NCBI GenBank assembly: GCA_903887845.1 | Contig: CAISRC010000035.1 | Location: 1 to 64,000, forward strand | From: an uncultured Chlorobiaceae bacterium | GTDB taxonomy: Bacteria; Bacteroidota; Chlorobiia; Chlorobiales; Chlorobiaceae | DNA: 64,000 bases | Direction of reading: 5' to 3' | Part shown: positions 1 through 64,000 of the stretch, in pieces | How the letters are laid out: each line of letters begins with the position of its first letter | How positions within the stretch are numbered: the stretch's first letter is position 1 | Made by a program: the position numbers and the translations under genes | The notes under the pieces: generated by a model | The model's input: only the letters and a program-made list of their open reading frames with translations | Told to the model about the DNA's origin: nothing | Databases searched by the model: none

Positions 1-42
1 CCGGATTATGAAACTCAAACAACAGTATCAACTCGACCGCTC

Positions 43-531
43 ATGAAAACCATCTATCTTGTCCGTCACGCCAAAGCAGGCAGCGCACATTCAGGCGATT
101 TTGACCGGACTCTCAACGACGTGGGCCTGAAAGCTGCGCATTTTATGGCTGAACTGCTTGAGGAGAAGAGTGTTGTGCCGGATCTTGTCATTGCAAGCCC
201 TGCAATCCGGGCTCTCACTACGGCGGAGATTTTCTGCGATATTCTCGGCTACCCGAAAGAGCAGATTGAAAAAAGAATTGAAATCTATGAGGGCGGAGCT
301 GGACGTCTGCTGAAAATAGTCCAGCAGATCCCCGACAACTGCACAACCGCCATGTTATTCGGGCATAACCCGACCATGACGGCATTCTCAAACCTGCTTT
401 CGGGAGGTGGAATCGACGCTCTGGCAACCTGCGGGGTGGCGAGAATTGATCTGGATATAAAATCCTGGAGTGACGCAGAAGCTGAAACCGGCAAGCTGGT
501 CTGGTACGACTTCCCCAAAAAGCACCAGTAA
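43..531 (+). CDS. sixA: SixA-type histidine phosphatase
   Basis: Histidine phosphatase superfamily protein of 162 residues, the usual length of the compact SixA group, which removes phosphate from phosphohistidine on signalling proteins. The N-terminal catalytic motif LVRHAKA carries Arg8 and the phospho-accepting His9. A second conserved stretch, ASPAIRALTTAEI (about 51-63), and His108 in LFGHNP complete the usual active site. There is no signal peptide, so it should be cytoplasmic. It converges on gpsA with only four bases between the two stops. The family is clear. The true substrate (phosphohistidine protein or small phosphoester) cannot be told from sequence. Confidence 0.85.
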   Translation: MKTIYLVRHAKAGSAHSGDFDRTLNDVGLKAAHFMAELLEEKSVVPDLVIASPAIRALTTAEIFCDILGYPKEQIEKRIEIYEGGAGRLLKIVQQIPDNCTTAMLFGHNPTMTAFSNLLSGGGIDALATCGVARIDLDIKSWSDAEAETGKLVWYDFPKKHQ

Positions 532-535
532 GGGG

Positions 536-1537
536 TTAATCCCTCTCCTGCTTCGGATCGCGTGTCATCAACTCAAGAGTTGCCTGCTGCACCGGCTTGG
601 CATCGAAAAGCATCTCGTACACCGCCTTTGTAATAGGCATTTCAACACCTGCGGCCCTACTCAGTTCATACACCGCTCTTGAGGTGTGAACGCCTTCGGC
701 CACCATGTTCATGGAGCTGATCACGTCGTCGAGCGAACGGCCTCGGCCAATCTGCTCTCCAACAGAGCGGTTGCGGCTATGGCGGCTTAAACAGGTAACA
801 ACCAGATCTCCGATCCCTGCAAGACCGGACATGGTGACAGCATCGCCACCCAGTTTACTGCAAAGTCTTGATATTTCAGCAAGTCCCCGGGTAATAATGG
901 CGGCCTTGGCGTTATCGCCAAATCCTATACCGTCCGAAATACCTGCGGCAATGGCAATAATGTTTTTGACCGAACCCGCGATTTCAACCCCGATGATATC
1001 GGTATTGACATAGACACGGAACATGCTGGTATGAAAAATCTCCTGAACTTTTTTGGCGGTGGCAAGCGAAGGGGATGAGGCAACAACGGTCGTCGGCTGC
1101 TCTTTTGAGACCTCTTCGGCATGACTTGGACCATAGAGCGCAACAACCTGCGAAGCGCGCAGACCAGGAAGCACTTCAAGCAGCACTTCTGACATACGCT
1201 TGCCTGTTCCAATCTCAATACCCTTCGCAACATTAACCAGGATTTTTCCGTCAAGCGCAATGTCGCTGAAGCCGAGAAGCGTTTCACGGAGGGCCTGCGA
1301 GGGCACTGCGGTAACAATCATCTGAGACCATGCAACAAGATCGCGCAAACGGGAAACAACCAGCAAGGTTTCAGGGAAATGAACTCCCTTGAGGTAGCGG
1401 CGGTTCTCGCGTTCAGCTTCAAGCTTTGCGGCAAATTCAGGGCGATGGGCCCACAAACGAACCTGATAACCCTTTTTTGCAAGAAGCACTGCAAGAGTTG
1501 TCCCCCAGCTTCCGGCCCCAAGTACGGCAATATTCAT
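536..1537 (-). CDS. gpsA: NAD(P)-dependent glycerol-3-phosphate dehydrogenase
   Basis: Reduces dihydroxyacetone phosphate to sn-glycerol 3-phosphate, the backbone for phospholipids. The N-terminal Rossmann motif [10 protein letters not shown] (residues 7-16) binds the nucleotide. NVAKGIE and the catalytic-lysine segment [10 protein letters not shown] are typical of GpsA, as is the length of 333 residues. It is the last gene of the leftward run lysC-purM-plsY-gpsA and lies 15 bases after plsY, whose product uses glycerol 3-phosphate directly, so the pair forms a functional unit for phosphatidic acid synthesis. Confidence 0.97.
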
Positions 1538-1552
1538 CAGGATCTCACGGCC

Positions 1553-2260
1553 TTACGAATGTTTTCCAAACGTCACACGGCTCTCTGTTCCCGAAATCAG
1601 TCGCCTGATATTGGCCCTGTGCGTGTAGAGAATGGCAAGCGCCACAATGAGCCCGAAAATCATCAGATGATAGTCGAGGCTGTCATGAAAGAAGAGTTGC
1701 GAACCAAACAGTTTGACATAATAGTCAAGGCCTCCGCCAAGCTCGAAAATGTATTTCCGGACAGCAATAATCAGGGGAAAAGCAATTGCCGCAAGCATGG
1801 ACGCAACAGAAACGTGCCGTGAAAGATAGACGGTCAGAAGAAAAATACCGACAACCATCAACATGCTTACCGGAGCAATGCCAATCAGCATACCGGCCGC
1901 CGTACTGACCCCCTTGCCTCCCTTGAACCCGGCAAAAAGAGTAAACACGTGACCAATGACGGCGCTCATGCCAGCAAGAAGCCGCAGGGCAACCTCATTG
2001 ATGTCAGGAAATGCGCCTATTGGATGATGGCGAAAAAAAGCAACAACCCCGACTGCGGCAACAATGCCTTTGATAATATCGATAAGGGTGACAATAAGCC
2101 CGGGCTTCCAGCCAAGCACCCTGAAGGCATTGGTCCCTCCGGCATTGCCACTTCCGAATTGCCGAATATCAATCCCCTTGAGCATTTTTCCCGCCATAAG
2201 ACTGGTAGGAATAGAGCCTATAACATAGCTCACCGCCAAAATGGCCAGCAACGTCATCAT
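1553..2260 (-). CDS. plsY: Glycerol-3-phosphate acyltransferase PlsY
   Basis: Integral membrane enzyme that transfers an acyl group from acyl-phosphate to glycerol 3-phosphate, giving lysophosphatidic acid. The family motifs are all visible: [11 protein letters not shown] near residue 16, [15 protein letters not shown] (about 36-50) and [11 protein letters not shown] (about 112-122), separated by several hydrophobic spans. At 235 residues it is slightly longer than many PlsY proteins because of an extended loop. It starts 15 bases after the purM stop. Two consecutive ATG codons open the frame, and the exact one used is uncertain. Confidence 0.96.
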
Positions 2261-2275
2261 AAACTTTTTTGATTA

Positions 2276-3265
2276 TCAGGTTCTTGATACCTTTCCGACA
2301 ATGTACGCATTTTCTCCCTGAGATGTCAAGCCGGAGAGCACCCTCTCTACCGCATTTTTTTCAACAATCATCACCAATCCAACCCCAAGATTGAATGTTC
2401 TTCTCATATCCTCTTCAGGCACCTGACCTTCCTTGCGAATGATATCGAAAATGAGCGGTTCCGGCCACGATTTCCACTCAACATCAAGCACTAAACCTTC
2501 GGGCACAATCCGCATGGTGTTGCCCATAAGACCTCCACCGGTAATATGCGACAGCCCCCTGACATCCGGGGAACCAAAGAAAGGCGCTATGACGGAGAGG
2601 TAGGAGCGATGAACCTTCAGAAGTTCCTCGCCAACCGTTCCCTCAAGACCCGGAACGGTATGGTGCATCTTGCCATCAAGCACTTTTCTGGCCAGAGAGT
2701 AACCATTGGTATGCAGGCCGGTCGAAGGAAGGCCGATCAGCACATCGCCCTCTCTGACAGCAGAGCCATTGATGATTTTTTCATGATCAACTACCCCGAC
2801 AATAGAACCGGCAAGATCAAAATCCCGCTCCTGATAGAGACCCGGCATCTCGGCCGTTTCACCGCCGATCAGCGCACAGCCATTTTCACGGCAGGCATTG
2901 ACCATTCCAGTCACAACAGCAGCCGCAATCTCGGGCGTCAGTTTGCCGCAGGCATAGTAATCAAGAAAGAAAAGCGGCTTTGCCCCACATACAAGAATAT
3001 CGTTCACACAATGGTTGACCAGACATGAACCAACGGTGTCGTACCGGCCAAGCTCAATAGCAATCTTGAGTTTTGTGCCGACTCCGTCAATGCTGCTGAC
3101 CAGCACCGGCTTTTTATACTGCGAAAAATCGGGCAGAAAAAAACCTCCGAAAGCACCGATATCAGTAATGACTCCAGGCGTAAAGGTCTGGCGCACCTGT
3201 GGCTTGATCATGCGGACAAACTCCTCACCTGCACTGATATCAACTCCGGCCTTTTTATAATCCAT
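2276..3265 (-). CDS. purM: Phosphoribosylformylglycinamidine cyclo-ligase
   Basis: Fifth step of purine synthesis: ATP-dependent ring closure of formylglycinamidine ribonucleotide to aminoimidazole ribonucleotide. At 329 residues it is close to normal length. The N-terminus [11 protein letters not shown] is the usual PurM opening, and [14 protein letters not shown] and [12 protein letters not shown] are the conserved nucleotide and substrate segments. It sits 18 bases after lysC and 15 bases before plsY, so it appears to belong to a mixed operon for amino acid, purine and lipid precursors. No other pur gene is nearby. Confidence 0.97.
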
Positions 3266-3283
3266 GCTTCAGCACCTCTTGTT

Positions 3284-4699
3284 TTATCGGCTTCCTGCCG
3301 GTGTTTCAAAAATTGCATGATCCTCGGGAGCAGAGAAAAACTCCTTGTGAAGATTGTTGACGGCGGTAGCCACCTCCGGCTCCTCGACTACAAAACCGAC
3401 GTTGATCTCCGATGCTCCCTGGGAGATCATCCTGAGATTGACATTTTTCAAGGCGCTGAAAATTCTGCCTGCAACGCCGCGCGACATGCGGAGATTGTCG
3501 CCAACAACACTGATGGTTGCAACATGATGCTCAATCTCTACCTCACCCAAACTTTTTAGATCATGAATCAGCTCGTCACAGAAGCTTTTTTCATCAACGG
3601 TGAGCGATACCGAGACTTCACTGGTTGATATCATCTCAACCGACACACCGTAACGGGAAAAGACATCGAACAGTTCATTCATGAATCCGTGGCGGCCCAT
3701 CATACGGTTTGAGCGGATATTGATGATGCACTGCCCCTTTTTTACCGCAATGGATTTGACAAGCCCCTCGTAACTCATCCCCGAAAGACGTTCGGGATCA
3801 TTGGTGATAATGGTTCCCTTGGCATCGGGATGGAGAGAGTTCAGCACATAGACCGGAATATTTTTCTGCACGGCAGGGGCGATGGTATCGGGATGGAGCA
3901 CTTTGGCGCCAAGATAGGCAAGTTCCGCCGCCTCCGAAAAAGTCATCACCCGGATGCTCCTGGCTTCAGGCACAAGACGGGGATCGGTGGTCATGACGCC
4001 ATCAACATCAGTCCATATCTGAATTGAGTTGTCGTTGAGCCATGCGCCAAGCAGGGCTGCCGAAAAGTCGGAACCGCCACGGCCAAGCGTCGTAGTTCTG
4101 CCATCTTTTGTGGCTCCAATATAGCCTTGGGTGACAACCGTTGTGCCCTTTGCAAGCAGGGGGCTGATGATCTGCTTCACCTTTTCTTCGCACACCTCAT
4201 CAAGCGGACGGGCAAACCCGAAATTGTCGTCGGTAATCATCACCATGCGGGCATCCACCCATGCAACATTATGCCCCAGCTCCTTCATTGCTGCGGCAAA
4301 AACTGTCGTTGAAAAGAGTTCACCGAACGAACAGAACATATCCCGTGAACGCTCAGTCAGCTCGCCCACTATGTCAACGCCCTTGATCAGCATTTCAAGC
4401 CGACCGGCAAGTTGCTCTATTGTATTTGCAAGCCCCGCCTTCAGCGCGGCATTCTTGATCAGCTCATCAACAAGGTTGAGATGGAAGCTGCGCACCTCTC
4501 CGGCAAGCGCCATAGCCTCATCAAGTGCACTGCGCCCTGCGGCATCGGCAATATGAACCAGCTTATTGGTAATGCCGCTGCACGCACTCAGCACCACAAG
4601 CGGAGCCCCCTTCTTCTCTTCTCTCGCAACAATAGAAATAGCCTGCTGCATGGCCCGGGCCGTCCCGACGGAGGTCCCGCCAAATTTCATTACCGCCAT
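3284..4699 (-). CDS. lysC: Aspartate kinase
   Basis: Phosphorylates aspartate, the entry step to lysine, threonine, methionine and diaminopimelate. The N-terminal kinase signature KFGGTSVG (residues 5-12) is followed by the amino-acid-kinase core with [13 protein letters not shown]. The C-terminal third (about 310-460) carries the two ACT regulatory domains. At 471 residues it is a monofunctional enzyme, with no homoserine dehydrogenase fusion. The ACT pair implies feedback control by an end-product amino acid, but which one cannot be read. It is the first gene of the leftward lysC-purM-plsY-gpsA run, only 40 bases from a divergent lipoprotein gene. Confidence 0.95.
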
Positions 4700-4739
4700 A
4701 TATCTTTTAAACCTGTGAGTTAACTATTATCTTCTTCTC

Positions 4740-5348
4740 ATGAAACCCAAAACCATGTATACCTCTTCATGGCATCGCGCCAAAACGCCGCTAATCCTCT
4801 CTCTCATTGCTATGACACTGTTCGGTCTGAGCAGTTGCCAGAGTTTCAGGACAGGTTCAGGCTATAATTTCGAATCTAAATATAGTTTAAAAAAGAGAAA
4901 AACGCATATCTCCTGTACGGCTGAAAGAGGCGACCCCGCCGTCATCAAACCCCTGCCGCTGAAAGTATCAGAGCAAACCTTTGATCGCCTTTTTTCCTCC
5001 ATTGATGAACTCCTCGGCACCACCTACCGCAGTGGCGGGAGCTCCCCGGACGGCTTTGACTGTTCGGGGTTCGTGCAATATCTCTACAAACAACATTTTC
5101 GGATGATTCTCCCGCGTACCACCGGAGAGCTTGCCCTGCTCGGCATTGTGGTGCCCGAAAATAACCTGAAACGAGGCGACCTCGTCTTTTTCAGCATTGA
5201 CGGCAACAACATCGACCATGTCGGCATTATTACCGGTCGGAATCGCTTTACCCATGCAGCACGAAGCGGTGTCAGAGTCAACGAGCTGTTTGAGCCCTAT
5301 TACCGCGCCCGTTATGCTTTTGGCGAACGTATCATAACGCCGGAGTGA
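4740..5348 (+). CDS. NlpC/P60-family lipoprotein peptidase
   Basis: Probable peptidoglycan endopeptidase anchored to a membrane. The signal sequence ends in the lipobox LSSC with lipid Cys33, and a polar linker follows. The C-terminal half is an NlpC/P60 domain: catalytic Cys108 in DGFDCSGFVQ, His160 in IDHVGIITG and a third polar residue His172. These enzymes cut stem-peptide bonds in murein during growth. Its 202 residues match single-domain Spr/NlpC lipoproteins. Start codons at 4740 and 4755 are both possible. It diverges from lysC across a short 40-base promoter region. Confidence 0.9.
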   Translation: MKPKTMYTSSWHRAKTPLILSLIAMTLFGLSSCQSFRTGSGYNFESKYSLKKRKTHISCTAERGDPAVIKPLPLKVSEQTFDRLFSSIDELLGTTYRSGGSSPDGFDCSGFVQYLYKQHFRMILPRTTGELALLGIVVPENNLKRGDLVFFSIDGNNIDHVGIITGRNRFTHAARSGVRVNELFEPYYRARYAFGERIITPE

Positions 5349-5403
5349 TCTGTTTTGCTTCGGGAAATGGCTATATTCGCCATTATAACCTTAACCCCGT
5401 TTT

Positions 5404-6270
5404 ATGCCCCAATCCGGATTAAACAATTACGTTGAACTGGCCTTTGACCTTGAAGCCGACCTTCACGAACTCTGCATCGCCCTGCTTGCTGGCGAGGGGA
5501 TAGAATCTTTTCTTGAAGAAGATCACCGACTGCTTGCCTACCTGCCTGAAGCCGAATGGACAACAGAAAAAGAACAGGCCATCCGCACCATGCTGCAGGA
5601 ACGGCTGGGGAGAGTTCCCGACTATCAGGCAACCCTGATCGTCGACAGGAACTGGAATGAGGAGTGGGAGGCAACCCTTGAGCCCATCGAAATATCCGAT
5701 AGGCTGCTGATTGTGCAGAAAGACAAGGGCCTCCAGGGAAAACCGGGTCAGATCGTCATCGAGATCAACCCGAAAATGTCCTTCGGCACCGGATACCATG
5801 CCACAACGCGCTTGATGCTGCGCCAGATGGAGCTGCTTGACCTGAACGACAAAAAAATAATGGATATCGGCACCGGCACCGGCGTTCTTGCCATTGCCGC
5901 CCGCAAGTTCGGCAACAATCTGCCCATTCTCGCCTTCGACAACAACTCATGGGCAGCAGAAAATGCGGCTGAGAATATTTTAGAAAATAATGCGCCGGAT
6001 ATTCACATCAAGCTGCTTGATGCCGAAGAGGATCTTGTTGCAAACCTGAAAGAGGGTTACGACCTGATTCTTGCCAACATCAACAAAAACGTTATCGACC
6101 GCATTCTTCCGGCTATTCGCAAATATGCTCCCTCCGCTCCGGTGCTCCTCTCCGGCGTGCTGGTCTATGACGAACCATGGCTGAAAAGACTGAGCAAACA
6201 GCTTGGCTATGAGATGGTGAAGACAATTTACGAAGATGAGTGGCTTTCAGCTTATATACGACCGCTATGA
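5404..6270 (+). CDS. prmA: Ribosomal protein L11 methyltransferase
   Basis: SAM-dependent enzyme that trimethylates ribosomal protein L11. The N-terminal substrate-recognition domain occupies about residues 1-110. The methyltransferase fold follows with motif I IMDIGTGTGVLAIAA, the upstream FGTGYHATTRLML segment typical of PrmA, and LANINKNV at motif IV. The length of 288 is normal. Its stop overlaps the start of the following phosphatase gene as ATGA (6267-6270), so the two are translationally coupled. Confidence 0.95.
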   Translation: MPQSGLNNYVELAFDLEADLHELCIALLAGEGIESFLEEDHRLLAYLPEAEWTTEKEQAIRTMLQERLGRVPDYQATLIVDRNWNEEWEATLEPIEISDRLLIVQKDKGLQGKPGQIVIEINPKMSFGTGYHATTRLMLRQMELLDLNDKKIMDIGTGTGVLAIAARKFGNNLPILAFDNNSWAAENAAENILENNAPDIHIKLLDAEEDLVANLKEGYDLILANINKNVIDRILPAIRKYAPSAPVLLSGVLVYDEPWLKRLSKQLGYEMVKTIYEDEWLSAYIRPL

Positions 6271-7205
6271 AAAAAAGAGTCTCCTGTATTGATATCGGCA
6301 CCAACACCGCCCTGCTGCTGATAGCCGACCTTGAACCGGAGAGTGGCGCCATTGTGCCGATATTCCACAAACAGACAATTCTGCGGCTGGGAAAAAATGT
6401 CGATGCAGAGAAAATTATTGACCAGGCAGCCCTCCAGCGACTTATCGACTGTATGGTTGATTATCGCGGGATAAGCGATGCGCATAACTCCGAAACCATC
6501 ATTGCCGCAGGCACCAGCGCCCTGAGAGATGCAAAAAACCGCATTGAGATTATTGATGCCGTTGAACGTGCATCAGGAGTTCCCATTCACGGTATCTCAG
6601 GCAAGGAGGAGGCTGAGCTCACCTTTTGCGGCGCCGTTGCCGGAATGAACGAGCTGCCGGAGCTCTTCACCGTTATAGACATCGGGGGAGGCAGTACCGA
6701 AATCTCCATGGGCACGCTTGAAGCTATAGAAGAGAGCGTCAGTATCGATATCGGCTCGGTGCGGTTGACTGAACGATTTTTTTCCACCCTTCCTCCTTCG
6801 CAAGAGGAGTTTGCCGCTGCCAAAGGGCACATCAATCAGCTTTTTACCGCAAATATTATCCCCTTTTTTGCCGGACGTGAACGGGTCTACGGTGTTGCCG
6901 GAACTGTTACCACCATTGCGCAGGTAAGCCAGGGGCTGAAACACTTCGATGCCTTGAAGGTGCACAACTATCCACTCCAGTATCAGGATGTACACGACTT
7001 TCTCGAAAAGCTTAAAGTAAGCGCCCTTGAGGAGATCATAGAACTCGGGATTCCCGACGGGCGCGCCGATGTTATCACCATGGGAACCCTGATTCTGCAC
7101 CAGTTCATGCGCCTGCTTGGTGTCGGAGAGATCCGCGTCAGCATTCAGGGGCTGCGCTTCGGCATGGCACAAAAGGAGCTGCTTCGTCTCAGGGGAAACG
7201 TCTGA
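6267..7205 (+). CDS. ppx: Ppx/GppA-type phosphatase
   Basis: Short member (312 residues) of the exopolyphosphatase/pppGpp phosphatase family, with only the actin-like ASKHA core and without the C-terminal HD-like domain of long Ppx. The two phosphate-binding loops are IDIGTNTALLLIAD at the N-terminus and TVIDIGGGSTEISMG in the middle. I chose the ATG at 6267, which overlaps the prmA stop as ATGA and begins MKKRVS. An earlier in-frame ATG at 6240 would add nine residues inside prmA. Substrate (polyphosphate or pppGpp) is undecided. Its last 33 bases resemble a second site at 8602. Confidence 0.9.
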   Translation: MKKRVSCIDIGTNTALLLIADLEPESGAIVPIFHKQTILRLGKNVDAEKIIDQAALQRLIDCMVDYRGISDAHNSETIIAAGTSALRDAKNRIEIIDAVERASGVPIHGISGKEEAELTFCGAVAGMNELPELFTVIDIGGGSTEISMGTLEAIEESVSIDIGSVRLTERFFSTLPPSQEEFAAAKGHINQLFTANIIPFFAGRERVYGVAGTVTTIAQVSQGLKHFDALKVHNYPLQYQDVHDFLEKLKVSALEEIIELGIPDGRADVITMGTLILHQFMRLLGVGEIRVSIQGLRFGMAQKELLRLRGNV

Positions 7206-7334
7206 GCATGGGTTGACTCATTTGTAACCTTTTGTCAGGCAAGCGGTTGCGAACAAGTCTCCTCAGAAGTACAAATTCTTTTGAATCTTCCGCTGTTTTT
7301 GCAATATTAAAGCTAAACTTTACTATTGCATATC

Positions 7335-8498
7335 ATGATTGCGCGTCATCTCAGATCTACCCTGCAGAGTCGGGCCTCACACTATCCGGTTGTAACGCTT
7401 ACCGGACCAAGGCAATCAGGAAAAACTACCCTTTGCAGAACGGCTTTTCCTGAAAAACCTTACAGCAATCTGGAGCGGCCTGATATCCGTATTTTTGCAC
7501 AGCAGGATCCGGCAGGATATTTGGCCCAGTTTCCAAAAGGCGCCGTTCTTGATGAAATACAGCGTGTGCCTGAGTTGCTTTCATGGATTCAGGTTCGTGT
7601 TGATGAACACAAAACGGCTGGTGAATTTATTCTGACGGGAAGCCATCAATTTGAACTGAACCGTCACATCAGTCAGTCGCTTGCCGGAAGAACCGCAATG
7701 CTGAAACTGTTGCCCTTGTCTGTTGCCGAACTGTGCAATGCAGGGCAACCCACTGACGTTGATCAGCTCTTGCAAACCGGTGGTTATCCGCGTATTTATG
7801 CAGATCACCTTGATCCGGCAGTCATGCTCGGAGATTACTTTGCCACTTATGTTGAACGCGATTTACGGGAGTTGCTCCAATTACGCTTTATACGCGAATT
7901 TGAAAACTTTGTCCGTCTGGCGGCGGGAAGAGTGGGACAACTGCTCAACCTGCACTCTCTTGCTGCTGACGCTGGCGTTTCGAGCGTAACGGCAAAAAGC
8001 TGGCTTACCCTGCTTGAGGCATCTTATATTATTTTTTTACTTCCCCCATGGTTTGCCAATATCGGTAAACGATTGACAAAATCGCCCAAACTCTATTTTT
8101 ACGATGTAGGTTTGGCCTCCTGGCTGATCGGAATAACGCAGGAATCACACCTGCAAGCTCATCCCTTGCGAGGATCGCTGTTTGAAAATCTGGTGGTTCT
8201 TGAAATGCTCAAGGCTCGCATCAATGCTGGTTTGCAGACAAACCTCCATTTTTATCGCGACAGCAGCGGACTGGAAGTTGATGTTCTTCTGGAAGCGGGC
8301 AACATGATAACGCTTTTTGAAATCAAGTCATCGCAGACGATCAGTCAGGAATCTTTCGCCCAAGTGAATAAAGTTGCGGCCATTTTTGGCGAACGTGTGG
8401 CAAAAAAAGTAGTGTTGTATGGTGGTCATGAACAACAACAACGCAGTAATGCCGAGGTTGTAAGCTATTTGTGTGCCGGTGATGCCGCAACCAGCTAA
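7335..8498 (+). CDS. AAA ATPase with DUF4143 domain
   Basis: About 387 residues. The N-terminal AAA_14 domain has Walker A GPRQSGKTT near residue 24 and Walker B AVLDEIQRVPE near 70. The C-terminal DUF4143 region ends in GLEVDVLLE and LFEIKSS, a D-x(n)-ExK pattern like that of PD-(D/E)xK nucleases. This family is common, mobile and often strain-specific. Its cellular role is not established, though it is often found in accessory regions with restriction and toxin-antitoxin genes. A TTG at 7326 is in frame, but the ATG at 7335 fits the family N-terminus. It interrupts the space between ppx and the next methyltransferase. Confidence 0.85.
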   Translation: MIARHLRSTLQSRASHYPVVTLTGPRQSGKTTLCRTAFPEKPYSNLERPDIRIFAQQDPAGYLAQFPKGAVLDEIQRVPELLSWIQVRVDEHKTAGEFILTGSHQFELNRHISQSLAGRTAMLKLLPLSVAELCNAGQPTDVDQLLQTGGYPRIYADHLDPAVMLGDYFATYVERDLRELLQLRFIREFENFVRLAAGRVGQLLNLHSLAADAGVSSVTAKSWLTLLEASYIIFLLPPWFANIGKRLTKSPKLYFYDVGLASWLIGITQESHLQAHPLRGSLFENLVVLEMLKARINAGLQTNLHFYRDSSGLEVDVLLEAGNMITLFEIKSSQTISQESFAQVNKVAAIFGERVAKKVVLYGGHEQQQRSNAEVVSYLCAGDAATS

Positions 8499-8595
8499 GG
8501 CGCCATCGACAGTTTTGGCTGATACTGAATCCCGATCTTGAGTGAGGCTGGCAAGTCACGGGATACTTCAAACCTCATTGCTTCTGTCAGTCCCT

Positions 8596-9828
8596 TTACC
8601 CGGAAGGAGCAGCTTCGTCTCCAGGAAAACATCTGATTGCGTAGATGCAATGCGGATGGCCCGCAGCATCCCTGGTAAAAAAGAGAAAAGCCCTCTCGCT
8701 CTCACGAAGCCGGTATTTTTTCCGAAGCTCTTCCGCAGAAAGGGGAAAATCGCGCCGCTGGATGCTTGCCCCTGCAATGGCATGGCGCTCCAAAAAAGCT
8801 CTGAAGCTTTTCGGCTTGTAAGGAATGCACTCAACCACGCGGAACGTCCTGCCGGGGAAAGCCTCAATTTTGCGGTCACTGGTGAGATAATCAACGCTCT
8901 TGTTCACAAACTGAAGCCCTGAATCACGTGCAAGCACCGCCGAAAGCCTCGCCTTGATAATGGCCGGATCAGGCTCATAGAGATACTCCATCACCGCTGC
9001 CGCAACCACTCTCGGCGCCTCTCCACCCCCGAAAACTTCAGTTATTTCCACCGAATCAGAGCTTAGGCAGACCGCTTTTACCTGCACAGGCCCATCCGAG
9101 GGGTACGCGTGCTCAAGCAGCAGCAGAATCTCCTTGCATTCACGATCAACCGACACCACAATAATCGTGTGCAGGGCTGGCAACAGCTTTTTCAGCCCGC
9201 TGATTTCCAGCGCCGGAGAGGCCTTGATGCAAACCCTCTGCGCATGACGGAGCAGCAAATCATGAGAGGCCACAACATCCGGACTTGCCGCCTCCAGCGC
9301 TATGGAGCGACGACCCTCTTCACGGCGTGCAGGATCAACATAAATCCAATCGAAAGAGTTATCCGGATACTCCGCAAGCAGACTGATGCTGTCACCGTTC
9401 TTTACCTTGACATTGGCAACTCCGGCCACTTTCACGTTATGCTCTGCCACGGCACAAAGCAGTGAATCACGCTCGCAGTAAACCACCTCCTGAAATACCC
9501 TGGCCAGCGTCATTGAGTCAACGCCAAGGCCTCCGCTTAAATCGATGAGCTTTTTCCCTGACATAAGCGAAGCTTTGTATACGGCCGTACGCTCACCAGA
9601 GGACTGTTCCAGCGCCAGTGGAGTATAAAGCAGGTTGTGCGTTGAGAGAGTGGGTAACTTTTTGATGGCTTTCTGCTGGCATGCAAGCTGTTCAGCTATA
9701 GCCCGAATCGGTAACTCCTTGCGACCATGAAACTGCATGGGAAAATCTGCAGGATCGTCTGTGCGATACTCGGCAAGCAGAGCCTGAATGTCAGATTGCA
9801 AAAGTATTTGGAGTTCGTCTTTGGTCAT
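8596..9828 (-). CDS. SAM methyltransferase with THUMP-like domain
   Basis: A 410-residue class I methyltransferase. The SAM-binding motif DLSGGLGVDSMTLA lies near residue 97, and WIYVDPARREEG provides the motif IV DPAR. The C-terminal 120 residues look like the THUMP-like domain (Pfam THUMP_like) that follows this methyltransferase type in Bacteroidetes and Chlorobi. An RNA substrate is likely but unproven. Its ATG follows the Mrr stop codon directly (TGA-ATG, 9831-9826), so translation is probably coupled. Its last codons (8602-8634) overlap a sequence resembling the 3' end of ppx, so the C-terminus may be of recent origin. Confidence 0.8.
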   Translation of the reverse strand: MTKDELQILLQSDIQALLAEYRTDDPADFPMQFHGRKELPIRAIAEQLACQQKAIKKLPTLSTHNLLYTPLALEQSSGERTAVYKASLMSGKKLIDLSGGLGVDSMTLARVFQEVVYCERDSLLCAVAEHNVKVAGVANVKVKNGDSISLLAEYPDNSFDWIYVDPARREEGRRSIALEAASPDVVASHDLLLRHAQRVCIKASPALEISGLKKLLPALHTIIVVSVDRECKEILLLLEHAYPSDGPVQVKAVCLSSDSVEITEVFGGGEAPRVVAAAVMEYLYEPDPAIIKARLSAVLARDSGLQFVNKSVDYLTSDRKIEAFPGRTFRVVECIPYKPKSFRAFLERHAIAGASIQRRDFPLSAEELRKKYRLRESERAFLFFTRDAAGHPHCIYAIRCFPGDEAAPSG

Positions 9829-10740
9829 TCAACTCTCTTCAAAATAGTCCGAATCAAGCCGTTTGAGTTCATACACGGCATCTGTGGCAACTGCTATGCC
9901 AAAATCAATCATGAAGTCAACCAGCTCACGCCCACTGACCAGAATGATTTTACTCTCTATAGTTTTTACAAACTCATGAGCGCTTTTTGAAAAATCAGAT
10001 GTTGTAATAAAAATGCCTTTTCGGGCACGCTTGCCTTGTAAGGCACCGGCAAACTTCTGAATTTCTGGTCGGGATACTATAGTTTCCCATCTCTTTGCCT
10101 GAATATAAATGATGTCAAGGCCCAGTCGATCTTCTTTGATTATACCATCAATACCTTCATCTCCACTTTTTCCGACAGCTTCACCGGCATCTTTTATTGA
10201 ACCGCCATAGCCCATTTTAACAAGGACTTCGACCACTACTTTTTCAAAAAAAGCTGGTGATGATGATTTTAATTGGACAAGAAGTTCATTTGCAAGATTT
10301 TCACGCAGCACCATGTACGCATCTTCCAGGCGTTCTGCAGGAGTCTTTGTTTCCTGCTGTTTTGGTGTTAAATCTTCAGTGATCTGCTTATTCTGATGTC
10401 CCTCTTTGACTGAACGATATTCTGGAAACTTGCGAAGAAATGCCAGATTGATTGCTTTCGGGGATTCTCCCAGTACAGCCATTCCCTTTTCCGTGATTCG
10501 AGAAACGCCCCGTCGCACATTTTCGAGAAGAGATGCCATTTTCAAATGTGCCTTTGCCCAAGCTACACGATTATCAAAAACACGTTGCTGAGCACTTGGC
10601 AACATTTGCTTCAGCTCTTCTGGAGTTAATCGAAACTCTGCAGCCAATGCCTCGACCATTTCCCGACCGGTGTGTTCTTGTCCGTCACCGCAAAGTTTAA
10701 GCAGAGGAAGCATAATGCTCTGATAATCAGGAATCGGCAT
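9829..10740 (-). CDS. mrr: Mrr-type restriction endonuclease
   Basis: A 303-residue protein with the Mrr layout. A winged-helix N-terminal domain (about 1-90, beginning MPIPDYQSIMLPLL) is followed by a linker and a PD-(D/E)xK Mrr catalytic domain from about 160. Asp198 lies in DEGIDGII and QAK (214-216) in IYIQAKRWE. Mrr enzymes cut DNA carrying certain methylated bases. I start it at the ATG at 10740, although the frame stays open to 10926. The longer N-terminus does not look like Mrr and may be remnant sequence. It abuts the downstream methyltransferase without a gap. Confidence 0.88.
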   Translation of the reverse strand: MPIPDYQSIMLPLLKLCGDGQEHTGREMVEALAAEFRLTPEELKQMLPSAQQRVFDNRVAWAKAHLKMASLLENVRRGVSRITEKGMAVLGESPKAINLAFLRKFPEYRSVKEGHQNKQITEDLTPKQQETKTPAERLEDAYMVLRENLANELLVQLKSSSPAFFEKVVVEVLVKMGYGGSIKDAGEAVGKSGDEGIDGIIKEDRLGLDIIYIQAKRWETIVSRPEIQKFAGALQGKRARKGIFITTSDFSKSAHEFVKTIESKIILVSGRELVDFMIDFGIAVATDAVYELKRLDSDYFEES

Positions 10741-10918
10741 GTCATTTTTTCTTTGTAATTGAATCAATACTTTCTCTGACGGTAGCAGAAAGCATTCGCT
10801 TAATTCCAGTTTGACCAGTAATTTTGCGATACTGAGAATGTAAGCATTGCCTGCATCATTACGCAGAGGGCAACATGATGCCTGAGTTATTAAACGCTGA
10901 CGAAGTGAAATACCGAAT

Positions 10919-11606
10919 ATGAGCAACCCATTCTTCGAATACCCGATACTGAACTCACCTTACGAGTTCCCGAAGCGCCACTGGGAACTCAATAATGACG
11001 GCCAACCAACACAGCGTATCACCGAAACCAGAAGGCGGGCGGAGTTCATTTCCCGAATACCAAAGCCAAAAAAGCGCAAAGAGTTAACGGAGCTGCCGCA
11101 GATTGTGTTTGACGATGGCAAAGGGCTTTCAACAGAAGCGCAGCAGTATGAGCAGACTTCGCTGATCAATGCTGTCCGCCATGAGGTGGGCAAGTGGCGG
11201 GCGTTGCCAAACCCAAACACCTGGCAGGTGACGCCCGAAACTGCCCGACTGCTTCAGCATTGGAGGCGTCATCCGTTCAACAGTATCCGCCCTTTCTTCT
11301 GCCAGATTGAGGCGGTTGAAACTGCGATATAGCTCACCGAGGTGGCGCAAACGGCTGGAAAGACTGCGAAAGGGTTTCTTGACCATCTTGAGGATGCGAA
11401 CCATAATGCCCAACCGGAGATTATGCGTCTGGCGCTGAAGCTTGCTACGGGTGCAGGCAAAACGACGGTGATGGCGATGCTGATTGCCTGGCAGGCGGTC
11501 AACGCTGCTCGGAGTGCAGCATACAAGCCAGATACCGGCTGGATCGCCGTCCGTCAAGGTCATCAATCACCTCCGCGACGAAGTGAGTTTTAGTATGGAG
11601 AAATGA
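10919..11606 (+). pseudogene. Broken restriction-helicase gene (type III-like R subunit)
   Basis: The first part (10919-11329) resembles the N-terminus of large type III-like restriction subunits with a DEAD/DEAH helicase. A TAG at 11330-11332 then interrupts the frame. The same frame continues after it through FLDHLE and a Walker A segment LATGAGKTTV to about 11520. Just beyond, another frame reads SVKVINHLRDEV and stops at 11606, which looks like the C-terminal end of the same family. So the gene carries a nonsense codon (probably TGG to TAG) and has lost most of its helicase core. Its ATG overlaps the stop of a 15-codon remnant (10875-10922). Family assignment is from memory of the motifs. 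Confidence 0.7.
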
Positions 11607-11616
11607 AAAGAAACAA

Positions 11617-11645
11617 TTGGTTCTCTCAAAAGAAATTAGTATGAT
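11617..11645 (+). promoter_or_regulatory. Sigma-70-like promoter for toxin-antitoxin pair
   Basis: TTGGTT at 11617-11622 and TATGAT at 11640-11645 are separated by exactly 17 bases and lie 36 bases before the antitoxin start. The placement and spacing fit a housekeeping promoter for the two-gene module. No clear operator repeat is visible. Confidence 0.5.
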
Positions 11646-11680
11646 AAAAGGTATGATGAATTTTTATTAAGGGTACACTC

Positions 11681-11923
11681 ATGGGAAAAACAAAGATTGC
11701 AATAACTGTTGATGCCGCCGCCTTGATAACGATTGACCAACTCGTACGAAATAACGTTTTCCTTAATCGCAGTCAGGCGATACAGCAAGCATTGTATGAA
11801 AAGATTGAGCGCATTGAGCATTCACGACTTGCAGAAGAGTGCGCAAAACTTGATCCAATTGAAGAATGCAGACTGGCAGAAGAGGGTTTTGCCGGGGAGA
11901 TTGAGGCATGGCCGGAATACTGA
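11681..11923 (+). CDS. Ribbon-helix-helix antitoxin
   Basis: An 80-residue protein whose N-terminal half (about 5-45) fits a ribbon-helix-helix DNA-binding domain: a short beta strand KIAITVDAAAL, then two helices with the NRSQAIQQAL segment. The acidic C-terminal tail, with two RLAEE copies ending in EIEAWPEY, is typical of antitoxins that occupy a MazF-type toxin. Its last 16 bases overlap the toxin start, the normal arrangement of such modules. It should repress its own operon. Confidence 0.85.
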   Translation: MGKTKIAITVDAAALITIDQLVRNNVFLNRSQAIQQALYEKIERIEHSRLAEECAKLDPIEECRLAEEGFAGEIEAWPEY

Positions 11924-12249
11924 GAGGCGAAATACGATGGGCCGAGCTGAATCCCGCCAGAGGCAACGAACAATCCGGTCTGCGCCCTGTTTTGGTACTC
12001 AGCCATGATGTGTTTAATGAACGATCGGGAACTGTTATTGCAACAGCCCTGACAAGTCAACCTCAAAAAGCAGGGTTTCCACTGACCTTGCAGCTTGAAT
12101 CAACCGATTTACCAAAACAGTCGTGGGTTAAAATCAGCCAAATCAGAACCCTCTCTGTTGAACGAATTGGTAAAAAACTTGGCTCTGTTTCTGCCAAAGA
12201 GATGGATTTGGTTATTGACGGACTTAACGAAATTATTGGCGGTTCCTGA
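11908..12249 (+). CDS. MazF/PemK-family toxin endoribonuclease
   Basis: A 113-residue PemK/MazF toxin that cleaves mRNA at specific short sequences. Diagnostic segments are RGEIRWAELNPARGNEQSG at the N-terminus (RG-x-W/Y and the catalytic Arg-rich loop) and RPVLVLSHDVFNERS, with the threonine-containing VIATALTSQ strand and KISQIRTLSVERIG. Length and motifs are complete, so the toxin looks intact. It overlaps the antitoxin by 16 bases. Confidence 0.92.
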   Translation: MAGILRGEIRWAELNPARGNEQSGLRPVLVLSHDVFNERSGTVIATALTSQPQKAGFPLTLQLESTDLPKQSWVKISQIRTLSVERIGKKLGSVSAKEMDLVIDGLNEIIGGS

Positions 12250-12526
12250 GAAACCCCTTTTGACATATCATATCACCTACCTCCGTTACCACAAGAAAAA
12301 GAGGGCGTGAGGTCTTTTTTTTTGCTACCAACATGCCGGCCCCCTCTTTTTTTTCCCCCTCCCAGAGTTTGATCATCTCTTCTTGCGATAGCACATTACC
12401 CTTGTCAAGCTCATCCAGACCCACCTGAAGGCTTGTAATCTGCCAATCAAAAGCGGAGTAATCAAGATATTTTATCTCTTTCCCGTCAACGGCTTTCTCT
12501 GCCTCACTTTGCTGCGGCCTCAGCAC
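12233..12526 (-). pseudogene. Antitoxin-like remnant ORF
   Basis: A 97-codon frame beginning inside the 3' end of the acyl-CoA ligase gene. Its middle part, about KYLDYSAFDWQITSL and then LDELDKGNVLSQEEMIKLWE, has the look of the acidic C-terminal tail of antitoxins from ParE/RelE-type modules. The remaining 30 residues are simply the reverse of the toxin terminator region and are unlikely to be real protein. No matching toxin is adjacent. I read it as a fragment of an antitoxin left by rearrangement. This is a guess from sequence character. Confidence 0.3.
12290..12352 (+). terminator. Possible terminator after toxin gene
   Basis: AAAAAGAGGG (from about 12296) can pair with CCCCTCTTTTT (about 12341-12351), followed by a T-run. 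The loop is long, about 34 bases, so this is a weaker candidate than a compact hairpin. Inside the loop sits a 15-mer (12324-12338) repeated at 28314. Confidence 0.4.
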
Positions 12527-14198
12527 AATGCGCTTCCACCAGCTTGCGGCGAAGCACTTTGCCTATGGTTGACTTCGGCAGCGCTGTGGTAAACTCAACA
12601 TGTTTCGGCACTTTGTAGGCAGCCAGATCCTGGCGGCAATGTTCGCGAAGTTCATCAACGGTAAGCTCATGGCCGGCACGGAGAACAACCCACGCCTTGA
12701 CGGCTTCTCCCTGGTAGGGGTCGGGGACTCCGGCCACACCGACTTCGAGGACTGCGGGATGAACAGCGATAGCCTCTTCAACATCACGGGGCCAGACCTG
12801 GAAGCCGCCCGGTTTGATGACATCTTTTTTTCGATCGACAATGAAGAGGTAGCCGTCTTCATCGAGGTAGCCGAGATCGCCGGTATAGAGCCAGCCGTCA
12901 CGAAGAACGAGAGCTGTTTCCATCGGGTTTTGCCAGTACTCTTTCATGATCTGGGGAGCACGCATGATAATTTCACCTACCTCCAGATCAACGAGGTCAT
13001 TAAGGCCTGTTTCCGGGTCAACGATCCGTACTTCAACATCGGGCACGGGAATGCCGACCGATCCATGCTTGTAGGTGCCGAGAATCGGGGTAAAAACGGA
13101 GGCAAGCGCTGACTCGGTCAGACTGTAGGCGTCAATAATGCGGCCTCCGGTCAGCTCTTCAAAACGTCTTTTGGTTTCGAGCATGAGCGGTGCCGCACCC
13201 GACACGCTGAGTTTAAGCGATTTCAGAATTGAGCTGTCGCGCTTGACTCTGGGGTGGTTGATCAGTGCAGTAAAAAGGGTTGGAACACCAGGCAGCACGG
13301 CGGGCTTCAGGGTTTTAATGGTATGCAGCAGGTCGTCAAGATCCCTCGGATTTGGCACCAACCCGAGCGGGTAGCGCTCAATCAAGGCGGCAGTCATAAT
13401 TCCAACCTGGGCATAGACGTGAAACAGGGGCATGTTGAGCAGAATAACATCTTTCCCTTTTTCAAGAATAACACTGAACCAGCTTGCAATCTGCATTCCG
13501 GTCATCACCAGCCCCTGATGGGAAATCACCACGCATTTGGGGTTGCCGGTGGTGCCGCCGGAAAAGAGAAAAATGGCGGGATCGTCGTGCCGGATGTGCA
13601 CCGGCAGAAATTTCGCTCCTGCCTGAGCCGCAAGAAGAGCGCTCATCCAATGGTCTCCCTGGTGCAATTTCACCCGGTGCCCATCTTTTTTTTCTTTCAG
13701 CAGCGTAAAGAGAATATTATTGATGGGCGAAAGGTACTCTTTGATTGTGGTGGCAATCACCCTTTTCAGGCGGGAAACGGTTTGAACCCTCTTGATTTTT
13801 TCATAGAACGGGGTTAAGACAATAACCGTCTCTGCGCCGCATTCATTAAGGGCATGCTCCAACTCGATAACGGTGTAGAGAGGATTCATGGGTACGGCAA
13901 TAGCCCCGGCTTTCCAGATTCCAAGCTCGGAGATAATCATCTGTGGTGAGTTTGGCATAATCAGGGCAACCCGGTCGCCAATTCCAAGACCAAGCGATAG
14001 CAGCGCCCCGGCAAGGGCATCGCTTTGCCTGTCCAGTTCACGGTAGGAGAGCGACACCCCCTTGAAATACATTGCGGAATGTTGGGGCTGCTCCTCTGCA
14101 CTCCTGCGGACGACATCGACCAGCGTCTCTTCCGGGTAGGGGTGAAGGGTGTGTGGAACTCCCTTGTCGTAATGGCGAATCCAGGGCTTTGCTCTCAT
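12504..14198 (-). CDS. fadD: Long-chain acyl-CoA ligase (AMP-forming)
   Basis: A 564-residue ANL-superfamily ligase that activates a carboxylic acid through an acyl-adenylate and transfers it to CoA. The P-loop-like motif IFLFSGGTTGNPKCVVIS is near residue 210. YTGDLGYLDEDGYLFIVDRK and the C-terminal catalytic lysine in KSTIGKVLRRK are complete. It begins 18 bases after bioA on the same strand and so is probably the last gene of the biotin operon. Medium- or long-chain fatty acids are the family substrates. Activation of pimelate is an alternative suggested by context, but the pathway here already makes pimeloyl-ACP through BioC and BioG. Confidence 0.88.
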   Translation of the reverse strand: MRAKPWIRHYDKGVPHTLHPYPEETLVDVVRRSAEEQPQHSAMYFKGVSLSYRELDRQSDALAGALLSLGLGIGDRVALIMPNSPQMIISELGIWKAGAIAVPMNPLYTVIELEHALNECGAETVIVLTPFYEKIKRVQTVSRLKRVIATTIKEYLSPINNILFTLLKEKKDGHRVKLHQGDHWMSALLAAQAGAKFLPVHIRHDDPAIFLFSGGTTGNPKCVVISHQGLVMTGMQIASWFSVILEKGKDVILLNMPLFHVYAQVGIMTAALIERYPLGLVPNPRDLDDLLHTIKTLKPAVLPGVPTLFTALINHPRVKRDSSILKSLKLSVSGAAPLMLETKRRFEELTGGRIIDAYSLTESALASVFTPILGTYKHGSVGIPVPDVEVRIVDPETGLNDLVDLEVGEIIMRAPQIMKEYWQNPMETALVLRDGWLYTGDLGYLDEDGYLFIVDRKKDVIKPGGFQVWPRDVEEAIAVHPAVLEVGVAGVPDPYQGEAVKAWVVLRAGHELTVDELREHCRQDLAAYKVPKHVEFTTALPKSTIGKVLRRKLVEAHCAEAAAK

Positions 14199-14216
14199 AA
14201 CGTTTTTTGTAAAAAA

Positions 14217-15497
14217 TTACTGTATTGATTGTACGACCTCACACACCGCAGCGGTCAAGATACTGAGCTCGTTGTCAGTCATGATAAAGGGAGGCATAAG
14301 ATACACAAGTCGACCGAAAGGACGAACCCAGACGCCCTTGTCGACAAATTGTTTCTGGATTGTGGCCATAACAACCGGATTCTGGAGTTCAACAACTCCT
14401 ATTGCGCCAAGCACACGGACGTCCAGGACATGGCGGAACGAACGGCAGAGTTCAAGCCCCCGGCGAAGTCCCGCTTCAAGGCGAAGTACTGATGCCTGCC
14501 AGTCGTAGCTCTCAAGAAGGCGAATGCTTGCGGAGGCAACCGCACAGGCGAGAGGGTTTGCCATAAAGGTTGGCCCGTGCATAAAGAGGCCGGGAATACC
14601 GGAACAGATTGTTTCGGCAACGCTCCCTGTTGTCAGCGTTGCAGCAAGGGTCATGTAGCCGCCGGTCAGCGCTTTTCCGACACACAAGATATCGGGCACT
14701 ACTGCGGCATGTTCCAGGGCAAACATTTTTCCGGTACGTCCGAAGCCGATGGCTATTTCATCGAGAATCAGGAGCACATCATAGCTGTCGCACAACTCCC
14801 TGAGACGGCGAAGGTAGTCTGGAGAGTAAAAGCGCATCCCCCCCGCTCCCTGCACCACCGGTTCAAGAATCACTGCTGCAATGTCGGTGTGATGGCGTTC
14901 AAGTTTCAGGTGCAGATCGGCCATATCTTCATCCGTACAGGGCTCATGAAACCGGCAGGCTGGCGCTTCGGCAAAGTACTGCTCCTGTATGGTGCCTTTG
15001 AAGAGGGAGTGCATTCCTGTTACCGGATCACAGACCGACATGGCGGCAAAGGTGTCGCCGTGATAGCCTGAATGAACCGTCAGCAAGCGGTTTTTTGAGG
15101 GTTTTCCAAGTGCGCCCCAGTACTGGATGGCCATTTTGATGGCAACTTCAACGGCAACGGACCCTGAATCACTGAAAAAAACTTTCTGCAGCGGCGCCGG
15201 GGTCAAGGCAACCAACTGTTGTGCAAGTGTTACGGCAGGCTCATGAGTAAGGCCGCCGAACATGACATGGCTCATCCGCTCAAGCTGGGAGACCACCGCT
15301 GAGTTCAGCACCGGATGGTTATAGCCGTGAATGGCCGCCCACCAGGAGGACATGCCGTCAATCAGCCTGCGCCCATCCTCAAGCTCCAGAAAAACATCGT
15401 AAGCCCGTGCGACCGGATAGACCGGCTGGGGATTGGTCAACGAGGTGTAGGGATGCCAAACGTGATGGCGGTCGAAATCGAGGTCAATTTTCGGCAT
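14217..15497 (-). CDS. bioA: Adenosylmethionine-8-amino-7-oxononanoate aminotransferase
   Basis: PLP enzyme that aminates 8-amino-7-oxononanoate (KAPA) to diaminopelargonate (DAPA) with SAM as amino donor, the third-last step of biotin synthesis. At 426 residues it has typical length. The N-terminus [10 protein letters not shown] is diagnostic of BioA, and [18 protein letters not shown] and the PLP lysine in [11 protein letters not shown] are present. It lies 15 bases after bioD and 18 before the acyl-CoA ligase gene in the birA-led operon. Confidence 0.97.
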
Positions 15498-15512
15498 ATC
15501 GGTACTATTGAT

Positions 15513-16187
15513 TTATAATGAGAGGCGCGCCACAGCGTCGGAATCAAGCTCTCCATGACGCAGATCAATCACCGGTGCCGAACATCCTGTTTTGTTCAGA
15601 GAGTGGATGATAACCTCACGGGTATCGTCGGCAATGAGCGTATCAACGTTTTCAAAACAGTTATAGATAACCCCCCGGAGAGGTATTCCCCGTTTCAGAC
15701 AGGCCTCAATCGAGAGCAAGGTGTGGTTGATACTGCCAAGGCGGGGAGTGGTCACAAGCAGAAGTCCGTACCCGGCATCTCTGACATAATCGGCAAAAAG
15801 CAGATCATGCGCCAAAGGAACCAGAAGTCCACCGACCCCTTCAAGCAGCACCAGTTCGTAGCATTTCTGCAAAAAAAGGGTTGCCCGGCGAATGCGCATA
15901 ACATCGATCTCGGCTCCTTCCATGCGGGCTGAAAGATGTGGTGAGGCCGGATAGCGAAACAGGTACGGACAGGTGAGACCTTCACGGTCAACCTCCTGCA
16001 ATCCGATGCCCATCAATCGGCGGTGTTCCAGAATATCGTCAGAGATCCCTTCGCACCCGGTCTGGACGATTTTCTGGGTAGTGACGTTTTTGCCATGCAG
16101 AAGCAGGGCTTTGGCAAGAAGACCGGTTACCATGGTTTTTCCGATCCCGGTATCAATTCCGGAAATAACGATAACAGATCCTTTCAT
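15513..16187 (-). CDS. bioD: Dethiobiotin synthetase
   Basis: Closes the ureido ring of DAPA with CO2 and ATP to form dethiobiotin. The N-terminal P-loop GIDTGIGKTMVTGLLA (residues 10-25) and LLEGVGGLLVPL in the middle are the standard BioD signatures. At 224 residues it is a normal single-domain enzyme. Its start overlaps the bioC stop as ATGA (16184-16187). Confidence 0.96.
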   Translation of the reverse strand: MKGSVIVISGIDTGIGKTMVTGLLAKALLLHGKNVTTQKIVQTGCEGISDDILEHRRLMGIGLQEVDREGLTCPYLFRYPASPHLSARMEGAEIDVMRIRRATLFLQKCYELVLLEGVGGLLVPLAHDLLFADYVRDAGYGLLLVTTPRLGSINHTLLSIEACLKRGIPLRGVIYNCFENVDTLIADDTREVIIHSLNKTGCSAPVIDLRHGELDSDAVARLSL

Positions 16188-16972
16188 AACGCTCTCTTTT
16201 TCATGCAGCAGTAGACAGGATGATAGGTAAGAGAGACTCCATTTTCAGAGGAAAAGAGTCTCCGGTACTGGTCAATAAAATGCTTGTATCGGCTTTTTGT
16301 CCATGATCGACGGCGTATACCGTTGACTCCTGTCCGCCGTATATGGTGCAGCACGGCTTCGGGTGAGCTGAATTCAAGTTGTTGCACCTCTTCGCGGCTG
16401 ACCGTCAGTTCAAAATATTTTCCGGCAAGAAGTTCAAGCTCTCCAAGGGTGTGGTAGCTGAGTCCGACACCCTCAATAGCTGATATTTCCTGCATGTTTG
16501 CGGTGCTGAACGTGCTGAAGGCAAGTATCCCCCCGGGTCTGAGATGAGCGGCCATGTTGCGGAAAAAGCCGTCAAGATCGTCAAGCCATTGCAGGGTGGC
16601 GTTTGAAGCCACCAGATCCAGTTCCGATGGCAGCTCCTCAAGCTGTTCGATATCGCCTGCAAGAAAGTGAAACTCCTGAACAGGAAAGCGATCAAGTACT
16701 TCAAGCAGGCAGTGACGGCTCTCTTCGACAAGATCATTGGCATAGTAGGCTTCTACAGTGCAACGGCTCAGCAGCTCTGCCATAAGTGCTCCGGAACCAG
16801 CCCCCACTTCAAGCACCCGGTCGAAAGATCGTGATGGCTGTGCACTGCAGATGATCTCCGACAGCTCCCTGGCCATGGCTTTCTGCACCACAGCATGACG
16901 ACGATAGCTCTTGAGCGTACTGCAGAACCTTTCGCGGACCAGTTGCTTGTCTATGCTTATGTTGTGAGACAT
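16184..16972 (-). CDS. bioC: Malonyl-ACP O-methyltransferase
   Basis: Methylates the free carboxyl of malonyl-ACP so that the fatty acid machinery can build the pimeloyl chain. SAM motif I is VLEVGAGSGALMAEL, with LVASNATLQWLDD as the post-motif region typical of BioC. I start it at 16972 (MSHNISIDKQ), giving 262 residues. The frame is open further upstream, but that part lies inside bioG. The start overlaps the bioG stop by 16 bases (16957-16972), indicating coupled translation. Confidence 0.93.
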   Translation of the reverse strand: MSHNISIDKQLVRERFCSTLKSYRRHAVVQKAMARELSEIICSAQPSRSFDRVLEVGAGSGALMAELLSRCTVEAYYANDLVEESRHCLLEVLDRFPVQEFHFLAGDIEQLEELPSELDLVASNATLQWLDDLDGFFRNMAAHLRPGGILAFSTFSTANMQEISAIEGVGLSYHTLGELELLAGKYFELTVSREEVQQLEFSSPEAVLHHIRRTGVNGIRRRSWTKSRYKHFIDQYRRLFSSENGVSLTYHPVYCCMKKRAL

Positions 16973-17646
16973 GCCAACACCTCCTGCAGAGTTCTGAAAT
17001 GGAAAAACGGAAAGTGCGGCATATCGGAAATCACCGTCTGGGGCACCCCTTTCCACGCCAGGTACTGCTGTTGTGCCGGAAAAACCAGATCGCGTCCACC
17101 AATAATGACATGATCATAGCTCCATGCAGCGCTTGTTGCGCCCGAAGCCTGAACATACTCTTTCAACCTCGCAAGCTCCTCCTGTTGATCGGCGGCAGTA
17201 CGGTCAGGCGACATGGATGAAAAAAGGGCAAGCGCTTCGCCGCTGCCGCACATCCGGCGGTTGAAGCGGTGGCGACTCTCTTCAGACCAGGTCGAAAGCG
17301 TAGCCTGAAAAACATCGGGGGAAATACCCTTTTGCGCATTGACAGGGTAAAGGGTGCCGTTGATGGCGATGGCCTTCGTAATCGGTGGCAGCGTTGTATG
17401 CTGCGCCGCCCAGACACCGAAAGACCATGCAATAATGATGATATCTTTATAGCGCGCAAGCTCTTCCATCACATCTCCGGCCAGCTCCAGTGTGCGATAA
17501 TCGTAGCAGAGCAGAAGATCGTCTGAAAACTCTTCCGAACGTGATTCGCCGAAAAGATGGGCGCCAATGCGCGCATCCATACCCCAGCCGTTGAAGAAAA
17601 GCAACAATTTTTCCGCTCCCTCTTTTCTGAGCCATACAGTTTTCAT
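16957..17646 (-). CDS. bioG: Pimeloyl-ACP methyl ester esterase BioG
   Basis: BioG (DUF452) alpha/beta hydrolase that removes the methyl ester from pimeloyl-ACP methyl ester, ending chain elongation. It replaces BioH in this pathway. The N-terminal strand-loop LLLFFNGWGMD is the family hallmark. The nucleophile elbow is IIIAWSFGVWAA, with an Asp in GGRDLVFP and a His in ISDMPHFPFFHF completing the triad. I chose the ATG at 17646, seven bases after the bioF stop, giving 229 residues. The upstream open frame is bioF in another phase. Confidence 0.93.
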   Translation of the reverse strand: MKTVWLRKEGAEKLLLFFNGWGMDARIGAHLFGESRSEEFSDDLLLCYDYRTLELAGDVMEELARYKDIIIIAWSFGVWAAQHTTLPPITKAIAINGTLYPVNAQKGISPDVFQATLSTWSEESRHRFNRRMCGSGEALALFSSMSPDRTAADQQEELARLKEYVQASGATSAAWSYDHVIIGGRDLVFPAQQQYLAWKGVPQTVISDMPHFPFFHFRTLQEVLACLTT

Positions 17647-17653
17647 CACTTTG

Positions 17654-18811
17654 TTAACCTCCGATAAGTTCAGGTATCCGGGCAATATCTTCCCACTGCA
17701 GGATAGAACGGAGCGAAATACGAATGCGTGCGCTCTTTTCAGGAACTGTCGGTGGACGCACCGGCATACAGAGAAACCCTTCCTCTCTGAGTTTGGCTGC
17801 AAGGGCTACAGCAAGACTGTTGCTTCCCGTGATGACCGGCACAATATGACTGTCGCCCGGCACATCAGCTCCCCGTTCAAGAAGCTTATGGCGAAGTCTG
17901 GCCGCAAGGAGGAGAAGATCCTGCCGCTCACGCGCCATGGCGCTTTGGTGCGCCAGCGTCAGCAGGCTCCAGCCGAGAATAACCGGCGGAAGCGCCGTGG
18001 TAAAGATGACGGAGCGCATGGTATTCAGCAGATACTCTCTCACAAGAGAATTCATAACGGCATAAGCTCCTGTTGAGGCGAGCGCCTTGCCGAAGGTTCC
18101 GGTGATGATATCAATTTTTTGTACCATCCCGGTCGTTTCACAGAGACCGAGGCCATGCTTCCCGAAAACGCCGACCCCGTGCGCTTCATCGACAATCAGC
18201 AATGCGCCATATTTCTCTTTCAAGGCTACCAGCTGGGCAAGATCGGCCAGATCACCGTCCATGCTGAAGACCGATTCGGTCACAATAAATATCTGGCGAT
18301 AGCGATCGGCAGCTCCCGCGAGCAGCTCTTCAAGATGGTCGTAGTCCCGGTGGCGAAAACGCTGGTAAGGGGCTTCGGCAATCTTCATGCCGTCAATAAT
18401 GCTCGCATGGTTCAGCCGGTCGCTGAGCACAAGATCATGACGCCCACTGAGGGCCGGAAGCATCCCGATGTTGGCATGATAGCCGCTGTTGAACACGAGG
18501 GCGGCTTCACGGTTATAGAGTGTTGCAAGAGCCTGTTCCAACTGGTCGTAGAGCGGATGGTTTCCTGTCAATAGACGGGATGAGGAGCTGGTCATAGCAT
18601 GATCCGTTGCACTGAACTCCTTTATATACCCGGCCAGCATCGGTTTGTCGTCACCCAGACCAAGATAGTCGTTCGAGGAGAGGTTCAGGAGGCTTTGCCC
18701 GTTGACCACAATTGCTTTGCCGTTGCGGGCGCTGATATCCGGAAGGATTCTGTACCGGTCAAGCGCTCTCAGCTCATCAAGCTCCCGCCTGATCCTTTCG
18801 TGAAACTGCAT
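17654..18811 (-). CDS. bioF: 8-amino-7-oxononanoate synthase
   Basis: PLP-dependent alpha-oxoamine synthase that condenses pimeloyl-thioester with alanine, giving KAPA. LNLSSNDYLGLG, LIVDEAHGVGVFG and the PLP lysine in ITGTFGKALASTGAY are present. The chosen start at 18811 (MQFHERIRREL) gives 385 residues, matching the family. It is preceded by TGAGGG at ribosome-binding distance, 13 bases after the bioB stop. An in-frame ATG at 18853 would overlap bioB. Confidence 0.96.
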   Translation of the reverse strand: MQFHERIRRELDELRALDRYRILPDISARNGKAIVVNGQSLLNLSSNDYLGLGDDKPMLAGYIKEFSATDHAMTSSSSRLLTGNHPLYDQLEQALATLYNREAALVFNSGYHANIGMLPALSGRHDLVLSDRLNHASIIDGMKIAEAPYQRFRHRDYDHLEELLAGAADRYRQIFIVTESVFSMDGDLADLAQLVALKEKYGALLIVDEAHGVGVFGKHGLGLCETTGMVQKIDIITGTFGKALASTGAYAVMNSLVREYLLNTMRSVIFTTALPPVILGWSLLTLAHQSAMARERQDLLLLAARLRHKLLERGADVPGDSHIVPVITGSNSLAVALAAKLREEGFLCMPVRPPTVPEKSARIRISLRSILQWEDIARIPELIGG

Positions 18812-18824
18812 GGTCAATGCACCC

Positions 18825-19829
18825 TCAGTTGAAACTGGCAATCTGACTGGCAAACCGTCGATCGTCGGCGATCTCCCTTCCCCTTGTGGTCAAGTAACCG
18901 CCTGTCAGATAGCCATTTGCTCCCGAGAGCATCAAAAGACCCTGAAAATCTTTCATGATGGTCTCCCTGCCAGCGGCAAACTTGATGATTTTATTTGGAT
19001 GCGCAAGACGGCACAGGGCAAACGTTTTCACAATGTCAGCAACAGAAACCGGCTCTTTTCCTGCAAGCGGGGTACCATCAATCGGCACCAGTACATTAAG
19101 CGGTATGACGGAAACATCAAGCTCCTGGAGAGCAAAAATCATGGCAATCCGCTCCTGCATTGTCTCTCCAACTCCCATAATGCCGCCGCAGCAGACCGAG
19201 ATGTTGTTCTTCCTCAGCAGTTTGATCGTCTCAATGCGCTCTTCAACGGAATGAGTATCCGCAATGAGGTCATGGTAGCGATCAGGAGCTACCTGAATGT
19301 TGATGTTGTAATGGGCGATGCCGTGTGCTGCCAGTGCCGCCGCCGGCTCTTCACCGAGAATACCAAGCGACGCACAAACGTGCAGATCCGGCAATTCGTC
19401 ATGCAGCCGGTCAATCATGTCGAGCACACGCTGGAACTCCGGAGTTATCTTTTTGTAGCCATAACCACTGGTGACGATACCGAAATGGGATACGCCCTCT
19501 GCCACACAATTGCGGGCTTCAATCAGCGCAGACTCTTCATTGACCAGGTCATAGACTTCAATAGAGGCATGGTTGTGCTTCGACTGGGCGCAAAACCGGC
19601 AATTTTCCCCGCACACTCCCGATTTTGCGTTCATAATGGAGCAGGCATGAAGCGCTTCCGTATCAGAGGCGTAGCGATTTTTGACCTTGTTTGCCAGGGA
19701 AGCAAGATCGAGTGCAAGTTCACCCGGCAGATCAGCAAGCACAAGCGCTTCGGCCTGGGTTATCGGCTCACCGGTTTCAAGCACACGATAGGCGGCCGCA
19801 ATGTCGGGATGGAGCAGTGTTGATAGCAT
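18825..19829 (-). CDS. bioB: Biotin synthase
   Basis: Radical-SAM enzyme that inserts sulfur into dethiobiotin. The radical-SAM cluster motif is [11 protein letters not shown], the BioB form of CxxxCxxC. Downstream segments such as [21 protein letters not shown] are typical. The ATG at 19829 ([10 protein letters not shown]) preceded by AAGAAG is preferred over 19868, giving 334 residues. It follows birA by 87 bases on the same strand. A loose inverted repeat in that gap is not a convincing second operator. Confidence 0.97.
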
Positions 19830-19916
19830 AACTTCTTTATAAAGATTTTTTATGGTCAGCCTGTACAATATGTATTGAACTCTTCTATAGCGTTATTGTT
19901 CAGCAAAAAGCACTTA

Positions 19917-20906
19917 TCATTCATCACTCTTCTTTTGCAAATGAGCCTCTCCTGACGAAACAAGAATGGTTTGTCCATCCTCACCCTCAAGTTTCAGCTC
20001 ACCTCCACGCGCAATCCCTGTCACTGTTCCACTCAGGTTTCGGTTACGCTGATCTATAGAGACATCTCTGGACTGAAGCAGTGAAAATTTTTCGAGATAG
20101 GGAAGAATAAAGCCGAGATCGTCCTGAAGTAACCACTCATCATAGAGCGGCTCGAAATGGTTGAGCACTGAGGCAAGAAGTTCCGGCCTCGAAAACAATT
20201 GCTCCTTTTCAAGAAACAGTGAGGTTGCACTCTCCCTGAGCTCAGGCGGCATCTCGGCCTGGTTGACGTTGATCCCTGTTCCTACTACAACAAAGTGTGT
20301 CATTTCAGGTTCTGACTGCATTTCACAGAGCACACCACACAACTTTTTTTCATTGACAAGGATGTCATTCGGCCACTTGATCATTGGCGCAAGTTCGGAA
20401 GAGAGAGCCAACAATGCCTGATGAATGGCAACAGCCACAAGCAATGTCAGTTGCGGGACACGGATTGAGGGCACTTCAGGCCGCAGAATCAGGGAATAAT
20501 AGAGGTTGACCCCAGGAGGCGAAACCCAGATACGCCCCATTCTGCCCCTTCCCCCGCTCTGGGAATCTGCGACAACAACAGTGCCTTCAGGCGCACCTTC
20601 AACGGCAAGAGCTTTGGCGAGAAGATTGGTTGATGCGGTCACGGCATGATAGTGGATCTTTTTGCCAAAGCGTCGGCCTGTCAGAAACGGCAGCACCTCA
20701 GCTTCAACAGGTCGTCCGGTCAAGCCCGACAAGTGGTATCCCCGACCTGTGACGGCGTCAATCTGATAACCTTCAGCCCGCAGCAGACCAATATGCTTCC
20801 AGACGGCGCTTCTGGTGATGCCAAATTCATGGCAGAGGGATTCGCCCGATAAAAAATCATCCCCTGTTGAAAGGCGGTTCAGAATCCGGGCGGTCAGGTC
20901 GTTCAT
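19917..20906 (-). CDS. birA: Biotin ligase and bifunctional repressor BirA
   Basis: A 329-residue bifunctional BirA. An N-terminal winged helix (about 1-65, with SLCHEFGITRSAVWKHIGLL as recognition region) precedes the biotin-protein ligase catalytic domain with SGGRGRMGRIWVSP and IKWPNDILV, and a C-terminal SH3-like domain. It attaches biotin to carboxylase carrier proteins and, as the biotinyl-AMP complex, should bind the operator found 26 bases before its own start. As first gene of the biotin cluster it would control itself and the pathway. Confidence 0.96.
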   Translation of the reverse strand: MNDLTARILNRLSTGDDFLSGESLCHEFGITRSAVWKHIGLLRAEGYQIDAVTGRGYHLSGLTGRPVEAEVLPFLTGRRFGKKIHYHAVTASTNLLAKALAVEGAPEGTVVVADSQSGGRGRMGRIWVSPPGVNLYYSLILRPEVPSIRVPQLTLLVAVAIHQALLALSSELAPMIKWPNDILVNEKKLCGVLCEMQSEPEMTHFVVVGTGINVNQAEMPPELRESATSLFLEKEQLFSRPELLASVLNHFEPLYDEWLLQDDLGFILPYLEKFSLLQSRDVSIDQRNRNLSGTVTGIARGGELKLEGEDGQTILVSSGEAHLQKKSDE

Positions 20907-20931
20907 AAACAGAAACGGGAAATACGAAAAA

Positions 20932-20963
20932 ATGTGAACCTGAATGTAACTGGAGGTTTACAA
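20932..20963 (-). promoter_or_regulatory. BirA operator
   Basis: Two half-sites, ATGTGAACC (20932-20940) and GGTTTACAA (20955-20963), separated by 14 bases. The published BirA consensus half-site is TTGTAAACC with its complement GGTTTACAA. The birA-distal half is a perfect match and the proximal one matches 7 of 9. It overlaps the birA -10 element, so a bound repressor would block polymerase directly. Confidence 0.85.
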
Positions 20964-20971
20964 CTTTGCAA
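20943..20971 (-). promoter_or_regulatory. birA/bio operon promoter
   Basis: On the minus strand TTGCAA (20971-20966) and TACATT (20948-20943) are separated by 17 bases. The -10 lies in the spacer of the BirA operator. The -10 matches 4 of 6 consensus positions, so the call depends on position and on the overlapping operator. Confidence 0.55.
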
Positions 20972-20982
20972 GCAGAATAAAT

Positions 20983-21006
20983 AAAAAGCGCGCTATCGCT
21001 GCGCGC
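20983..21006 (-). terminator. Terminator of amidase gene
   Basis: GCGCGC (20988-20993) and GCGCGC (21001-21006) form a six-pair stem with a seven-base loop. On the minus strand it is followed by TTTTTATTTATT. It lies 20 bases after the amidase stop and separates it from birA. Confidence 0.85.
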
Positions 21007-21025
21007 CTTTTCTTCGGAGTTCATC

Positions 21026-22747
21026 TCAGTGGCTTACAGCCGCCATCGAGGATGTTTCATAATTTTTGCGATAGACCTCCACTCCCTGAAAAATACCGTA
21101 CGCGATTTTTGCCTGTTCCTGACGGTCACGAAGAATCGCCTCCTCACTGGAATTGGAGAGGTATCCCACTTCAACCAGAGCACTTGGCATGGAAGGTGTC
21201 CAGAGCACCATAAAGCCCGCCTGACGCACTGCACGGCTGTTATTGGCAGGCTGCCGATAGACCGGCTTGAGAATATCCTGCGCAAGAGTGGTGGACTGTT
21301 TGGCAAAAGAGTTCTGGGCCATGCTGCTCATAATGAGATGCTCCTCACTAAAACCCTGATATTCCTGCTGATAATCGGCTTCTGTGCGAATAACAGAGTT
21401 CTCAAACATCGCGACATCAAGAGCGGCCTTGTTTTTATGCGCACCGAGAATATAGACCTCGGAACCCCGGGCAGTATGGTTTAAGCTCGCATTGCAATGC
21501 ACGCTGATAAACAGTTTCCCGCCGCTGCGGTTGGCTATTTTGCCGCGTTCATGCAGGGGAATGAAGGTGTCATCCTTTCTTGTGTAAATCACCCTGACAT
21601 TCGGCCACTTCTGTTCAATAAAGGTACCGAGATCGTGGACAATGTTCAGTACAACATCTTTTTCACGGGTGCCGTTTCCGCCGATCGCTCCGGGATCTTT
21701 TCCGCCATGACCTGCATCAAGCACAATGGTATTAAGCTTCCACTTTTCGACATCACGACTGAGTACCTGTGCAATCTGCTGTTCCTTCTCCTTTCTGTGG
21801 ATCTCTTCCACATCAGCCTCACTCCGGACATAGAGCACATAACGATTATTTTTTTTATCGTGCTGAAAATCGACAGAATTGATGACATAGGCACGATTGT
21901 CAAACGCGATGGTAAACTGCAATCCCGCACCGGCAAACTGGCTCGGAGTAATTGCCCTGACTATGCCTGTGTTGAATATTTTTGACAGGAGATTGATATC
22001 ACAGGATGCTTTTTCAAGTGAGAAAAAGGCATTCCCTTCGGCATCAGGCTTGAGTAACGAAGCCTGCACAGGAGGGCCGGAAGCAAGAAAGCTTATAATC
22101 GCTCCATTCGCACGCTGCTCTACATCAATACCTGTGATGACTGTGCCTCCACTCTGCGTGCTTTGTTCCGGGACGGTGCGTTGCTCTCCATTGTTGATCA
22201 CGCCAATTTTTCCAACTGATTCCCCGGCATGTTTCGACTTCATGGACGCATTGATCCTGCCTGTTGCAGCGTTATACACAATATCCCGCTCCAGCCAGAG
22301 AGTGAAGAGTCTGCATGCCTGAAGTACGGGCAGATAGACTTTTGATTGCTTCGAAACAGGCTTCGACTGCAACTGAATAATCCTTGCCGGAAGCTCTGAA
22401 TTTCTTGAAAGAACACGCACAAAGTTATTGTCGAGGGTAATGGTGCAGAGAGTGCCGGGCATCACAAGAGCCTCTTCAAGCACAAGAACATCCTGATTTT
22501 TACGAAAATTCAGGCGCAAGGCCCTTGCCATGGACTCTATATCAACCATCACATTGTTCCCGTTTTTGAGAGCAAGCACTCTGACGGTATAACCGTAATC
22601 GTTTCTCATGGTAACAACAAGTGGTACGGTAGTCACGGCTTGTTGTACGGGAGTCTCAGCTGCAAAAGTTGAACATGAAAACATCAGTAACGTCAACAGC
22701 GTCAGACCAGCAAGAGAAAAACGAATACGAAGCAAAAAGTGGTACAT
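21026..22747 (-). CDS. amiC: N-acetylmuramoyl-L-alanine amidase
   Basis: A 573-residue exported murein amidase. An N-terminal signal sequence (about 1-30, hydrophobic, followed by TFAAETP) leads to a long N-terminal region with AMIN-like beta-rich segments. Amidase_3 occupies about 340-560. Zinc ligands are visible in VLDAGHGGKDPGAIG (His), GTREKDVVLNIV (Glu) and SVHCNAS (His), with the catalytic Glu in SALVEVGYLSN. These enzymes cut the MurNAc-L-Ala bond, often during cell separation. It diverges from topA and ends in a clear terminator. Confidence 0.92.
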   Translation of the reverse strand: MYHFLLRIRFSLAGLTLLTLLMFSCSTFAAETPVQQAVTTVPLVVTMRNDYGYTVRVLALKNGNNVMVDIESMARALRLNFRKNQDVLVLEEALVMPGTLCTITLDNNFVRVLSRNSELPARIIQLQSKPVSKQSKVYLPVLQACRLFTLWLERDIVYNAATGRINASMKSKHAGESVGKIGVINNGEQRTVPEQSTQSGGTVITGIDVEQRANGAIISFLASGPPVQASLLKPDAEGNAFFSLEKASCDINLLSKIFNTGIVRAITPSQFAGAGLQFTIAFDNRAYVINSVDFQHDKKNNRYVLYVRSEADVEEIHRKEKEQQIAQVLSRDVEKWKLNTIVLDAGHGGKDPGAIGGNGTREKDVVLNIVHDLGTFIEQKWPNVRVIYTRKDDTFIPLHERGKIANRSGGKLFISVHCNASLNHTARGSEVYILGAHKNKAALDVAMFENSVIRTEADYQQEYQGFSEEHLIMSSMAQNSFAKQSTTLAQDILKPVYRQPANNSRAVRQAGFMVLWTPSMPSALVEVGYLSNSSEEAILRDRQEQAKIAYGIFQGVEVYRKNYETSSMAAVSH

Positions 22748-22855
22748 GATTATTAATAGAATACATTATGTTTCCCTGAACACTAACTTTTACGGCAATA
22801 ATAACAATAAATAAAAATATTTTTTTAGCTCAGCCAATCGAAACAGGTTAAAGAA

Positions 22856-22889
22856 CCGTAAATAATCGGTTACAGACCGATTGTTACGG
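22856..22889. other. Long inverted repeat between amidase and topA genes
   Basis: CCGTAA (22856-22861), AATCGGT (22864-22870), loop TACAG, ACCGATT (22876-22882) and TTACGG (22884-22889) form a 13-pair hairpin with one small internal asymmetry. No T-run follows on either strand, so it does not look like a terminator. It sits about 100 bases before topA in a 244-base divergent intergenic region and could be an operator or a leader RNA structure. The rest of the gap is AT-rich with no gene. Confidence 0.6.
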
Positions 22890-22991
22890 GCATAGTATAC
22901 GGCCTGAAATTGGTAAAATTTGTTTTTTGCTCTTCAACACCTATCTTTTTCAAAATTTTCTTGTTAACGCTCTTACTACCGGGACTGATCA

Positions 22992-25412
22992 ATGGCTTCC
23001 AAACCGTCAACATTATCTGCCAGAAACAGGACCCTGATTGTCGTCGAATCGCCTTCAAAGGCAAAAACAATCAATAAATACCTTGGTGACAAGTTTACGG
23101 TTTTCGCCTCGGTAGGCCATATCAAGGATCTTCCGAAAAAAGAGATCGGCCTTGATTTTGAAAATCACTATGTGCCCCGATATGAAATTATTCCCGGTAA
23201 AGAGAAAGTTGTTCGCCAGTTAAAAAAGCTTGCCGCTGAAGCAAATGATATTCTGATTGCGACTGACCCTGATCGTGAAGGTGAGGCCATCGCATGGCAT
23301 ATTTCCAACGAAATCGGGGAGACAAAGACTCCTGTCTCCAGAGTGCTGTTCAACGAAATCACCAAAAAGGCAATCATTGAGGCCATTCAGGCTCCACGTC
23401 AGATTGACAACAATCTTGTCCGTTCCCAGCAGACCCGCCAGGGTCTTGACAAAATAGTCGGCTACAAGATCAGTCCCTTTTTATGGAATGTGGTGCTGCG
23501 TGGTCTGTCGGCAGGTCGGGTGCAATCTGTCGCCCTGCGGTTGATTTGTGAGCGCGAAGCCGAGATCGCCCGCTTCCTGATTCAGGAGTACTGGACGATT
23601 TCTGCGGATTTTGTGACAAACGGGAAAGAATCCTTCAGGGCAAGGCTTGTCCGCTTCGAAGGTGATAAGCCGGAAATAACCACGCAGGCGCAGGCTGAAT
23701 CGATTGCTGCTCTTGCCCGAAATGGCAACTATTCAGTCAAGGAGATTGCGCCCCGCGTGCAGCAGCGCAAGCCTCCTTTTCCCTTCACGACCTCGCTGCT
23801 CCAGCAGGCGGCCTCAAACCAGCTTGGTTTTGGTTCACAGCGCACCATGCGCACTGCTCAGCAACTCTATGAGGGAATCGAGATTGGTGCGGAGGGTCCG
23901 ACAGGCTTGATTACCTATATGAGAACCGATTCAACCCGCATAGGACCTGAAGCTGTCGGCGAAGCACGGAATTATATTGACCAGCAGTTCGGCAAAGAGT
24001 ACATCGGTTTCGGCGGTGCTGCCAAGCAGGGCAAGAATGCCCAGGATGCTCATGAAGCGATACGACCAACCTCACTCCTGAAAAAGCCGGAGCAACTGAA
24101 ACCCTTCCTTTCAACCGACCAGTTTAAACTGTATGAACTGATCTGGAAGCGTTTTCTTGCCGCCATGATGGCTCCAGCCAAAATTGAACAGACCAGGGTG
24201 GATGTTGAGGATCGTACCGGCAATTTCCTCTTCAGGGCAACCGGCAGCCGGGTACTCTTTCCGGGGTTCATGCGTGTGTACGACGATCAGCGTGAACTTG
24301 ATTATGAAGCACAGACCTCGACAAAGGAAGACGTGGAGAAGGAGCAGAATGTCAAATTGCCTGAGCGGTTGATGGCCAATGATGCTCTTGCGTTATCGGA
24401 TCTCGACCAGAAACAGAGTTTTACCAGACCTCCTGCCCGATACAGTGAAGCGACCCTTGTCAAGGATCTTGACCATTTTGGCATTGGGCGGCCATCAACC
24501 TACGCCTCTATTTTTTCGACACTGCAGGATCGGCGCTATGTGGAGCTGGAGAAGAAAAAGATTGCGCCGACCGAGCTTGGCAAGGATGTTTCACTGATTC
24601 TTGTTGCCAATTTTCCCGATCTTTTTGATGTCGGCTTTACCGCATTTATGGAGGATGAACTCGACAAGGTGGCCAGCGGTGATGACGAGTACGAAAAGGT
24701 GCTCGACAGCTTCTATAAACCCCTTGAGGCTGTTCTCAGCCTGCGCAAAAACGATCCTTTGATTCCGCAGAACAGCGAAGCGCAACTGTGTGAAAAATGT
24801 GGCGTTGGCTACATGACGGTGAAATGGACCGCCAGCGGAAAATTTTTGGGCTGTTCGTGTTATCCGAAGTGCAAAAACATCAAGGCAATCAGCACCAACA
24901 AGGAGAAGCCTGTTGATACGGCGATTCTCTGTCCCTCATGCAAGGTGGGTCACATGCTGTTACGGAAGGGAAGACTTGGTCCTTTTCTTGCCTGCTCCAA
25001 CTATCCAAAGTGCAATACGCTGCTGAATCTCAACAAGCAGCGCCACATTGAACCGATGAAAACGCCACCGGTTCTGACGAATATTCTCTGTCCGAAGTGC
25101 GGCTCACCGCTCTACCTTCGCAGTGGCAAACGAGGGCTGTGGCTGGGTTGTTCCAAGTTCCCGAAGTGCAGGGGACGGCTCGCATGGAGTACACTTGATG
25201 AAAGTATCCAAAAACATTGGGAAGCTATCATGGCCGATCACCAGAAAGCTCACCCTTTGGTCATGCTCACCATGCTCGACGGACAACCGGTACCCATGAC
25301 CGTTGCCGTTGACGATATTATCCTGAAAGCCGAAGAGAGCGGTTTGATTTGCAATGCGGTTGAAGAAAGCTCCGAAGTCATGTCACAAGAAGAGCAAGGC
25401 GATAAACAATGA
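22992..25412 (+). CDS. topA: DNA topoisomerase I
   Basis: Type IA topoisomerase of 806 residues that relaxes negative supercoils. The TOPRIM domain begins with VVESPSKAKTINKYLG, and DPDREGEAIAWHI carries the metal-binding acidic residues. The active-site tyrosine lies in GLITYMRTDSTRI. Three C-terminal Cys4 zinc-ribbon repeats start at CEKCGVGYM, CPSCKVGHM and CPKCGSPLY, each ending in a YPKC or FPKC pair. The last 35 bases overlap the 3' end of the convergent feoB. Confidence 0.97.
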   Translation: MASKPSTLSARNRTLIVVESPSKAKTINKYLGDKFTVFASVGHIKDLPKKEIGLDFENHYVPRYEIIPGKEKVVRQLKKLAAEANDILIATDPDREGEAIAWHISNEIGETKTPVSRVLFNEITKKAIIEAIQAPRQIDNNLVRSQQTRQGLDKIVGYKISPFLWNVVLRGLSAGRVQSVALRLICEREAEIARFLIQEYWTISADFVTNGKESFRARLVRFEGDKPEITTQAQAESIAALARNGNYSVKEIAPRVQQRKPPFPFTTSLLQQAASNQLGFGSQRTMRTAQQLYEGIEIGAEGPTGLITYMRTDSTRIGPEAVGEARNYIDQQFGKEYIGFGGAAKQGKNAQDAHEAIRPTSLLKKPEQLKPFLSTDQFKLYELIWKRFLAAMMAPAKIEQTRVDVEDRTGNFLFRATGSRVLFPGFMRVYDDQRELDYEAQTSTKEDVEKEQNVKLPERLMANDALALSDLDQKQSFTRPPARYSEATLVKDLDHFGIGRPSTYASIFSTLQDRRYVELEKKKIAPTELGKDVSLILVANFPDLFDVGFTAFMEDELDKVASGDDEYEKVLDSFYKPLEAVLSLRKNDPLIPQNSEAQLCEKCGVGYMTVKWTASGKFLGCSCYPKCKNIKAISTNKEKPVDTAILCPSCKVGHMLLRKGRLGPFLACSNYPKCNTLLNLNKQRHIEPMKTPPVLTNILCPKCGSPLYLRSGKRGLWLGCSKFPKCRGRLAWSTLDESIQKHWEAIMADHQKAHPLVMLTMLDGQPVPMTVAVDDIILKAEESGLICNAVEESSEVMSQEEQGDKQ

Positions 25413-27516
25413 ATGAAAGGATCCACGCCACAGAAAGAGAATAGGCCGAATAAAGAAGCACAGGCCGCCAGCGCCCGACCTCTTTTTTCATGACACCTAT
25501 TGCCGCAACACAGGGGATATAGAGCAACACAAAGACCATAAGACTTAATGCAGTTGCCCTGCTGAATGAAGGGTCGTGGCGGAGAATTGATTTCAGCTCA
25601 ACCGGACCTCCTTCGCTCTGCCCGATGGAGTAAATGGTACCCAGCGTAGAGACGACGACCTCCTTGGCCGCCAAACCGGTCACAAGGGCAATGCCAATTC
25701 TCCAGTCAAAGCCGAGAGGCCTGATCAGGGGCTCAAGCACTTTTCCAGCCCTTCCAGCCAGAGAATACTCAAGCTGCTCCGACTTGATGCGCAGGTCAAG
25801 TTCTCTTTTTAGTTTTATTTTTTCGGCAGCCGCCATGCTGCTCCCGGCAATACGCACGCTTTCTGTTGAACGCGTTGTCTTCAGTGCTCCATTACGCGGA
25901 TAGTTGCTTACTGCCCAGATAATAATGACTGCACTTAAAATCAGCGTCCCTGCTTTTTTCAGGTACATCAACGCTTTTACCTTTGCCTGAAAAAATACGG
26001 AGGTGAACGTCGGCCAGCGGTATGGCGGCAATTCCATTACAAATGGCTCGGAATCGCTCTTCATCACCGTTTTTTTCAGGATCAAAGCCGTCCAGAGACC
26101 AACAATAATACCAAGCAGATAGATACCGAACATGACATTGGCGGCAACATCAGGCGCAAAAAAGGCGGCCGTCAGCAACACATAAACCGGAAGTTTAGCC
26201 CCGCAACTCATGAAGGGGATAATCATGATGGTGACCAGCCTGTCTGTACGACTTTTAAGCGTCCTGGTCGCCATGATCGCAGGAATGGAGCAACCAAACC
26301 CGGTAATCATGGGAATAAAGGATTTGCCATGCAGACCGAAACGGTGCATGACCCGGTCAATCACAAAGGCGGCGCGCGCCATATAGCCGGATGCCTCAAG
26401 AAAAGAGAGTCCGATAAAGAGCAGTACAATATTGGGCAGAAAAACCAGAACGCCTCCAACACCGGCAATAATACCGTCAATAACAATCGAACGGAGCGTC
26501 TCATTGGGAAGAAGAGGCGCGATGGCTGATGCAATGATGCCGAAAAGAAACTGCAGACCACCCATAAGAGGCGAACCAAGGGTGAAGGTCAACTGAAATA
26601 TCGCCCAGACCACCAGTAAAAAGATCGGCAGACCAAGCACCCTGTTGAGCACCACCATGTCAATATAATCGCTTGCCGTGGCCTTTACTCCTCCCGGCTG
26701 CCGGACACACTCCTGTATGGCTCCGCGAATGAAGGCGTGTCGATCTTCGGTAATGAGCATCTCCGGCTCAGAATCATGCAGCCGTTCAGCTTCCCTGAGC
26801 GCATCCTGAAGGGCCAGCTCAACCTTGACCCATACCGGATAGCGCTGAACCTCGTGATAGACTTCCCGATCACTCTCAAGAAGCTTTATGGCAAGCCATC
26901 GAGCATTGTACCCGCCAAGTTCAGCCTGATGAGTGAGCATTGCGGTAATTTTTTCAACCGAAGCTTCAACTTCAGGGCGAAAAAAAAGCTTGTTCTTTCG
27001 TATTTCAATTTCTTTGCGGGAAACCCTGATAATATGATCAAGCAGCGAATCAAGCCCTGTATTTTTTTTAGCGGATGTTGGAATGATATGGCAGCCAAGG
27101 AGCTTCTGCAACTGCTTTATCTCAATGGTAATTCCCTTTTCCTCTACTTCATCAATCATGTTGAGAGCAACAAGAAAATCAACTTCGAGCTCCATGAGCT
27201 GCGTTGTCAGAAGAAGATTGCGCTCAAGGTTAGGACCCTCAAGAACGTTGACCACAACGTCAGGGGGCTCTTTGATGAGATACTCCCTTGTAACAATCTC
27301 CTCTGGAGAGTAGGGCGTAAGAGAGTAGATTCCGGGAAGATCAACGACCATGATGCGGTACCCCTTGTAATCAAGATACCCTTCATGTTTTTCGACCGTG
27401 ACGCCGGAGAAATTTCCGACTTTTTGATGAGCACCGGTCAGTGCATTGAACAGCGACGTTTTTCCACAGTTTGGATTGCCTGCAAGAGCAATACGAATCT
27501 CTTTACCATCACTCAT
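25378..27516 (-). CDS. feoB: Ferrous iron transporter B
   Basis: Membrane transporter for Fe(II). The N-terminal G domain has G1 GNPNCGKTSLFNALTG and DLPGIYSLTPYSPEE (G3), followed by a helical spacer and about eight to ten membrane spans with paired gate motifs such as SCGAKLPVYVLL. I prefer the start at 27516 (MSDGKEIRIAL), which has GGAG eight bases upstream. The ATG at 27537, overlapping the feoA stop as ATGA, adds seven residues and is also possible. The length of about 712 is normal. The 3' end overlaps topA by 35 bases. Confidence 0.97.
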   Translation of the reverse strand: MSDGKEIRIALAGNPNCGKTSLFNALTGAHQKVGNFSGVTVEKHEGYLDYKGYRIMVVDLPGIYSLTPYSPEEIVTREYLIKEPPDVVVNVLEGPNLERNLLLTTQLMELEVDFLVALNMIDEVEEKGITIEIKQLQKLLGCHIIPTSAKKNTGLDSLLDHIIRVSRKEIEIRKNKLFFRPEVEASVEKITAMLTHQAELGGYNARWLAIKLLESDREVYHEVQRYPVWVKVELALQDALREAERLHDSEPEMLITEDRHAFIRGAIQECVRQPGGVKATASDYIDMVVLNRVLGLPIFLLVVWAIFQLTFTLGSPLMGGLQFLFGIIASAIAPLLPNETLRSIVIDGIIAGVGGVLVFLPNIVLLFIGLSFLEASGYMARAAFVIDRVMHRFGLHGKSFIPMITGFGCSIPAIMATRTLKSRTDRLVTIMIIPFMSCGAKLPVYVLLTAAFFAPDVAANVMFGIYLLGIIVGLWTALILKKTVMKSDSEPFVMELPPYRWPTFTSVFFQAKVKALMYLKKAGTLILSAVIIIWAVSNYPRNGALKTTRSTESVRIAGSSMAAAEKIKLKRELDLRIKSEQLEYSLAGRAGKVLEPLIRPLGFDWRIGIALVTGLAAKEVVVSTLGTIYSIGQSEGGPVELKSILRHDPSFSRATALSLMVFVLLYIPCVAAIGVMKKEVGRWRPVLLYSAYSLSVAWILSFIVYRLALLVT

Positions 27517-27533
27517 CTCGTTTTCTCCACACT

Positions 27534-27764
27534 TCATCCGGACTGTTTTTCCACCAAAATCCCTTCGGCCTCATTTTTTCTCATGGCGAGGTAAAGACCC
27601 TTAAAAGAAATTTCCATCGGATCACCAAGCGGCGCAACCCTTACCACCCTGAATCGAGTGCCTTTTATCAGGCCCATATCCATAATCCTTCTGCGCGTTG
27701 CGCTCTCAGCTTTTACCGCCGTCACTTCAGCCTTGTCGCCAACTTTCAATTCCGATAATCGCAT
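27534..27764 (-). CDS. feoA: FeoA iron transport accessory protein
   Basis: A 76-residue SH3-like protein that assists FeoB. Segments LSELKVGDKAEVTAV, RRRIMDMGLIKGTRFRVV and the C-terminal GDPMEISFKGLYLAMRKNEA follow the FeoA pattern closely. The ATG at 27764 is preceded by AAGGAG at good distance. A TTG one codon earlier is less likely. It is cotranscribed with feoB, and the start of feoB overlaps or nearly overlaps its stop. Confidence 0.95.
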   Translation of the reverse strand: MRLSELKVGDKAEVTAVKAESATRRRIMDMGLIKGTRFRVVRVAPLGDPMEISFKGLYLAMRKNEAEGILVEKQSG

Positions 27765-27806
27765 CAACTCATCTCCTTAAAAACAAAAAATAAAAAAACA
27801 GGACTA

Positions 27807-27835
27807 ATTATAACCTATATAACGATTATCGACAA
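27807..27835 (-). promoter_or_regulatory. feoAB promoter with Fur-like element
   Basis: On the minus strand TTGTCG (27835-27830) and a perfect TATAAT (27812-27807) are separated by 17 bases, about 43 bases before feoA. Between them GATAATCGTTATA (27830-27818) matches 11 of 13 positions of the inner part of the classic Fur box, though the outer hexamer is poor. The promoter is well supported. Iron regulation is an inference from that match and the genes served. Confidence 0.65.
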
Positions 27836-27901
27836 GAAATAATTGCATCGGCACTGATTGATGTTTGCAAGGGAAGGATTCACGCAAAACCGCAACAGAT
27901 A

Positions 27902-28264
27902 CTAAGCGGGAAAAGGAGGCCAACCCATCTGTTTGCCACCAATCAAATGGCCATGGATATGAAAAACACTCTGCATGGCATCTGGTCCGGTATTAAAGAC
28001 GAACCGATAGCCCGACTCCCTGATACCGAGGATTCCTGGGACTGAGCTGGCGGCAAGCAGAATCTGCCCTGCTATCCCTTCATCTTCCGGGCTGAGATCG
28101 CTGAGGGAGGCAATGTGCCTGAGCGGAATAATAAGAACATGCTGAGGGGAGACAGGGGAAATATCCCTGAAGGCGAGCACGTGATCGTTGCGATAGACAA
28201 TTTTTGCAGGAATCTCTCCGCGCACTATCCTGCAAAACAAACAATCTGGTTCCTGATGTGCCAT
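27902..28264 (-). CDS. HIT family hydrolase
   Basis: A 120-residue histidine-triad protein of the Hint/HinT branch, which hydrolyses purine nucleoside phosphoramidates. The triad is in FHIHGHLIGGKQMGWPP near the C-terminus, and an N-terminal CLFCRIVRGEIPAKIV opens the domain. The paired cysteines and a downstream His suggest the zinc-binding version. It stands alone, between the feoA promoter and a CNNM-type gene. Confidence 0.92.
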   Translation of the reverse strand: MAHQEPDCLFCRIVRGEIPAKIVYRNDHVLAFRDISPVSPQHVLIIPLRHIASLSDLSPEDEGIAGQILLAASSVPGILGIRESGYRFVFNTGPDAMQSVFHIHGHLIGGKQMGWPPFPA

Positions 28265-28296
28265 AACTGGTTAACCTTTTTAATGTTAACAATACC

Positions 28297-28328
28297 CGGG
28301 GCTTGCGCCCCGCGCTACCAACATGCCG
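28297..28328. repeat. Hairpin and shared 15-mer
   Basis: CGGGGC-TTGC-GCCCCG (28297-28312) is a perfect six-pair hairpin with a four-base loop, followed by GCTACCAACATGCCG (28314-28328), which recurs exactly at 12324-12338. The pattern resembles short palindromic intergenic repeats. Only two copies of the 15-mer were noticed in the window. Confidence 0.45.
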
Positions 28329-28334
28329 CCAACC

Positions 28335-29666
28335 TCACTCTGCATGTGTTGTATTTGCCGGGGTTTCTGCCTCCTGCTTTTGCGCCTCAGTAAGCCTGGA
28401 TGCAAGTACTTTATCGATTCTCTGACCGTCAAGGTCTACAATTTCAAGGGTCCAGTTTTCCCAGATCATAACATCACCAGTCTGCGGCATACGACCGAGG
28501 AGCCACATCATAAGGCCGCTGAGGGTATGATAGAGACCCTTGTCTTCCTCTGGAACAGCTTTTAACTCCAGCGTATCTTTAAGCTCGGGAACAGGAATAA
28601 GCCCGTCGAGCAGCCAGGAGCCGTCCTGACGCTGCACTGCCCATGAATCATCAAGATTGCGGGGAACAAATTCTCCGGTGACGGCCTCAAGCATGTCCTG
28701 GAGGGTAACCAGTCCCTGAATTTCACCGTACTCGTCCACAACAAAGACCATCTGGGTACCCGAGGTCCTGAAATGATCAAGCAGCTCCATCCCGGTAAGG
28801 GTTTCCGGCACATAGACACATGGCTGCAACTGCGAGGTAAATTCCGTCAACCTGCCTTTCAGGGTTTTCGATAAAAGCTGTTTGGCATTGACAACGCCAA
28901 GCAGGGATTGAAGACCGCCATTGCAAACCGGAAAACGGGAGTGTTCCGACTCTGTCACCCGAAGGATATTCTCTTCAAGCGGACGGGAAACATCAAGAAA
29001 AACAATGTCCGCTCTCGGAACCATTAACGTACCGAGCTGACGGTCATCAAGTCGAAAGACATTGCGCACCATTTCATGCTCATGCTGCTCAATGACACCA
29101 GCCTCCGACCCCTCTTCAAGCATTGCATGAATCTCCTCCTCGGTAACGCTCGGCATAGCCTGAGGATAGGTACCCATAAGACGAAGAATGGTGTGTGTCG
29201 ATGCCGAAAGCAGCCTGGCAAAAGGATGAGTGATCGTCGAAATGGTAAACATGGGACGTGACACCAGACAGGCAATTCTCTCAGGATTCAACTGACCAAG
29301 ACGTTTTGGAACAAGTTCACCAATCACTATCGTGACATAGGTAATCGAGAGGACAACAACTACTGTTGCAAGAATATGGCTTGGTTCAGCATCCATACCG
29401 AATGTCTGCAGCCTGAGCGCCAAGGGACCGGCAAGAGCGCCCTCGCCTACGATACCGTTAAGAATGCCGATAGAGGTAATGCCAATCTGGATAGTCGAAA
29501 GAAAGCTGGTCAGATCATGGCCGAGCTTGACAGCAACTGCTGCCGATTTATCTCCATCCTCTGCCAGTTTTGACAAACGCGACCGCTTTGCCGTTACCAG
29601 CGCAATTTCCGACATGGCAAAAAGACCGTTTATAATAATCAGAACAAAAAGAAAGAGTATTTCCAT
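28335..29666 (-). CDS. CNNM/CBS domain membrane protein (HlyC/CorC type)
   Basis: A 443-residue protein with the DUF21/CNNM transmembrane domain (about 1-185, opening ILFLFVLIIINGLFAMSEIA), two CBS domains (about 205-325, with TLMVPRADIVFLDV and GLVTLQDMLEAVTGEF) and a C-terminal CorC_HlyC domain. Homologues are linked to magnesium or cobalt efflux, and the old name hemolysin is misleading. It has no obvious operon partner. The AMSEIALVTAKRSRL segment is typical of the family. Confidence 0.9.
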   Translation of the reverse strand: MEILFLFVLIIINGLFAMSEIALVTAKRSRLSKLAEDGDKSAAVAVKLGHDLTSFLSTIQIGITSIGILNGIVGEGALAGPLALRLQTFGMDAEPSHILATVVVVLSITYVTIVIGELVPKRLGQLNPERIACLVSRPMFTISTITHPFARLLSASTHTILRLMGTYPQAMPSVTEEEIHAMLEEGSEAGVIEQHEHEMVRNVFRLDDRQLGTLMVPRADIVFLDVSRPLEENILRVTESEHSRFPVCNGGLQSLLGVVNAKQLLSKTLKGRLTEFTSQLQPCVYVPETLTGMELLDHFRTSGTQMVFVVDEYGEIQGLVTLQDMLEAVTGEFVPRNLDDSWAVQRQDGSWLLDGLIPVPELKDTLELKAVPEEDKGLYHTLSGLMMWLLGRMPQTGDVMIWENWTLEIVDLDGQRIDKVLASRLTEAQKQEAETPANTTHAE

Positions 29667-29915
29667 AAACTTAAGGTTGAACCTTGCGGGGAATACAAGG
29701 GAAAGAATTCTACAGCCAGCTTTTTATCCTGCCAGACTGCCCCCCGCTGCGGCTCTGTTTCTCACACTATTTTCATGACCAATATGCTATCAACTACACT
29801 TTTATTCATTAATTTCCAAACCGGCAGTATTCAACAAGCTTACATAAGCTGTAACTGTCAACAGAAAAATAGGGTAAAAGATTCACACCAACTCCGGATC
29901 CCGTAATACAAAATT
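29667..29915. other. Intergenic region, nothing recognised
   Basis: A 249-base AT-rich gap between the CNNM-type gene start and the TPR gene stop. It should contain the CNNM promoter. I see only a short palindrome (AGCTTACATAAGCT) and no gene. Confidence 0.5.
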
Positions 29916-30452
29916 TTACCAACCAGAAACCCCGTTATTGCTCAGCCATTGTTGAGCCCCCACATGACCACGTCTGGCGGCCGCCGATAAATCAGTAATA
30001 ACTCCCTGCTTATCTCCCTGATCGAGCTTTTCAGCCGCCCGATTGATATATGCCGGAACAAATGAAGGATCAAGCTCAATGACTCTGGTAAAATCCGCTA
30101 TAGCCCCCGGTTTATCGCCCATTTCTGATTTTGCTGTGCCCCGGTTGTTCAATGCTTCAACAGATTTCGGATCAAGTTCGATCGCCCTGGAGTAATCAGC
30201 AATGGCTCCCGTTTTATCTCCCATGCGGAATTTTGCAGCCGCACGGCTGCTGTAAGCATCTGCAAAGGAAGGGTCAAGCTCAATTGCTTTGTTGTCGTCC
30301 GTTATGGCTCCCTGATAATCACCATTTTCGAACTTCCCTTCTGCACTGGAAAAAAAGCTTTTAGCGTTATCTGCATTGCCTGCTTTCGCCACATTCCCTT
30401 CGAAGAGCAACGCGATAACCGGAATAAATAGAAAACAGAGATTGTTTTTCAT
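29916..30452 (-). CDS. Secreted TPR repeat protein
   Basis: A 178-residue protein with an N-terminal signal sequence (hydrophobic LCFLFIPVIALLFEG, cleavage near VAKAG) and about four tetratricopeptide repeats with the recurring pattern KFxxGDxxGAIxDxxxAIELDPxxxxAY. A Sel1-like tail, AARRGHVGAQQWLSNNG, closes it. Such repeats mediate protein contacts, probably periplasmic here. The specific role is unknown. It is a single gene upstream of which lies the TonB-dependent receptor on the same strand. Confidence 0.85.
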   Translation of the reverse strand: MKNNLCFLFIPVIALLFEGNVAKAGNADNAKSFFSSAEGKFENGDYQGAITDDNKAIELDPSFADAYSSRAAAKFRMGDKTGAIADYSRAIELDPKSVEALNNRGTAKSEMGDKPGAIADFTRVIELDPSFVPAYINRAAEKLDQGDKQGVITDLSAAARRGHVGAQQWLSNNGVSGW

Positions 30453-30570
30453 TGGTCAGCTCGATTGTCATGATTAAAAAAGTTTCTGTTTGCCGTATCC
30501 ATTTGCCTGCCTTCATTTTAGTAACGGATCAAGATTCAAACCTGATCCGTCACCAGGATGATTCAACAGG

Positions 30571-32685
30571 TTAGAATGTCTGCGTTACACTGACAGTAAA
30601 GGAACGTCCCTGTCCTGCAAGTGGTTCTATTTTTCCCATCCAGTCGCTTGCCATATAATTATCGAAGTTAACACCACCAAGCGGGAGATAATAGAACTTG
30701 TCGAACAGGTTCGTAACACCCAGATCAAGACGCAGGTTTTTGAATTGGTAAGCCGTTCTTAGATTAACCAACGCGTAGGCAGCCGTTTCCGGCTCAAAGC
30801 GAAGAGGATCGGTATCGGACTTCCTGCCAACGAGCTGAAGCTCCACCCCGTTAGTCCATCCGGCAATACGCTGTTCCAGCGAAAGAAAACTATTCAACGG
30901 CATGATATGGTAAAGGCTGCTCCCTGTATTGAGGTCTTTTCCATGCACATATCCCACACTGCCCCGGAGTTGTCCGGAACCAAGAGCGCTGTTGTCCCAT
31001 AGAGCAAGTTTACCTGAAATATCCAGGCCGTAGATTCTGGCATCGTGATTAATAAACTGCAACTGATTGAAGGTGCTTTCGCCATAAGTCTTTGTACCAA
31101 TAACATTCACGCCGATGTAATCGTTGACATATGTTAAATATGGTGTAACCTTCAGCTCCCAGCTCTTGCGAGCAATGTCGTGCCACTCTGCCGAGATGCT
31201 CAGGATATGAGCAACTTCAGGGCTGAGGTTTTGATTGCCGACGTAGTAGTTGCCATCACCAAACCAGTTGATCATTCCGCTGGTCATCCACATCCCAGAC
31301 CATGCATAGCGCTCATAAAGATTGGGTGAACGTGTCTTTCGTGCATAGCCAACTTCATACGCTCCGGTCTCGCTGGGCTCGAACCTGGCCAGCGCAGTAA
31401 TGTCCCAGTTGCTGTCGCTCCGGGCATGGTCTTGTTCATTAAATGCTTTGGCATCAACACGATACATCTTAGAGTACCCATGAACATCGCCAGTATCCAT
31501 ACGCACTTGTTCATTGCGCACCCCAAGTACCGTCGTCACCTGTTTGCTCAACTTTGATTCCCATTCAGTAAAAAAACTGTACCGCTCACGATTACCATTA
31601 TTGATGCTCTGGAAAGTATCTGGAGCCATCCCTGGCTCAGTACCAGCAACCGGGGGCCACCAGTCGTCAAGGGTAAAGCGATGAAATTCGTTGCCAAGCC
31701 GCAAAATGTTCTTTTCTGCAAACGGAATCTCCGTCTTTAACGAATAGCCGATATCCCTCCCGTTGGTTTTCATCGGCATAATCATCGGCATAGGAAATGT
31801 CAATTTATCCCTTCCGACATTCATCTCATGATGCGTATTCTGCCAGTAGGCCTTTGCATCGACTTTGCCCCATCCGAAGCTTTTTTGATAGGCTGCGTTG
31901 ATAAATGAGGCATTGTTTTCGACCATGTCCATCTGCTGGTTGACAAATCCCTGCTCAGGAATCAATTGGTGACCTGCCTTCAGGGTCAGAAGACTATTGT
32001 CGCCTTTGACGGCCAGAGAAGCCCCAAGATTACGCGATTCATAATAGGAGGAAGTCACCGTCTTGCCATGACCATCCTTGTAGTTATTCGCGTGATCGAT
32101 GGATCCGGTCACACCAAAGCTGACGTTGGTGCCCGCGATTGCTCCCGAGAATGCTGCGCCAGTGCTGTGGTTAATGCTTCGATAATAGGTTGAAACACTT
32201 CCCGACTCTTTGAGTCCTTCACCGGCATAAGCGAACACGGGCTGATCCGATGCAACAAGGATTATACCTCCAATGTTGTCACCGCCATAACTGACCGGTG
32301 TAACGCCAGCTTTCACTCCGATACTGCTTACGCTGGCAGAAGCAATGTAAGACAATGGCGGATTCATGTGGTTGGCGCAGGCCGAGGTCAGACACATACC
32401 GTCAACATAGGTCAGTACCCGATCGTCGGCCATGCCGTGGATGACCGGCAAACTCGAAACACCACCGCCTGCAGCAAGAGCAACGCCAGGCGTCCCATTG
32501 AGCAGTGCTGCGGTATCACTGCTTTTCAGCCGTTTGGATACCATTGATTCACCTGCTTTTTCGGATGGTGCGGTAACTACTGTTTCCTGGCTTATTGCTT
32601 CCTGAGAATATGCCGCCAAGGGCTCTGCCGCAGTTAACAGCAGAAAGAGAACTTGCTTTATAATAATTTTAGATCCCGTATGCAT
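30571..32685 (-). CDS. TonB-dependent receptor, probable copper receptor (OprC/NosA-like)
   Basis: A 704-residue outer-membrane receptor with signal peptide (about 1-27), TonB box QETVVTA (33-39), plug domain (about 45-150) and beta barrel ending in the aromatic Phe of VTQTF. The plug has CANHM (Cys103 to Met107, CxxxM) within SACANHMNPPLSYI, and the barrel has HEM (His286 to Met288, HxM). In the copper receptor OprC, CxxxM and HxM bind the metal. Met-rich PMPMIMPM follows. Copper or a copper chelate is therefore the likely cargo, by inference. A small Cys-rich secreted protein is encoded just upstream. Confidence 0.85.
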   Translation of the reverse strand: MHTGSKIIIKQVLFLLLTAAEPLAAYSQEAISQETVVTAPSEKAGESMVSKRLKSSDTAALLNGTPGVALAAGGGVSSLPVIHGMADDRVLTYVDGMCLTSACANHMNPPLSYIASASVSSIGVKAGVTPVSYGGDNIGGIILVASDQPVFAYAGEGLKESGSVSTYYRSINHSTGAAFSGAIAGTNVSFGVTGSIDHANNYKDGHGKTVTSSYYESRNLGASLAVKGDNSLLTLKAGHQLIPEQGFVNQQMDMVENNASFINAAYQKSFGWGKVDAKAYWQNTHHEMNVGRDKLTFPMPMIMPMKTNGRDIGYSLKTEIPFAEKNILRLGNEFHRFTLDDWWPPVAGTEPGMAPDTFQSINNGNRERYSFFTEWESKLSKQVTTVLGVRNEQVRMDTGDVHGYSKMYRVDAKAFNEQDHARSDSNWDITALARFEPSETGAYEVGYARKTRSPNLYERYAWSGMWMTSGMINWFGDGNYYVGNQNLSPEVAHILSISAEWHDIARKSWELKVTPYLTYVNDYIGVNVIGTKTYGESTFNQLQFINHDARIYGLDISGKLALWDNSALGSGQLRGSVGYVHGKDLNTGSSLYHIMPLNSFLSLEQRIAGWTNGVELQLVGRKSDTDPLRFEPETAAYALVNLRTAYQFKNLRLDLGVTNLFDKFYYLPLGGVNFDNYMASDWMGKIEPLAGQGRSFTVSVTQTF

Positions 32686-32964
32686 ATTGTTGAGTAAATA
32701 AATAATTGAAGGATATTTTTAAAAAACGTTCACAGCAGTTGGTATCCTCTTTTCTATTCTGCAGATCGTGCGAATACCGGTGCTATAGCCAGCCAACTGA
32801 TCAATTACTCCGACCGTAAATATATCATGCCTTGCCCTATTGCAAAGAGAGTTTTACGCTGGAATAATTTTCGAATTCAAAAATTCACGAAGCAAAATAA
32901 ATGCAGCAGCAGCTCATTATCAAAAAGCTGATTGCGAGCATACTGAAAAGGCACCAGGGGGAAG
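32686..32964. other. Intergenic region before TonB-dependent receptor
   Basis: A 279-base AT-rich stretch between the Cys-rich protein stop and the receptor start. I see no gene, riboswitch fold or strong promoter. It may carry the receptor promoter. Confidence 0.5.
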
Positions 32965-33351
32965 CTAAGCTTTTGGGGGATGGTCGATTTGTTCCTGTAC
33001 CCCGTCAGAAAAAAAAGAAGCTCGGCCTGAAGTAAACGTATTGTACGTGGATATTCTTTGAGGAGCAACCTGAAGATAAGGCAAGATGGCTGGCATTGCA
33101 TTAAGTAACTCTTCAAGTGTTTTGGTTGATGTATGCTTGCCAGATGGGGAGGACTGGATATCGTTTGTAGCATTAATTTTTTTCAGCAAGAAACAGTGCC
33201 CGCAGCAATCCGTCACCTTCCTTTCACAAAGAGTTTCGGCAATCACTTTTTGATTGAAGGTAAAAAGCCCGAAACAGACCAAAACGCTGCTTATTTGCAA
33301 AAGCATTCCGCAAAGCGTCATAACTGCGATGGACCGGGTCAGTGCGCTCAT
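32965..33351 (-). CDS. Small secreted/membrane Cys-rich protein
   Basis: A 128-residue protein of unknown function. The hydrophobic N-terminus (about 8-32) is a signal sequence or membrane anchor. It is followed by CERKVTDCCGHCFLLKKIN with Cys42, Cys49, Cys50, Cys53 and His52, which could bind a metal. Small proteins with a CxGxC-then-KK pattern occur beside TonB-dependent metal receptors in Bacteroidetes, from memory. I chose the ATG at 33351 (MSALTRS), although the frame opens at 33480, because the signal sequence then sits at the N-terminus. It is 279 bases upstream of the receptor gene. Confidence 0.6.
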   Translation of the reverse strand: MSALTRSIAVMTLCGMLLQISSVLVCFGLFTFNQKVIAETLCERKVTDCCGHCFLLKKINATNDIQSSPSGKHTSTKTLEELLNAMPAILPYLQVAPQRISTYNTFTSGRASFFSDGVQEQIDHPPKA

Positions 33352-33610
33352 AACTGAATGTGCTTTTTGAAAATAAACGTGAAGATCTTTATTATAGAAA
33401 TAATAACAATTGTAAACAAAAAGCAACTTTTTCAGGGTAATCGACAGGAACAGTAGCCGACATGAGTTTTGACTGACCACGTCACGACACCGATAACTGG
33501 AGTAAATGAAGTTAAGTGAAAAAAACGTTTTGCCTTACGAAGGATAATTATTAAACTACCCGCAAATTAGAGCATTTGGGCCTGATAAAAAATATGCCTG
33601 TATCACGACG

Positions 33611-34006
33611 ATGACCTTAAAATCATTCATGCCTGTATTGGCGGCAGGGCTCTTTTTTCTCGGAGCTTGCACCCCTGAAAAGCAACCTGACAACGAGGAA
33701 CTGACCGAATCAAGAGCAGAAGCTTTAGCTGAGCAGAAACTTGCCACAGGCAAAAGGGTTTATGAGGCAAATTGTGCAGGTTGCCATGATGCCGGCGTGG
33801 CAGGGGCTCCAAAACCTGGAGATAATGCTGCATGGAAAGAACGCCTGACTCCAGGGTTTGAGGTCATTGTTAAAAAATCAATCGAAGGCTTTGATGGTAA
33901 ATCAGGTGCGATGCCGCCAAAAGGAGGCAACGCCATTTTAACCGATGAAGAGGTATCAAATGCCGTCACCTTCATGGTCAGCAATCCAAACACAACATCC
34001 CGATAA
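33611..34006 (+). CDS. Lipoprotein class I cytochrome c
   Basis: A 131-residue monohaem cytochrome c. Lipobox LGAC with Cys20 anchors it. The haem site CAGCH is at residues 55-59, and the probable axial Met101 lies in GAMPPKGG. The fold and the terminal helix DEEVSNAVTFMV match cytochrome c5/c555-like proteins. It would carry electrons on the periplasmic face, with partner unknown. It stands alone and is transcribed away from the receptor gene group. Confidence 0.9.
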   Translation: MTLKSFMPVLAAGLFFLGACTPEKQPDNEELTESRAEALAEQKLATGKRVYEANCAGCHDAGVAGAPKPGDNAAWKERLTPGFEVIVKKSIEGFDGKSGAMPPKGGNAILTDEEVSNAVTFMVSNPNTTSR

Positions 34007-34031
34007 ATGGTGATTGACATGAAGTCCGAAA

Positions 34032-34436
34032 TTACAGAAAGAACGACTTAACTTTTGCAATTAACTGCTTTTCTGTCAATCGGTCACAAATCTCAACCAC
34101 CGTCACTTTATTGCGCAGTTCGCTGACTCTTTCAATCTCTTTGGCAAGCTCTATTTTTGCCTCACCCGGACCTAAAAGCGCGATGCTTGCTGAATCGCCA
34201 AGCAACCCGATCACCTTCTGATAAAAAGCATGATACTGATGTTTTCGACGTTCATCCGCAACGTGTTCATTGCTCACAGACTGTGCGACAACAGTTCCTC
34301 CTGACTTCCATCCCCCTGAAGGCTTAAGATGACTTTCTGCCGCAGATTCAATGCGCTGTACAAAAGTTTGATCGCCCTCGACTGACACCAGAATGGCCTC
34401 CTTGTGGTCAATCCATAACCCTGTATTTTTTTTCAT
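34032..34436 (-). CDS. Uncharacterised eRF1-domain-like protein
   Basis: A 134-residue soluble protein. It opens NTGLWIDHKEAILVSV and has an LLGPGEAKIELAKEIE segment, then a C-terminal VVEICDRLTEKQLIAKVKSFF. This pattern belongs to a widespread bacterial family distantly like the third domain of archaeal and eukaryotic release factor eRF1. Its function is not known. A good AAGGAG site precedes the start. It faces the cytochrome gene tail to tail with 25 bases between. Confidence 0.65.
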   Translation of the reverse strand: MKKNTGLWIDHKEAILVSVEGDQTFVQRIESAAESHLKPSGGWKSGGTVVAQSVSNEHVADERRKHQYHAFYQKVIGLLGDSASIALLGPGEAKIELAKEIERVSELRNKVTVVEICDRLTEKQLIAKVKSFFL

Positions 34437-34682
34437 GGCAACTGAACTCCTTCTATAAGATAGTTGCTGAATGGCTCAACACGTCTTCAAAAATGAGAGC
34501 CTCTAACTAAAGATAACGAATACTCAACTTTTTTGGCATAGTTTCAACCGATCAGGCAGAAAATAAATCCCCTTTTTGTGATGAGCACAAAGGATCAGAT
34601 TGCATGAAGTACTTCAAGCCAAAAGGGATGTATGCAGTAATTGTGGTTTTTCAGGTGTGAGTCAGGGACTTGCGGCACTCAG
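34437..34682. other. Intergenic region
   Basis: A roughly 250-base gap before the sdhB terminator with no gene. It holds the promoter region of the 34032 gene. No RNA motif or repeat is evident. Confidence 0.45.
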
Positions 34683-34728
34683 AAAAACCGGCCCATGTCA
34701 GGGAAACAGAAACAAGGGGCCGGTTTTC
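34683..34728 (-). terminator. Terminator of sdhCAB operon
   Basis: AAAAACCGGCCC (34683-34694) and GGGCCGGTTTT (34717-34727) form an 11-pair stem. On the minus strand the stem ends in a T-run, and it begins just beyond the sdhB stop. The loop is 22 bases long. Confidence 0.8.
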
Positions 34729-34733
34729 TCATC

Positions 34734-35507
34734 TTAAAGCGATTCTTTGATAACCCTTTCCTTTTCAGAGAAAAGCTTGGCACCAAGAAACTCCCGGTTC
34801 ATGCGGGCGATATTGGCTACAGAAATTCCTTTGGGGCAGTCAAATTCACAGGCATAGGTGTTACTGCAGTTACCAAAACCCTGCTCATCCATACATGCAA
34901 CCATCTTCTGCACCCGCGTGGCGGCCTCTACCCGTCCCTGTGGCAGTAATGCGAGATGTGAGACCTTGGCGCCGATAAACAGCATGGCTGCTGCATTGGA
35001 ACAGGCCGCCACACAAGCACCGCAACCGATGCACGTTGCCGCATCAAATGCGGAATCAGACTTCTCTTTTGGCACTGGAATGGTATTGGCGTCCGGTACA
35101 CCTCCCGTATTAACCGATACATACCCGCCAGCCTGGATGATCTTGTCGAGTGCACTCCTGTCGACTATAAGATCTCTTATGATTGGAAATGCCTTTGCCC
35201 TCCAGGGTTCAATAAAAATGGTGTCCCCATCTTTAAACGCACGCATGTGAAGCTGGCAGGTGGTAACCCCCTTGGCCGGTCCATGGGGACGTCCGTTTAT
35301 ATACAGACTGCACGTACCACAAATACCCTCCCGGCAGTCATGATCAAAGGCAACAGGATCACCGCCGGTCATGATGAGCTTCTGGTTTAGGGTATCGAGC
35401 ATTTCAAAGAAAGAGCTGTCGGCCGAGATCCCTGAAACATCGTAGGAAACCATCTCACCTTTAGCCGTAACGTTTTTCTGTCGCCAGATTTTCAGCGTGA
35501 AGTTCAT
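34734..35507 (-). CDS. sdhB: Succinate dehydrogenase/fumarate reductase iron-sulfur subunit
   Basis: A 257-residue electron-transfer subunit. The [2Fe-2S] cysteines are in [15 protein letters not shown] and a following Cys. Two ferredoxin-type sites are in [13 protein letters not shown] and near [10 protein letters not shown]. It passes electrons between the FAD subunit and the membrane cytochrome b. In green sulfur bacteria the complex works as fumarate reductase in the reductive TCA cycle, from general knowledge. It starts nine bases after sdhA. Confidence 0.95.
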
Positions 35508-35516
35508 AATAACCTG

Positions 35517-37457
35517 TTATTTATAGCTCCGCTGGGAGAGCTTGATCTCGTTGAATTGAAGTTCCTCACGGTGGAGTTGTGCCGCAGCATCACGCCCACT
35601 GTATTCCCATGCGCCAACAAAAGCGAACTCATCATCATTGCGCAATGCTTCGCCCTCACTGGTCTGATACTCCTCCCTGAAATGTCCCCCGCACGATTCC
35701 CTGCGTTGCTGGGCATCACGCACCATAAGTTCTCCGAGCTCAATAAAATCAGCAACCCGGCAGGCTTTCTCGATTTCGGGATTGTATTCATCCAGTCCGC
35801 CTGGAATCTTCACGCCGCGAGCAAATTCCTGACGCAGTTCCGTGATTTGATAAAGCGCCTCAGTAAGACCTGCATCGTTTCGGGCCATACCGCAATACTC
35901 CCACATGATTTTGCCGAGACGACGATGAAAATTATCAACAGACTCTTTCCCTCCGCTGTTTTTGATTTGCTTCAGGCGATCGGTAACGGCTTGAGCTGCA
36001 AGGGTAAATTCGGAAGAGGCGGTGTCAAATCGCGGTGTATGAATTTCATTTGCCAGATAGTTCCCAATGGTATAGGGAAGAACAAAATAACCATCAGCCA
36101 AGCCCTGCATAAGCGCCGAAGCACCCAGCCGGTTTGCTCCATGATCGGAAAAATTGCACTCTCCGATAGCATAGAGACCTGGAATAGTGGTCATCAGCTC
36201 ATAATCAACCCAAAGACCACCCATAGTATAATGTACCGCAGGATAGATCATCATCGGTGTCTCATAAGGACTCTCTGCTACAATCTGCTCGTACATCTGG
36301 AAAAGGTTGCCGTAAAGAGAATCGATAGCATCATGTCCTTTTCTTTTGATTGCATCTGCAAAGTCAAGAAAAACTGCAACTCCTGTTGCGCCAACTCCGA
36401 AACCTGCATCACAGCGCTCTTTGGCAGCACGCGAAGCCACATCTCGCGGAACGAGGTTTCCAAATGCCGGATAGCGTCTCTCCAAATAGTAATCGCGGTC
36501 TGCTTCTGCAATATCAGAGGGCTTTATCTCTTTGTTCCTGAGTTTTTCGACATCTTTCATCTTTGCCGGGACCCATATCCTGCCATCATTGCGCAAGCTT
36601 TCACTCATCAGGGTAAGCTTGGACTGTGCGTCGCCATGCACCGGAATACAGGTCGGATGAATCTGGGTAAACGAAGGGTTGGCAAACATTGCTCCTTTCC
36701 GATAGGCACTCCATGCTGGCGTAACGTTGGAGCCCATCGCGTTGGTGGAGAGGAAAAAGACATTGCCATATCCGCCATTGGCAAGAACAACCGCATGGGC
36801 TGCATGCCGCTCTATTTCGCCGGTTACCAGGTTACGGGCGATGATTCCGCGAGCCTTTCCATCGACAAGCACCATGTCAAGAACATCCCGACGATTGTAC
36901 AGTTTTACGGTGCCTGCAGCGATCTGGCGGCTTAATGCGCTGTATGCTCCCAGAAGCAATTGCTGACCTGTCTGACCTCTTGCATAGAACGTTCTTGATA
37001 CCTGTGCACCACCGAACGAACGGTTGGTTAAAAGTCCGCTGTACTCGCGGGCGAACGGTACTCCCTGTGCGACGCAAAGGTCAATAATCTGATTGCTGAC
37101 TTGAGCCAATCGATAGACGTTGGCTTCACGCGCCCGGTAATCGCCACCTTTGATGGTATCGTAAAAAAGGCGGTAAGCACTGTCACCGTCGTTTGGATAA
37201 TTTTTGGCGGCGTTGATTCCACCCTGTGCAGCGATGCTGTGAGCACGGCGCGGTGTATCCTGATAACAGAACACCTTGACATTGTAACCGAGCTGCCCGA
37301 GCGATGCGGCAGCAGAGGCGCCGGCCAGGCCGGTACCAATTACAATAATGTCAAGTTTGCGTTTGTTGTTAGGGTTTACCAGCTTGCTGCCCGATTTGTA
37401 GGCAGTCCATTTTTCAGCCACCGGCCCTTCAGGGATTCTGGCGTTGAGGCGTGTCAT
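35517..37457 (-). CDS. sdhA: Succinate dehydrogenase/fumarate reductase flavoprotein subunit
   Basis: A 646-residue catalytic subunit that interconverts fumarate and succinate. The N-terminal dinucleotide-binding motif is [31 protein letters not shown] contains the histidine that normally carries covalent FAD. The active-site region [12 protein letters not shown] and the C-terminal domain are complete. The sequence type resembles the Bacteroidetes/Chlorobi enzymes that pair with a single cytochrome b subunit. It lies 53 bases after sdhC and directly before sdhB. Confidence 0.96.
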
Positions 37458-37510
37458 TGAAAAGTGTTGTGAGTGTTGTTTTCGGTGAAAAACAGAGTCG
37501 TGACCGATTA

Positions 37511-38182
37511 TTAAACTTTATTAAGAAAGAACAAGACGTAGATCGGGACAATGCTGAACCCTATGGCAATAAAAACAGAGTAGACCGAACCAATAAGCTT
37601 TACCGCATCAGTATACTTGCTGTGGTTCCAGCCAAGCGTCTGAAATGCCGACTGAATGGCATGGTTCAGATGAATACCGAGAAAAATAAAGCTGACAATA
37701 TAAAAAAGTGAATACAGGGGAGTTGAAAAGAGAAGGAGTGTTCGACTGTAAAAATCATGACCTGCAATCCCGGGAGGCGGTGCTACAAGGCCGATTTTAA
37801 TAAAGTAGAAATCACAAAAATGGAGGGCGAGGAAGATCAGGACAATAATTCCTGTATGAAACATGTACTTGGAAAAGAACGAGGTCTCTGAACTGTTGCT
37901 TCGCGCATAGGCTGCAGGCCTTGCAGAACGGTTCTGGAAGGAGACAACCAAACCGAAAGCGATATGGAGCAGGAATCCTGCGAAAAGCACAATTTCAGCA
38001 CTTTTGATGACTGGATTGGTGCCCATGAAGGCTGCGGCTTCCGAAAAAGCACGACCTCCATCATTTTTCAGCAACATCAGGTTGATACCGAGATGTACGC
38101 ATAAAAAGGTAACCAGAAAAAGCCCGGCAAGCGCCATGAGCACTTTTTTGGTAATGGATGAATACAAAAGCATAGTGTTCAT
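37511..38182 (-). CDS. sdhC: Succinate dehydrogenase cytochrome b subunit
   Basis: A 223-residue integral membrane subunit with about five hydrophobic spans (for example [20 protein letters not shown] at the start and [18 protein letters not shown] in the middle). Histidines inside the spans would be haem b ligands. A single fused cytochrome b without an SdhD is the type B complex that uses menaquinone. It is the first gene of sdhCAB. Confidence 0.93.
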
Positions 38183-38270
38183 ACAATGGTTATTTCAATG
38201 GGAAAGAACAGAGGATTACATCCTGTGGGCGTCAATGTAGCACTTCATTTTTTATAATCCAACAAAATAA

Positions 38271-38924
38271 TTAATACTCATCAAGAGCATCAACAAGAGC
38301 AACCGCTCTGAGCGGTGAGGCTTCAGCCTTGGCAAGTTTCAGCGGAAAGCCGCAAAAGGTGAACGGGCGATGCAGCAGCAACTGAAGTTTCGAAAGATTT
38401 TCAATAATAACGGTACTTTTCTGAAGCAGTATTTTATGAACAGGAAAAGTAAGTTCGTCAGAAGCATCGACCGACATCGTATCCACTCCAACGCCTTTCA
38501 AGTCAAATCCTGTCAGCCACAGGGCGGCTTCAGAAGAAAGTACCGGGTAGCCCTCATAATAGTCAGAAGAACTCCAGTATTGGCTCCACCCCGTGCAGAG
38601 CAGCAAAAACTCACATTCCCGGATAAGAGCAAGAGCTGGATGAAGAGTTTCAATTGAAATGATCCGGTTAGGCGTTCCTCGAACATCGATCGCAAGCCCT
38701 TTGCCGGTAAATCGCTCGATACCAAAGGCATCAAGCGAGGGGGCTTCCTTTAGAATATGCGAAGGCAGATCGACATGAGTTCCGATATGGGAGGAGATCG
38801 TAAGAAGCTGCTCGGCAAAACCCTCTTCTTCAATGGAGCTGAGTGATTGAAAAACAGGGCCAGGGGTCCCGGGATAGCAGGTCATACCAGGCTCAATCGT
38901 ATGACTCAGATCAATAACCCGCAT
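38271..38924 (-). CDS. Cyclase/kynurenine formamidase family hydrolase
   Basis: A 217-residue metal-dependent hydrolase of the cyclase family (Pfam Cyclase). The metal motif HxGTHxDxPxH appears as HIGTHVDLPSH near residue 62. DLSHTIEPGMTCYPG at the N-terminus and LLLCTGWSQYW are typical. Members include kynurenine formamidase and polyketide cyclases, but no tryptophan-degradation neighbours exist here, so the substrate is open. It begins four bases after the preceding alpha/beta hydrolase gene and is probably cotranscribed with it. Confidence 0.85.
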   Translation of the reverse strand: MRVIDLSHTIEPGMTCYPGTPGPVFQSLSSIEEEGFAEQLLTISSHIGTHVDLPSHILKEAPSLDAFGIERFTGKGLAIDVRGTPNRIISIETLHPALALIRECEFLLLCTGWSQYWSSSDYYEGYPVLSSEAALWLTGFDLKGVGVDTMSVDASDELTFPVHKILLQKSTVIIENLSKLQLLLHRPFTFCGFPLKLAKAEASPLRAVALVDALDEY

Positions 38925-38928
38925 TACG

Positions 38929-39699
38929 TTACTCCTTGTTTCGACGTATTCTGCTCAAAACGTAGTCAATAATCGTCTGAACTGCTTTTTCCCTCTCGCA
39001 ATCACAAAAAATCTGATGCCCGGAATGCTCCAGCCATACGATAGACTTGGCGGAAGCTTCAGTAGCAATCATGTTGTAGACTATCCTGGCACTTTCAGGA
39101 AGAACGGTGCTTTCCTGACGGCAATGCAGAATTAAAACGGGAAGAGAAACACGATCAAGCAACAAGCGACTTTGCTTGATCAGCTTAAAACAAGAGATAA
39201 TTGCATCTGTAGGAACCCATGAATAATGAGGAACACGTTTGACGCTCTGTGCTCCGGAAAAAATCGTCTTCAAGCCCCAATTCCTGACAATCCTGCTGAC
39301 AAATGGAGCAACAAAATGCATGGGCCGACCGGGAGCAAATACGGAAACCAGCTTGATGGCTGGTGCGGCAAGTATCAGTGAATCAATCCTGCCCGGATAC
39401 CTGACGGCAAGATTCAGGGAGAGAAGAGCGCCCATGCTGTGACCGATTACAATAATCTGCTCCGCATCAACACTCAGCTTTTGAAGAGCCTGATCGGCAT
39501 CGGCCATCCAGGCTTCCCATCTGACTCCTCGAAGCGCCTCAGGCGATGATGCTCCATGACCAGCAAGCAGAGGAATGCTGACCGGTATGCCAAGAGCCCG
39601 GAGGGGCTCAGACAACGCATTGACACTGTCAAGAGTCGCTGTAAAGCCGTGAAGAATAAGAACGCCAAAAGAGTTTCTCAATTTTTGTTGGCCTGCCAT
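38929..39699 (-). CDS. Alpha/beta hydrolase (carboxylesterase/lipase-like)
   Basis: An alpha/beta-fold serine hydrolase of about 256 residues. FGVLILHGFTATLDSV carries the oxyanion-hole HGF, VIGHSMGALLSLNLA the nucleophile serine, and the C-terminal WLEHSGHQIF the catalytic His. The arrangement matches carboxylesterase Est30 and monoacylglycerol lipase types. The start is uncertain: ATG at 39699 (GGAAAG upstream), 39723 (GAGAG upstream) or 39750. Four bases separate it from the cyclase-family gene. Confidence 0.85.
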   Translation of the reverse strand: MAGQQKLRNSFGVLILHGFTATLDSVNALSEPLRALGIPVSIPLLAGHGASSPEALRGVRWEAWMADADQALQKLSVDAEQIIVIGHSMGALLSLNLAVRYPGRIDSLILAAPAIKLVSVFAPGRPMHFVAPFVSRIVRNWGLKTIFSGAQSVKRVPHYSWVPTDAIISCFKLIKQSRLLLDRVSLPVLILHCRQESTVLPESARIVYNMIATEASAKSIVWLEHSGHQIFCDCEREKAVQTIIDYVLSRIRRNKE

Positions 39700-39845
39700 A
39701 ATTACTTTCCGTAAAATCTCCATGAATCTCTCAGTAAAAGAGCATACCACCGAATATGCTGCATAAAATACAACAGAACGGAAAATACAGGTAAATAAGG
39801 GAAATTCCTGTTTAATGGCTATGTTTAAGAGAAATTAAATTAACC

Positions 39846-40349
39846 ATGAACAGGACAATGCGCAAGGTTTTACTGGCGGGATTTCTGTTGTTGCCCATGG
39901 CCCTCAGTTCGTGCTCCTCTTCAAGGCTTGACTTTACAGGCATTTCACCCGAAGAGGCTTATCGGCTGGGAAAAATCAAGAATAATCCCTATAGCATCGA
40001 CGGCAAGGTTTATGTTCCGATGAGCTATGAGGAGGCCATTGCGTACGAGGAGACTGGTATTGCTTCGTGGTATGGTCAGGAAACTCTTGACCAGCATAAG
40101 GGACAGTTAACGTCATACGGGGAGATTTTCGACCCCGAAAAGCCAAGCGCCGCACACAAATATCTTCCTTTGCCCTCTCTTGTAAAGGTAACCAATCTTG
40201 ATACTCGCACATCAATTATTGTCCGGGTCAATGATCGGGGGCCTTTTGTTGATGACCGAGTTATTGATCTGAGCACCGAAGCGGCAAAACGACTGGGATT
40301 CTTTGAAAAAGGAACCGCTAAAGTCAAAATTGAGGTTATCTCCCGTTAA
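39846..40349 (+). CDS. rlpA: RlpA-like septal lipoprotein
   Basis: A 167-residue lipoprotein with lipobox LSSC (Cys23). The C-terminal double-psi beta barrel of RlpA follows: IASWYGQETLDQHKG, an equivalent of the GLxTA region at GQLTSYGEIFDPEK, VRVNDRGPF and VIDLSTEAAKRLGF. RlpA proteins are lytic transglycosylases acting on denuded glycan at septa. There is no SPOR domain, so targeting may differ from that of the E. coli protein. Confidence 0.92.
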   Translation: MNRTMRKVLLAGFLLLPMALSSCSSSRLDFTGISPEEAYRLGKIKNNPYSIDGKVYVPMSYEEAIAYEETGIASWYGQETLDQHKGQLTSYGEIFDPEKPSAAHKYLPLPSLVKVTNLDTRTSIIVRVNDRGPFVDDRVIDLSTEAAKRLGFFEKGTAKVKIEVISR

Positions 40350-40414
40350 CCTCACCATTATAATAATTCCCCCGTCATCGCTGAATCCGCAGCTTCCGGA
40401 AACTTGGCCTGTCG

Positions 40415-41083
40415 CTATTTCTTCATGACAGCCGCATCTTCTGTAAACTTTTTAAGCCCTATATCGGTCAGAGGATGACTGACAAGCTGTCGAATCACGC
40501 TATAGGGAATGGTGGCAATATCTGCACCAATCATTGCAGAATCAACGACGTGTTGCGGGTGACGTACACTGGCGACAATCACCTCGGTCATATAGCCATA
40601 ATTATCATAAATGGTAACAATCTGCTTGACAAGCGCTATTCCTTCGGTACTGATATCATCCAGGCGCCCGACAAAGGGACTGACATAGCTTGCACCTGCC
40701 TTGGCGGCAAGCAGCGCCTGATTAGGCGAAAAAACCAGTGTGGCGTTGGTAGGAATTCCACGCCCGGAAAAATGGCTTATTGCTTTAAGGCCACTCAGTG
40801 TAAGCGGGCATTTGATGACCACATTTTCATGAATTTCCGCAAGCTCTTCTCCCTCGGCAATCATACCTTCCGTTTCAAGAGAGGTCACTTCGGCACTCAC
40901 CGGACCATCAACAATGGCGCAAATCCTGCCGATATGCTCCTTGAAATCCTGCCAGGTAAAATTAGAAGGATCCCCGACAATTTTAGCAATCAGTGACGGG
41001 TTGGTCGTTACGCCATCAAGGACACCAAGTTCTTTTGCCGCCTGAATTTCTTCAAGGTTGGCCGTATCAATAAAAAATTTCAT
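40415..41083 (-). CDS. tal: Transaldolase (short, TalC/Fsa-like)
   Basis: A 222-residue short transaldolase. [28 protein letters not shown] and the Schiff-base lysine in [14 protein letters not shown] are diagnostic, and [16 protein letters not shown] closes the barrel. It transfers dihydroxyacetone units in the non-oxidative pentose phosphate pathway, relevant for pentose supply in an autotroph. It starts nine bases after the deoxyhypusine-synthase-like gene. Confidence 0.95.
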
Positions 41084-41092
41084 TTTTTCTCC

Positions 41093-42142
41093 TCAGATGT
41101 TTACCTGCTGACGATCCAGCATGGCATTGAAGTTTTTAGCCTGACGATCTTCCCAGTTGCGTTTGTGATAGGCATAACCGGCAATAAGAGGCAGAGCAAT
41201 GGTCGCCTCAGCAAAAACCATCTGCTCATGAACAGTATCAACCTTGCCCCACGAACTGGCCTCCTTGAGGGTTGAACCTGAAAGCGCACCATCACGCTCG
41301 TCTGCAACAGTTACCTGTACGGCATAAGTGTGCATGGTCACCTCTTCGAAACCAAGCACCTCTGCTGCAACAACAATATCCTGGGTAAAGTTTTTCGGAA
41401 CTCCGCCTCCGATCATCAAAATCCCTGTCTTGTCATTCTCGATCTTGATTTTGGTCAATTCACGAAAATCCTTGACTGAATCGATGGCAACATGCTTATC
41501 GGGGTTGTTCCACTGGTGGCTGACCAGACCGAACCCGGCAGAGCAGTCAGAAAAAGCCGGGCAAAAAATCGGCACTCCCTTCTCATAGGCTTTATAGACA
41601 ATAGAGTTCCTGTCAAGATTATTTGCCTCAATATATTTACCCATTTCGACAATGAACTCTCTTGAAGAGTAAGCTCCCGGCAGCATTGAGTTCGCAATAA
41701 CAGCTGTGGTATCATCACAGACACGAAGATCATCCTCATCAATATAAGTATCGTAAATACGGTCGATATGGAGCTCGCGGAGAATGGCATCGTCGATAAA
41801 CTGGGTTCCCTTATAGTGACGGAATCCAAGAGCTTCAAAAAAGTCCTGATCAACAATATTGGCTCCGGTGGAGACAATGGCATCAACCATATTGCTGTCA
41901 ATCATATCAATAATGACCTGCTTCAATCCCGCACTGATCAGTGAACCGGCAAGAGTAAGAATAACTGCACACTCCTTGTCCTGCTGCATAAGATCCAGAA
42001 TAGATGCCGCTCTAGCCAGATTCCTTGCCTGAAATGCAGTATCGCTCATCTGGTCGATGAGAGGGACAATATTCAACTGCTTGATATCAATATGGCGTAC
42101 CGGCGCGCTCAGTAACTCCTCTTTGCTGAATCCTGACTGCAT
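41093..42142 (-). CDS. dys: Deoxyhypusine synthase-like protein
   Basis: A 349-residue member of the deoxyhypusine synthase family. The active-site lysine is retained as Lys300 in EASSWGKVD, and SGSTLKEASSW and MIGGGVPKNF match the NAD-binding signature. Bacteria lack eIF5A, so bacterial members more likely make homospermidine or a related polyamine. The product here is not known. It is cotranscribed with transaldolase and begins about 40 bases after the SRP RNA terminator. Confidence 0.85.
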   Translation of the reverse strand: MQSGFSKEELLSAPVRHIDIKQLNIVPLIDQMSDTAFQARNLARAASILDLMQQDKECAVILTLAGSLISAGLKQVIIDMIDSNMVDAIVSTGANIVDQDFFEALGFRHYKGTQFIDDAILRELHIDRIYDTYIDEDDLRVCDDTTAVIANSMLPGAYSSREFIVEMGKYIEANNLDRNSIVYKAYEKGVPIFCPAFSDCSAGFGLVSHQWNNPDKHVAIDSVKDFRELTKIKIENDKTGILMIGGGVPKNFTQDIVVAAEVLGFEEVTMHTYAVQVTVADERDGALSGSTLKEASSWGKVDTVHEQMVFAEATIALPLIAGYAYHKRNWEDRQAKNFNAMLDRQQVNI

Positions 42143-42177
42143 AACTGCTCCCGATGCAATTAAATCATGACGAGAAT

Positions 42178-42285
42178 AAAAAAGGAGAGCAAGCTGACTA
42201 TATCACACACTCAAATTACCGGATGCTGCTTCCTTCCGGATCTGACATGGTTGGGCAACTGAGCGTTGTATAGGACTTACTCTCC
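42178..42285 (-). ncRNA. ffs: Signal recognition particle RNA (4.5S type)
   Basis: The minus strand contains GTCAGATCCGGAAGGAAGCA within the apical loop of bacterial SRP RNA. Paired arms continue outward: GTTGCC with GGTAAT, ACGCTCA with TGAGTGT, CTATA with TATAG and GGAGAG (42285-42280) with CTCTCC (42189-42184), followed by TTTTTT. The result is a small SRP RNA of about 100 nucleotides with its own terminator. The 5' end may lie a few bases further out. Confidence 0.92.
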
Positions 42286-42506
42286 AAAGAGATAGGTTTT
42301 CGAATCCTTTCCGTTAGTCAACTGTTCGAAAACATGTGTGAAAATATACTACATAGTGCGCTGAAAACAAAAAACAAACAAATACCTTTTATCTTTCTGT
42401 CAACTGTTATAACTTCCAAAACATTAAAAGCAATAAATGGAAAACTCTGCTACCCTGCCTGAATCAGCCGCCCTTTCTGCCTGTTGATGCGGCAACAATC
42501 ATTTTT

Positions 42507-43568
42507 ATGGAAACACAGCGGATTTTAAGCGGAATGCGCCCAACCGGCAAACTCCACCTCGGACATTATACCGGCGCCCTTGAAAGCTGGGTTGAGCAGC
42601 AAAATCTGCTTGACGAAAACGGGTCAAGAGCTTATGAGACATGCTTTCTTATTGCCGATTATCATAATCTGACAACATCACTGGACACCGGCGAGATATA
42701 CAATCACACAATCGACATGCTCATCGACTGGCTTGCGGCAGGTATTGATCCTGAAAAAAGCCCTGTTTTTCGTCAATCGCAAGTCAAGGAACATGCTGAA
42801 CTGTTTCTGATTTTCGCCATGCTGATCACTTCGTCGCGCCTCGAAAGAAACCCTACCCTGAAAGAGCAGGTGCGCGATCTGAATATGGAATCGATGATCT
42901 ACGGCCACCTGGGTTACCCGGTTCTCCAGGCGGCAGATATTCTTCTTTACAAAGGGAATGTTGTGCCGGTGGGTGAGGATCAAATCCCGCATGTTGAAAT
43001 TACCCGGGAGATTGCGCGTAAATTCAACAACCAGTACCCTCACCCTGTTCTCGGAGAGGTCTTTGCTGAACCTGCTCCAAAAATAACAAAATTTTCACGT
43101 CTTGTTGGACTCGACGGTAAAGCAAAAATGTCAAAGTCTCTTGGCAATACGATTCTTTTGTCGGACGGACCTGAAGATGTTCTGAAAAAAATGCGCACAG
43201 CGGTAACTGATACACAGAAAGTCCGGAAAAATGATCCCGGTCATCCTGAGGTCTGCACGGTGTTCAGTTATCATGCCAAATTTACTTCTTCTGATCAACT
43301 CGTTTCTTTAGAAGAGGATTGCCGGGCCGGTACACTTGGCTGTGTAGACTGCAAGAAACTCTGCGCTGCGAATATTTCTAACGAGCTCGCACCACTGCTT
43401 GAAAAACGTCGGTATTTTGAAATGAATATCGATCTTGTAAAAGATATTCTCTTTGAAGGTGAGTCAAAGGCGAGGCTCATTGCCAGCCATACCATGCAAG
43501 AGGTGAGAGCTGCCATGAAGCTAGGTGAAACAACCCCCTTCACCCGACACGGACAAGTAAGATGCTGA
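42507..43568 (+). CDS. trpS: Tryptophanyl-tRNA synthetase
   Basis: A 353-residue class I tRNA synthetase charging tRNA-Trp. The HIGH motif is GKLHLGHYTGAL near residue 14 and the KMSKS motif is GKAKMSKSLGN near 205. Both are intact. PVGEDQIPHVEITREIARKF is typical of TrpRS. It overlaps the following HAD gene by seven bases (43562-43568) and heads a trpS-HAD-argS run. The 176-base upstream gap shows no T-box or leader peptide. Confidence 0.97.
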   Translation: METQRILSGMRPTGKLHLGHYTGALESWVEQQNLLDENGSRAYETCFLIADYHNLTTSLDTGEIYNHTIDMLIDWLAAGIDPEKSPVFRQSQVKEHAELFLIFAMLITSSRLERNPTLKEQVRDLNMESMIYGHLGYPVLQAADILLYKGNVVPVGEDQIPHVEITREIARKFNNQYPHPVLGEVFAEPAPKITKFSRLVGLDGKAKMSKSLGNTILLSDGPEDVLKKMRTAVTDTQKVRKNDPGHPEVCTVFSYHAKFTSSDQLVSLEEDCRAGTLGCVDCKKLCAANISNELAPLLEKRRYFEMNIDLVKDILFEGESKARLIASHTMQEVRAAMKLGETTPFTRHGQVRC

Positions 43569-44263
43569 ACAAAAGAAATTACGCCTTTATATTTGATATG
43601 GATGGGGTGCTGACTGATAATATGCGCTTTCATGCAGACTCCTGGGTTCAACTTTTCAGGGATTTCGGCCTTGAGGGACTTGATGCAGAGAGGTACCTCG
43701 TAGAAACAGCCGGAATGAAAGGCCTTGACGTACTCCGCTACTTTCTTGATCCGAACATCAGTGAAGCTGAGGCTGGTCGGTTTACGGAACTCAAGGATTT
43801 TCTTTACCGAGTCACATCGCGCGACCTCATCAAACCAATGCCTGGCCTTGAGGGGTTTCTTGATGCGGCTGACGCTCGAGAAATACGGCTTGGAATCGGC
43901 ACCGGCGCAGGTCCGAGAAATATTAATTATGTGCTTGATATACTGAAACTTACAGATCGATTCAAGGCTATTGTTGATCCATTTCAGGTTCCACGCGGCA
44001 AACCCCATCCGGACATTTTTTTACGTGCAGCAGAACTCCTTGAGGTTCACCCTTCTGCCTGTATTGTTTTTGAGGATGCCTTGCCCGGGGTGGAAGCGGC
44101 GGAAAAAGCGGGCATGTATTGCGTTGCCGTAACGACGACAAACAGTGCCGAAGCATTCAGCAGTTTTGCAAATATTGTACAGGTTGTCGACGATTTTACA
44201 GAGATTCGTCCTGATGATCTTCTTGAAAAGCTCTCCAGAAGAGAACCCGCGACACTTATATAA
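43562..44263 (+). CDS. HAD-superfamily phosphatase (beta-phosphoglucomutase-like)
   Basis: A 233-residue haloacid dehalogenase-type hydrolase. Motif [11 protein letters not shown] (Asp11 and Asp13) and a four-helix cap are followed by [11 protein letters not shown], the lysine motif [10 protein letters not shown] and [18 protein letters not shown]. It matches the beta-phosphoglucomutase/phosphoglycolate phosphatase branch. The substrate is unknown. It is translationally coupled to trpS and eight bases before argS. Confidence 0.88.
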
Positions 44264-44271
44264 CAAATCTT

Positions 44272-45933
44272 ATGCTCGAATTTTTTCTTCCTGTTATCCA
44301 GAGCGCCCTCTGCTCGGCAGGCGTGAACACCGACAAGCCAATCCGTCTTGAACAGCCTTCTGACAAGAAGTTTGGGGACTTTTCGACAAATATAGCCTTA
44401 CTTGCAGCAAAAGAGTGCAGGAGAAACCCCCGAGAACTCGCACAGGAGATTATTGCCCATCTGGCGTTTCCTCCGGATACTGTTGCGCGAATTGATGTGG
44501 CAGGAGCCGGATTCATCAACTTTTATCTTACCCCCCTCTTTATCATGCAGTCTGTCGAGCATGTGCTGCTTGAGGGAGATGAATACGGTAAAGGAAACAT
44601 CGGCCGGGGAAAAACAGCGATCGTTGAATATGTCAGCGCCAATCCCACCGGCCCGCTTACTATCGGACGTGGCCGGGGCGGAGTGCTGGGAGACTGTATA
44701 GCGAATCTTTTTGAAACGCAAGGATATGAGGTCACACGGGAGTACTATTTCAACGATGCCGGCCGTCAGATGCAGATTTTGGGGGAATCAGTACGGCTCC
44801 GCTATCTGGAGTGCTGTGGCAGAGAGACCGATTTTCCCGCTACCCATTATCAGGGCGAATATATTAGGGAGATTGCAGAAGAGATGTTCCGTGATCACGG
44901 AGCTGAACTTGCGGAAAGCACAGAGATACAAATATTCAAAAAAACGGCTGAAGAGATCATATTCAAATCAATACGCAAAACACTTGAACGTCTTGGGATC
45001 CGGCATGACTCATTTTTCAATGAGCACCGACTTTATATTGAAGAAGACAACAAACCTTCTGCAAATAATGAAGTTATTAGCGCACTTGCTTCATCTAATC
45101 TTATTTCAAAATACGATGGCGCGACCTGGTTTCTGACAACAAAGCTCGGCCAGGAAAAGGACAAGGTGCTCATCAAATCTTCGGGCGAACCAAGCTATCG
45201 ATTACCTGATATTGCCTACCATATCACAAAGTTTGAGCGCGGCTACGACATGATTGTCAATGTGTTCGGCGCTGATCATATCGATGAATATCCAGACGTT
45301 CTTGAAGCTCTCAAGATTCTCGGTTATGATACCGAGCGTATCAAAATTGCCATCAACCAGTTTGTAACAACGACGGTTGACGGACAAACCCTTAAAATGT
45401 CAACAAGAAAAGGGAATGCCGATCTGCTTGACGACTTGATCGATGATGTCGGCGCAGATGCTACAAGACTTTTTTTCATCATGCGCGGCAAGGACTCTCA
45501 CCTGAACTTCGATATAGAACTGGCAAAAAAACAGTCCAAAGAAAATCCGGTTTTCTACCTGCAATACGCTCATGCGCGAATTTGCAGCCTTTTGCGCATG
45601 GCTCAGCAGGAAACAGGATTTAACGCTTCAGGCCGTGCCGCAGAGTACCAGTTACTGCAACAGCTCAGCTCTCCTGCTGAAGTTCAACTTGGCTTTGCAT
45701 TGCTTGACTATCCCGATATGATAAAAACAAGCCTGCGCTTGCTTGAACCGCAAAAAATGGTTGAGTATCTGCACTCTCTTGCGGAACTGTTTCACCGCTT
45801 TTATCAGGAGTGCCCCATACTCAAAGCTGAACCGGAGGTCTGTAGAGCAAGACTTTTTCTTTCATTGGCGACACGCCAGGTTCTGCGTAACGGCTTCAGG
45901 ATTCTTGGCGTTTCTGCCCCTGAGTCGATGTAG
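44272..45933 (+). CDS. argS: Arginyl-tRNA synthetase
   Basis: A 553-residue class I synthetase for arginine. The N-terminal Add-1 domain has the [14 protein letters not shown] signature, and the catalytic domain has the KMSKS region [16 protein letters not shown]. The C-terminal DALR anticodon-binding domain starts near [10 protein letters not shown]. The HIGH region is unusual: residues 124-136 read [13 protein letters not shown] where most ArgRS have HVGH or similar. The 3' end overlaps nadD on the other strand by 38 bases. Confidence 0.96.
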
Positions 45934-46543
45934 AGGAGAGGTGTCTGTGATAAAGGGCGTGCCGAGTAATGTAACGGTGCACAGAGGCTGGAACGAGCCT
46001 GGAAATCGATGTGCCAGCGCACTCAAGCTCCCTGACCTCAGTTGAGGAAACCGGATATGCAAAATCGATAAATCTTGTAGCCTCCCTCGAATGCAGGTCA
46101 TCAGGAGGAAAACCGGGGAACCTGCTCATCGCCGTTGACGATCTTCTAAAGACCACAACATCGCACAATACAAACAGCTTCTTATACTCCTTCCACGATG
46201 AAAACTCCCTGAAGCTGTCTTCGCCGACAAGCAGGGTCAACCGATCGTGAGGGAAACATGCATGGAGATACCGCAAAAGATCGACAGTATATGATGGCTG
46301 CTGTTTTTCAAGTTCCCATCTGCTGACCTCGCAGGAAGAGCCGGTACGATTTATTTCCGTTGAAATGAGCTCGGCCAAGTGCATTCTGTGAACGTCATCA
46401 GCCTCCCTGTTCTGCTTTAAGGGACTGTTCGATACCGAAATAATCAGCTTGTCAATTGCAAGCAGCTCTCTTGCAAACAGGCAAAGAGCAAGATGCCCAT
46501 TGTGCGGCGGATCGAAAGTACCGCCATAAACAGCCAGATGCAC
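45896..46543 (-). CDS. nadD: Nicotinate-nucleotide adenylyltransferase
   Basis: Adenylates nicotinate mononucleotide in NAD synthesis. [15 protein letters not shown] near residue 8 is the nucleotidyl-transferase (T/H)xGH motif, and [10 protein letters not shown] near 168 is the second motif. At 215 residues it is of ordinary length. It lies 12 bases after bamD and so is probably read with it. Confidence 0.95.
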
Positions 46544-46555
46544 GATTGACGTCGT

Positions 46556-47446
46556 TCAGTTTTTGCAATTTTGCGTGATGGTATCTCTGATCCCCTGCTT
46601 TTCTTTCCGTTTTTCCGGAAAGAGCTGCAAATATTGGTCAAGCACCAACCCCGCATCAAACCACTTTTTTCTTTTGATCAGTACATCAATCTTTTCTTCA
46701 AGAGCCAGCTGATCATAAATGGTGTCAGGATAATGTGCGATAACCTCGTCGTAAAAAATACCTGCTGCCTTATATTTTCCAAGCCTGACATACTGGCGTG
46801 CTATAAAATATGAGTTTTTCGCCAGCTTCTCTCTCATTGTCCTGATTGCTTTTTCCGAATATCTCAAGCTGTCAATACGGGAATACTGAGCAATTGCTGA
46901 TGCGTAGTCCTGCTTGTAGGTTATGTTTTCGGGATTGATCTTCAGCAATTCCTTCAATGTCTTGACATCACTGACAATCTTTGATGAATCAGCCACGGGA
47001 TAAAGCTCCTGATAAAGGGAAAACTGCTCAATGGATTTACGGGTGTACTGCTGATCCAGCTCAAAATGAGGAGAAAGTTTTTCGTAAGACTTTGCGACCA
47101 TAAACTGGGATGTTCTTGCGTATGGAGTAGAAGAAACCTGCTGCACCCGGGAAAACATATCTGCGGCCAGCATATACTCACCAGAATGGTAATATGACTG
47201 TCCAAGAAGATAGAGGACATCATCTTCAAGCGCAGTTGCTCGAGCTGTAAAAATCAATGATTCCAGCCTGAGAATAGCCGCTTGATAATCTCCTTTTTCA
47301 TACAGTTTCACCGCTCTTGCATAACCCTCACTAACAAGTGAATTAGTTGTTGTATCGGGCTTTGAGGAGGAGCAGCCTGAGCTGATGAGTAAACCTATAG
47401 CAAAAAGCATCACTACCGAACGCGAAATACATCTGCAAACTGACAT
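46556..47446 (-). CDS. bamD: Outer membrane assembly lipoprotein BamD-like
   Basis: A 296-residue lipoprotein with lipobox SSGC (Cys25) and TPR-like helices from about 40 (GYARAVKLYEKGDYQAAILR onward) to the C-terminus, the BamD layout. BamD is the essential scaffold of the outer-membrane beta-barrel assembly machine. The ATG at 47446 has AGGAG upstream. The longer open frame runs through the tRNA-Ala gene and is not coding. It stands upstream of nadD. Confidence 0.88.
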   Translation of the reverse strand: MSVCRCISRSVVMLFAIGLLISSGCSSSKPDTTTNSLVSEGYARAVKLYEKGDYQAAILRLESLIFTARATALEDDVLYLLGQSYYHSGEYMLAADMFSRVQQVSSTPYARTSQFMVAKSYEKLSPHFELDQQYTRKSIEQFSLYQELYPVADSSKIVSDVKTLKELLKINPENITYKQDYASAIAQYSRIDSLRYSEKAIRTMREKLAKNSYFIARQYVRLGKYKAAGIFYDEVIAHYPDTIYDQLALEEKIDVLIKRKKWFDAGLVLDQYLQLFPEKRKEKQGIRDTITQNCKN

Positions 47447-47538
47447 AGAAATAACTCCTGTTCTTTTTATAAAAAAGAGAAGACGAAAAAATTTCACACC
47501 GAGAGAACAATAAAAATACTTTCGGCGGAAACTACTTG

Positions 47539-47611
47539 TGGAGCTTAGGGGAGTCGAACCCCTGACCTTCTCATTGCGAACGAGACGCTCTACCAACTGA
47601 GCTAAAGCCCC
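47539..47611 (-). tRNA. tRNA-Ala (CGC anticodon)
   Basis: A complete 73-nucleotide cloverleaf on the minus strand. Acceptor GGGGCTT pairs with AAGCTCC plus discriminator A. The D-loop is TAGCTCAGTTGGTAGAG, the anticodon loop TTCGCAA (anticodon CGC, reading GCG) and the T-arm GGGGTTCGACTCCCC. The 3' CCA is not encoded and must be added afterwards. Confidence 0.97.
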
Positions 47612-47673
47612 GGCCCTAATTCTACAAATTTTTAACGCTGCCTGCAAATGCAAGACCCATAAAAAAGGCAAAA

Positions 47674-47701
47674 AAATAGCCTGCACAGGCGCAGGCTATT
47701 T
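47674..47701 (-). terminator. Terminator of atp operon
   Basis: AAATAGCCTG (47674-47683) and CAGGCTATTT (47692-47701) form a perfect ten-pair stem with an eight-base loop, followed on the minus strand by a run of T. It lies just after the atpH stop. Confidence 0.9.
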
Positions 47702-47731
47702 ACTGTTTGAGCCGTTAAACAATTGCTTCAT

Positions 47732-48277
47732 TCATGCTTTTTCGGAAACTAAAGCATGCCTGAGCATCTGAAGCTGGTGGCTTATAGTGCCATCATATAT
47801 CGTGTCGCCAATTTTCACGGAAACCCCGCCAATAAACTCCTCATTGACAGACAATCTTGGCCGGATTTTTTTCCCGGTAAAGACGGCAAGTCTGTTCACC
47901 AGATCATTGGCCTGTTCATCAGAAAGCTGAACCGCACTGACAACATCAACATTGATCACCCCTCGTTTTTCATCCAGAAGGATTTGAAACTCATCAATGA
48001 TTTGTGGAAGGAGACCTGCGCGTTTTTTTTGGGCAACCAGCTTTAAAAACAAGAACATTTTATCCCCGATCAAACCTTTAAAGATCTCTTCAAGGATATG
48101 AATCTTCTTGTCGCCTTTCACCAGAGGACTGCGCAACGCATGAACAAGATCACGTGAATTGTGAAGAACATCTCTGATCACCATCAGCTCTTCGACAATC
48201 TGATCGAGAAAATTACCCTCTTCAGCGGCTGAAAAGAGAGCTGCGGCATATCGACGGCTTGCAATTAATGTTGACAT
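47732..48277 (-). CDS. atpH: ATP synthase delta subunit
   Basis: A 181-residue OSCP/delta subunit that joins the F1 head to the peripheral stalk. ASRRYAAALFSAAEEG at the start and VNEEFIGGVSVKIGDTIYDG at the end are typical. It is the last gene of the F0-plus-delta operon, 14 bases after atpF. The F1 genes for alpha, beta, gamma and epsilon are not in the window. Confidence 0.95.
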   Translation of the reverse strand: MSTLIASRRYAAALFSAAEEGNFLDQIVEELMVIRDVLHNSRDLVHALRSPLVKGDKKIHILEEIFKGLIGDKMFLFLKLVAQKKRAGLLPQIIDEFQILLDEKRGVINVDVVSAVQLSDEQANDLVNRLAVFTGKKIRPRLSVNEEFIGGVSVKIGDTIYDGTISHQLQMLRHALVSEKA

Positions 48278-48291
48278 GTCTTGAGCAGTTT

Positions 48292-48819
48292 TCAGTTACG
48301 TTTTGTTGAAAAATCCTGAATCATGCTGTTAACGATCTTTTTCTGCATATCAGCATCAAGAGCGGTCTTGATAATTTTTTCAGCTCCCTTGACTGCAAGA
48401 TCAGCAACTTCATTCCTCAGCACATCGAGTGCCCGGCGTTTTTCCTGCTCTATTTCATCTTTCGCCGAGGCAATCATTTTTTTGGCCTCACTTTGAGCCT
48501 TCTCTGTGATATCAGCACGAAGCTTTTCGGCATAGTCCTTTCCTTCACGAAGAATCCGGTCGGCTTCAGCATCGGCTTTTGAAAGCAGCTCCCTGTTTTT
48601 ACGCAGAATAGCTTCAGACTCATCCTTGGCCTGATGTGCACGGTCAATAGATGACTGAATGCCCTTTTCCCGATCCTGGAGAGCCGTGATGATAGGACCC
48701 CATGCAATCTTCTTCAGAATAAGCAGGACAAGAATAAATGTTATCGCAGTCCAGAAAATAAGGCCGGGTTCCGGGCTCAAAAGACTACCGGCAAGAAGTA
48801 TAACTCCTGACGTAAGCAT
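48292..48819 (-). CDS. atpF: ATP synthase F0 b subunit
   Basis: A 175-residue peripheral-stalk subunit. One N-terminal membrane span ([20 protein letters not shown], about residues 20-40) is followed by a long, charged, helical, probably coiled-coil region to the C-terminus. I start it at the ATG at 48819. A TTG at 48825 is in frame but less likely. It lies between atpE and atpH. Confidence 0.94.
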
Positions 48820-48922
48820 GAACAATGTTTCCGTTAACGATTAATAAAACCCGAAAACGGCTTGGGGAAATAAGCCGCAATCGGGATATCTTCTCTATCG
48901 AATCTGCAGAGTACTCGCAATC

Positions 48923-49150
48923 TTACTTAAGAGCAAGAAGCACGCAGATAACTTCGCCGAACAAAGCAACACCTTCGATAAGAGCTGCAGCAATAATCAT
49001 GGTAGTACGGATATCCGCAGTCGCTTCAGGCTGACGAGCAACACCTTCGGCAGCAGAAGCTGCTACGTTACCAATACCAAGACCAGCTCCGATAACAGCA
49101 AGACCAGCACCAATACCGGCGCCTAAATAACCTAAACCTAAACCTTCCAT
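48923..49150 (-). CDS. atpE: ATP synthase F0 c subunit
   Basis: A 75-residue hairpin of two membrane helices around the polar loop VARQPEA. The ion-carrying carboxylate is Glu59 in AALIEGVALFG. The residue after it is Gly, and the helix-1 position equivalent to the sodium-binding Gln is Asn, so the ring looks proton-coupled and not sodium-coupled. Glycine-rich GAGIGAGLAVIGAGLGIG is the usual first helix. Confidence 0.96.
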   Translation of the reverse strand: MEGLGLGYLGAGIGAGLAVIGAGLGIGNVAASAAEGVARQPEATADIRTTMIIAAALIEGVALFGEVICVLLALK

Positions 49151-49251
49151 CTTGTAATTACCCCCGTTTATTTTTTTTGTAAGTTTTCATTAAAAACAGT
49201 CAATAAAAAGTCTGAAGATAAGAGTTATTCCCTAATAATCCTTACACCATT

Positions 49252-50274
49252 TTAATGCGAGGCAACTCCCGCCTCATGCTCGTCATGGCCTTCATGAGCT
49301 GAAGCAAGGCCGATAAAAAGTGCGGAGAGCATCGTAAAAATAAATGCCTGAAGGAAAGCGACAAAAAGTTCAAGCAGATAGATAAATATTGAGAATGGAA
49401 CCGACATGACGACTGCAACAATATAGCTTTTAAGAATAAAGCTGATAAAGATCAGACTGAGAATCACAATGTGACCCGCCGTCATATTGGCAAACAACCG
49501 TATAGTAAGAGCAACAGGCTTGGTAAACAAGCCGATAAATTCAATCGGAATCATAATGATCCAGAGTGCCGGATGAGTTCCACCCGTAAGATGCGCAAGG
49601 TACCCCTTGATGCCATGAGCTTTCAAGGCCGCGATCTGTGTAAGGAAAAAGGTGAAGGTGGCAAGTGTCAGCGTGACGTTGATATTACCCGTCGCGGTGG
49701 CACCGTACGGAACAAGCCCCATAAGGTTGCAGAGCAGAATAAAAAAGAAGACCGTCAGAAGATACGTGAGATACTTTTCATAATCCTTCCCGATATTGGC
49801 TTTGGCCACATCCGTGCGGATAAACTCAACCAGCGCCTCCATGGCGTTGACCAGCCCCTTGGGCGCCTGACTGGGGGTCATCTTCTTGTACTTGGCACCG
49901 ACTATGGAAAAGATTACCAGAAGAATTGCCGATACAACCCAGAGCATCACCACATGTTTGGTGATGGAAATATCAAATCCGCCCAATTTTATTTCAGGAA
50001 GCTCTACGCTGCCAAAGGGAGGAAATGCGAATTCCCTGTTATTAAGGATATGATGCATGATAACATCACCGGCCTTTTCCTCTTCAGGAGCCGCCACAGC
50101 GCCATGTGCCGCATCAACAGCAGGAGCAGGAGCCGCTGCCACTTCATTTCGGGAAACACCCGGCAACTGCTCAGTAGAGGCCGCAGCAATACTGAAACCA
50201 TTAAGCAGAAGAGGTACAAGAACAGCAAAAACCTTGAGAAGGGCCTTCGTCCGTTGAACGTTTATCCGTTTCAT
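49252..50274 (-). CDS. atpB: ATP synthase F0 a subunit
   Basis: A 340-residue membrane subunit forming the proton channel. The essential arginine is in [16 protein letters not shown]. The C-terminal half has about five membrane spans. The N-terminus is unusually long: a hydrophobic segment (about 12-32) that looks like a signal sequence, then an Ala-rich, Pro-rich linker to about 75 before the conserved core. The final tail is His-rich and acidic ([14 protein letters not shown]). The start overlaps the previous gene stop as ATGA. Confidence 0.95.
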
Positions 50275-50657
50275 GCAGTATTCTTTTTCTGTTTGTTTTT
50301 CTTTTGATACCCTAGAATTTCAACAATCACATAGATACAGTAAAAAGCAAAAAATGAGAACACAAAATCATTTATAACTGCCAGTTGCCTTACAAGAACT
50401 ACCGCAATAAGCACCATCATCAACAGCAGCCGAACCATCAGCCCACCAAACACAACCTTGGTAAAGACTGTGGACTCCTTATCAAGAGCATACTCAAAAA
50501 GCAGGTATCCTACAGCAGTATTCGTTACAACCATTATCCATGCAAGAAACACTGAATAACGGTCGGTAGCACCCGGATCAAGAGCATAAAAAATTATCGC
50601 CCATAAAATGACGGATAAGATACATAACTTAATAAAAAATTCAAACAAAGGCTTCAT
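50271..50657 (-). CDS. AtpI-like membrane protein
   Basis: About 128 residues with four hydrophobic spans (opening [17 protein letters not shown] and ending [17 protein letters not shown]), then a Lys-rich tail. Size, topology and position directly before atpB match the ATP synthase I/UncI assembly factor, but the sequence is diverged. I start it at 50657 (MKPLFEFF). The frame continues to 50735 without a better start. Its stop overlaps the atpB start. Confidence 0.65.
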
Positions 50658-50706
50658 AAGATCTGTTTCTTTCTTGATAAACAAATGTAATAACTGAAAA
50701 TATGCC

Positions 50707-50955
50707 CTAATTTTTTTTGTTTGCCTGCCGAACAACCTTCATAAGCACCAACGCCATACCAAACATACCGAGCACAACTCCAGCCAGAAGCAGCAATGGT
50801 GACGTGCCAAACTTGCCATCGGCCCAATACCCGGCCAACACAAAAAACGCAAAGCTTACTGCTATCTGCAAACCAATACCTATGTAATCGGACATTGCCC
50901 GAACAGAACGCCCGAAGTGATCTGGAAACCTCTCTTCATCAGGCTTTGTCATCAA
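50707..50955 (-). CDS. atpZ: AtpZ/AtpI family protein
   Basis: An 82-residue protein with two hydrophobic helices (IGLQIAVSFAFFVLAGYWAD and PLLLLAGVVLGMFGMALVLM), the AtpZ pattern found at the head of many F0F1 operons, where it may assist assembly or carry Mg. It leads the operon atpZ, atpI-like, atpB, atpE, atpF, atpH. The promoter should lie in 50956-51208, shared with the divergent pgeF. Confidence 0.85.
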   Translation of the reverse strand: MMTKPDEERFPDHFGRSVRAMSDYIGIGLQIAVSFAFFVLAGYWADGKFGTSPLLLLAGVVLGMFGMALVLMKVVRQANKKN

Positions 50956-51208
50956 TGAGCATCCTTGTTTATGTTCAAACCTGCAAGCACATCCGGCAGA
51001 AAAAGAAGATAACCAGAACCGCCGTGATTACCGTGTCGAGAAGCCAAAGATAATACTACTTCCTGAAATAATGAATCCATTTACAGGAAATTCTCCCGCC
51101 GATGGATAACTGAAATTGAATAAATTATATTATTTTTTTATACAAATTCAATGAGCAATGCGCTCCTGATTGGCCTCGACAACAACGAATAATTTCAGCA
51201 GGCTCAGA

Positions 51209-51970
51209 ATGATACCGGAATATATCGTACCAGACTGCTTTCGCGGATATCAAGGGCTTATCGCACTGCAGAGCACAAGAAAAGGAGGTGTAAGCAACGG
51301 GGAGTATTCCTCCCTGAACCTCGGAGGCAATACAGGGGATCGTCCAGACCTGGTTGATGAAAACACCAGACGGCTGTGTTCTGCGGCAGGCATTAAACTC
51401 GAGCAATTGGTACGCTCCGATCAGGTACACGGCACAGAAATACTTTTTGCAGAAAAGCCGGGCCGATATCACGGTTATGACTCTCTTATTACAGACAAAA
51501 ACAATCTCTTCCTGTGCATCTTTACCGCAGACTGCTATCCCGTGCTGATTTATGACCCCCGGCATAATGCTTCAGGAGCGATTCATGCCGGCTGGAAAGG
51601 TACCGCCGGGCAGATTGTTGTAAAAACCCTTGCCGCCATGACACATCGCTTTCAATCAATACCTGCAGAGTGCCTTGCCTATATAGGAACAGGAATTTCG
51701 GCCAGTGCTTATGAAGTTGAGAGGGAGGTTGCAAAAGAGTTCCCGCCTGATACCAGCAAGCGTTCCCCTTTCTCCCCGGATGAAGAAAAATATCTTCTGG
51801 ATCTTGGCATGGTCAACTACCGGCAACTGCTTGCATCGGGAGTACCGGCATCGAACATTGAAAGATCCCCGTTCTGCTCGTCCGGCGACAAAGACCTTTT
51901 CTTTTCCTATCGGCGGGATCAGGGAATAACCGGCCGTATGGTCTCCCTGATCGGAGTCGGGGCTCGCTGA
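51209..51970 (+). CDS. pgeF: PgeF/YfiH laccase-domain protein
   Basis: A roughly 253-residue protein of the multicopper-polyphenol oxidase superfamily-like YfiH/YlmD family. FTADCYPVLIYDP and AIHAGWKGTAGQIV carry the conserved Cys and His near the zinc site. Members act on purine nucleosides or edit muropeptides. I start at ATG 51209 (MIPEYIVPDC) and not at the TTG 39 bases earlier. It converges on the CoA-transferase gene with six bases between stops. Confidence 0.88.
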   Translation: MIPEYIVPDCFRGYQGLIALQSTRKGGVSNGEYSSLNLGGNTGDRPDLVDENTRRLCSAAGIKLEQLVRSDQVHGTEILFAEKPGRYHGYDSLITDKNNLFLCIFTADCYPVLIYDPRHNASGAIHAGWKGTAGQIVVKTLAAMTHRFQSIPAECLAYIGTGISASAYEVEREVAKEFPPDTSKRSPFSPDEEKYLLDLGMVNYRQLLASGVPASNIERSPFCSSGDKDLFFSYRRDQGITGRMVSLIGVGAR

Positions 51971-51976
51971 GGCCGG

Positions 51977-53269
51977 TTACATAAAGCTCTTTCCGTAAGA
52001 GCCATAGAGTTCATGAGCCTGACGGCATATCTCCTCCCTGAAATCGGGATGCGCTATACTGGCAAGGGCTTCCGCCCTCTGCCTGAGATTTTTGCCATGC
52101 AGATTAACAATGCCATACTCGGTAACCACATACTGCACATGAGCCCTTGTGGTAACAACGCCGGCCCCCGGTTTAAGCTGTGGAACAATCCTCGACAAGC
52201 CGTTTTTTGTTGTGGACGGCAATGCAATAATAGGCTTTCCGCCCTTTGAAAGCGCAGCGCCCCTTATAAAATCCATCTGACCGCCAACACCGGAAAAATA
52301 TTTCTGACCGATCGAGTCGGCACATACCTGACCTGACATGTCAATTTCAAGAGCACTGTTAATCGCAGTTACCCGTGGATTTTTGCGGATCTCCCGCGTA
52401 TCATTGACATAATCAGAAGGAAGCATCTCTACAAGAGGATTATCGTCAACAAAATCATAGAGACGCCTGGTTCCAACAAGAAAGCTTGCTACGATAATCT
52501 CCCGGTGACTCCTTTTTTTGCTGCCGTTGATGACCCCTTTTTCCACAAGTTCAACCACTCCATCAGAAAACATTTCTGAATGAATACCCAGATCCCGGTG
52601 ACCGGTAAGAGCCGCAAGGGTTGCATCAGGAATTGCGCCTATACCCAACTGGAGCGTGGCGCCATCCTCGACAATGGAGGCAATATGACGACCTATTCCA
52701 ATCTCAATATCACTCAAGACGTGAAGAGGAGTTTCAGGCAGGGGATCGTCCACGTCAACCATTGCGTGAATCTTGCTGGTATGAAGCATCCCTTCACCAT
52801 GGGTACGGGGCATATTCGGATTCACCTGGGCGATAACCACCTTCGCAGCATGCACTGCCGCCAGGGTAGCGTCTACCGACACTCCAAGAGAACAGTATCC
52901 GTGGCGATCAGGAGGAGAAACATGGACCAGAGCAACGTCGAGCGGAAGAATCCCGTTATAAAAAAGCGAAGGAACATCGCTGAGAAACACCGGGATAGCA
53001 TCTCCATCACCGCCCTGAACCGACTTGCGAACATTTTTTCCAACAAACAAGGCATTCAATCTGAAGCTCTCGCGATATTCAGGCCTGGCATAAGGTGCGT
53101 CTCCCTCAGTGTGAAGACTGACAATTTCAACATTTTTCAACTGGTCTGCCCGAGCGACCATTGCTTCAATCAACCGTTGCGGCGTTGCTGCCGCTGTATG
53201 CAAAAATACCCTGTCTCCCGACTTGATTCTTGCTACCGCATGTTCTGCGGAAAGCGTCTTATAACTCAT
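51977..53269 (-). CDS. Acetyl-CoA hydrolase/CoA-transferase family protein
   Basis: A 430-residue class I CoA-transferase of the 4-hydroxybutyrate/propionyl-CoA:succinate type. It opens YKTLSAEHAVARIKSGDRV. The HSEMFSDGVVELVEKG segment near residue 232 carries the probable catalytic glutamate, and VTEYGIVNLHGKNLRQRAEA near the end is the family's C-terminal motif. It moves CoA between carboxylic acids, or hydrolyses acetyl-CoA. It starts nine bases after ftsZ, so it appears to be part of the division cluster transcript. Confidence 0.9.
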   Translation of the reverse strand: MSYKTLSAEHAVARIKSGDRVFLHTAAATPQRLIEAMVARADQLKNVEIVSLHTEGDAPYARPEYRESFRLNALFVGKNVRKSVQGGDGDAIPVFLSDVPSLFYNGILPLDVALVHVSPPDRHGYCSLGVSVDATLAAVHAAKVVIAQVNPNMPRTHGEGMLHTSKIHAMVDVDDPLPETPLHVLSDIEIGIGRHIASIVEDGATLQLGIGAIPDATLAALTGHRDLGIHSEMFSDGVVELVEKGVINGSKKRSHREIIVASFLVGTRRLYDFVDDNPLVEMLPSDYVNDTREIRKNPRVTAINSALEIDMSGQVCADSIGQKYFSGVGGQMDFIRGAALSKGGKPIIALPSTTKNGLSRIVPQLKPGAGVVTTRAHVQYVVTEYGIVNLHGKNLRQRAEALASIAHPDFREEICRQAHELYGSYGKSFM

Positions 53270-53278
53270 AAACCCCTT

Positions 53279-54571
53279 TTAATTTCCGTTGTTTTTCCGG
53301 CGAAGATATGCCGGAGTATCTGATAAACCTTTCTGAATTTTGTCTTCGTGCTCCGCTCTCTCTCCTGCCAGCGAAGGATTGTGATCAACATCCTGGCCGG
53401 GATTTTTCCTCACGCCAACCTCATGGGGATCATGGATTGATAACTGCCTTCTGATATAAGCAGGAATCCGCAAATCCTCCTCTTGCCGTTCAGGTGCAAG
53501 CGAGGCTGTCTGGCGAACGGATGCATGAATCTGTCCCGGCCTCATGCCCGGTACCTGGGCAACGGGATGGCGTACTGCAGGAGCCTTTCCATCGTCACGA
53601 TCCTTTCTCTTGAAACCAGTCACAATAACGGTAACCCTGATCTCTCCTGAAACCTGAGGCTCATCGACATAGCCATTGATAATCTTGGCATCACTGCCGA
53701 CCTGTTCCTCGATATAGTTCATGGCATCCGACATGTCCCTCATGGTAACCTCGCCGGTAATGTTGACCAGCACCCCTTTGGCTCCCTTGATCGATACTCC
53801 CTCAAGAAGAGGGCTGTTAATCGCATCCGATGATGCCTTCATCGCCCGGCGTTCCCCCGCAGCAGCCGCAGAACCCATAACGGCATCGCCAGCTCCGGAC
53901 ATAATACTCCGGACATCGGCAAAATCAACATTAACATGTCCGTGACGGGTAATAATGTCAGCTATGCCTTTTGCTGCCCTGTAGAGAACATCGTTCGCCA
54001 TGTTAAATGCTTCAGTGGCGCTGACACCCTCTTCAGCAATACTCAGAATCTTTTCGTTTTCGACAAGAATAAGAGTGTCAATATATTTTCTCAGTTCGGC
54101 TATACCACCATCAGCAATTTTCGACTTTACCTGTCCTTCAAAGTTGAAGGGCCTGGTTACCACACCAATGGTCAGAATGCCCATATTTCTTGCAATGGAT
54201 GCAATAACCGGCGCGGCACCTGTTCCGGTGCCTTTGCCCATACCTGCTGCAATAAAAACAAGATCGGCACCTCGAAGCTGAGCCGCAATAATTTCCTTGT
54301 CATCCTCGGCAGCCTGACGGCCTTTTGCAGGATCTGCCCCGGCACCCAACCCGCTTGTTGCCTTCTTGCCGATCTGCACCCTGAGAGGTGCCTTCGAGTT
54401 CAGAAGCGCCTGACGATCGGTATTAAACACAATATATTCAACACCGCTTATTTTTCGGTCAATCATATTGTTAACCGCATTGCCGCCGCAACCACCGACG
54501 CCAACAATCTTTATAGTAACCCCTTTACCCTGGTCGCTGTCAAACAGGCCCGGGTCCAGCTCAAATGCCAT
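53279..54571 (-). CDS. ftsZ: Cell division protein FtsZ
   Basis: Tubulin-like GTPase that forms the division ring, 430 residues. N-terminal [15 protein letters not shown] and TRPFNFEGQ are standard. The glycine-rich T4 loop reads [12 protein letters not shown] with Lys113 where FtsZ proteins normally have Gly, and the codon is AAA (54225-54223 region). The C-terminal conserved peptide appears twice: [12 protein letters not shown] (about 366-377) and [11 protein letters not shown] (about 417-427). Everything else suggests a functional protein. It follows ftsA by 42 bases. Confidence 0.97.
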
Positions 54572-54613
54572 TGCTCATTTCTCCCCTTTAAAACGCTCTT
54601 GTTAGCTCGCACA

Positions 54614-55915
54614 TCACAGATTATCCCAAAATTTCTTCATCCTGTCAACAATTTTTTTCCCTGCAGGACTTTGCTCCTGCACCACAGGATCTTCCTGAAT
54701 GCCTTCCGGCGCCTCAGACGGCAGAACCTCTGCTGTCGAAGCAAAACTGTGATTTACTGAGAGGTTATTCTGAAATGCATGGGCAACAAGACCCATCACG
54801 GTTGCATACATCGGATTATTGACGGAACCCTTGATCCCGCCAGATACCCCTTCAGGATAGCCGATACGAATATCAAGACCAAGAACATCCCGGGCAAGCT
54901 CTTCGGCTCCCGGCAGAAGCGAACCGCCTCCCGTTATAATTGCTCCGGCATTGAGGTATTCGTAATAACCAGAACGCTTGACCGAGTCCCTCACCAGTTC
55001 CAGAATCTCCATCATTCTGGCTTCGATAATCATCGTCAGGGAGCTTTTCGGAACCGATTTTTGCGGGCGGCCTTCGATACCTTCAATAAGCAGCTCCTCA
55101 TCATCACCGCTGAGCTTGCTGTATGCACAACCATGCTTTATTTTCAGCTCCTCGGCAACCTCGTATAGAGCCTTCACGCCATGAGCAATATCATGAGTAA
55201 CATCGTTGGCCGCAACCTTGATGACCTCTGAATAACGGATCGCTCCATCAATATAAATAGCGACCTCAGTGGTTCCTCCTCCGATGTCAATAACAACAAC
55301 CCCGCTTTTTTTCTCACGCTCTTTCATGACGGCCATGCCGGAAGCAACGGGCTCAAAGGTAACGGCACTGATTTCCAGGCCCGCCTTCTCGACACACTGC
55401 CTGATATTGCGAATCTTTGTTCTCAGACCGACAACAATATAGGCACTGCCCCTCATGGTGGTTCCCGCCATACCTATTGGATCAAGAAGCCCATCCTGAT
55501 CATCAACAATGAATTCCTGGGGAATAACATGAATAATTTCATGATCGATATCCAGATACCGGATATTCGTCTTGGCCTTTTCCAGAAACCGCTTCACATC
55601 AGACTCATTGACAATTCCTGTCTGATTGATGCTTATTTCCGAATTACTGTGAATACAATGAACATGCGCACCGGATATGCCGACATTGACACCATGGATA
55701 CGGATAGAAGACTCCCGTTCAGCATCAGCAACAGCGGCCCGGATAGAGGCTACCGTTTTGTTAATATTCACCACTGTTGCCCGTTGAAGCCCATCGGAAT
55801 TAGAACGCCCCTTGCCAAGTACGTTGAGTTTTCCTATTTCATCTTTTTCAGCAACAACAACACACACCTTGGTTGTTCCGATATCAAGACCTACTGCAAT
55901 ATTGCTTTTCAGCAT
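54614..55915 (-). CDS. ftsA: Cell division protein FtsA
   Basis: Actin-like ATPase of 433 residues that anchors FtsZ to the membrane. GLDIGTTKVCVVVAEK at the N-terminus and VVIDIGGGTTEVAIYID in the middle are the phosphate loops. The C-terminal amphipathic helix, IVDRMKKFWDNL, should bind the membrane. It follows ftsQ by 21 bases and precedes ftsZ. Confidence 0.97.
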   Translation of the reverse strand: MLKSNIAVGLDIGTTKVCVVVAEKDEIGKLNVLGKGRSNSDGLQRATVVNINKTVASIRAAVADAERESSIRIHGVNVGISGAHVHCIHSNSEISINQTGIVNESDVKRFLEKAKTNIRYLDIDHEIIHVIPQEFIVDDQDGLLDPIGMAGTTMRGSAYIVVGLRTKIRNIRQCVEKAGLEISAVTFEPVASGMAVMKEREKKSGVVVIDIGGGTTEVAIYIDGAIRYSEVIKVAANDVTHDIAHGVKALYEVAEELKIKHGCAYSKLSGDDEELLIEGIEGRPQKSVPKSSLTMIIEARMMEILELVRDSVKRSGYYEYLNAGAIITGGGSLLPGAEELARDVLGLDIRIGYPEGVSGGIKGSVNNPMYATVMGLVAHAFQNNLSVNHSFASTAEVLPSEAPEGIQEDPVVQEQSPAGKKIVDRMKKFWDNL

Positions 55916-55936
55916 CGTTCTTTACTTGCATAATAT

Positions 55937-56800
55937 TCATGGAGAAATATCCTGCGGATCCTTTGGAGATACAAGATCCGTGGTAAAAATCCTGTCCCTG
56001 AACCTCAGATCCACAGTGTCATAACATCCAAAACCTTTTTTTGAAATGACCTTTTGCCAGAATATCTCAAATTTTTTCAACTTTTCCTTGAAGTTACCAT
56101 CATTACCCACAATAAAACGGGAAGGAGCCTGGACGGCAATGAACCATGTCATATTGTTGACTGCAAGATGAAGTTCGCGAACAAGCATGCTTGCATACTC
56201 TGTCTCTGAAAGTGACTCAAGAAAATGCAGGATCAATGCAACATCACGACTGTCAAGTTGCTGAAGGCCATTCCTTGCTGTTTTCAGGCGGTTTATTCCG
56301 GCAATTTCAAGCAATTTCGGGAAACGCTCTGCAACCACTGGTTTCCAGGGAAGAAGAAATCCTTCACGATCAATAACCGTCACTCTGCCATCAAGCACTG
56401 TTCTGGCAACTGGCTCCCGCTCTAAAACTCTGACGCGGACAATCCCGTTCAGCTCTTTGCTGATCACAGCATCCCTGAGATAGGGAATCACCATAATCAT
56501 CCTTTTCAACTCTTCGGCATCAAGCTCCTGCAGGTTTCTGCCTTTAAAAACCATGATGCGTGATAAAAGCTCCTTGTCCGCAATAATTGAGGCTCCATCA
56601 ACAACAAAGTCCCTGACAACCACCTCTTTTTTCCAGTGCGAGGCAAGTGAAACTAATCCCGCAAGAGCGGCAAGCGCCATCAGCAAAATAAATAGCAGCG
56701 CAAGCCAGTTGCCCCCCGAAAAAGGAGAAGCAACATCGCTCCGGCTTTCCTCTCCTTCCGGCAGAACATCGGAATATTCATGGTATTCGGAATCAGACAT
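55937..56800 (-). CDS. ftsQ: Cell division protein FtsQ
   Basis: Bitopic division protein of 287 residues. An acidic cytoplasmic tail of about 35 residues is followed by one membrane span ([20 protein letters not shown]), a POTRA domain starting at [12 protein letters not shown] and the FtsQ/DivIB beta domain. I start at ATG 56800 ([11 protein letters not shown]), which overlaps the murC stop by eight bases. The open frame to 57097 lies within murC and is not used. Confidence 0.93.
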
Positions 56801-58202
56801 AACTGAGTGATCCTGACTGACTGCAGAATACGGCAACTCTCGAAGCCAGATGAGTAATATCACCGGCTCCCATGAAAAGAAGCATATTTCCGTCGACTGA
56901 ATACTCTTTGAGAGCCGCAAAAAGGGTATCCATATCCGCAATATACGCAACCTGCCTGCCGCCTGCCTTTCGGACAGCAGCAGCAACCAATTCCCCAGTG
57001 ACACCCGGATAATCCACAGCCTTTTCACGGGAAGGATAGACATCAGCAACATAAACAACGTCTGCCCTTGATAGCGCCCAGCCATACTCGTCAGCAAACT
57101 CTCTGGTACGGGAAAAGAGGTGCGGCTGAAAAACCGCTACTACTCTGGAATCAAGCCATCCCGTTTTCGCAGCCTTGACGGTCGCCTTGACTTCCGATGG
57201 GTGGTGGGCGTAATCATCCACAACCATTAGCCCTGCACCATTATCGTACTTCACCTGAAACCTTCTTCTCATGCCGCTGTACCGGCCAAGCCCGGCTTTC
57301 AGCCGATCAGGCATTATCCCCAGCTCAAGACCCGCTGAAAAAGCGGCCAGAGCATTGAGCACATTGTGCCGGCCCGGCACATTGATGCACACATCAGGGT
57401 ATTCAAGACCATACGCCTGAATCGTAAAGCTGGTATGATTTTTTTCAAATACAATGTCCGATGCCATAACATTCGCAGGCTCCTCAATACCGAACGTGGT
57501 ATAGAGGCGATTGAGCGATGGAATAATTTTTCTGATCTCAGGCCAGTCAACACAACAGATCACCCTGCCGTAAAAAGGCACCTTGTTGGCAAAGCCAATA
57601 AAGGCCTGTTTCAGTTCATCAAGTGTTCCATAAGTGTCCATATGCTCAGACTCAAGGCTGTTGACTATGGCAATGGTCGGGGTAAGCTTCAAAAAAGCAC
57701 GATCATATTCATCGGCCTCGATCACCATAAATTTCCCCTCACCGACAACCGTGCTGCCTTTCAGATAGTCCGATATTCCACCAATCATGACGGTCGGCGA
57801 TTCACCTGATTCGATAAGCATGGTGGCAATCATGGCTGTCGTCGTTGTCTTTCCATGGGTGCCTGCAATACATATTCCATATTTATATCGCATAAGCTCG
57901 CCAAGCATCTCATCCCGTTTGATGACAGGAATGCCTGCCTTCTCAGCCGCAAGAATCTCTATGTTTTCGTCCGGCCTGATGGCCGAGGAGTAAACAACAA
58001 CATCGCATGAAGCAACCTGCTCGGCACGATGCCCCCGGTATATTATTGCTCCATGCTCAACAAGTTTGTCGGTCACCTCGCCTGTTGAAAGGTCAGAACC
58101 TGTAACCCCGAAGCCCGACTTCAGGAGCAGTTCCGCGATAGCACTCATCCCTGCACCGCCTATCCCGACGATATGAACACTTTTTGTTTTTCCCAGTTCC
58201 AT
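56793..58202 (-). CDS. murC: UDP-N-acetylmuramate-L-alanine ligase
   Basis: Adds L-alanine to UDP-MurNAc, the first amino acid of the stem peptide. N-terminal [15 protein letters not shown] binds the UDP substrate, [14 protein letters not shown] is the ATP P-loop, and [14 protein letters not shown] is the C-terminal motif. The length of 469 is normal. It follows murG by 15 bases. Confidence 0.97.
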
Positions 58203-58217
58203 GATAAGTCCTCTCCG

Positions 58218-59315
58218 TTAATATTTTTCTGCAAGGCTGATGATTCGCCGGACAAGCTGACGGGATGCATCGGAATGCGCCAGTTTACGGGATGCTTCGC
58301 CCATTCTCTTCAATCGATCAGCATCATGCAGCAACTCAAGAATGGTGGCTGACGAGACCTCCTCTCCAAGACGGTCATCGTCAACAACTATGGCAGCCCC
58401 ATTATCCACTAACGCCCGTGCATTATGGCGCTGATGGTCGCCTGTGGCATAAGGATAGGGGATGAGAACCGAAGGCTTGCCAAGATTGGTCAGCTCGGCA
58501 AGAGATGAAGCTCCTGCCCGGCAAAGAACAAGATCTGCTGCGCTGTATGCCGCACCCATATCTTCAATGTAAGGCGCAATCCATAGATACGGGGAGGGCG
58601 CCACAAGCCCCTTGAGACGTTCAAAATCAAGCGCTCCGGTTTGCCAGACAAGATTGGCTGAAGCGGTAATCTCACCAAGCCGCAAAAGCACGGCGTTGTT
58701 TATCGAACGCGCTCCCCGGCTCCCGCCAAAAACAAGAAGAGTAGGACGTTCTTCGTGCAAACCGAAACGGCTCCTTGCAAAAGAAGCCTCCAGCCGCTCA
58801 AAAGAGCGGGCAGGATTGCCGGAAACAAAGATTCGCTGAGTTTTTGGGAGAAACCTGCGCGCTTCCTCAAAAGAGAGATGTACTTCACTGGCCAGCATTG
58901 CAAGCAGTTTTGTCGTTACCCCGGGGAAAGCATTCTGTTCCTGAATGAGTGTTTTTTTCCCCATAAGCTGAGCAGCAAAAAGAAGAGGAGCACTGACAAA
59001 TCCCCCGGTACCGACAACAACATCGGGAGCCTCCCGATGGACAAGAGAAACAGCACGGGTCAGAGCACCGGCAAAATCAGCAAGTACCCCGATATTAGCA
59101 ATGAGATTGGCCAGCAAGCGCCCTCTTTTCAAGCCTTTTACAGGAATAAGGTGCAGCCGGAAACCAAGTCTTGGCACTTCAGTCGCCTCGATACCGCCAG
59201 TCGTGCCGACAAATGAAATTTCGACACCGGGCAGCAGCTTCCTGAGTTCTCCGGCCATAGCTACTGCGGGATATAAATGACCGCCGGTTCCCCCGCCCGC
59301 AAAAAGTACTTTCAC
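58218..59315 (-). CDS. murG: UDP-GlcNAc undecaprenyl-PP-MurNAc-pentapeptide transferase
   Basis: Membrane-associated glycosyltransferase that converts lipid I to lipid II. The G loop [15 protein letters not shown] at residues 6-20 and the second loop [13 protein letters not shown] near 190 are present, as is [19 protein letters not shown] of GT28. At 365 residues it is of standard length. It overlaps the ftsW stop by four bases (59312-59315). Confidence 0.96.
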
Positions 59316-60517
59316 AAGTTTTTGCCTCCTGTAACCTCAAAGAGAACACCCTTTTCCTGCACATTTTTTTTATGTCGTGATATACTCATAAGAATACCGA
59401 CCCCAAGAGAGTTAAACAGGAGAGCTGTCCCACCATAACTGATAAATGGCAACGCAACACCCGTGGTTGGAAGCAGATGACAGGCAACTGCAATGTTAAT
59501 AAAAGCAAAAAGAGTAATCGCGATAGTAATTCCGCTTGCGACATATTTTCCAAAATTATCGGGAGCATGCTTGGCTATGATAAGACCACAGACAAAAAAT
59601 CCTGCAAACAGCGCAATGACAGCAACCGCCCCGATAAAGCCGTACTCCTCCCCGATAATGACAAAGACAAAATCGTTATAAGAAAGCGGCAGATAGAGTT
59701 CCCGTTGTTTGCTGGCTCCGATACCGAGGCCAAAGAGCCCGCCGTTGCCAAGACCGATCAATGCCTGCACAACCTGATAGCTCAATCCTTTTTCATCTCC
59801 ACTGGTAAAGGAGAGCAGACGGGCAACCCGGTATGGGGCTGCAATGGCAAAAACCCCCGCAATAGGTATAAGCAGCGATGCGGTCGCCAGAAGATGGCGG
59901 ATATTCACGCCGCCAATAAACATAAGGGTAAACCCTATCACGGCAATAAGCGACGCAGTACTGAAGTTCGGCTCAAGTGCCACAAGGGCTACGACGATCA
60001 TCAGAAGGGTGAGGAGGGGATAATAGGAGTTATTAAGATCTTTTATATATGCCTGCTTTTCACTGATGAGCCTCGAAAAATGAAAGATAATGGCATACTT
60101 CGCAAAGTCGGAGACCTGAAATTTCAGCGGCCCAAAGCCTATCCAGCGCGCCGCCCCCGAAATAAGACCAACCGCTTTCATGGCAAGAAGAATGGTAAGA
60201 AGAACAATACCGGTAAAAAGAATAATTTTGCTGGTCTTCCAGAATACGTGATAGTCAATCATTGCAACCAGCACAACGGTACCAATTCCAAGTACTGCAA
60301 AGGTAAGTTGACGCCACAGAAAATACTCGGAGTTCGAATACTTCGTTACCGCCCATCCTGCGCCGCTGCTGTAGACAATCACAATACCTATACATATAAG
60401 CAGAGAGACAATCAGAATCAGCAATTTTCCGGCAAAAACCTCTCCGTATGAAGAGGATGAAATCACCTCCAGAGCGGGCAGCTCTGCAGAACCGGGAAGA
60501 GAGTCAGTATTCACCAT
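59312..60517 (-). CDS. ftsW: Lipid II polymerase FtsW
   Basis: SEDS-family glycan polymerase for septal peptidoglycan. It is a 401-residue protein with about ten membrane spans after a 30-residue cytoplasmic N-terminus. [32 protein letters not shown] and [20 protein letters not shown] are typical SEDS segments. It overlaps murD by seven bases and murG by four, which supports tight coupling. Confidence 0.95.
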
Positions 60518-61908
60518 GACGATAAATGATGCACGTATTGTTTAAACTGCTGGCCGCGATCCTCAAAATTTTTGAACATGTCAAAGCTCGCGCACCCGGG
60601 CGAAAAGAGCACGGTCTGACCGGGCAGAGCAGCCTCTCGGGCAAACAAAACAGCCTCTTCGAGTGATCCGGCCACTTTAAGAGCAACAATACCATCAAAG
60701 AAAGAGGCAATTTTAGCCTTCGATTCTCCTATGGCAATGAGCAGAGAGACCTTGTTCCGTACCAGCTCAGCAATGGAACCATAATCGTTGCCTTTATCCC
60801 TTCCGCCAGCAATAAGCACCGCCGTACCGGGCACCGCCTCAATGGCCTGCCGCATCGCATTGATGTTCGTTGCTTTTGAATCATTAACCCAGTCAGCTCC
60901 GTTGATGGTCAAGACAAATTCCTGACGGTGTTCAACGCCCCTGAACTCCCTCAGCGCTGAACGCACAGCCTCGTTGCCGATACCCAACGCCCTCGCCGCT
61001 GCTGCGGCTGCAAGCACATTTGAGATATTGTGCCGTCCCCGAAAACTGTTTTTCAGAAAATCTGATGTGATCAGGAGCAGCTCTTCTCCTCCGGCATGGC
61101 GCACAACAATCCCGTCCCCGTCAAGCAGAACCAGGCGGCGATCAACGCCTCCTTCAGAAGCTGGCTCCATGCCAAAAGGTAGAATTCTGAAAGGGAATCG
61201 ATCCGCAGCTCCACTGAAATGGTCCCAGAGCAAAGGGTCGTCCGAATTGTAGACAAGAGTATCTCGGCCGCTCTGGTTCATAAAAATCCTGAACTTCGCT
61301 TCAGCATACCGCTGCATATCATGTTCATAGCGATCAAGATGATCCGGCGTAATATTGGTGATAACAGCAACCTCTGGCCTGAAAGTAAAGCACCGCTCCA
61401 GTTGGTAGCTGCTCAGCTCTACAACGGCAACATCCCCGGTGTTCATCTGGCGCGCCATCGAAGCAAACGGGACTCCTATATTGCCGACACTGAATGAGCG
61501 ATATCCCTGCTGACGACCATCCTCTTCACAGATACGGTGAACAAGAGTTGCTGTAGTCGTTTTGCCATCAGTGCCGGTAATGCCGACAATGCGTGCCTTG
61601 CAGAAACAGCTCGCTATCTCAATTTCACTGTAAAGGGGAATCCCTCGCGCCTGCATGGTTTTTACCACCGGAGCAGAAGGAGGAATACCGGGACTGACGA
61701 CACAAAAATCAGCATCGTAAACGCTCCCGGAATGCCCCTCCTCTTCGAATCGTATCTGCATATCCTGAAGGAACACTGCCTCTTTTTCGCCAATCCTGCC
61801 GAGCTCACTGAGCAGTACCTCCGCACCCTCGCGGGTGAGCAGCTCTGCAGCAGCAATTCCGCTTTTCCCGGCACCAATGACCGAGACTCTTTTACCCGTT
61901 ACATCCAT
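60511..61908 (-). CDS. murD: UDP-N-acetylmuramoylalanine-D-glutamate ligase
   Basis: Adds D-glutamate to UDP-MurNAc-L-Ala. [19 protein letters not shown] is the N-terminal UDP-binding fold, [12 protein letters not shown] the P-loop, and [17 protein letters not shown] the C-terminal ligase motif. It is a full-length 465-residue enzyme. It follows mraY by five bases. Confidence 0.96.
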
Positions 61909-61913
61909 AGCCG

Positions 61914-63020
61914 TTATCTGAGTTTTAAGGTCATGAGACTGGCCAGAAAAAAGAGAATGGTCAAAATCCAGAACCTTATCACGATTTTTTGTTCAGCCCA
62001 TCCCTTCAACTGAAAATGATGATGAAGAGGTGCCATCAGAAAAATTCTCCGTCCCTGACCGTACCTCATTTTCGTGTACTTGAAATAGAGCACCTGCATC
62101 GAGACTGAAAGCGCTTCAAGAAAAAATATACCTGCAATCAACGGCAGAAGCAGCTCCTGCTTGATCAAAAGGGCAATAACTGCAATAGCACTGCCAAGAG
62201 CAAGAGATCCGGTATCACCCATGATAATTTCAGCCGGATTGGAGTTGAACCACAAAAATCCGACACAGGACATAACAATAGCCATGCTGACTACTGCAAC
62301 CTCTCCTCCTCCCGGAATAAACGGAATATTAAGGTACACGGCATAGACAGCATTTCCGGCAAGGTAGGAAAAGCCCCCGAGACCCATGACCACAATGGCA
62401 GAACTTCCGGCAGCAAGACCGTCAAGCCCGTCAGTCAGGTTTACCGCATTCGATACCGCTGTAATAATAAAAATGACAATCGGTATATAAAAAAAACCGT
62501 AGTCAAGAGTCAGATGCTTGAAAAACGGCACGGTTGTTGTCGAAAGCAGTACCGAAAACGCCGGATCAAACCAGGTGTAGAGCCCTATTACCAGACCAAG
62601 AGAGAGTTGTCCGATAAGCTTGTAGCGCGCCGAGAGCCCGCCCTTGATTTTTAACACCACTTTGCGGTAGTCGTCAATAAAACCGATAATGCCCATCCAC
62701 AAAACAGCAAGCATGATCAGCCAGACATGGGGATCATTGAATTTTGACCAGAGCAATACGGAAAGTTCTATCGAAAATATAATGAGCAAACCACCCATAG
62801 TGGGAAGCGCCTTTTTCTTTTTGTGTTCCGGAGGCGCCTCCTCCTTTATCGGTTCAATAAACCGGGCTTTCAGATATCTGATAAGTCCGGGACCGGCAAA
62901 GAGAGTAATCAGCAATGCCGTAATCGCCGCAGCACTTGCCCTGAAGGTAAGATACTCGATAACACGAAGTACGGGAAAGTGGAAAATATTGTTGATGTAC
63001 TTCAACAGATAATAAAGCAT
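61914..63020 (-). CDS. mraY: Phospho-N-acetylmuramoyl-pentapeptide transferase
   Basis: Integral membrane enzyme that moves phospho-MurNAc-pentapeptide to undecaprenyl phosphate, giving lipid I. It has 368 residues and about ten spans. LPTMGGLLI and GFIDDYRKV near the N-terminal third, [14 protein letters not shown] and [15 protein letters not shown] near the C-terminus are the catalytic Asp and His motifs. It follows murF by nine bases. Confidence 0.97.
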
Positions 63021-63029
63021 ACCGTATTC

Positions 63030-64000
63030 TTACCTGGTTATGGTTCTTGCAGTAATAAGAGAATCTACAACCTGTTCAAGCTTCATACCCCTGGATCCCT
63101 TGAAAAGCACAACATCATCATCATGAAGCAGAGTAAGGAGCTGCGCCAAAAGTTGTTCGCGGCTTTCAAAATGGCCCCGACAAGCTACTGGAGCTTCCTG
63201 ACCGATCAGTCGGGCCTTGTCGCCAAAAGTAAGCAGTATATCAACCGGGCGCTGCTGAATATAACGGCCAATAGTTTCATGTTCAACATCTCCCGCTGCG
63301 CCGAGTTCAAGCATATCGCCGAGAACCGCAACTCTTTTACCTCCACACGGCATATCACAAAGCGCCTCAATTGCCTGCCGCATAGAGTCTGAATTGGCAT
63401 TATAGGTATCATTAAGAATCCTGAGACCAAACGAGTCAACGACCTCAAGCCGTTTCCAGCCAGGTGCGGGGCTGAGACGCTCAAGCCCCTCACGAATCTG
63501 GCGGAGTGAAAGTCCGAAATGGGAGCCAACTGCGGCTGCGGCAACGGCGTTGATAACATTGTGCCTGCCGGTAAAATTCAGAATAACCTTTTCGCTGCCG
63601 GCAACCGAACATAACTGAAAAGAGAGGCGACCATCCCGTTCCACAGAAATCTCTCTGGCCCAGCAGGTATGAGCAAGACTTTCCGATGTTCCGTAACAGA
63701 GACTCCCTGCAAGCCCTGCTCCTGCATCCCTGAGCCGGGGATCATCGTTGTTGATGAACACAATACCGCCACTTCGGCGCAGATAGTCATAAAGCTGTGT
63801 TTCAGCAGCGGCAACACCGTCAAGATCAAGAAGAAACTCCAGATGCTCATGACCGATATTGGTCAGAAGAGCGTGAGTCGGCCTGACAATGTCGGCAAGC
63901 AAGGCCATCTCTCCCGGATGATTGATCCCAACCTCGACAACAGCAATGTCGGTATCGCGCCGGAGCTGAAGCAGCGTAAGGGGAACGCCGAGATGATTGT
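63030..64000 (-). CDS. murF: UDP-MurNAc-tripeptide-D-Ala-D-Ala ligase (partial)
   Basis: The 3' part of murF. The N-terminus lies beyond the right edge. The frame is open through base 64000, where it reads the family segment EVGINHPGEM, so the ATG at 63908 is internal. NIGHEHLEFLLDLDGVAAAE, FTGRHNVINAVAAAAVG and NDTYNANSDSMRQAIEAL are conserved MurF segments. The enzyme adds D-Ala-D-Ala, completing the pentapeptide used by MraY, its direct neighbour. Confidence 0.95.
   Translation of the reverse strand, partial: NHLGVPLTLLQLRRDTDIAVVEVGINHPGEMALLADIVRPTHALLTNIGHEHLEFLLDLDGVAAAETQLYDYLRRSGGIVFINNDDPRLRDAGAGLAGSLCYGTSESLAHTCWAREISVERDGRLSFQLCSVAGSEKVILNFTGRHNVINAVAAAAVGSHFGLSLRQIREGLERLSPAPGWKRLEVVDSFGLRILNDTYNANSDSMRQAIEALCDMPCGGKRVAVLGDMLELGAAGDVEHETIGRYIQQRPVDILLTFGDKARLIGQEAPVACRGHFESREQLLAQLLTLLHDDDVVLFKGSRGMKLEQVVDSLITARTITR

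Follow-up and report, generated by a model that had tools for sequence, protein, structure and literature searches.

We identified, in a 64,000-nt stretch of DNA from an uncultured Chlorobiaceae bacterium (contig CAISRC010000035.1 of assembly GCA_903887845.1, which has 144 contigs; this whole stretch is called the window below), what is probably a copper-acquisition unit: an OprC-type TonB-dependent receptor and, upstream of it, a small protein that would sense copper as a nascent chain and act in cis on the receptor gene. We give this reading a probability of about 0.74. The gene order on the minus strand is small protein (33351-32965), a 279-nt gap, receptor (32685-30571), and a protein assigned to TPR by Pfam. 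Both of the first two open reading frames appear in the ORF list where an initial annotation had placed them; it had proposed a copper-uptake module in which the small secreted protein could hand metal on. The elements of the locus are as follows.

30571..32685, minus strand: predicted OprC-type TonB-dependent copper receptor, 704 aa; Pfam Plug and TonB_dep_Rec; OprC as sequence and fold match in the PDB
32365..32379, minus strand: CxxxM, with predicted copper ligands Cys103 and Met107 (plug); aligned to OprC C143/M147, invariant in 57/57 receptors
31822..31830, minus strand: HxM, with predicted copper ligands His286 and Met288 (barrel); aligned to OprC H323/M325, invariant in 57/57 receptors
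31771..31791, minus strand: Met-rich loop Met299-Met305, counterpart of part of the OprC methionine track (M303/M305 correspond to OprC Met341/Met343)
32965..33351, minus strand: small Cys-rich protein with an export-type N-terminus, 128 aa; proposed copper-sensing leader (CutF/CruR-like), from context and alignment A3
33181..33228, minus strand: codons of the metal motif, residues 42-57, C-x6-C-x-G-x-C-F-L-x-K; C42, C49, G51, C53, L55 and K57 invariant in 31/31 members
32974..32979, minus strand: C-terminal Pro125-Pro126, proposed stalling site, in IDHPPKA-stop; invariant in 31/31 members, low pN/pS, 72 residues past Cys53
32686..32964, minus strand: gap between leader and receptor, 279 nt, proposed place of regulation; gaps of relatives 135-301 nt
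33611-34006, plus strand: lipoprotein cytochrome c (Pfam), diverging from the module

The identity of the receptor as a predicted OprC-like copper receptor is well supported by sequence, modelled fold and ligand positions. At E <= 0.001 its only sequence relative in the PDB is OprC (six distinct sequences, best E-value 4.8e-18), and its nearest relatives among the named loci (the best 80 of 238) are Chlorobiaceae receptors with about 65-76% identity. The phmmer alignment sets Cys103, Met107, His286 and Met288, found in the sequence as CANHM and HEM, on C143, M147, H323 and M325 of OprC, which are the copper ligands according to the available text of PMC8610252. None of the four residues varies among the 57 aligned receptors (alignment A1; 52 from the 80 named loci, best 80 of 238), a set that the seed peptides ACANHMNP and MPMIMPMK bias toward CxxxM and the Met loop, with His286 and Met288 in no seed. 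Taken together, the alignment and the invariance put the four ligand matches beyond chance, and the initial annotation was right in pairing CxxxM with HxM as the OprC-like site and in noting a Met-rich loop (FPMPMIMPM). Four members of A1 (L011, L012, L134, and L135) came from searches other than the seeded scan, and two remote receptors of 21-22% identity, found via the small protein, keep all four ligand residues. Among the named loci (best 80 of 238), CxxxM is followed 150-260 residues on by HxM in all 79 that hold a plug; in L077, outside this count, the receptor ends at a contig edge and the plug is absent. In addition, M252, M303, and M305 align with OprC Met286, Met341, and Met343, described in the available text of PMC8610252 as silver ligands within the methionine track, and are invariant in 57/57; M301 is Met in 17 of the 57.

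The AlphaFold2 model of the receptor (mean pLDDT 88.6) has OprC as its best fold match (TM 0.79/0.87, Z 39.0, 605 aligned residues, rmsd 2.3), followed by ZnuD (Z 36.3), haem receptors (34.7 at best), and BtuB (32.0). Identity to OprC is about 21-22% over the best structural alignments, and the score against TIGR01778 (copper) is 138.3 bits, with a curated cut-off of 472.45 that is not reached; the receptor is OprC-like in its sites and fold, and by TIGR01778 it is no OprC equivalog. A plasmid search returned 12 records, all at 60-80% identity, none spanning most of the query.

A near full-length receptor (at least 48% identity) is present in 12 of 37 genomes of the genus. The same 12 hold the small gene, in every case directly upstream of the receptor on the same strand. 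Among the named loci (best 80 of 238), all 22 assessable Chlorobiaceae loci have the small family ahead of the receptor, a count in which L074 has only a degenerate copy and from which L058 and L077, having no upstream DNA, are left out; these loci and the 12 genomes overlap in part, so they are not independent samples. A first scan of the genome contigs with the small protein as query returned no relative. Two receptor sequences without a small-gene hit are decaying copies: a 58-residue remnant in G014 (contig C1:32621-32794; 62% identity, internal stop), which lies outside the 12 genomes, and a second copy in G018 (contig C48:1661-3729), interrupted into three pieces and adjoining a cytochrome c 91% identical to that of the window.

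The small family is also found before other genes. In four of the 22 loci (L056, L060, L066, and L068) the small gene and the receptor are separated by a gene whose product, 347-348 residues long, has CAACGCS close to the N-terminus. In G005, a second small-gene copy is directly upstream of a CAACGCS-type protein with no receptor in view, so this genome carries two small-gene paralogues, each before a different gene. The CAACGCS protein, which has no Pfam family, recurs behind the small gene at L132 (7194-8240) as well as in the gaps of the four loci. We found eight remote homologues elsewhere in the phylum, of which two (L134 and L135) precede a receptor with CPMRM and six precede an MbnP-type gene, recognized by Pfam in L133, L136, L137, and L139 and by resemblance only in L138 and L140; a di-haem peroxidase follows the MbnP-type gene in six remote loci, an assignment that Pfam supports in L133 and L137, the pair that we tested. 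In L140 the small-family gene (7947-8249), upstream of the MbnP-like gene, has a frame that stops before the C-terminal motif. The MbnP units of other Bacteroidota include proteins with CDFC, CDICGC or CDACGC stretches. A search for MbnP in the genus gave no match, and its controls were also without a match.

The small protein has no family above cut-off in Pfam or NCBIfam. The Met at 33351 is the start common to its homologues; the mechanical ORF extends further upstream to a GTG. We aligned 31 family members (alignment A3, without near-identical copies, L048, the degenerate L074, and L051, which breaks off ahead of the C-terminal motif), and the complete list of invariant residues is M1, I37, C42, C49, G51, C53, L55, K57, P125, and P126. 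The member in L048 ends in FRPPVF. Cys42, Cys49, Cys50, His52, and Cys53, singled out by the initial annotation, are all present, but only C42, C49, and C53 are invariant in the 31 members (Cys occupies position 50 in 19/31, and His position 52 in 23/31), and the invariant Pro-Pro at residues 125-126, after which two residues remain, was absent from that account. Pro-Pro falls within the last six residues of 29 of the 31 members, compared with 2 of 233 ORFs of at least 200 aa from the window and 21 Chlorobiaceae loci. The protein end reads [IV][DE][HQYP]PP in 25/25 Chlorobiaceae members and in 0/6 remote Bacteroidota members, whose ends are LIKPP, LLRPP, LFRPP, EIQPP or ESPPP. Although the linker diverges, the distance from Cys53 to Pro-Pro is 72 residues in 22 of the 31 members and 73 in three (range 66-74); in L060 and L072 the protein continues beyond Pro-Pro, and the distance is still 72.

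Uncorrected pN/pS over 19 ungapped genes is lowest in DHPP (0.067), followed by the Cys motif (0.190), the N-terminal part (0.304), and the linker (0.463). The proline codons of Pro-Pro vary freely among these genes, which, together with the low value for DHPP, indicates selection on the peptide and not on the RNA. The N-terminus is hydrophobic, and the model of the small protein (pLDDT 60.1, pTM 0.25) contains a helix at residues 2-41, a short second helix, and little else.

The gap to the start of the matched stretch measures 135-301 nt in 18 named loci without an intervening gene (among the best 80 of 238). Single-sequence folding of 23 gaps, covering only the first 190 nt in four long ones, gave a mean z of -1.33 (range -5.09 to +0.55); z is below -3 in four gaps (L057, L066, L067, and L070), and local structure is possible in some. 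Two gap alignments (6 and 11 sequences) have too little in common for a shared RNA structure, the gap being poorly conserved. We rejected a conserved RNA hairpin, as no consistent structure emerged across the 23 folded gaps and the two alignments. Promoter-like sites (8, with 5.2 expected) and terminator-like sites (3, with 3.2 expected) in 30400-33800 are near the level of shuffled sequence.

We also checked the same place in other lineages. Among the best 80 of 238 loci, 54 receptor loci lie outside Chlorobiaceae and have at least 500 nt upstream; a DUF2946-type gene is upstream in 10 of them, nine of which supplied the proteins for the search profile (first picked by eye, then searched systematically), L094 being new. 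The Chlorobiaceae small family is upstream in 0/54, and neither type was detected in 44/54; conversely, the DUF2946 type is upstream in 0/22 Chlorobiaceae loci of the same 80. Eight of the nine profile proteins reach the Pfam DUF2946 cut-off, L081 being the exception, and the profile missed the upstream protein of L069 (CPLC, tail PPPKV). Homology between the small family and DUF2946 was rejected, given no PF11162 match and a profile-comparison probability of 1.1%. Thus the Chlorobiaceae gene occupies the same place as the CruR gene and encodes a different protein.

In the mechanism that we propose, the receptor would bind ionic copper at its CxxxM-HxM site, fed by methionines, and TonB energy would drive the passage of this copper through the outer membrane. 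The putative N-terminal signal of the small protein would target it to Sec during synthesis, the Cys motif (C42, C49, and C53) of the nascent chain would bind copper, and Pro-Pro, 72 residues after that motif, would retard or arrest the ribosome; the copper state would then decide, perhaps by way of Rho or a hairpin, if transcription or translation continues into the receptor gene. Computation establishes the kinship of the receptor and the anatomy of the genes. Scarce copper would lead to the receptor being made, a direction of control that, like the arrest and the copper binding by both proteins, we infer, here by analogy with CruR. The authors of the CutF work estimated about 30 residues within the ribosome and 17 for membrane crossing; on this reckoning, a Cys motif 72 residues before Pro-Pro would already have reached far into the periplasm, and copper would probably be read there. 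We favour a leader on account of the N-terminus, the Cys motif, the near-fixed spacing and Pro-Pro of the family, its place before different copper genes, and its poor predicted fold. Against a leader speak the usual relief of stalls at plain Pro-Pro by EF-P, the failure to detect a conserved RNA structure in the gaps, the near-shuffle level of promoter- and terminator-like sites, and the 44 of 54 receptor loci of other lineages (best 80 of 238) in which no leader was detected. So does the DHPP tail in place of RAPP or RGPP, whose Arg is required for CruR arrest according to the accessible portion of PMC12992588.

A leader with CutF-like logic, in which copper strengthens the stall and promotes the downstream gene, is a sub-case of the cis-sensor reading, its probability overlapping with that of the whole, and we regard it as unlikely. 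The Pro-Pro tail and hydrophobic N-terminus are as in CutF, and by the 30 + 17 estimate the 72-residue spacing would set the Cys motif beyond the membrane, but an importer induced by copper would make poor sense, and the gap (135-301 nt in 18 named loci, best 80 of 238) is long, as is the 162 nt of CruR.

We find it improbable that the small protein works as a copper chaperone, in the periplasm or anchored in the membrane, receiving the metal from the receptor and delivering it further, which is close to what the initial annotation envisaged. An export-type N-terminus, three invariant cysteines, and copper-gene neighbours would suit this role, and a small secreted metal chaperone could likewise retain three cysteines; however, a chaperone would have no obvious use for an invariant Pro-Pro whose distance from the Cys motif hardly varies, no confident fold is predicted beyond the N-terminal helix, the two paralogues of G005 each precede their own downstream gene, and the regulator family DUF2946 holds the equivalent place in 10/54 receptor loci of other lineages (best 80 of 238). 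Of the module as first described, then, the predicted OprC-like copper receptor is retained, and the hand-on of metal becomes the weaker reading, compared with a leader in cis, in view of Pro-Pro, spacing, context, and poor fold. Import of haem, cobalamin or zinc is very improbable, since, although TIGR01785 (haem) scores 149.7 bits, slightly above the 138.3 of TIGR01778 and both far under cut-off, none of the four copper ligands and three methionine-track residues varies, the fold is closer to OprC than to ZnuD, haem receptors or BtuB, and no cobalamin riboswitch is among the two Rfam hits of the 64-kb window.

The customer for the imported copper is likely a cbb3-type oxidase. COX1 is above cut-off in 28 of the 37 genus genomes that the receptor search also covered (31/41 in all); it is present in 12/12 receptor genomes, and the receptor in 0/9 COX1-negative genomes (one-sided Fisher 0.016, a value that ignores assembly gaps and, like all P-values here, relatedness). 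In the genome of the window, COX1 lies within a ccoN/O/P/G/H/I-like cluster with a copper-ATPase-like gene, the names besides COX1 being a reading of the sequences; the cbb3-type oxidase cluster, with genes resembling ccoG, ccoH, and a copper ATPase, is at L149 5866-12604 (G000 contig C8). A multicopper oxidase domain was found in 1 of 41 genus genomes. As first noted, a lipoprotein cytochrome c is indeed encoded nearby on the other strand, but it is not specific to the module: its relatives are common throughout the genus (36/37 genomes, with or without the receptor), so that it is no special part of the unit. By coordinates, it adjoins the module in 8/12 receptor genomes. A 134-aa protein (MKKNTGLWIDHKEAILVSVEGD) at 34032-34436 (minus strand), with no family above cut-off in Pfam or NCBIfam, also adjoins the module in L141-L144.

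Few bacteria are known to import copper through the outer membrane, and control by a protein that detects copper during its own synthesis is likewise known from few cases, chiefly CruR and CutF. The receptor shares with OprC/NosA of Pseudomonas the fold, the CxxxM-HxM ligands, and part of the methionine track (PMC8610252, available text); it differs in its identity of only about 21-22%, its TIGR01778 score below cut-off, its origin in Bacteroidota, and the gene family upstream. CrtA is a second copper receptor family, described as distinct from OprC (PMC12914433, excerpt). In the abstracts and partial texts returned by searches on Chlorobi copper and TonB receptors, CutF in Bacteroidota, green sulfur cbb3 oxidases, and CutF-like proteins or CruR, no paper on the unit described here was found.

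Similar to the small protein, CruR of Bordetella pertussis precedes a copper-regulated TonB receptor and has a Cys motif, a C-terminal Pro-Pro, and a long gap; in CruR, copper control depends on CXXC, and expression of the copper receptor gene on RAPP (PMC9426467, as far as its text is available), and the arrest was later shown in vitro (PMC12992588, likewise). In contrast to CruR, the small protein lacks DUF2946, ends in DHPP instead of RAPP, and has three invariant cysteines (C-x6-C-x3-C) instead of CXXC, with a Cys-to-Pro-Pro spacing of 72 instead of about 45; the gap is 162 nt in CruR and likewise long, 135-301 nt, here. With CutF of Rhodobacter capsulatus it shares the Pro-Pro tail and hydrophobic N-terminus, whereas CutF controls a multicopper oxidase and not an importer, has the motif CxxxC (the distance from Cys motif to C-terminal motif being 45 residues in published CruR and CutF alike), and is followed by a stem-loop of which no consistent counterpart exists in our gaps. 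When fused to LepB, 10 or 28 residues from the C-terminus of CutF did not stall by themselves, which likewise speaks against a leader here.

By the rule set for CutF-like proteins (PMC9973294), the small protein is below 150 aa (128 aa), has Pro-Pro in the last 15 residues, and is followed within 1,000 nt, at 279 nt, by a same-strand gene. The same rules ask for an N-terminal signal peptide; the N-terminus here is hydrophobic and, in the model, helical over residues 2-41. Bacteroidota make up 19% of the CutF-like proteins in that study (40% normalised), so the small family may be among them; its main text contains no word beginning 'Chlorob'. A survey published in EMBO J in 2025 describes, in its available text, RAPP/RGPP leaders before TonB-related genes as universal in Gram-negatives, and lists such leaders before copper genes in various lineages, with some groups lacking them, Bacteroidota included (PMC12992588). 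We tentatively suggest, at somewhat less than even odds, that green sulfur bacteria and other Bacteroidota have a separate copper-sensing arrest family, without RAPP/RGPP, with some 72 residues as a ruler between the last Cys and Pro-Pro, and with periplasmic reading of copper during synthesis, which would control OprC-type receptors, MbnP units, and the CAACGCS exported protein. The small family could be the counterpart, in Bacteroidota and green sulfur bacteria, of the RAPP/RGPP copper leaders that are missing there, and the near-fixed distance between its Cys motif and Pro-Pro, longer than that of CruR and CutF, makes the site of copper sensing directly testable.
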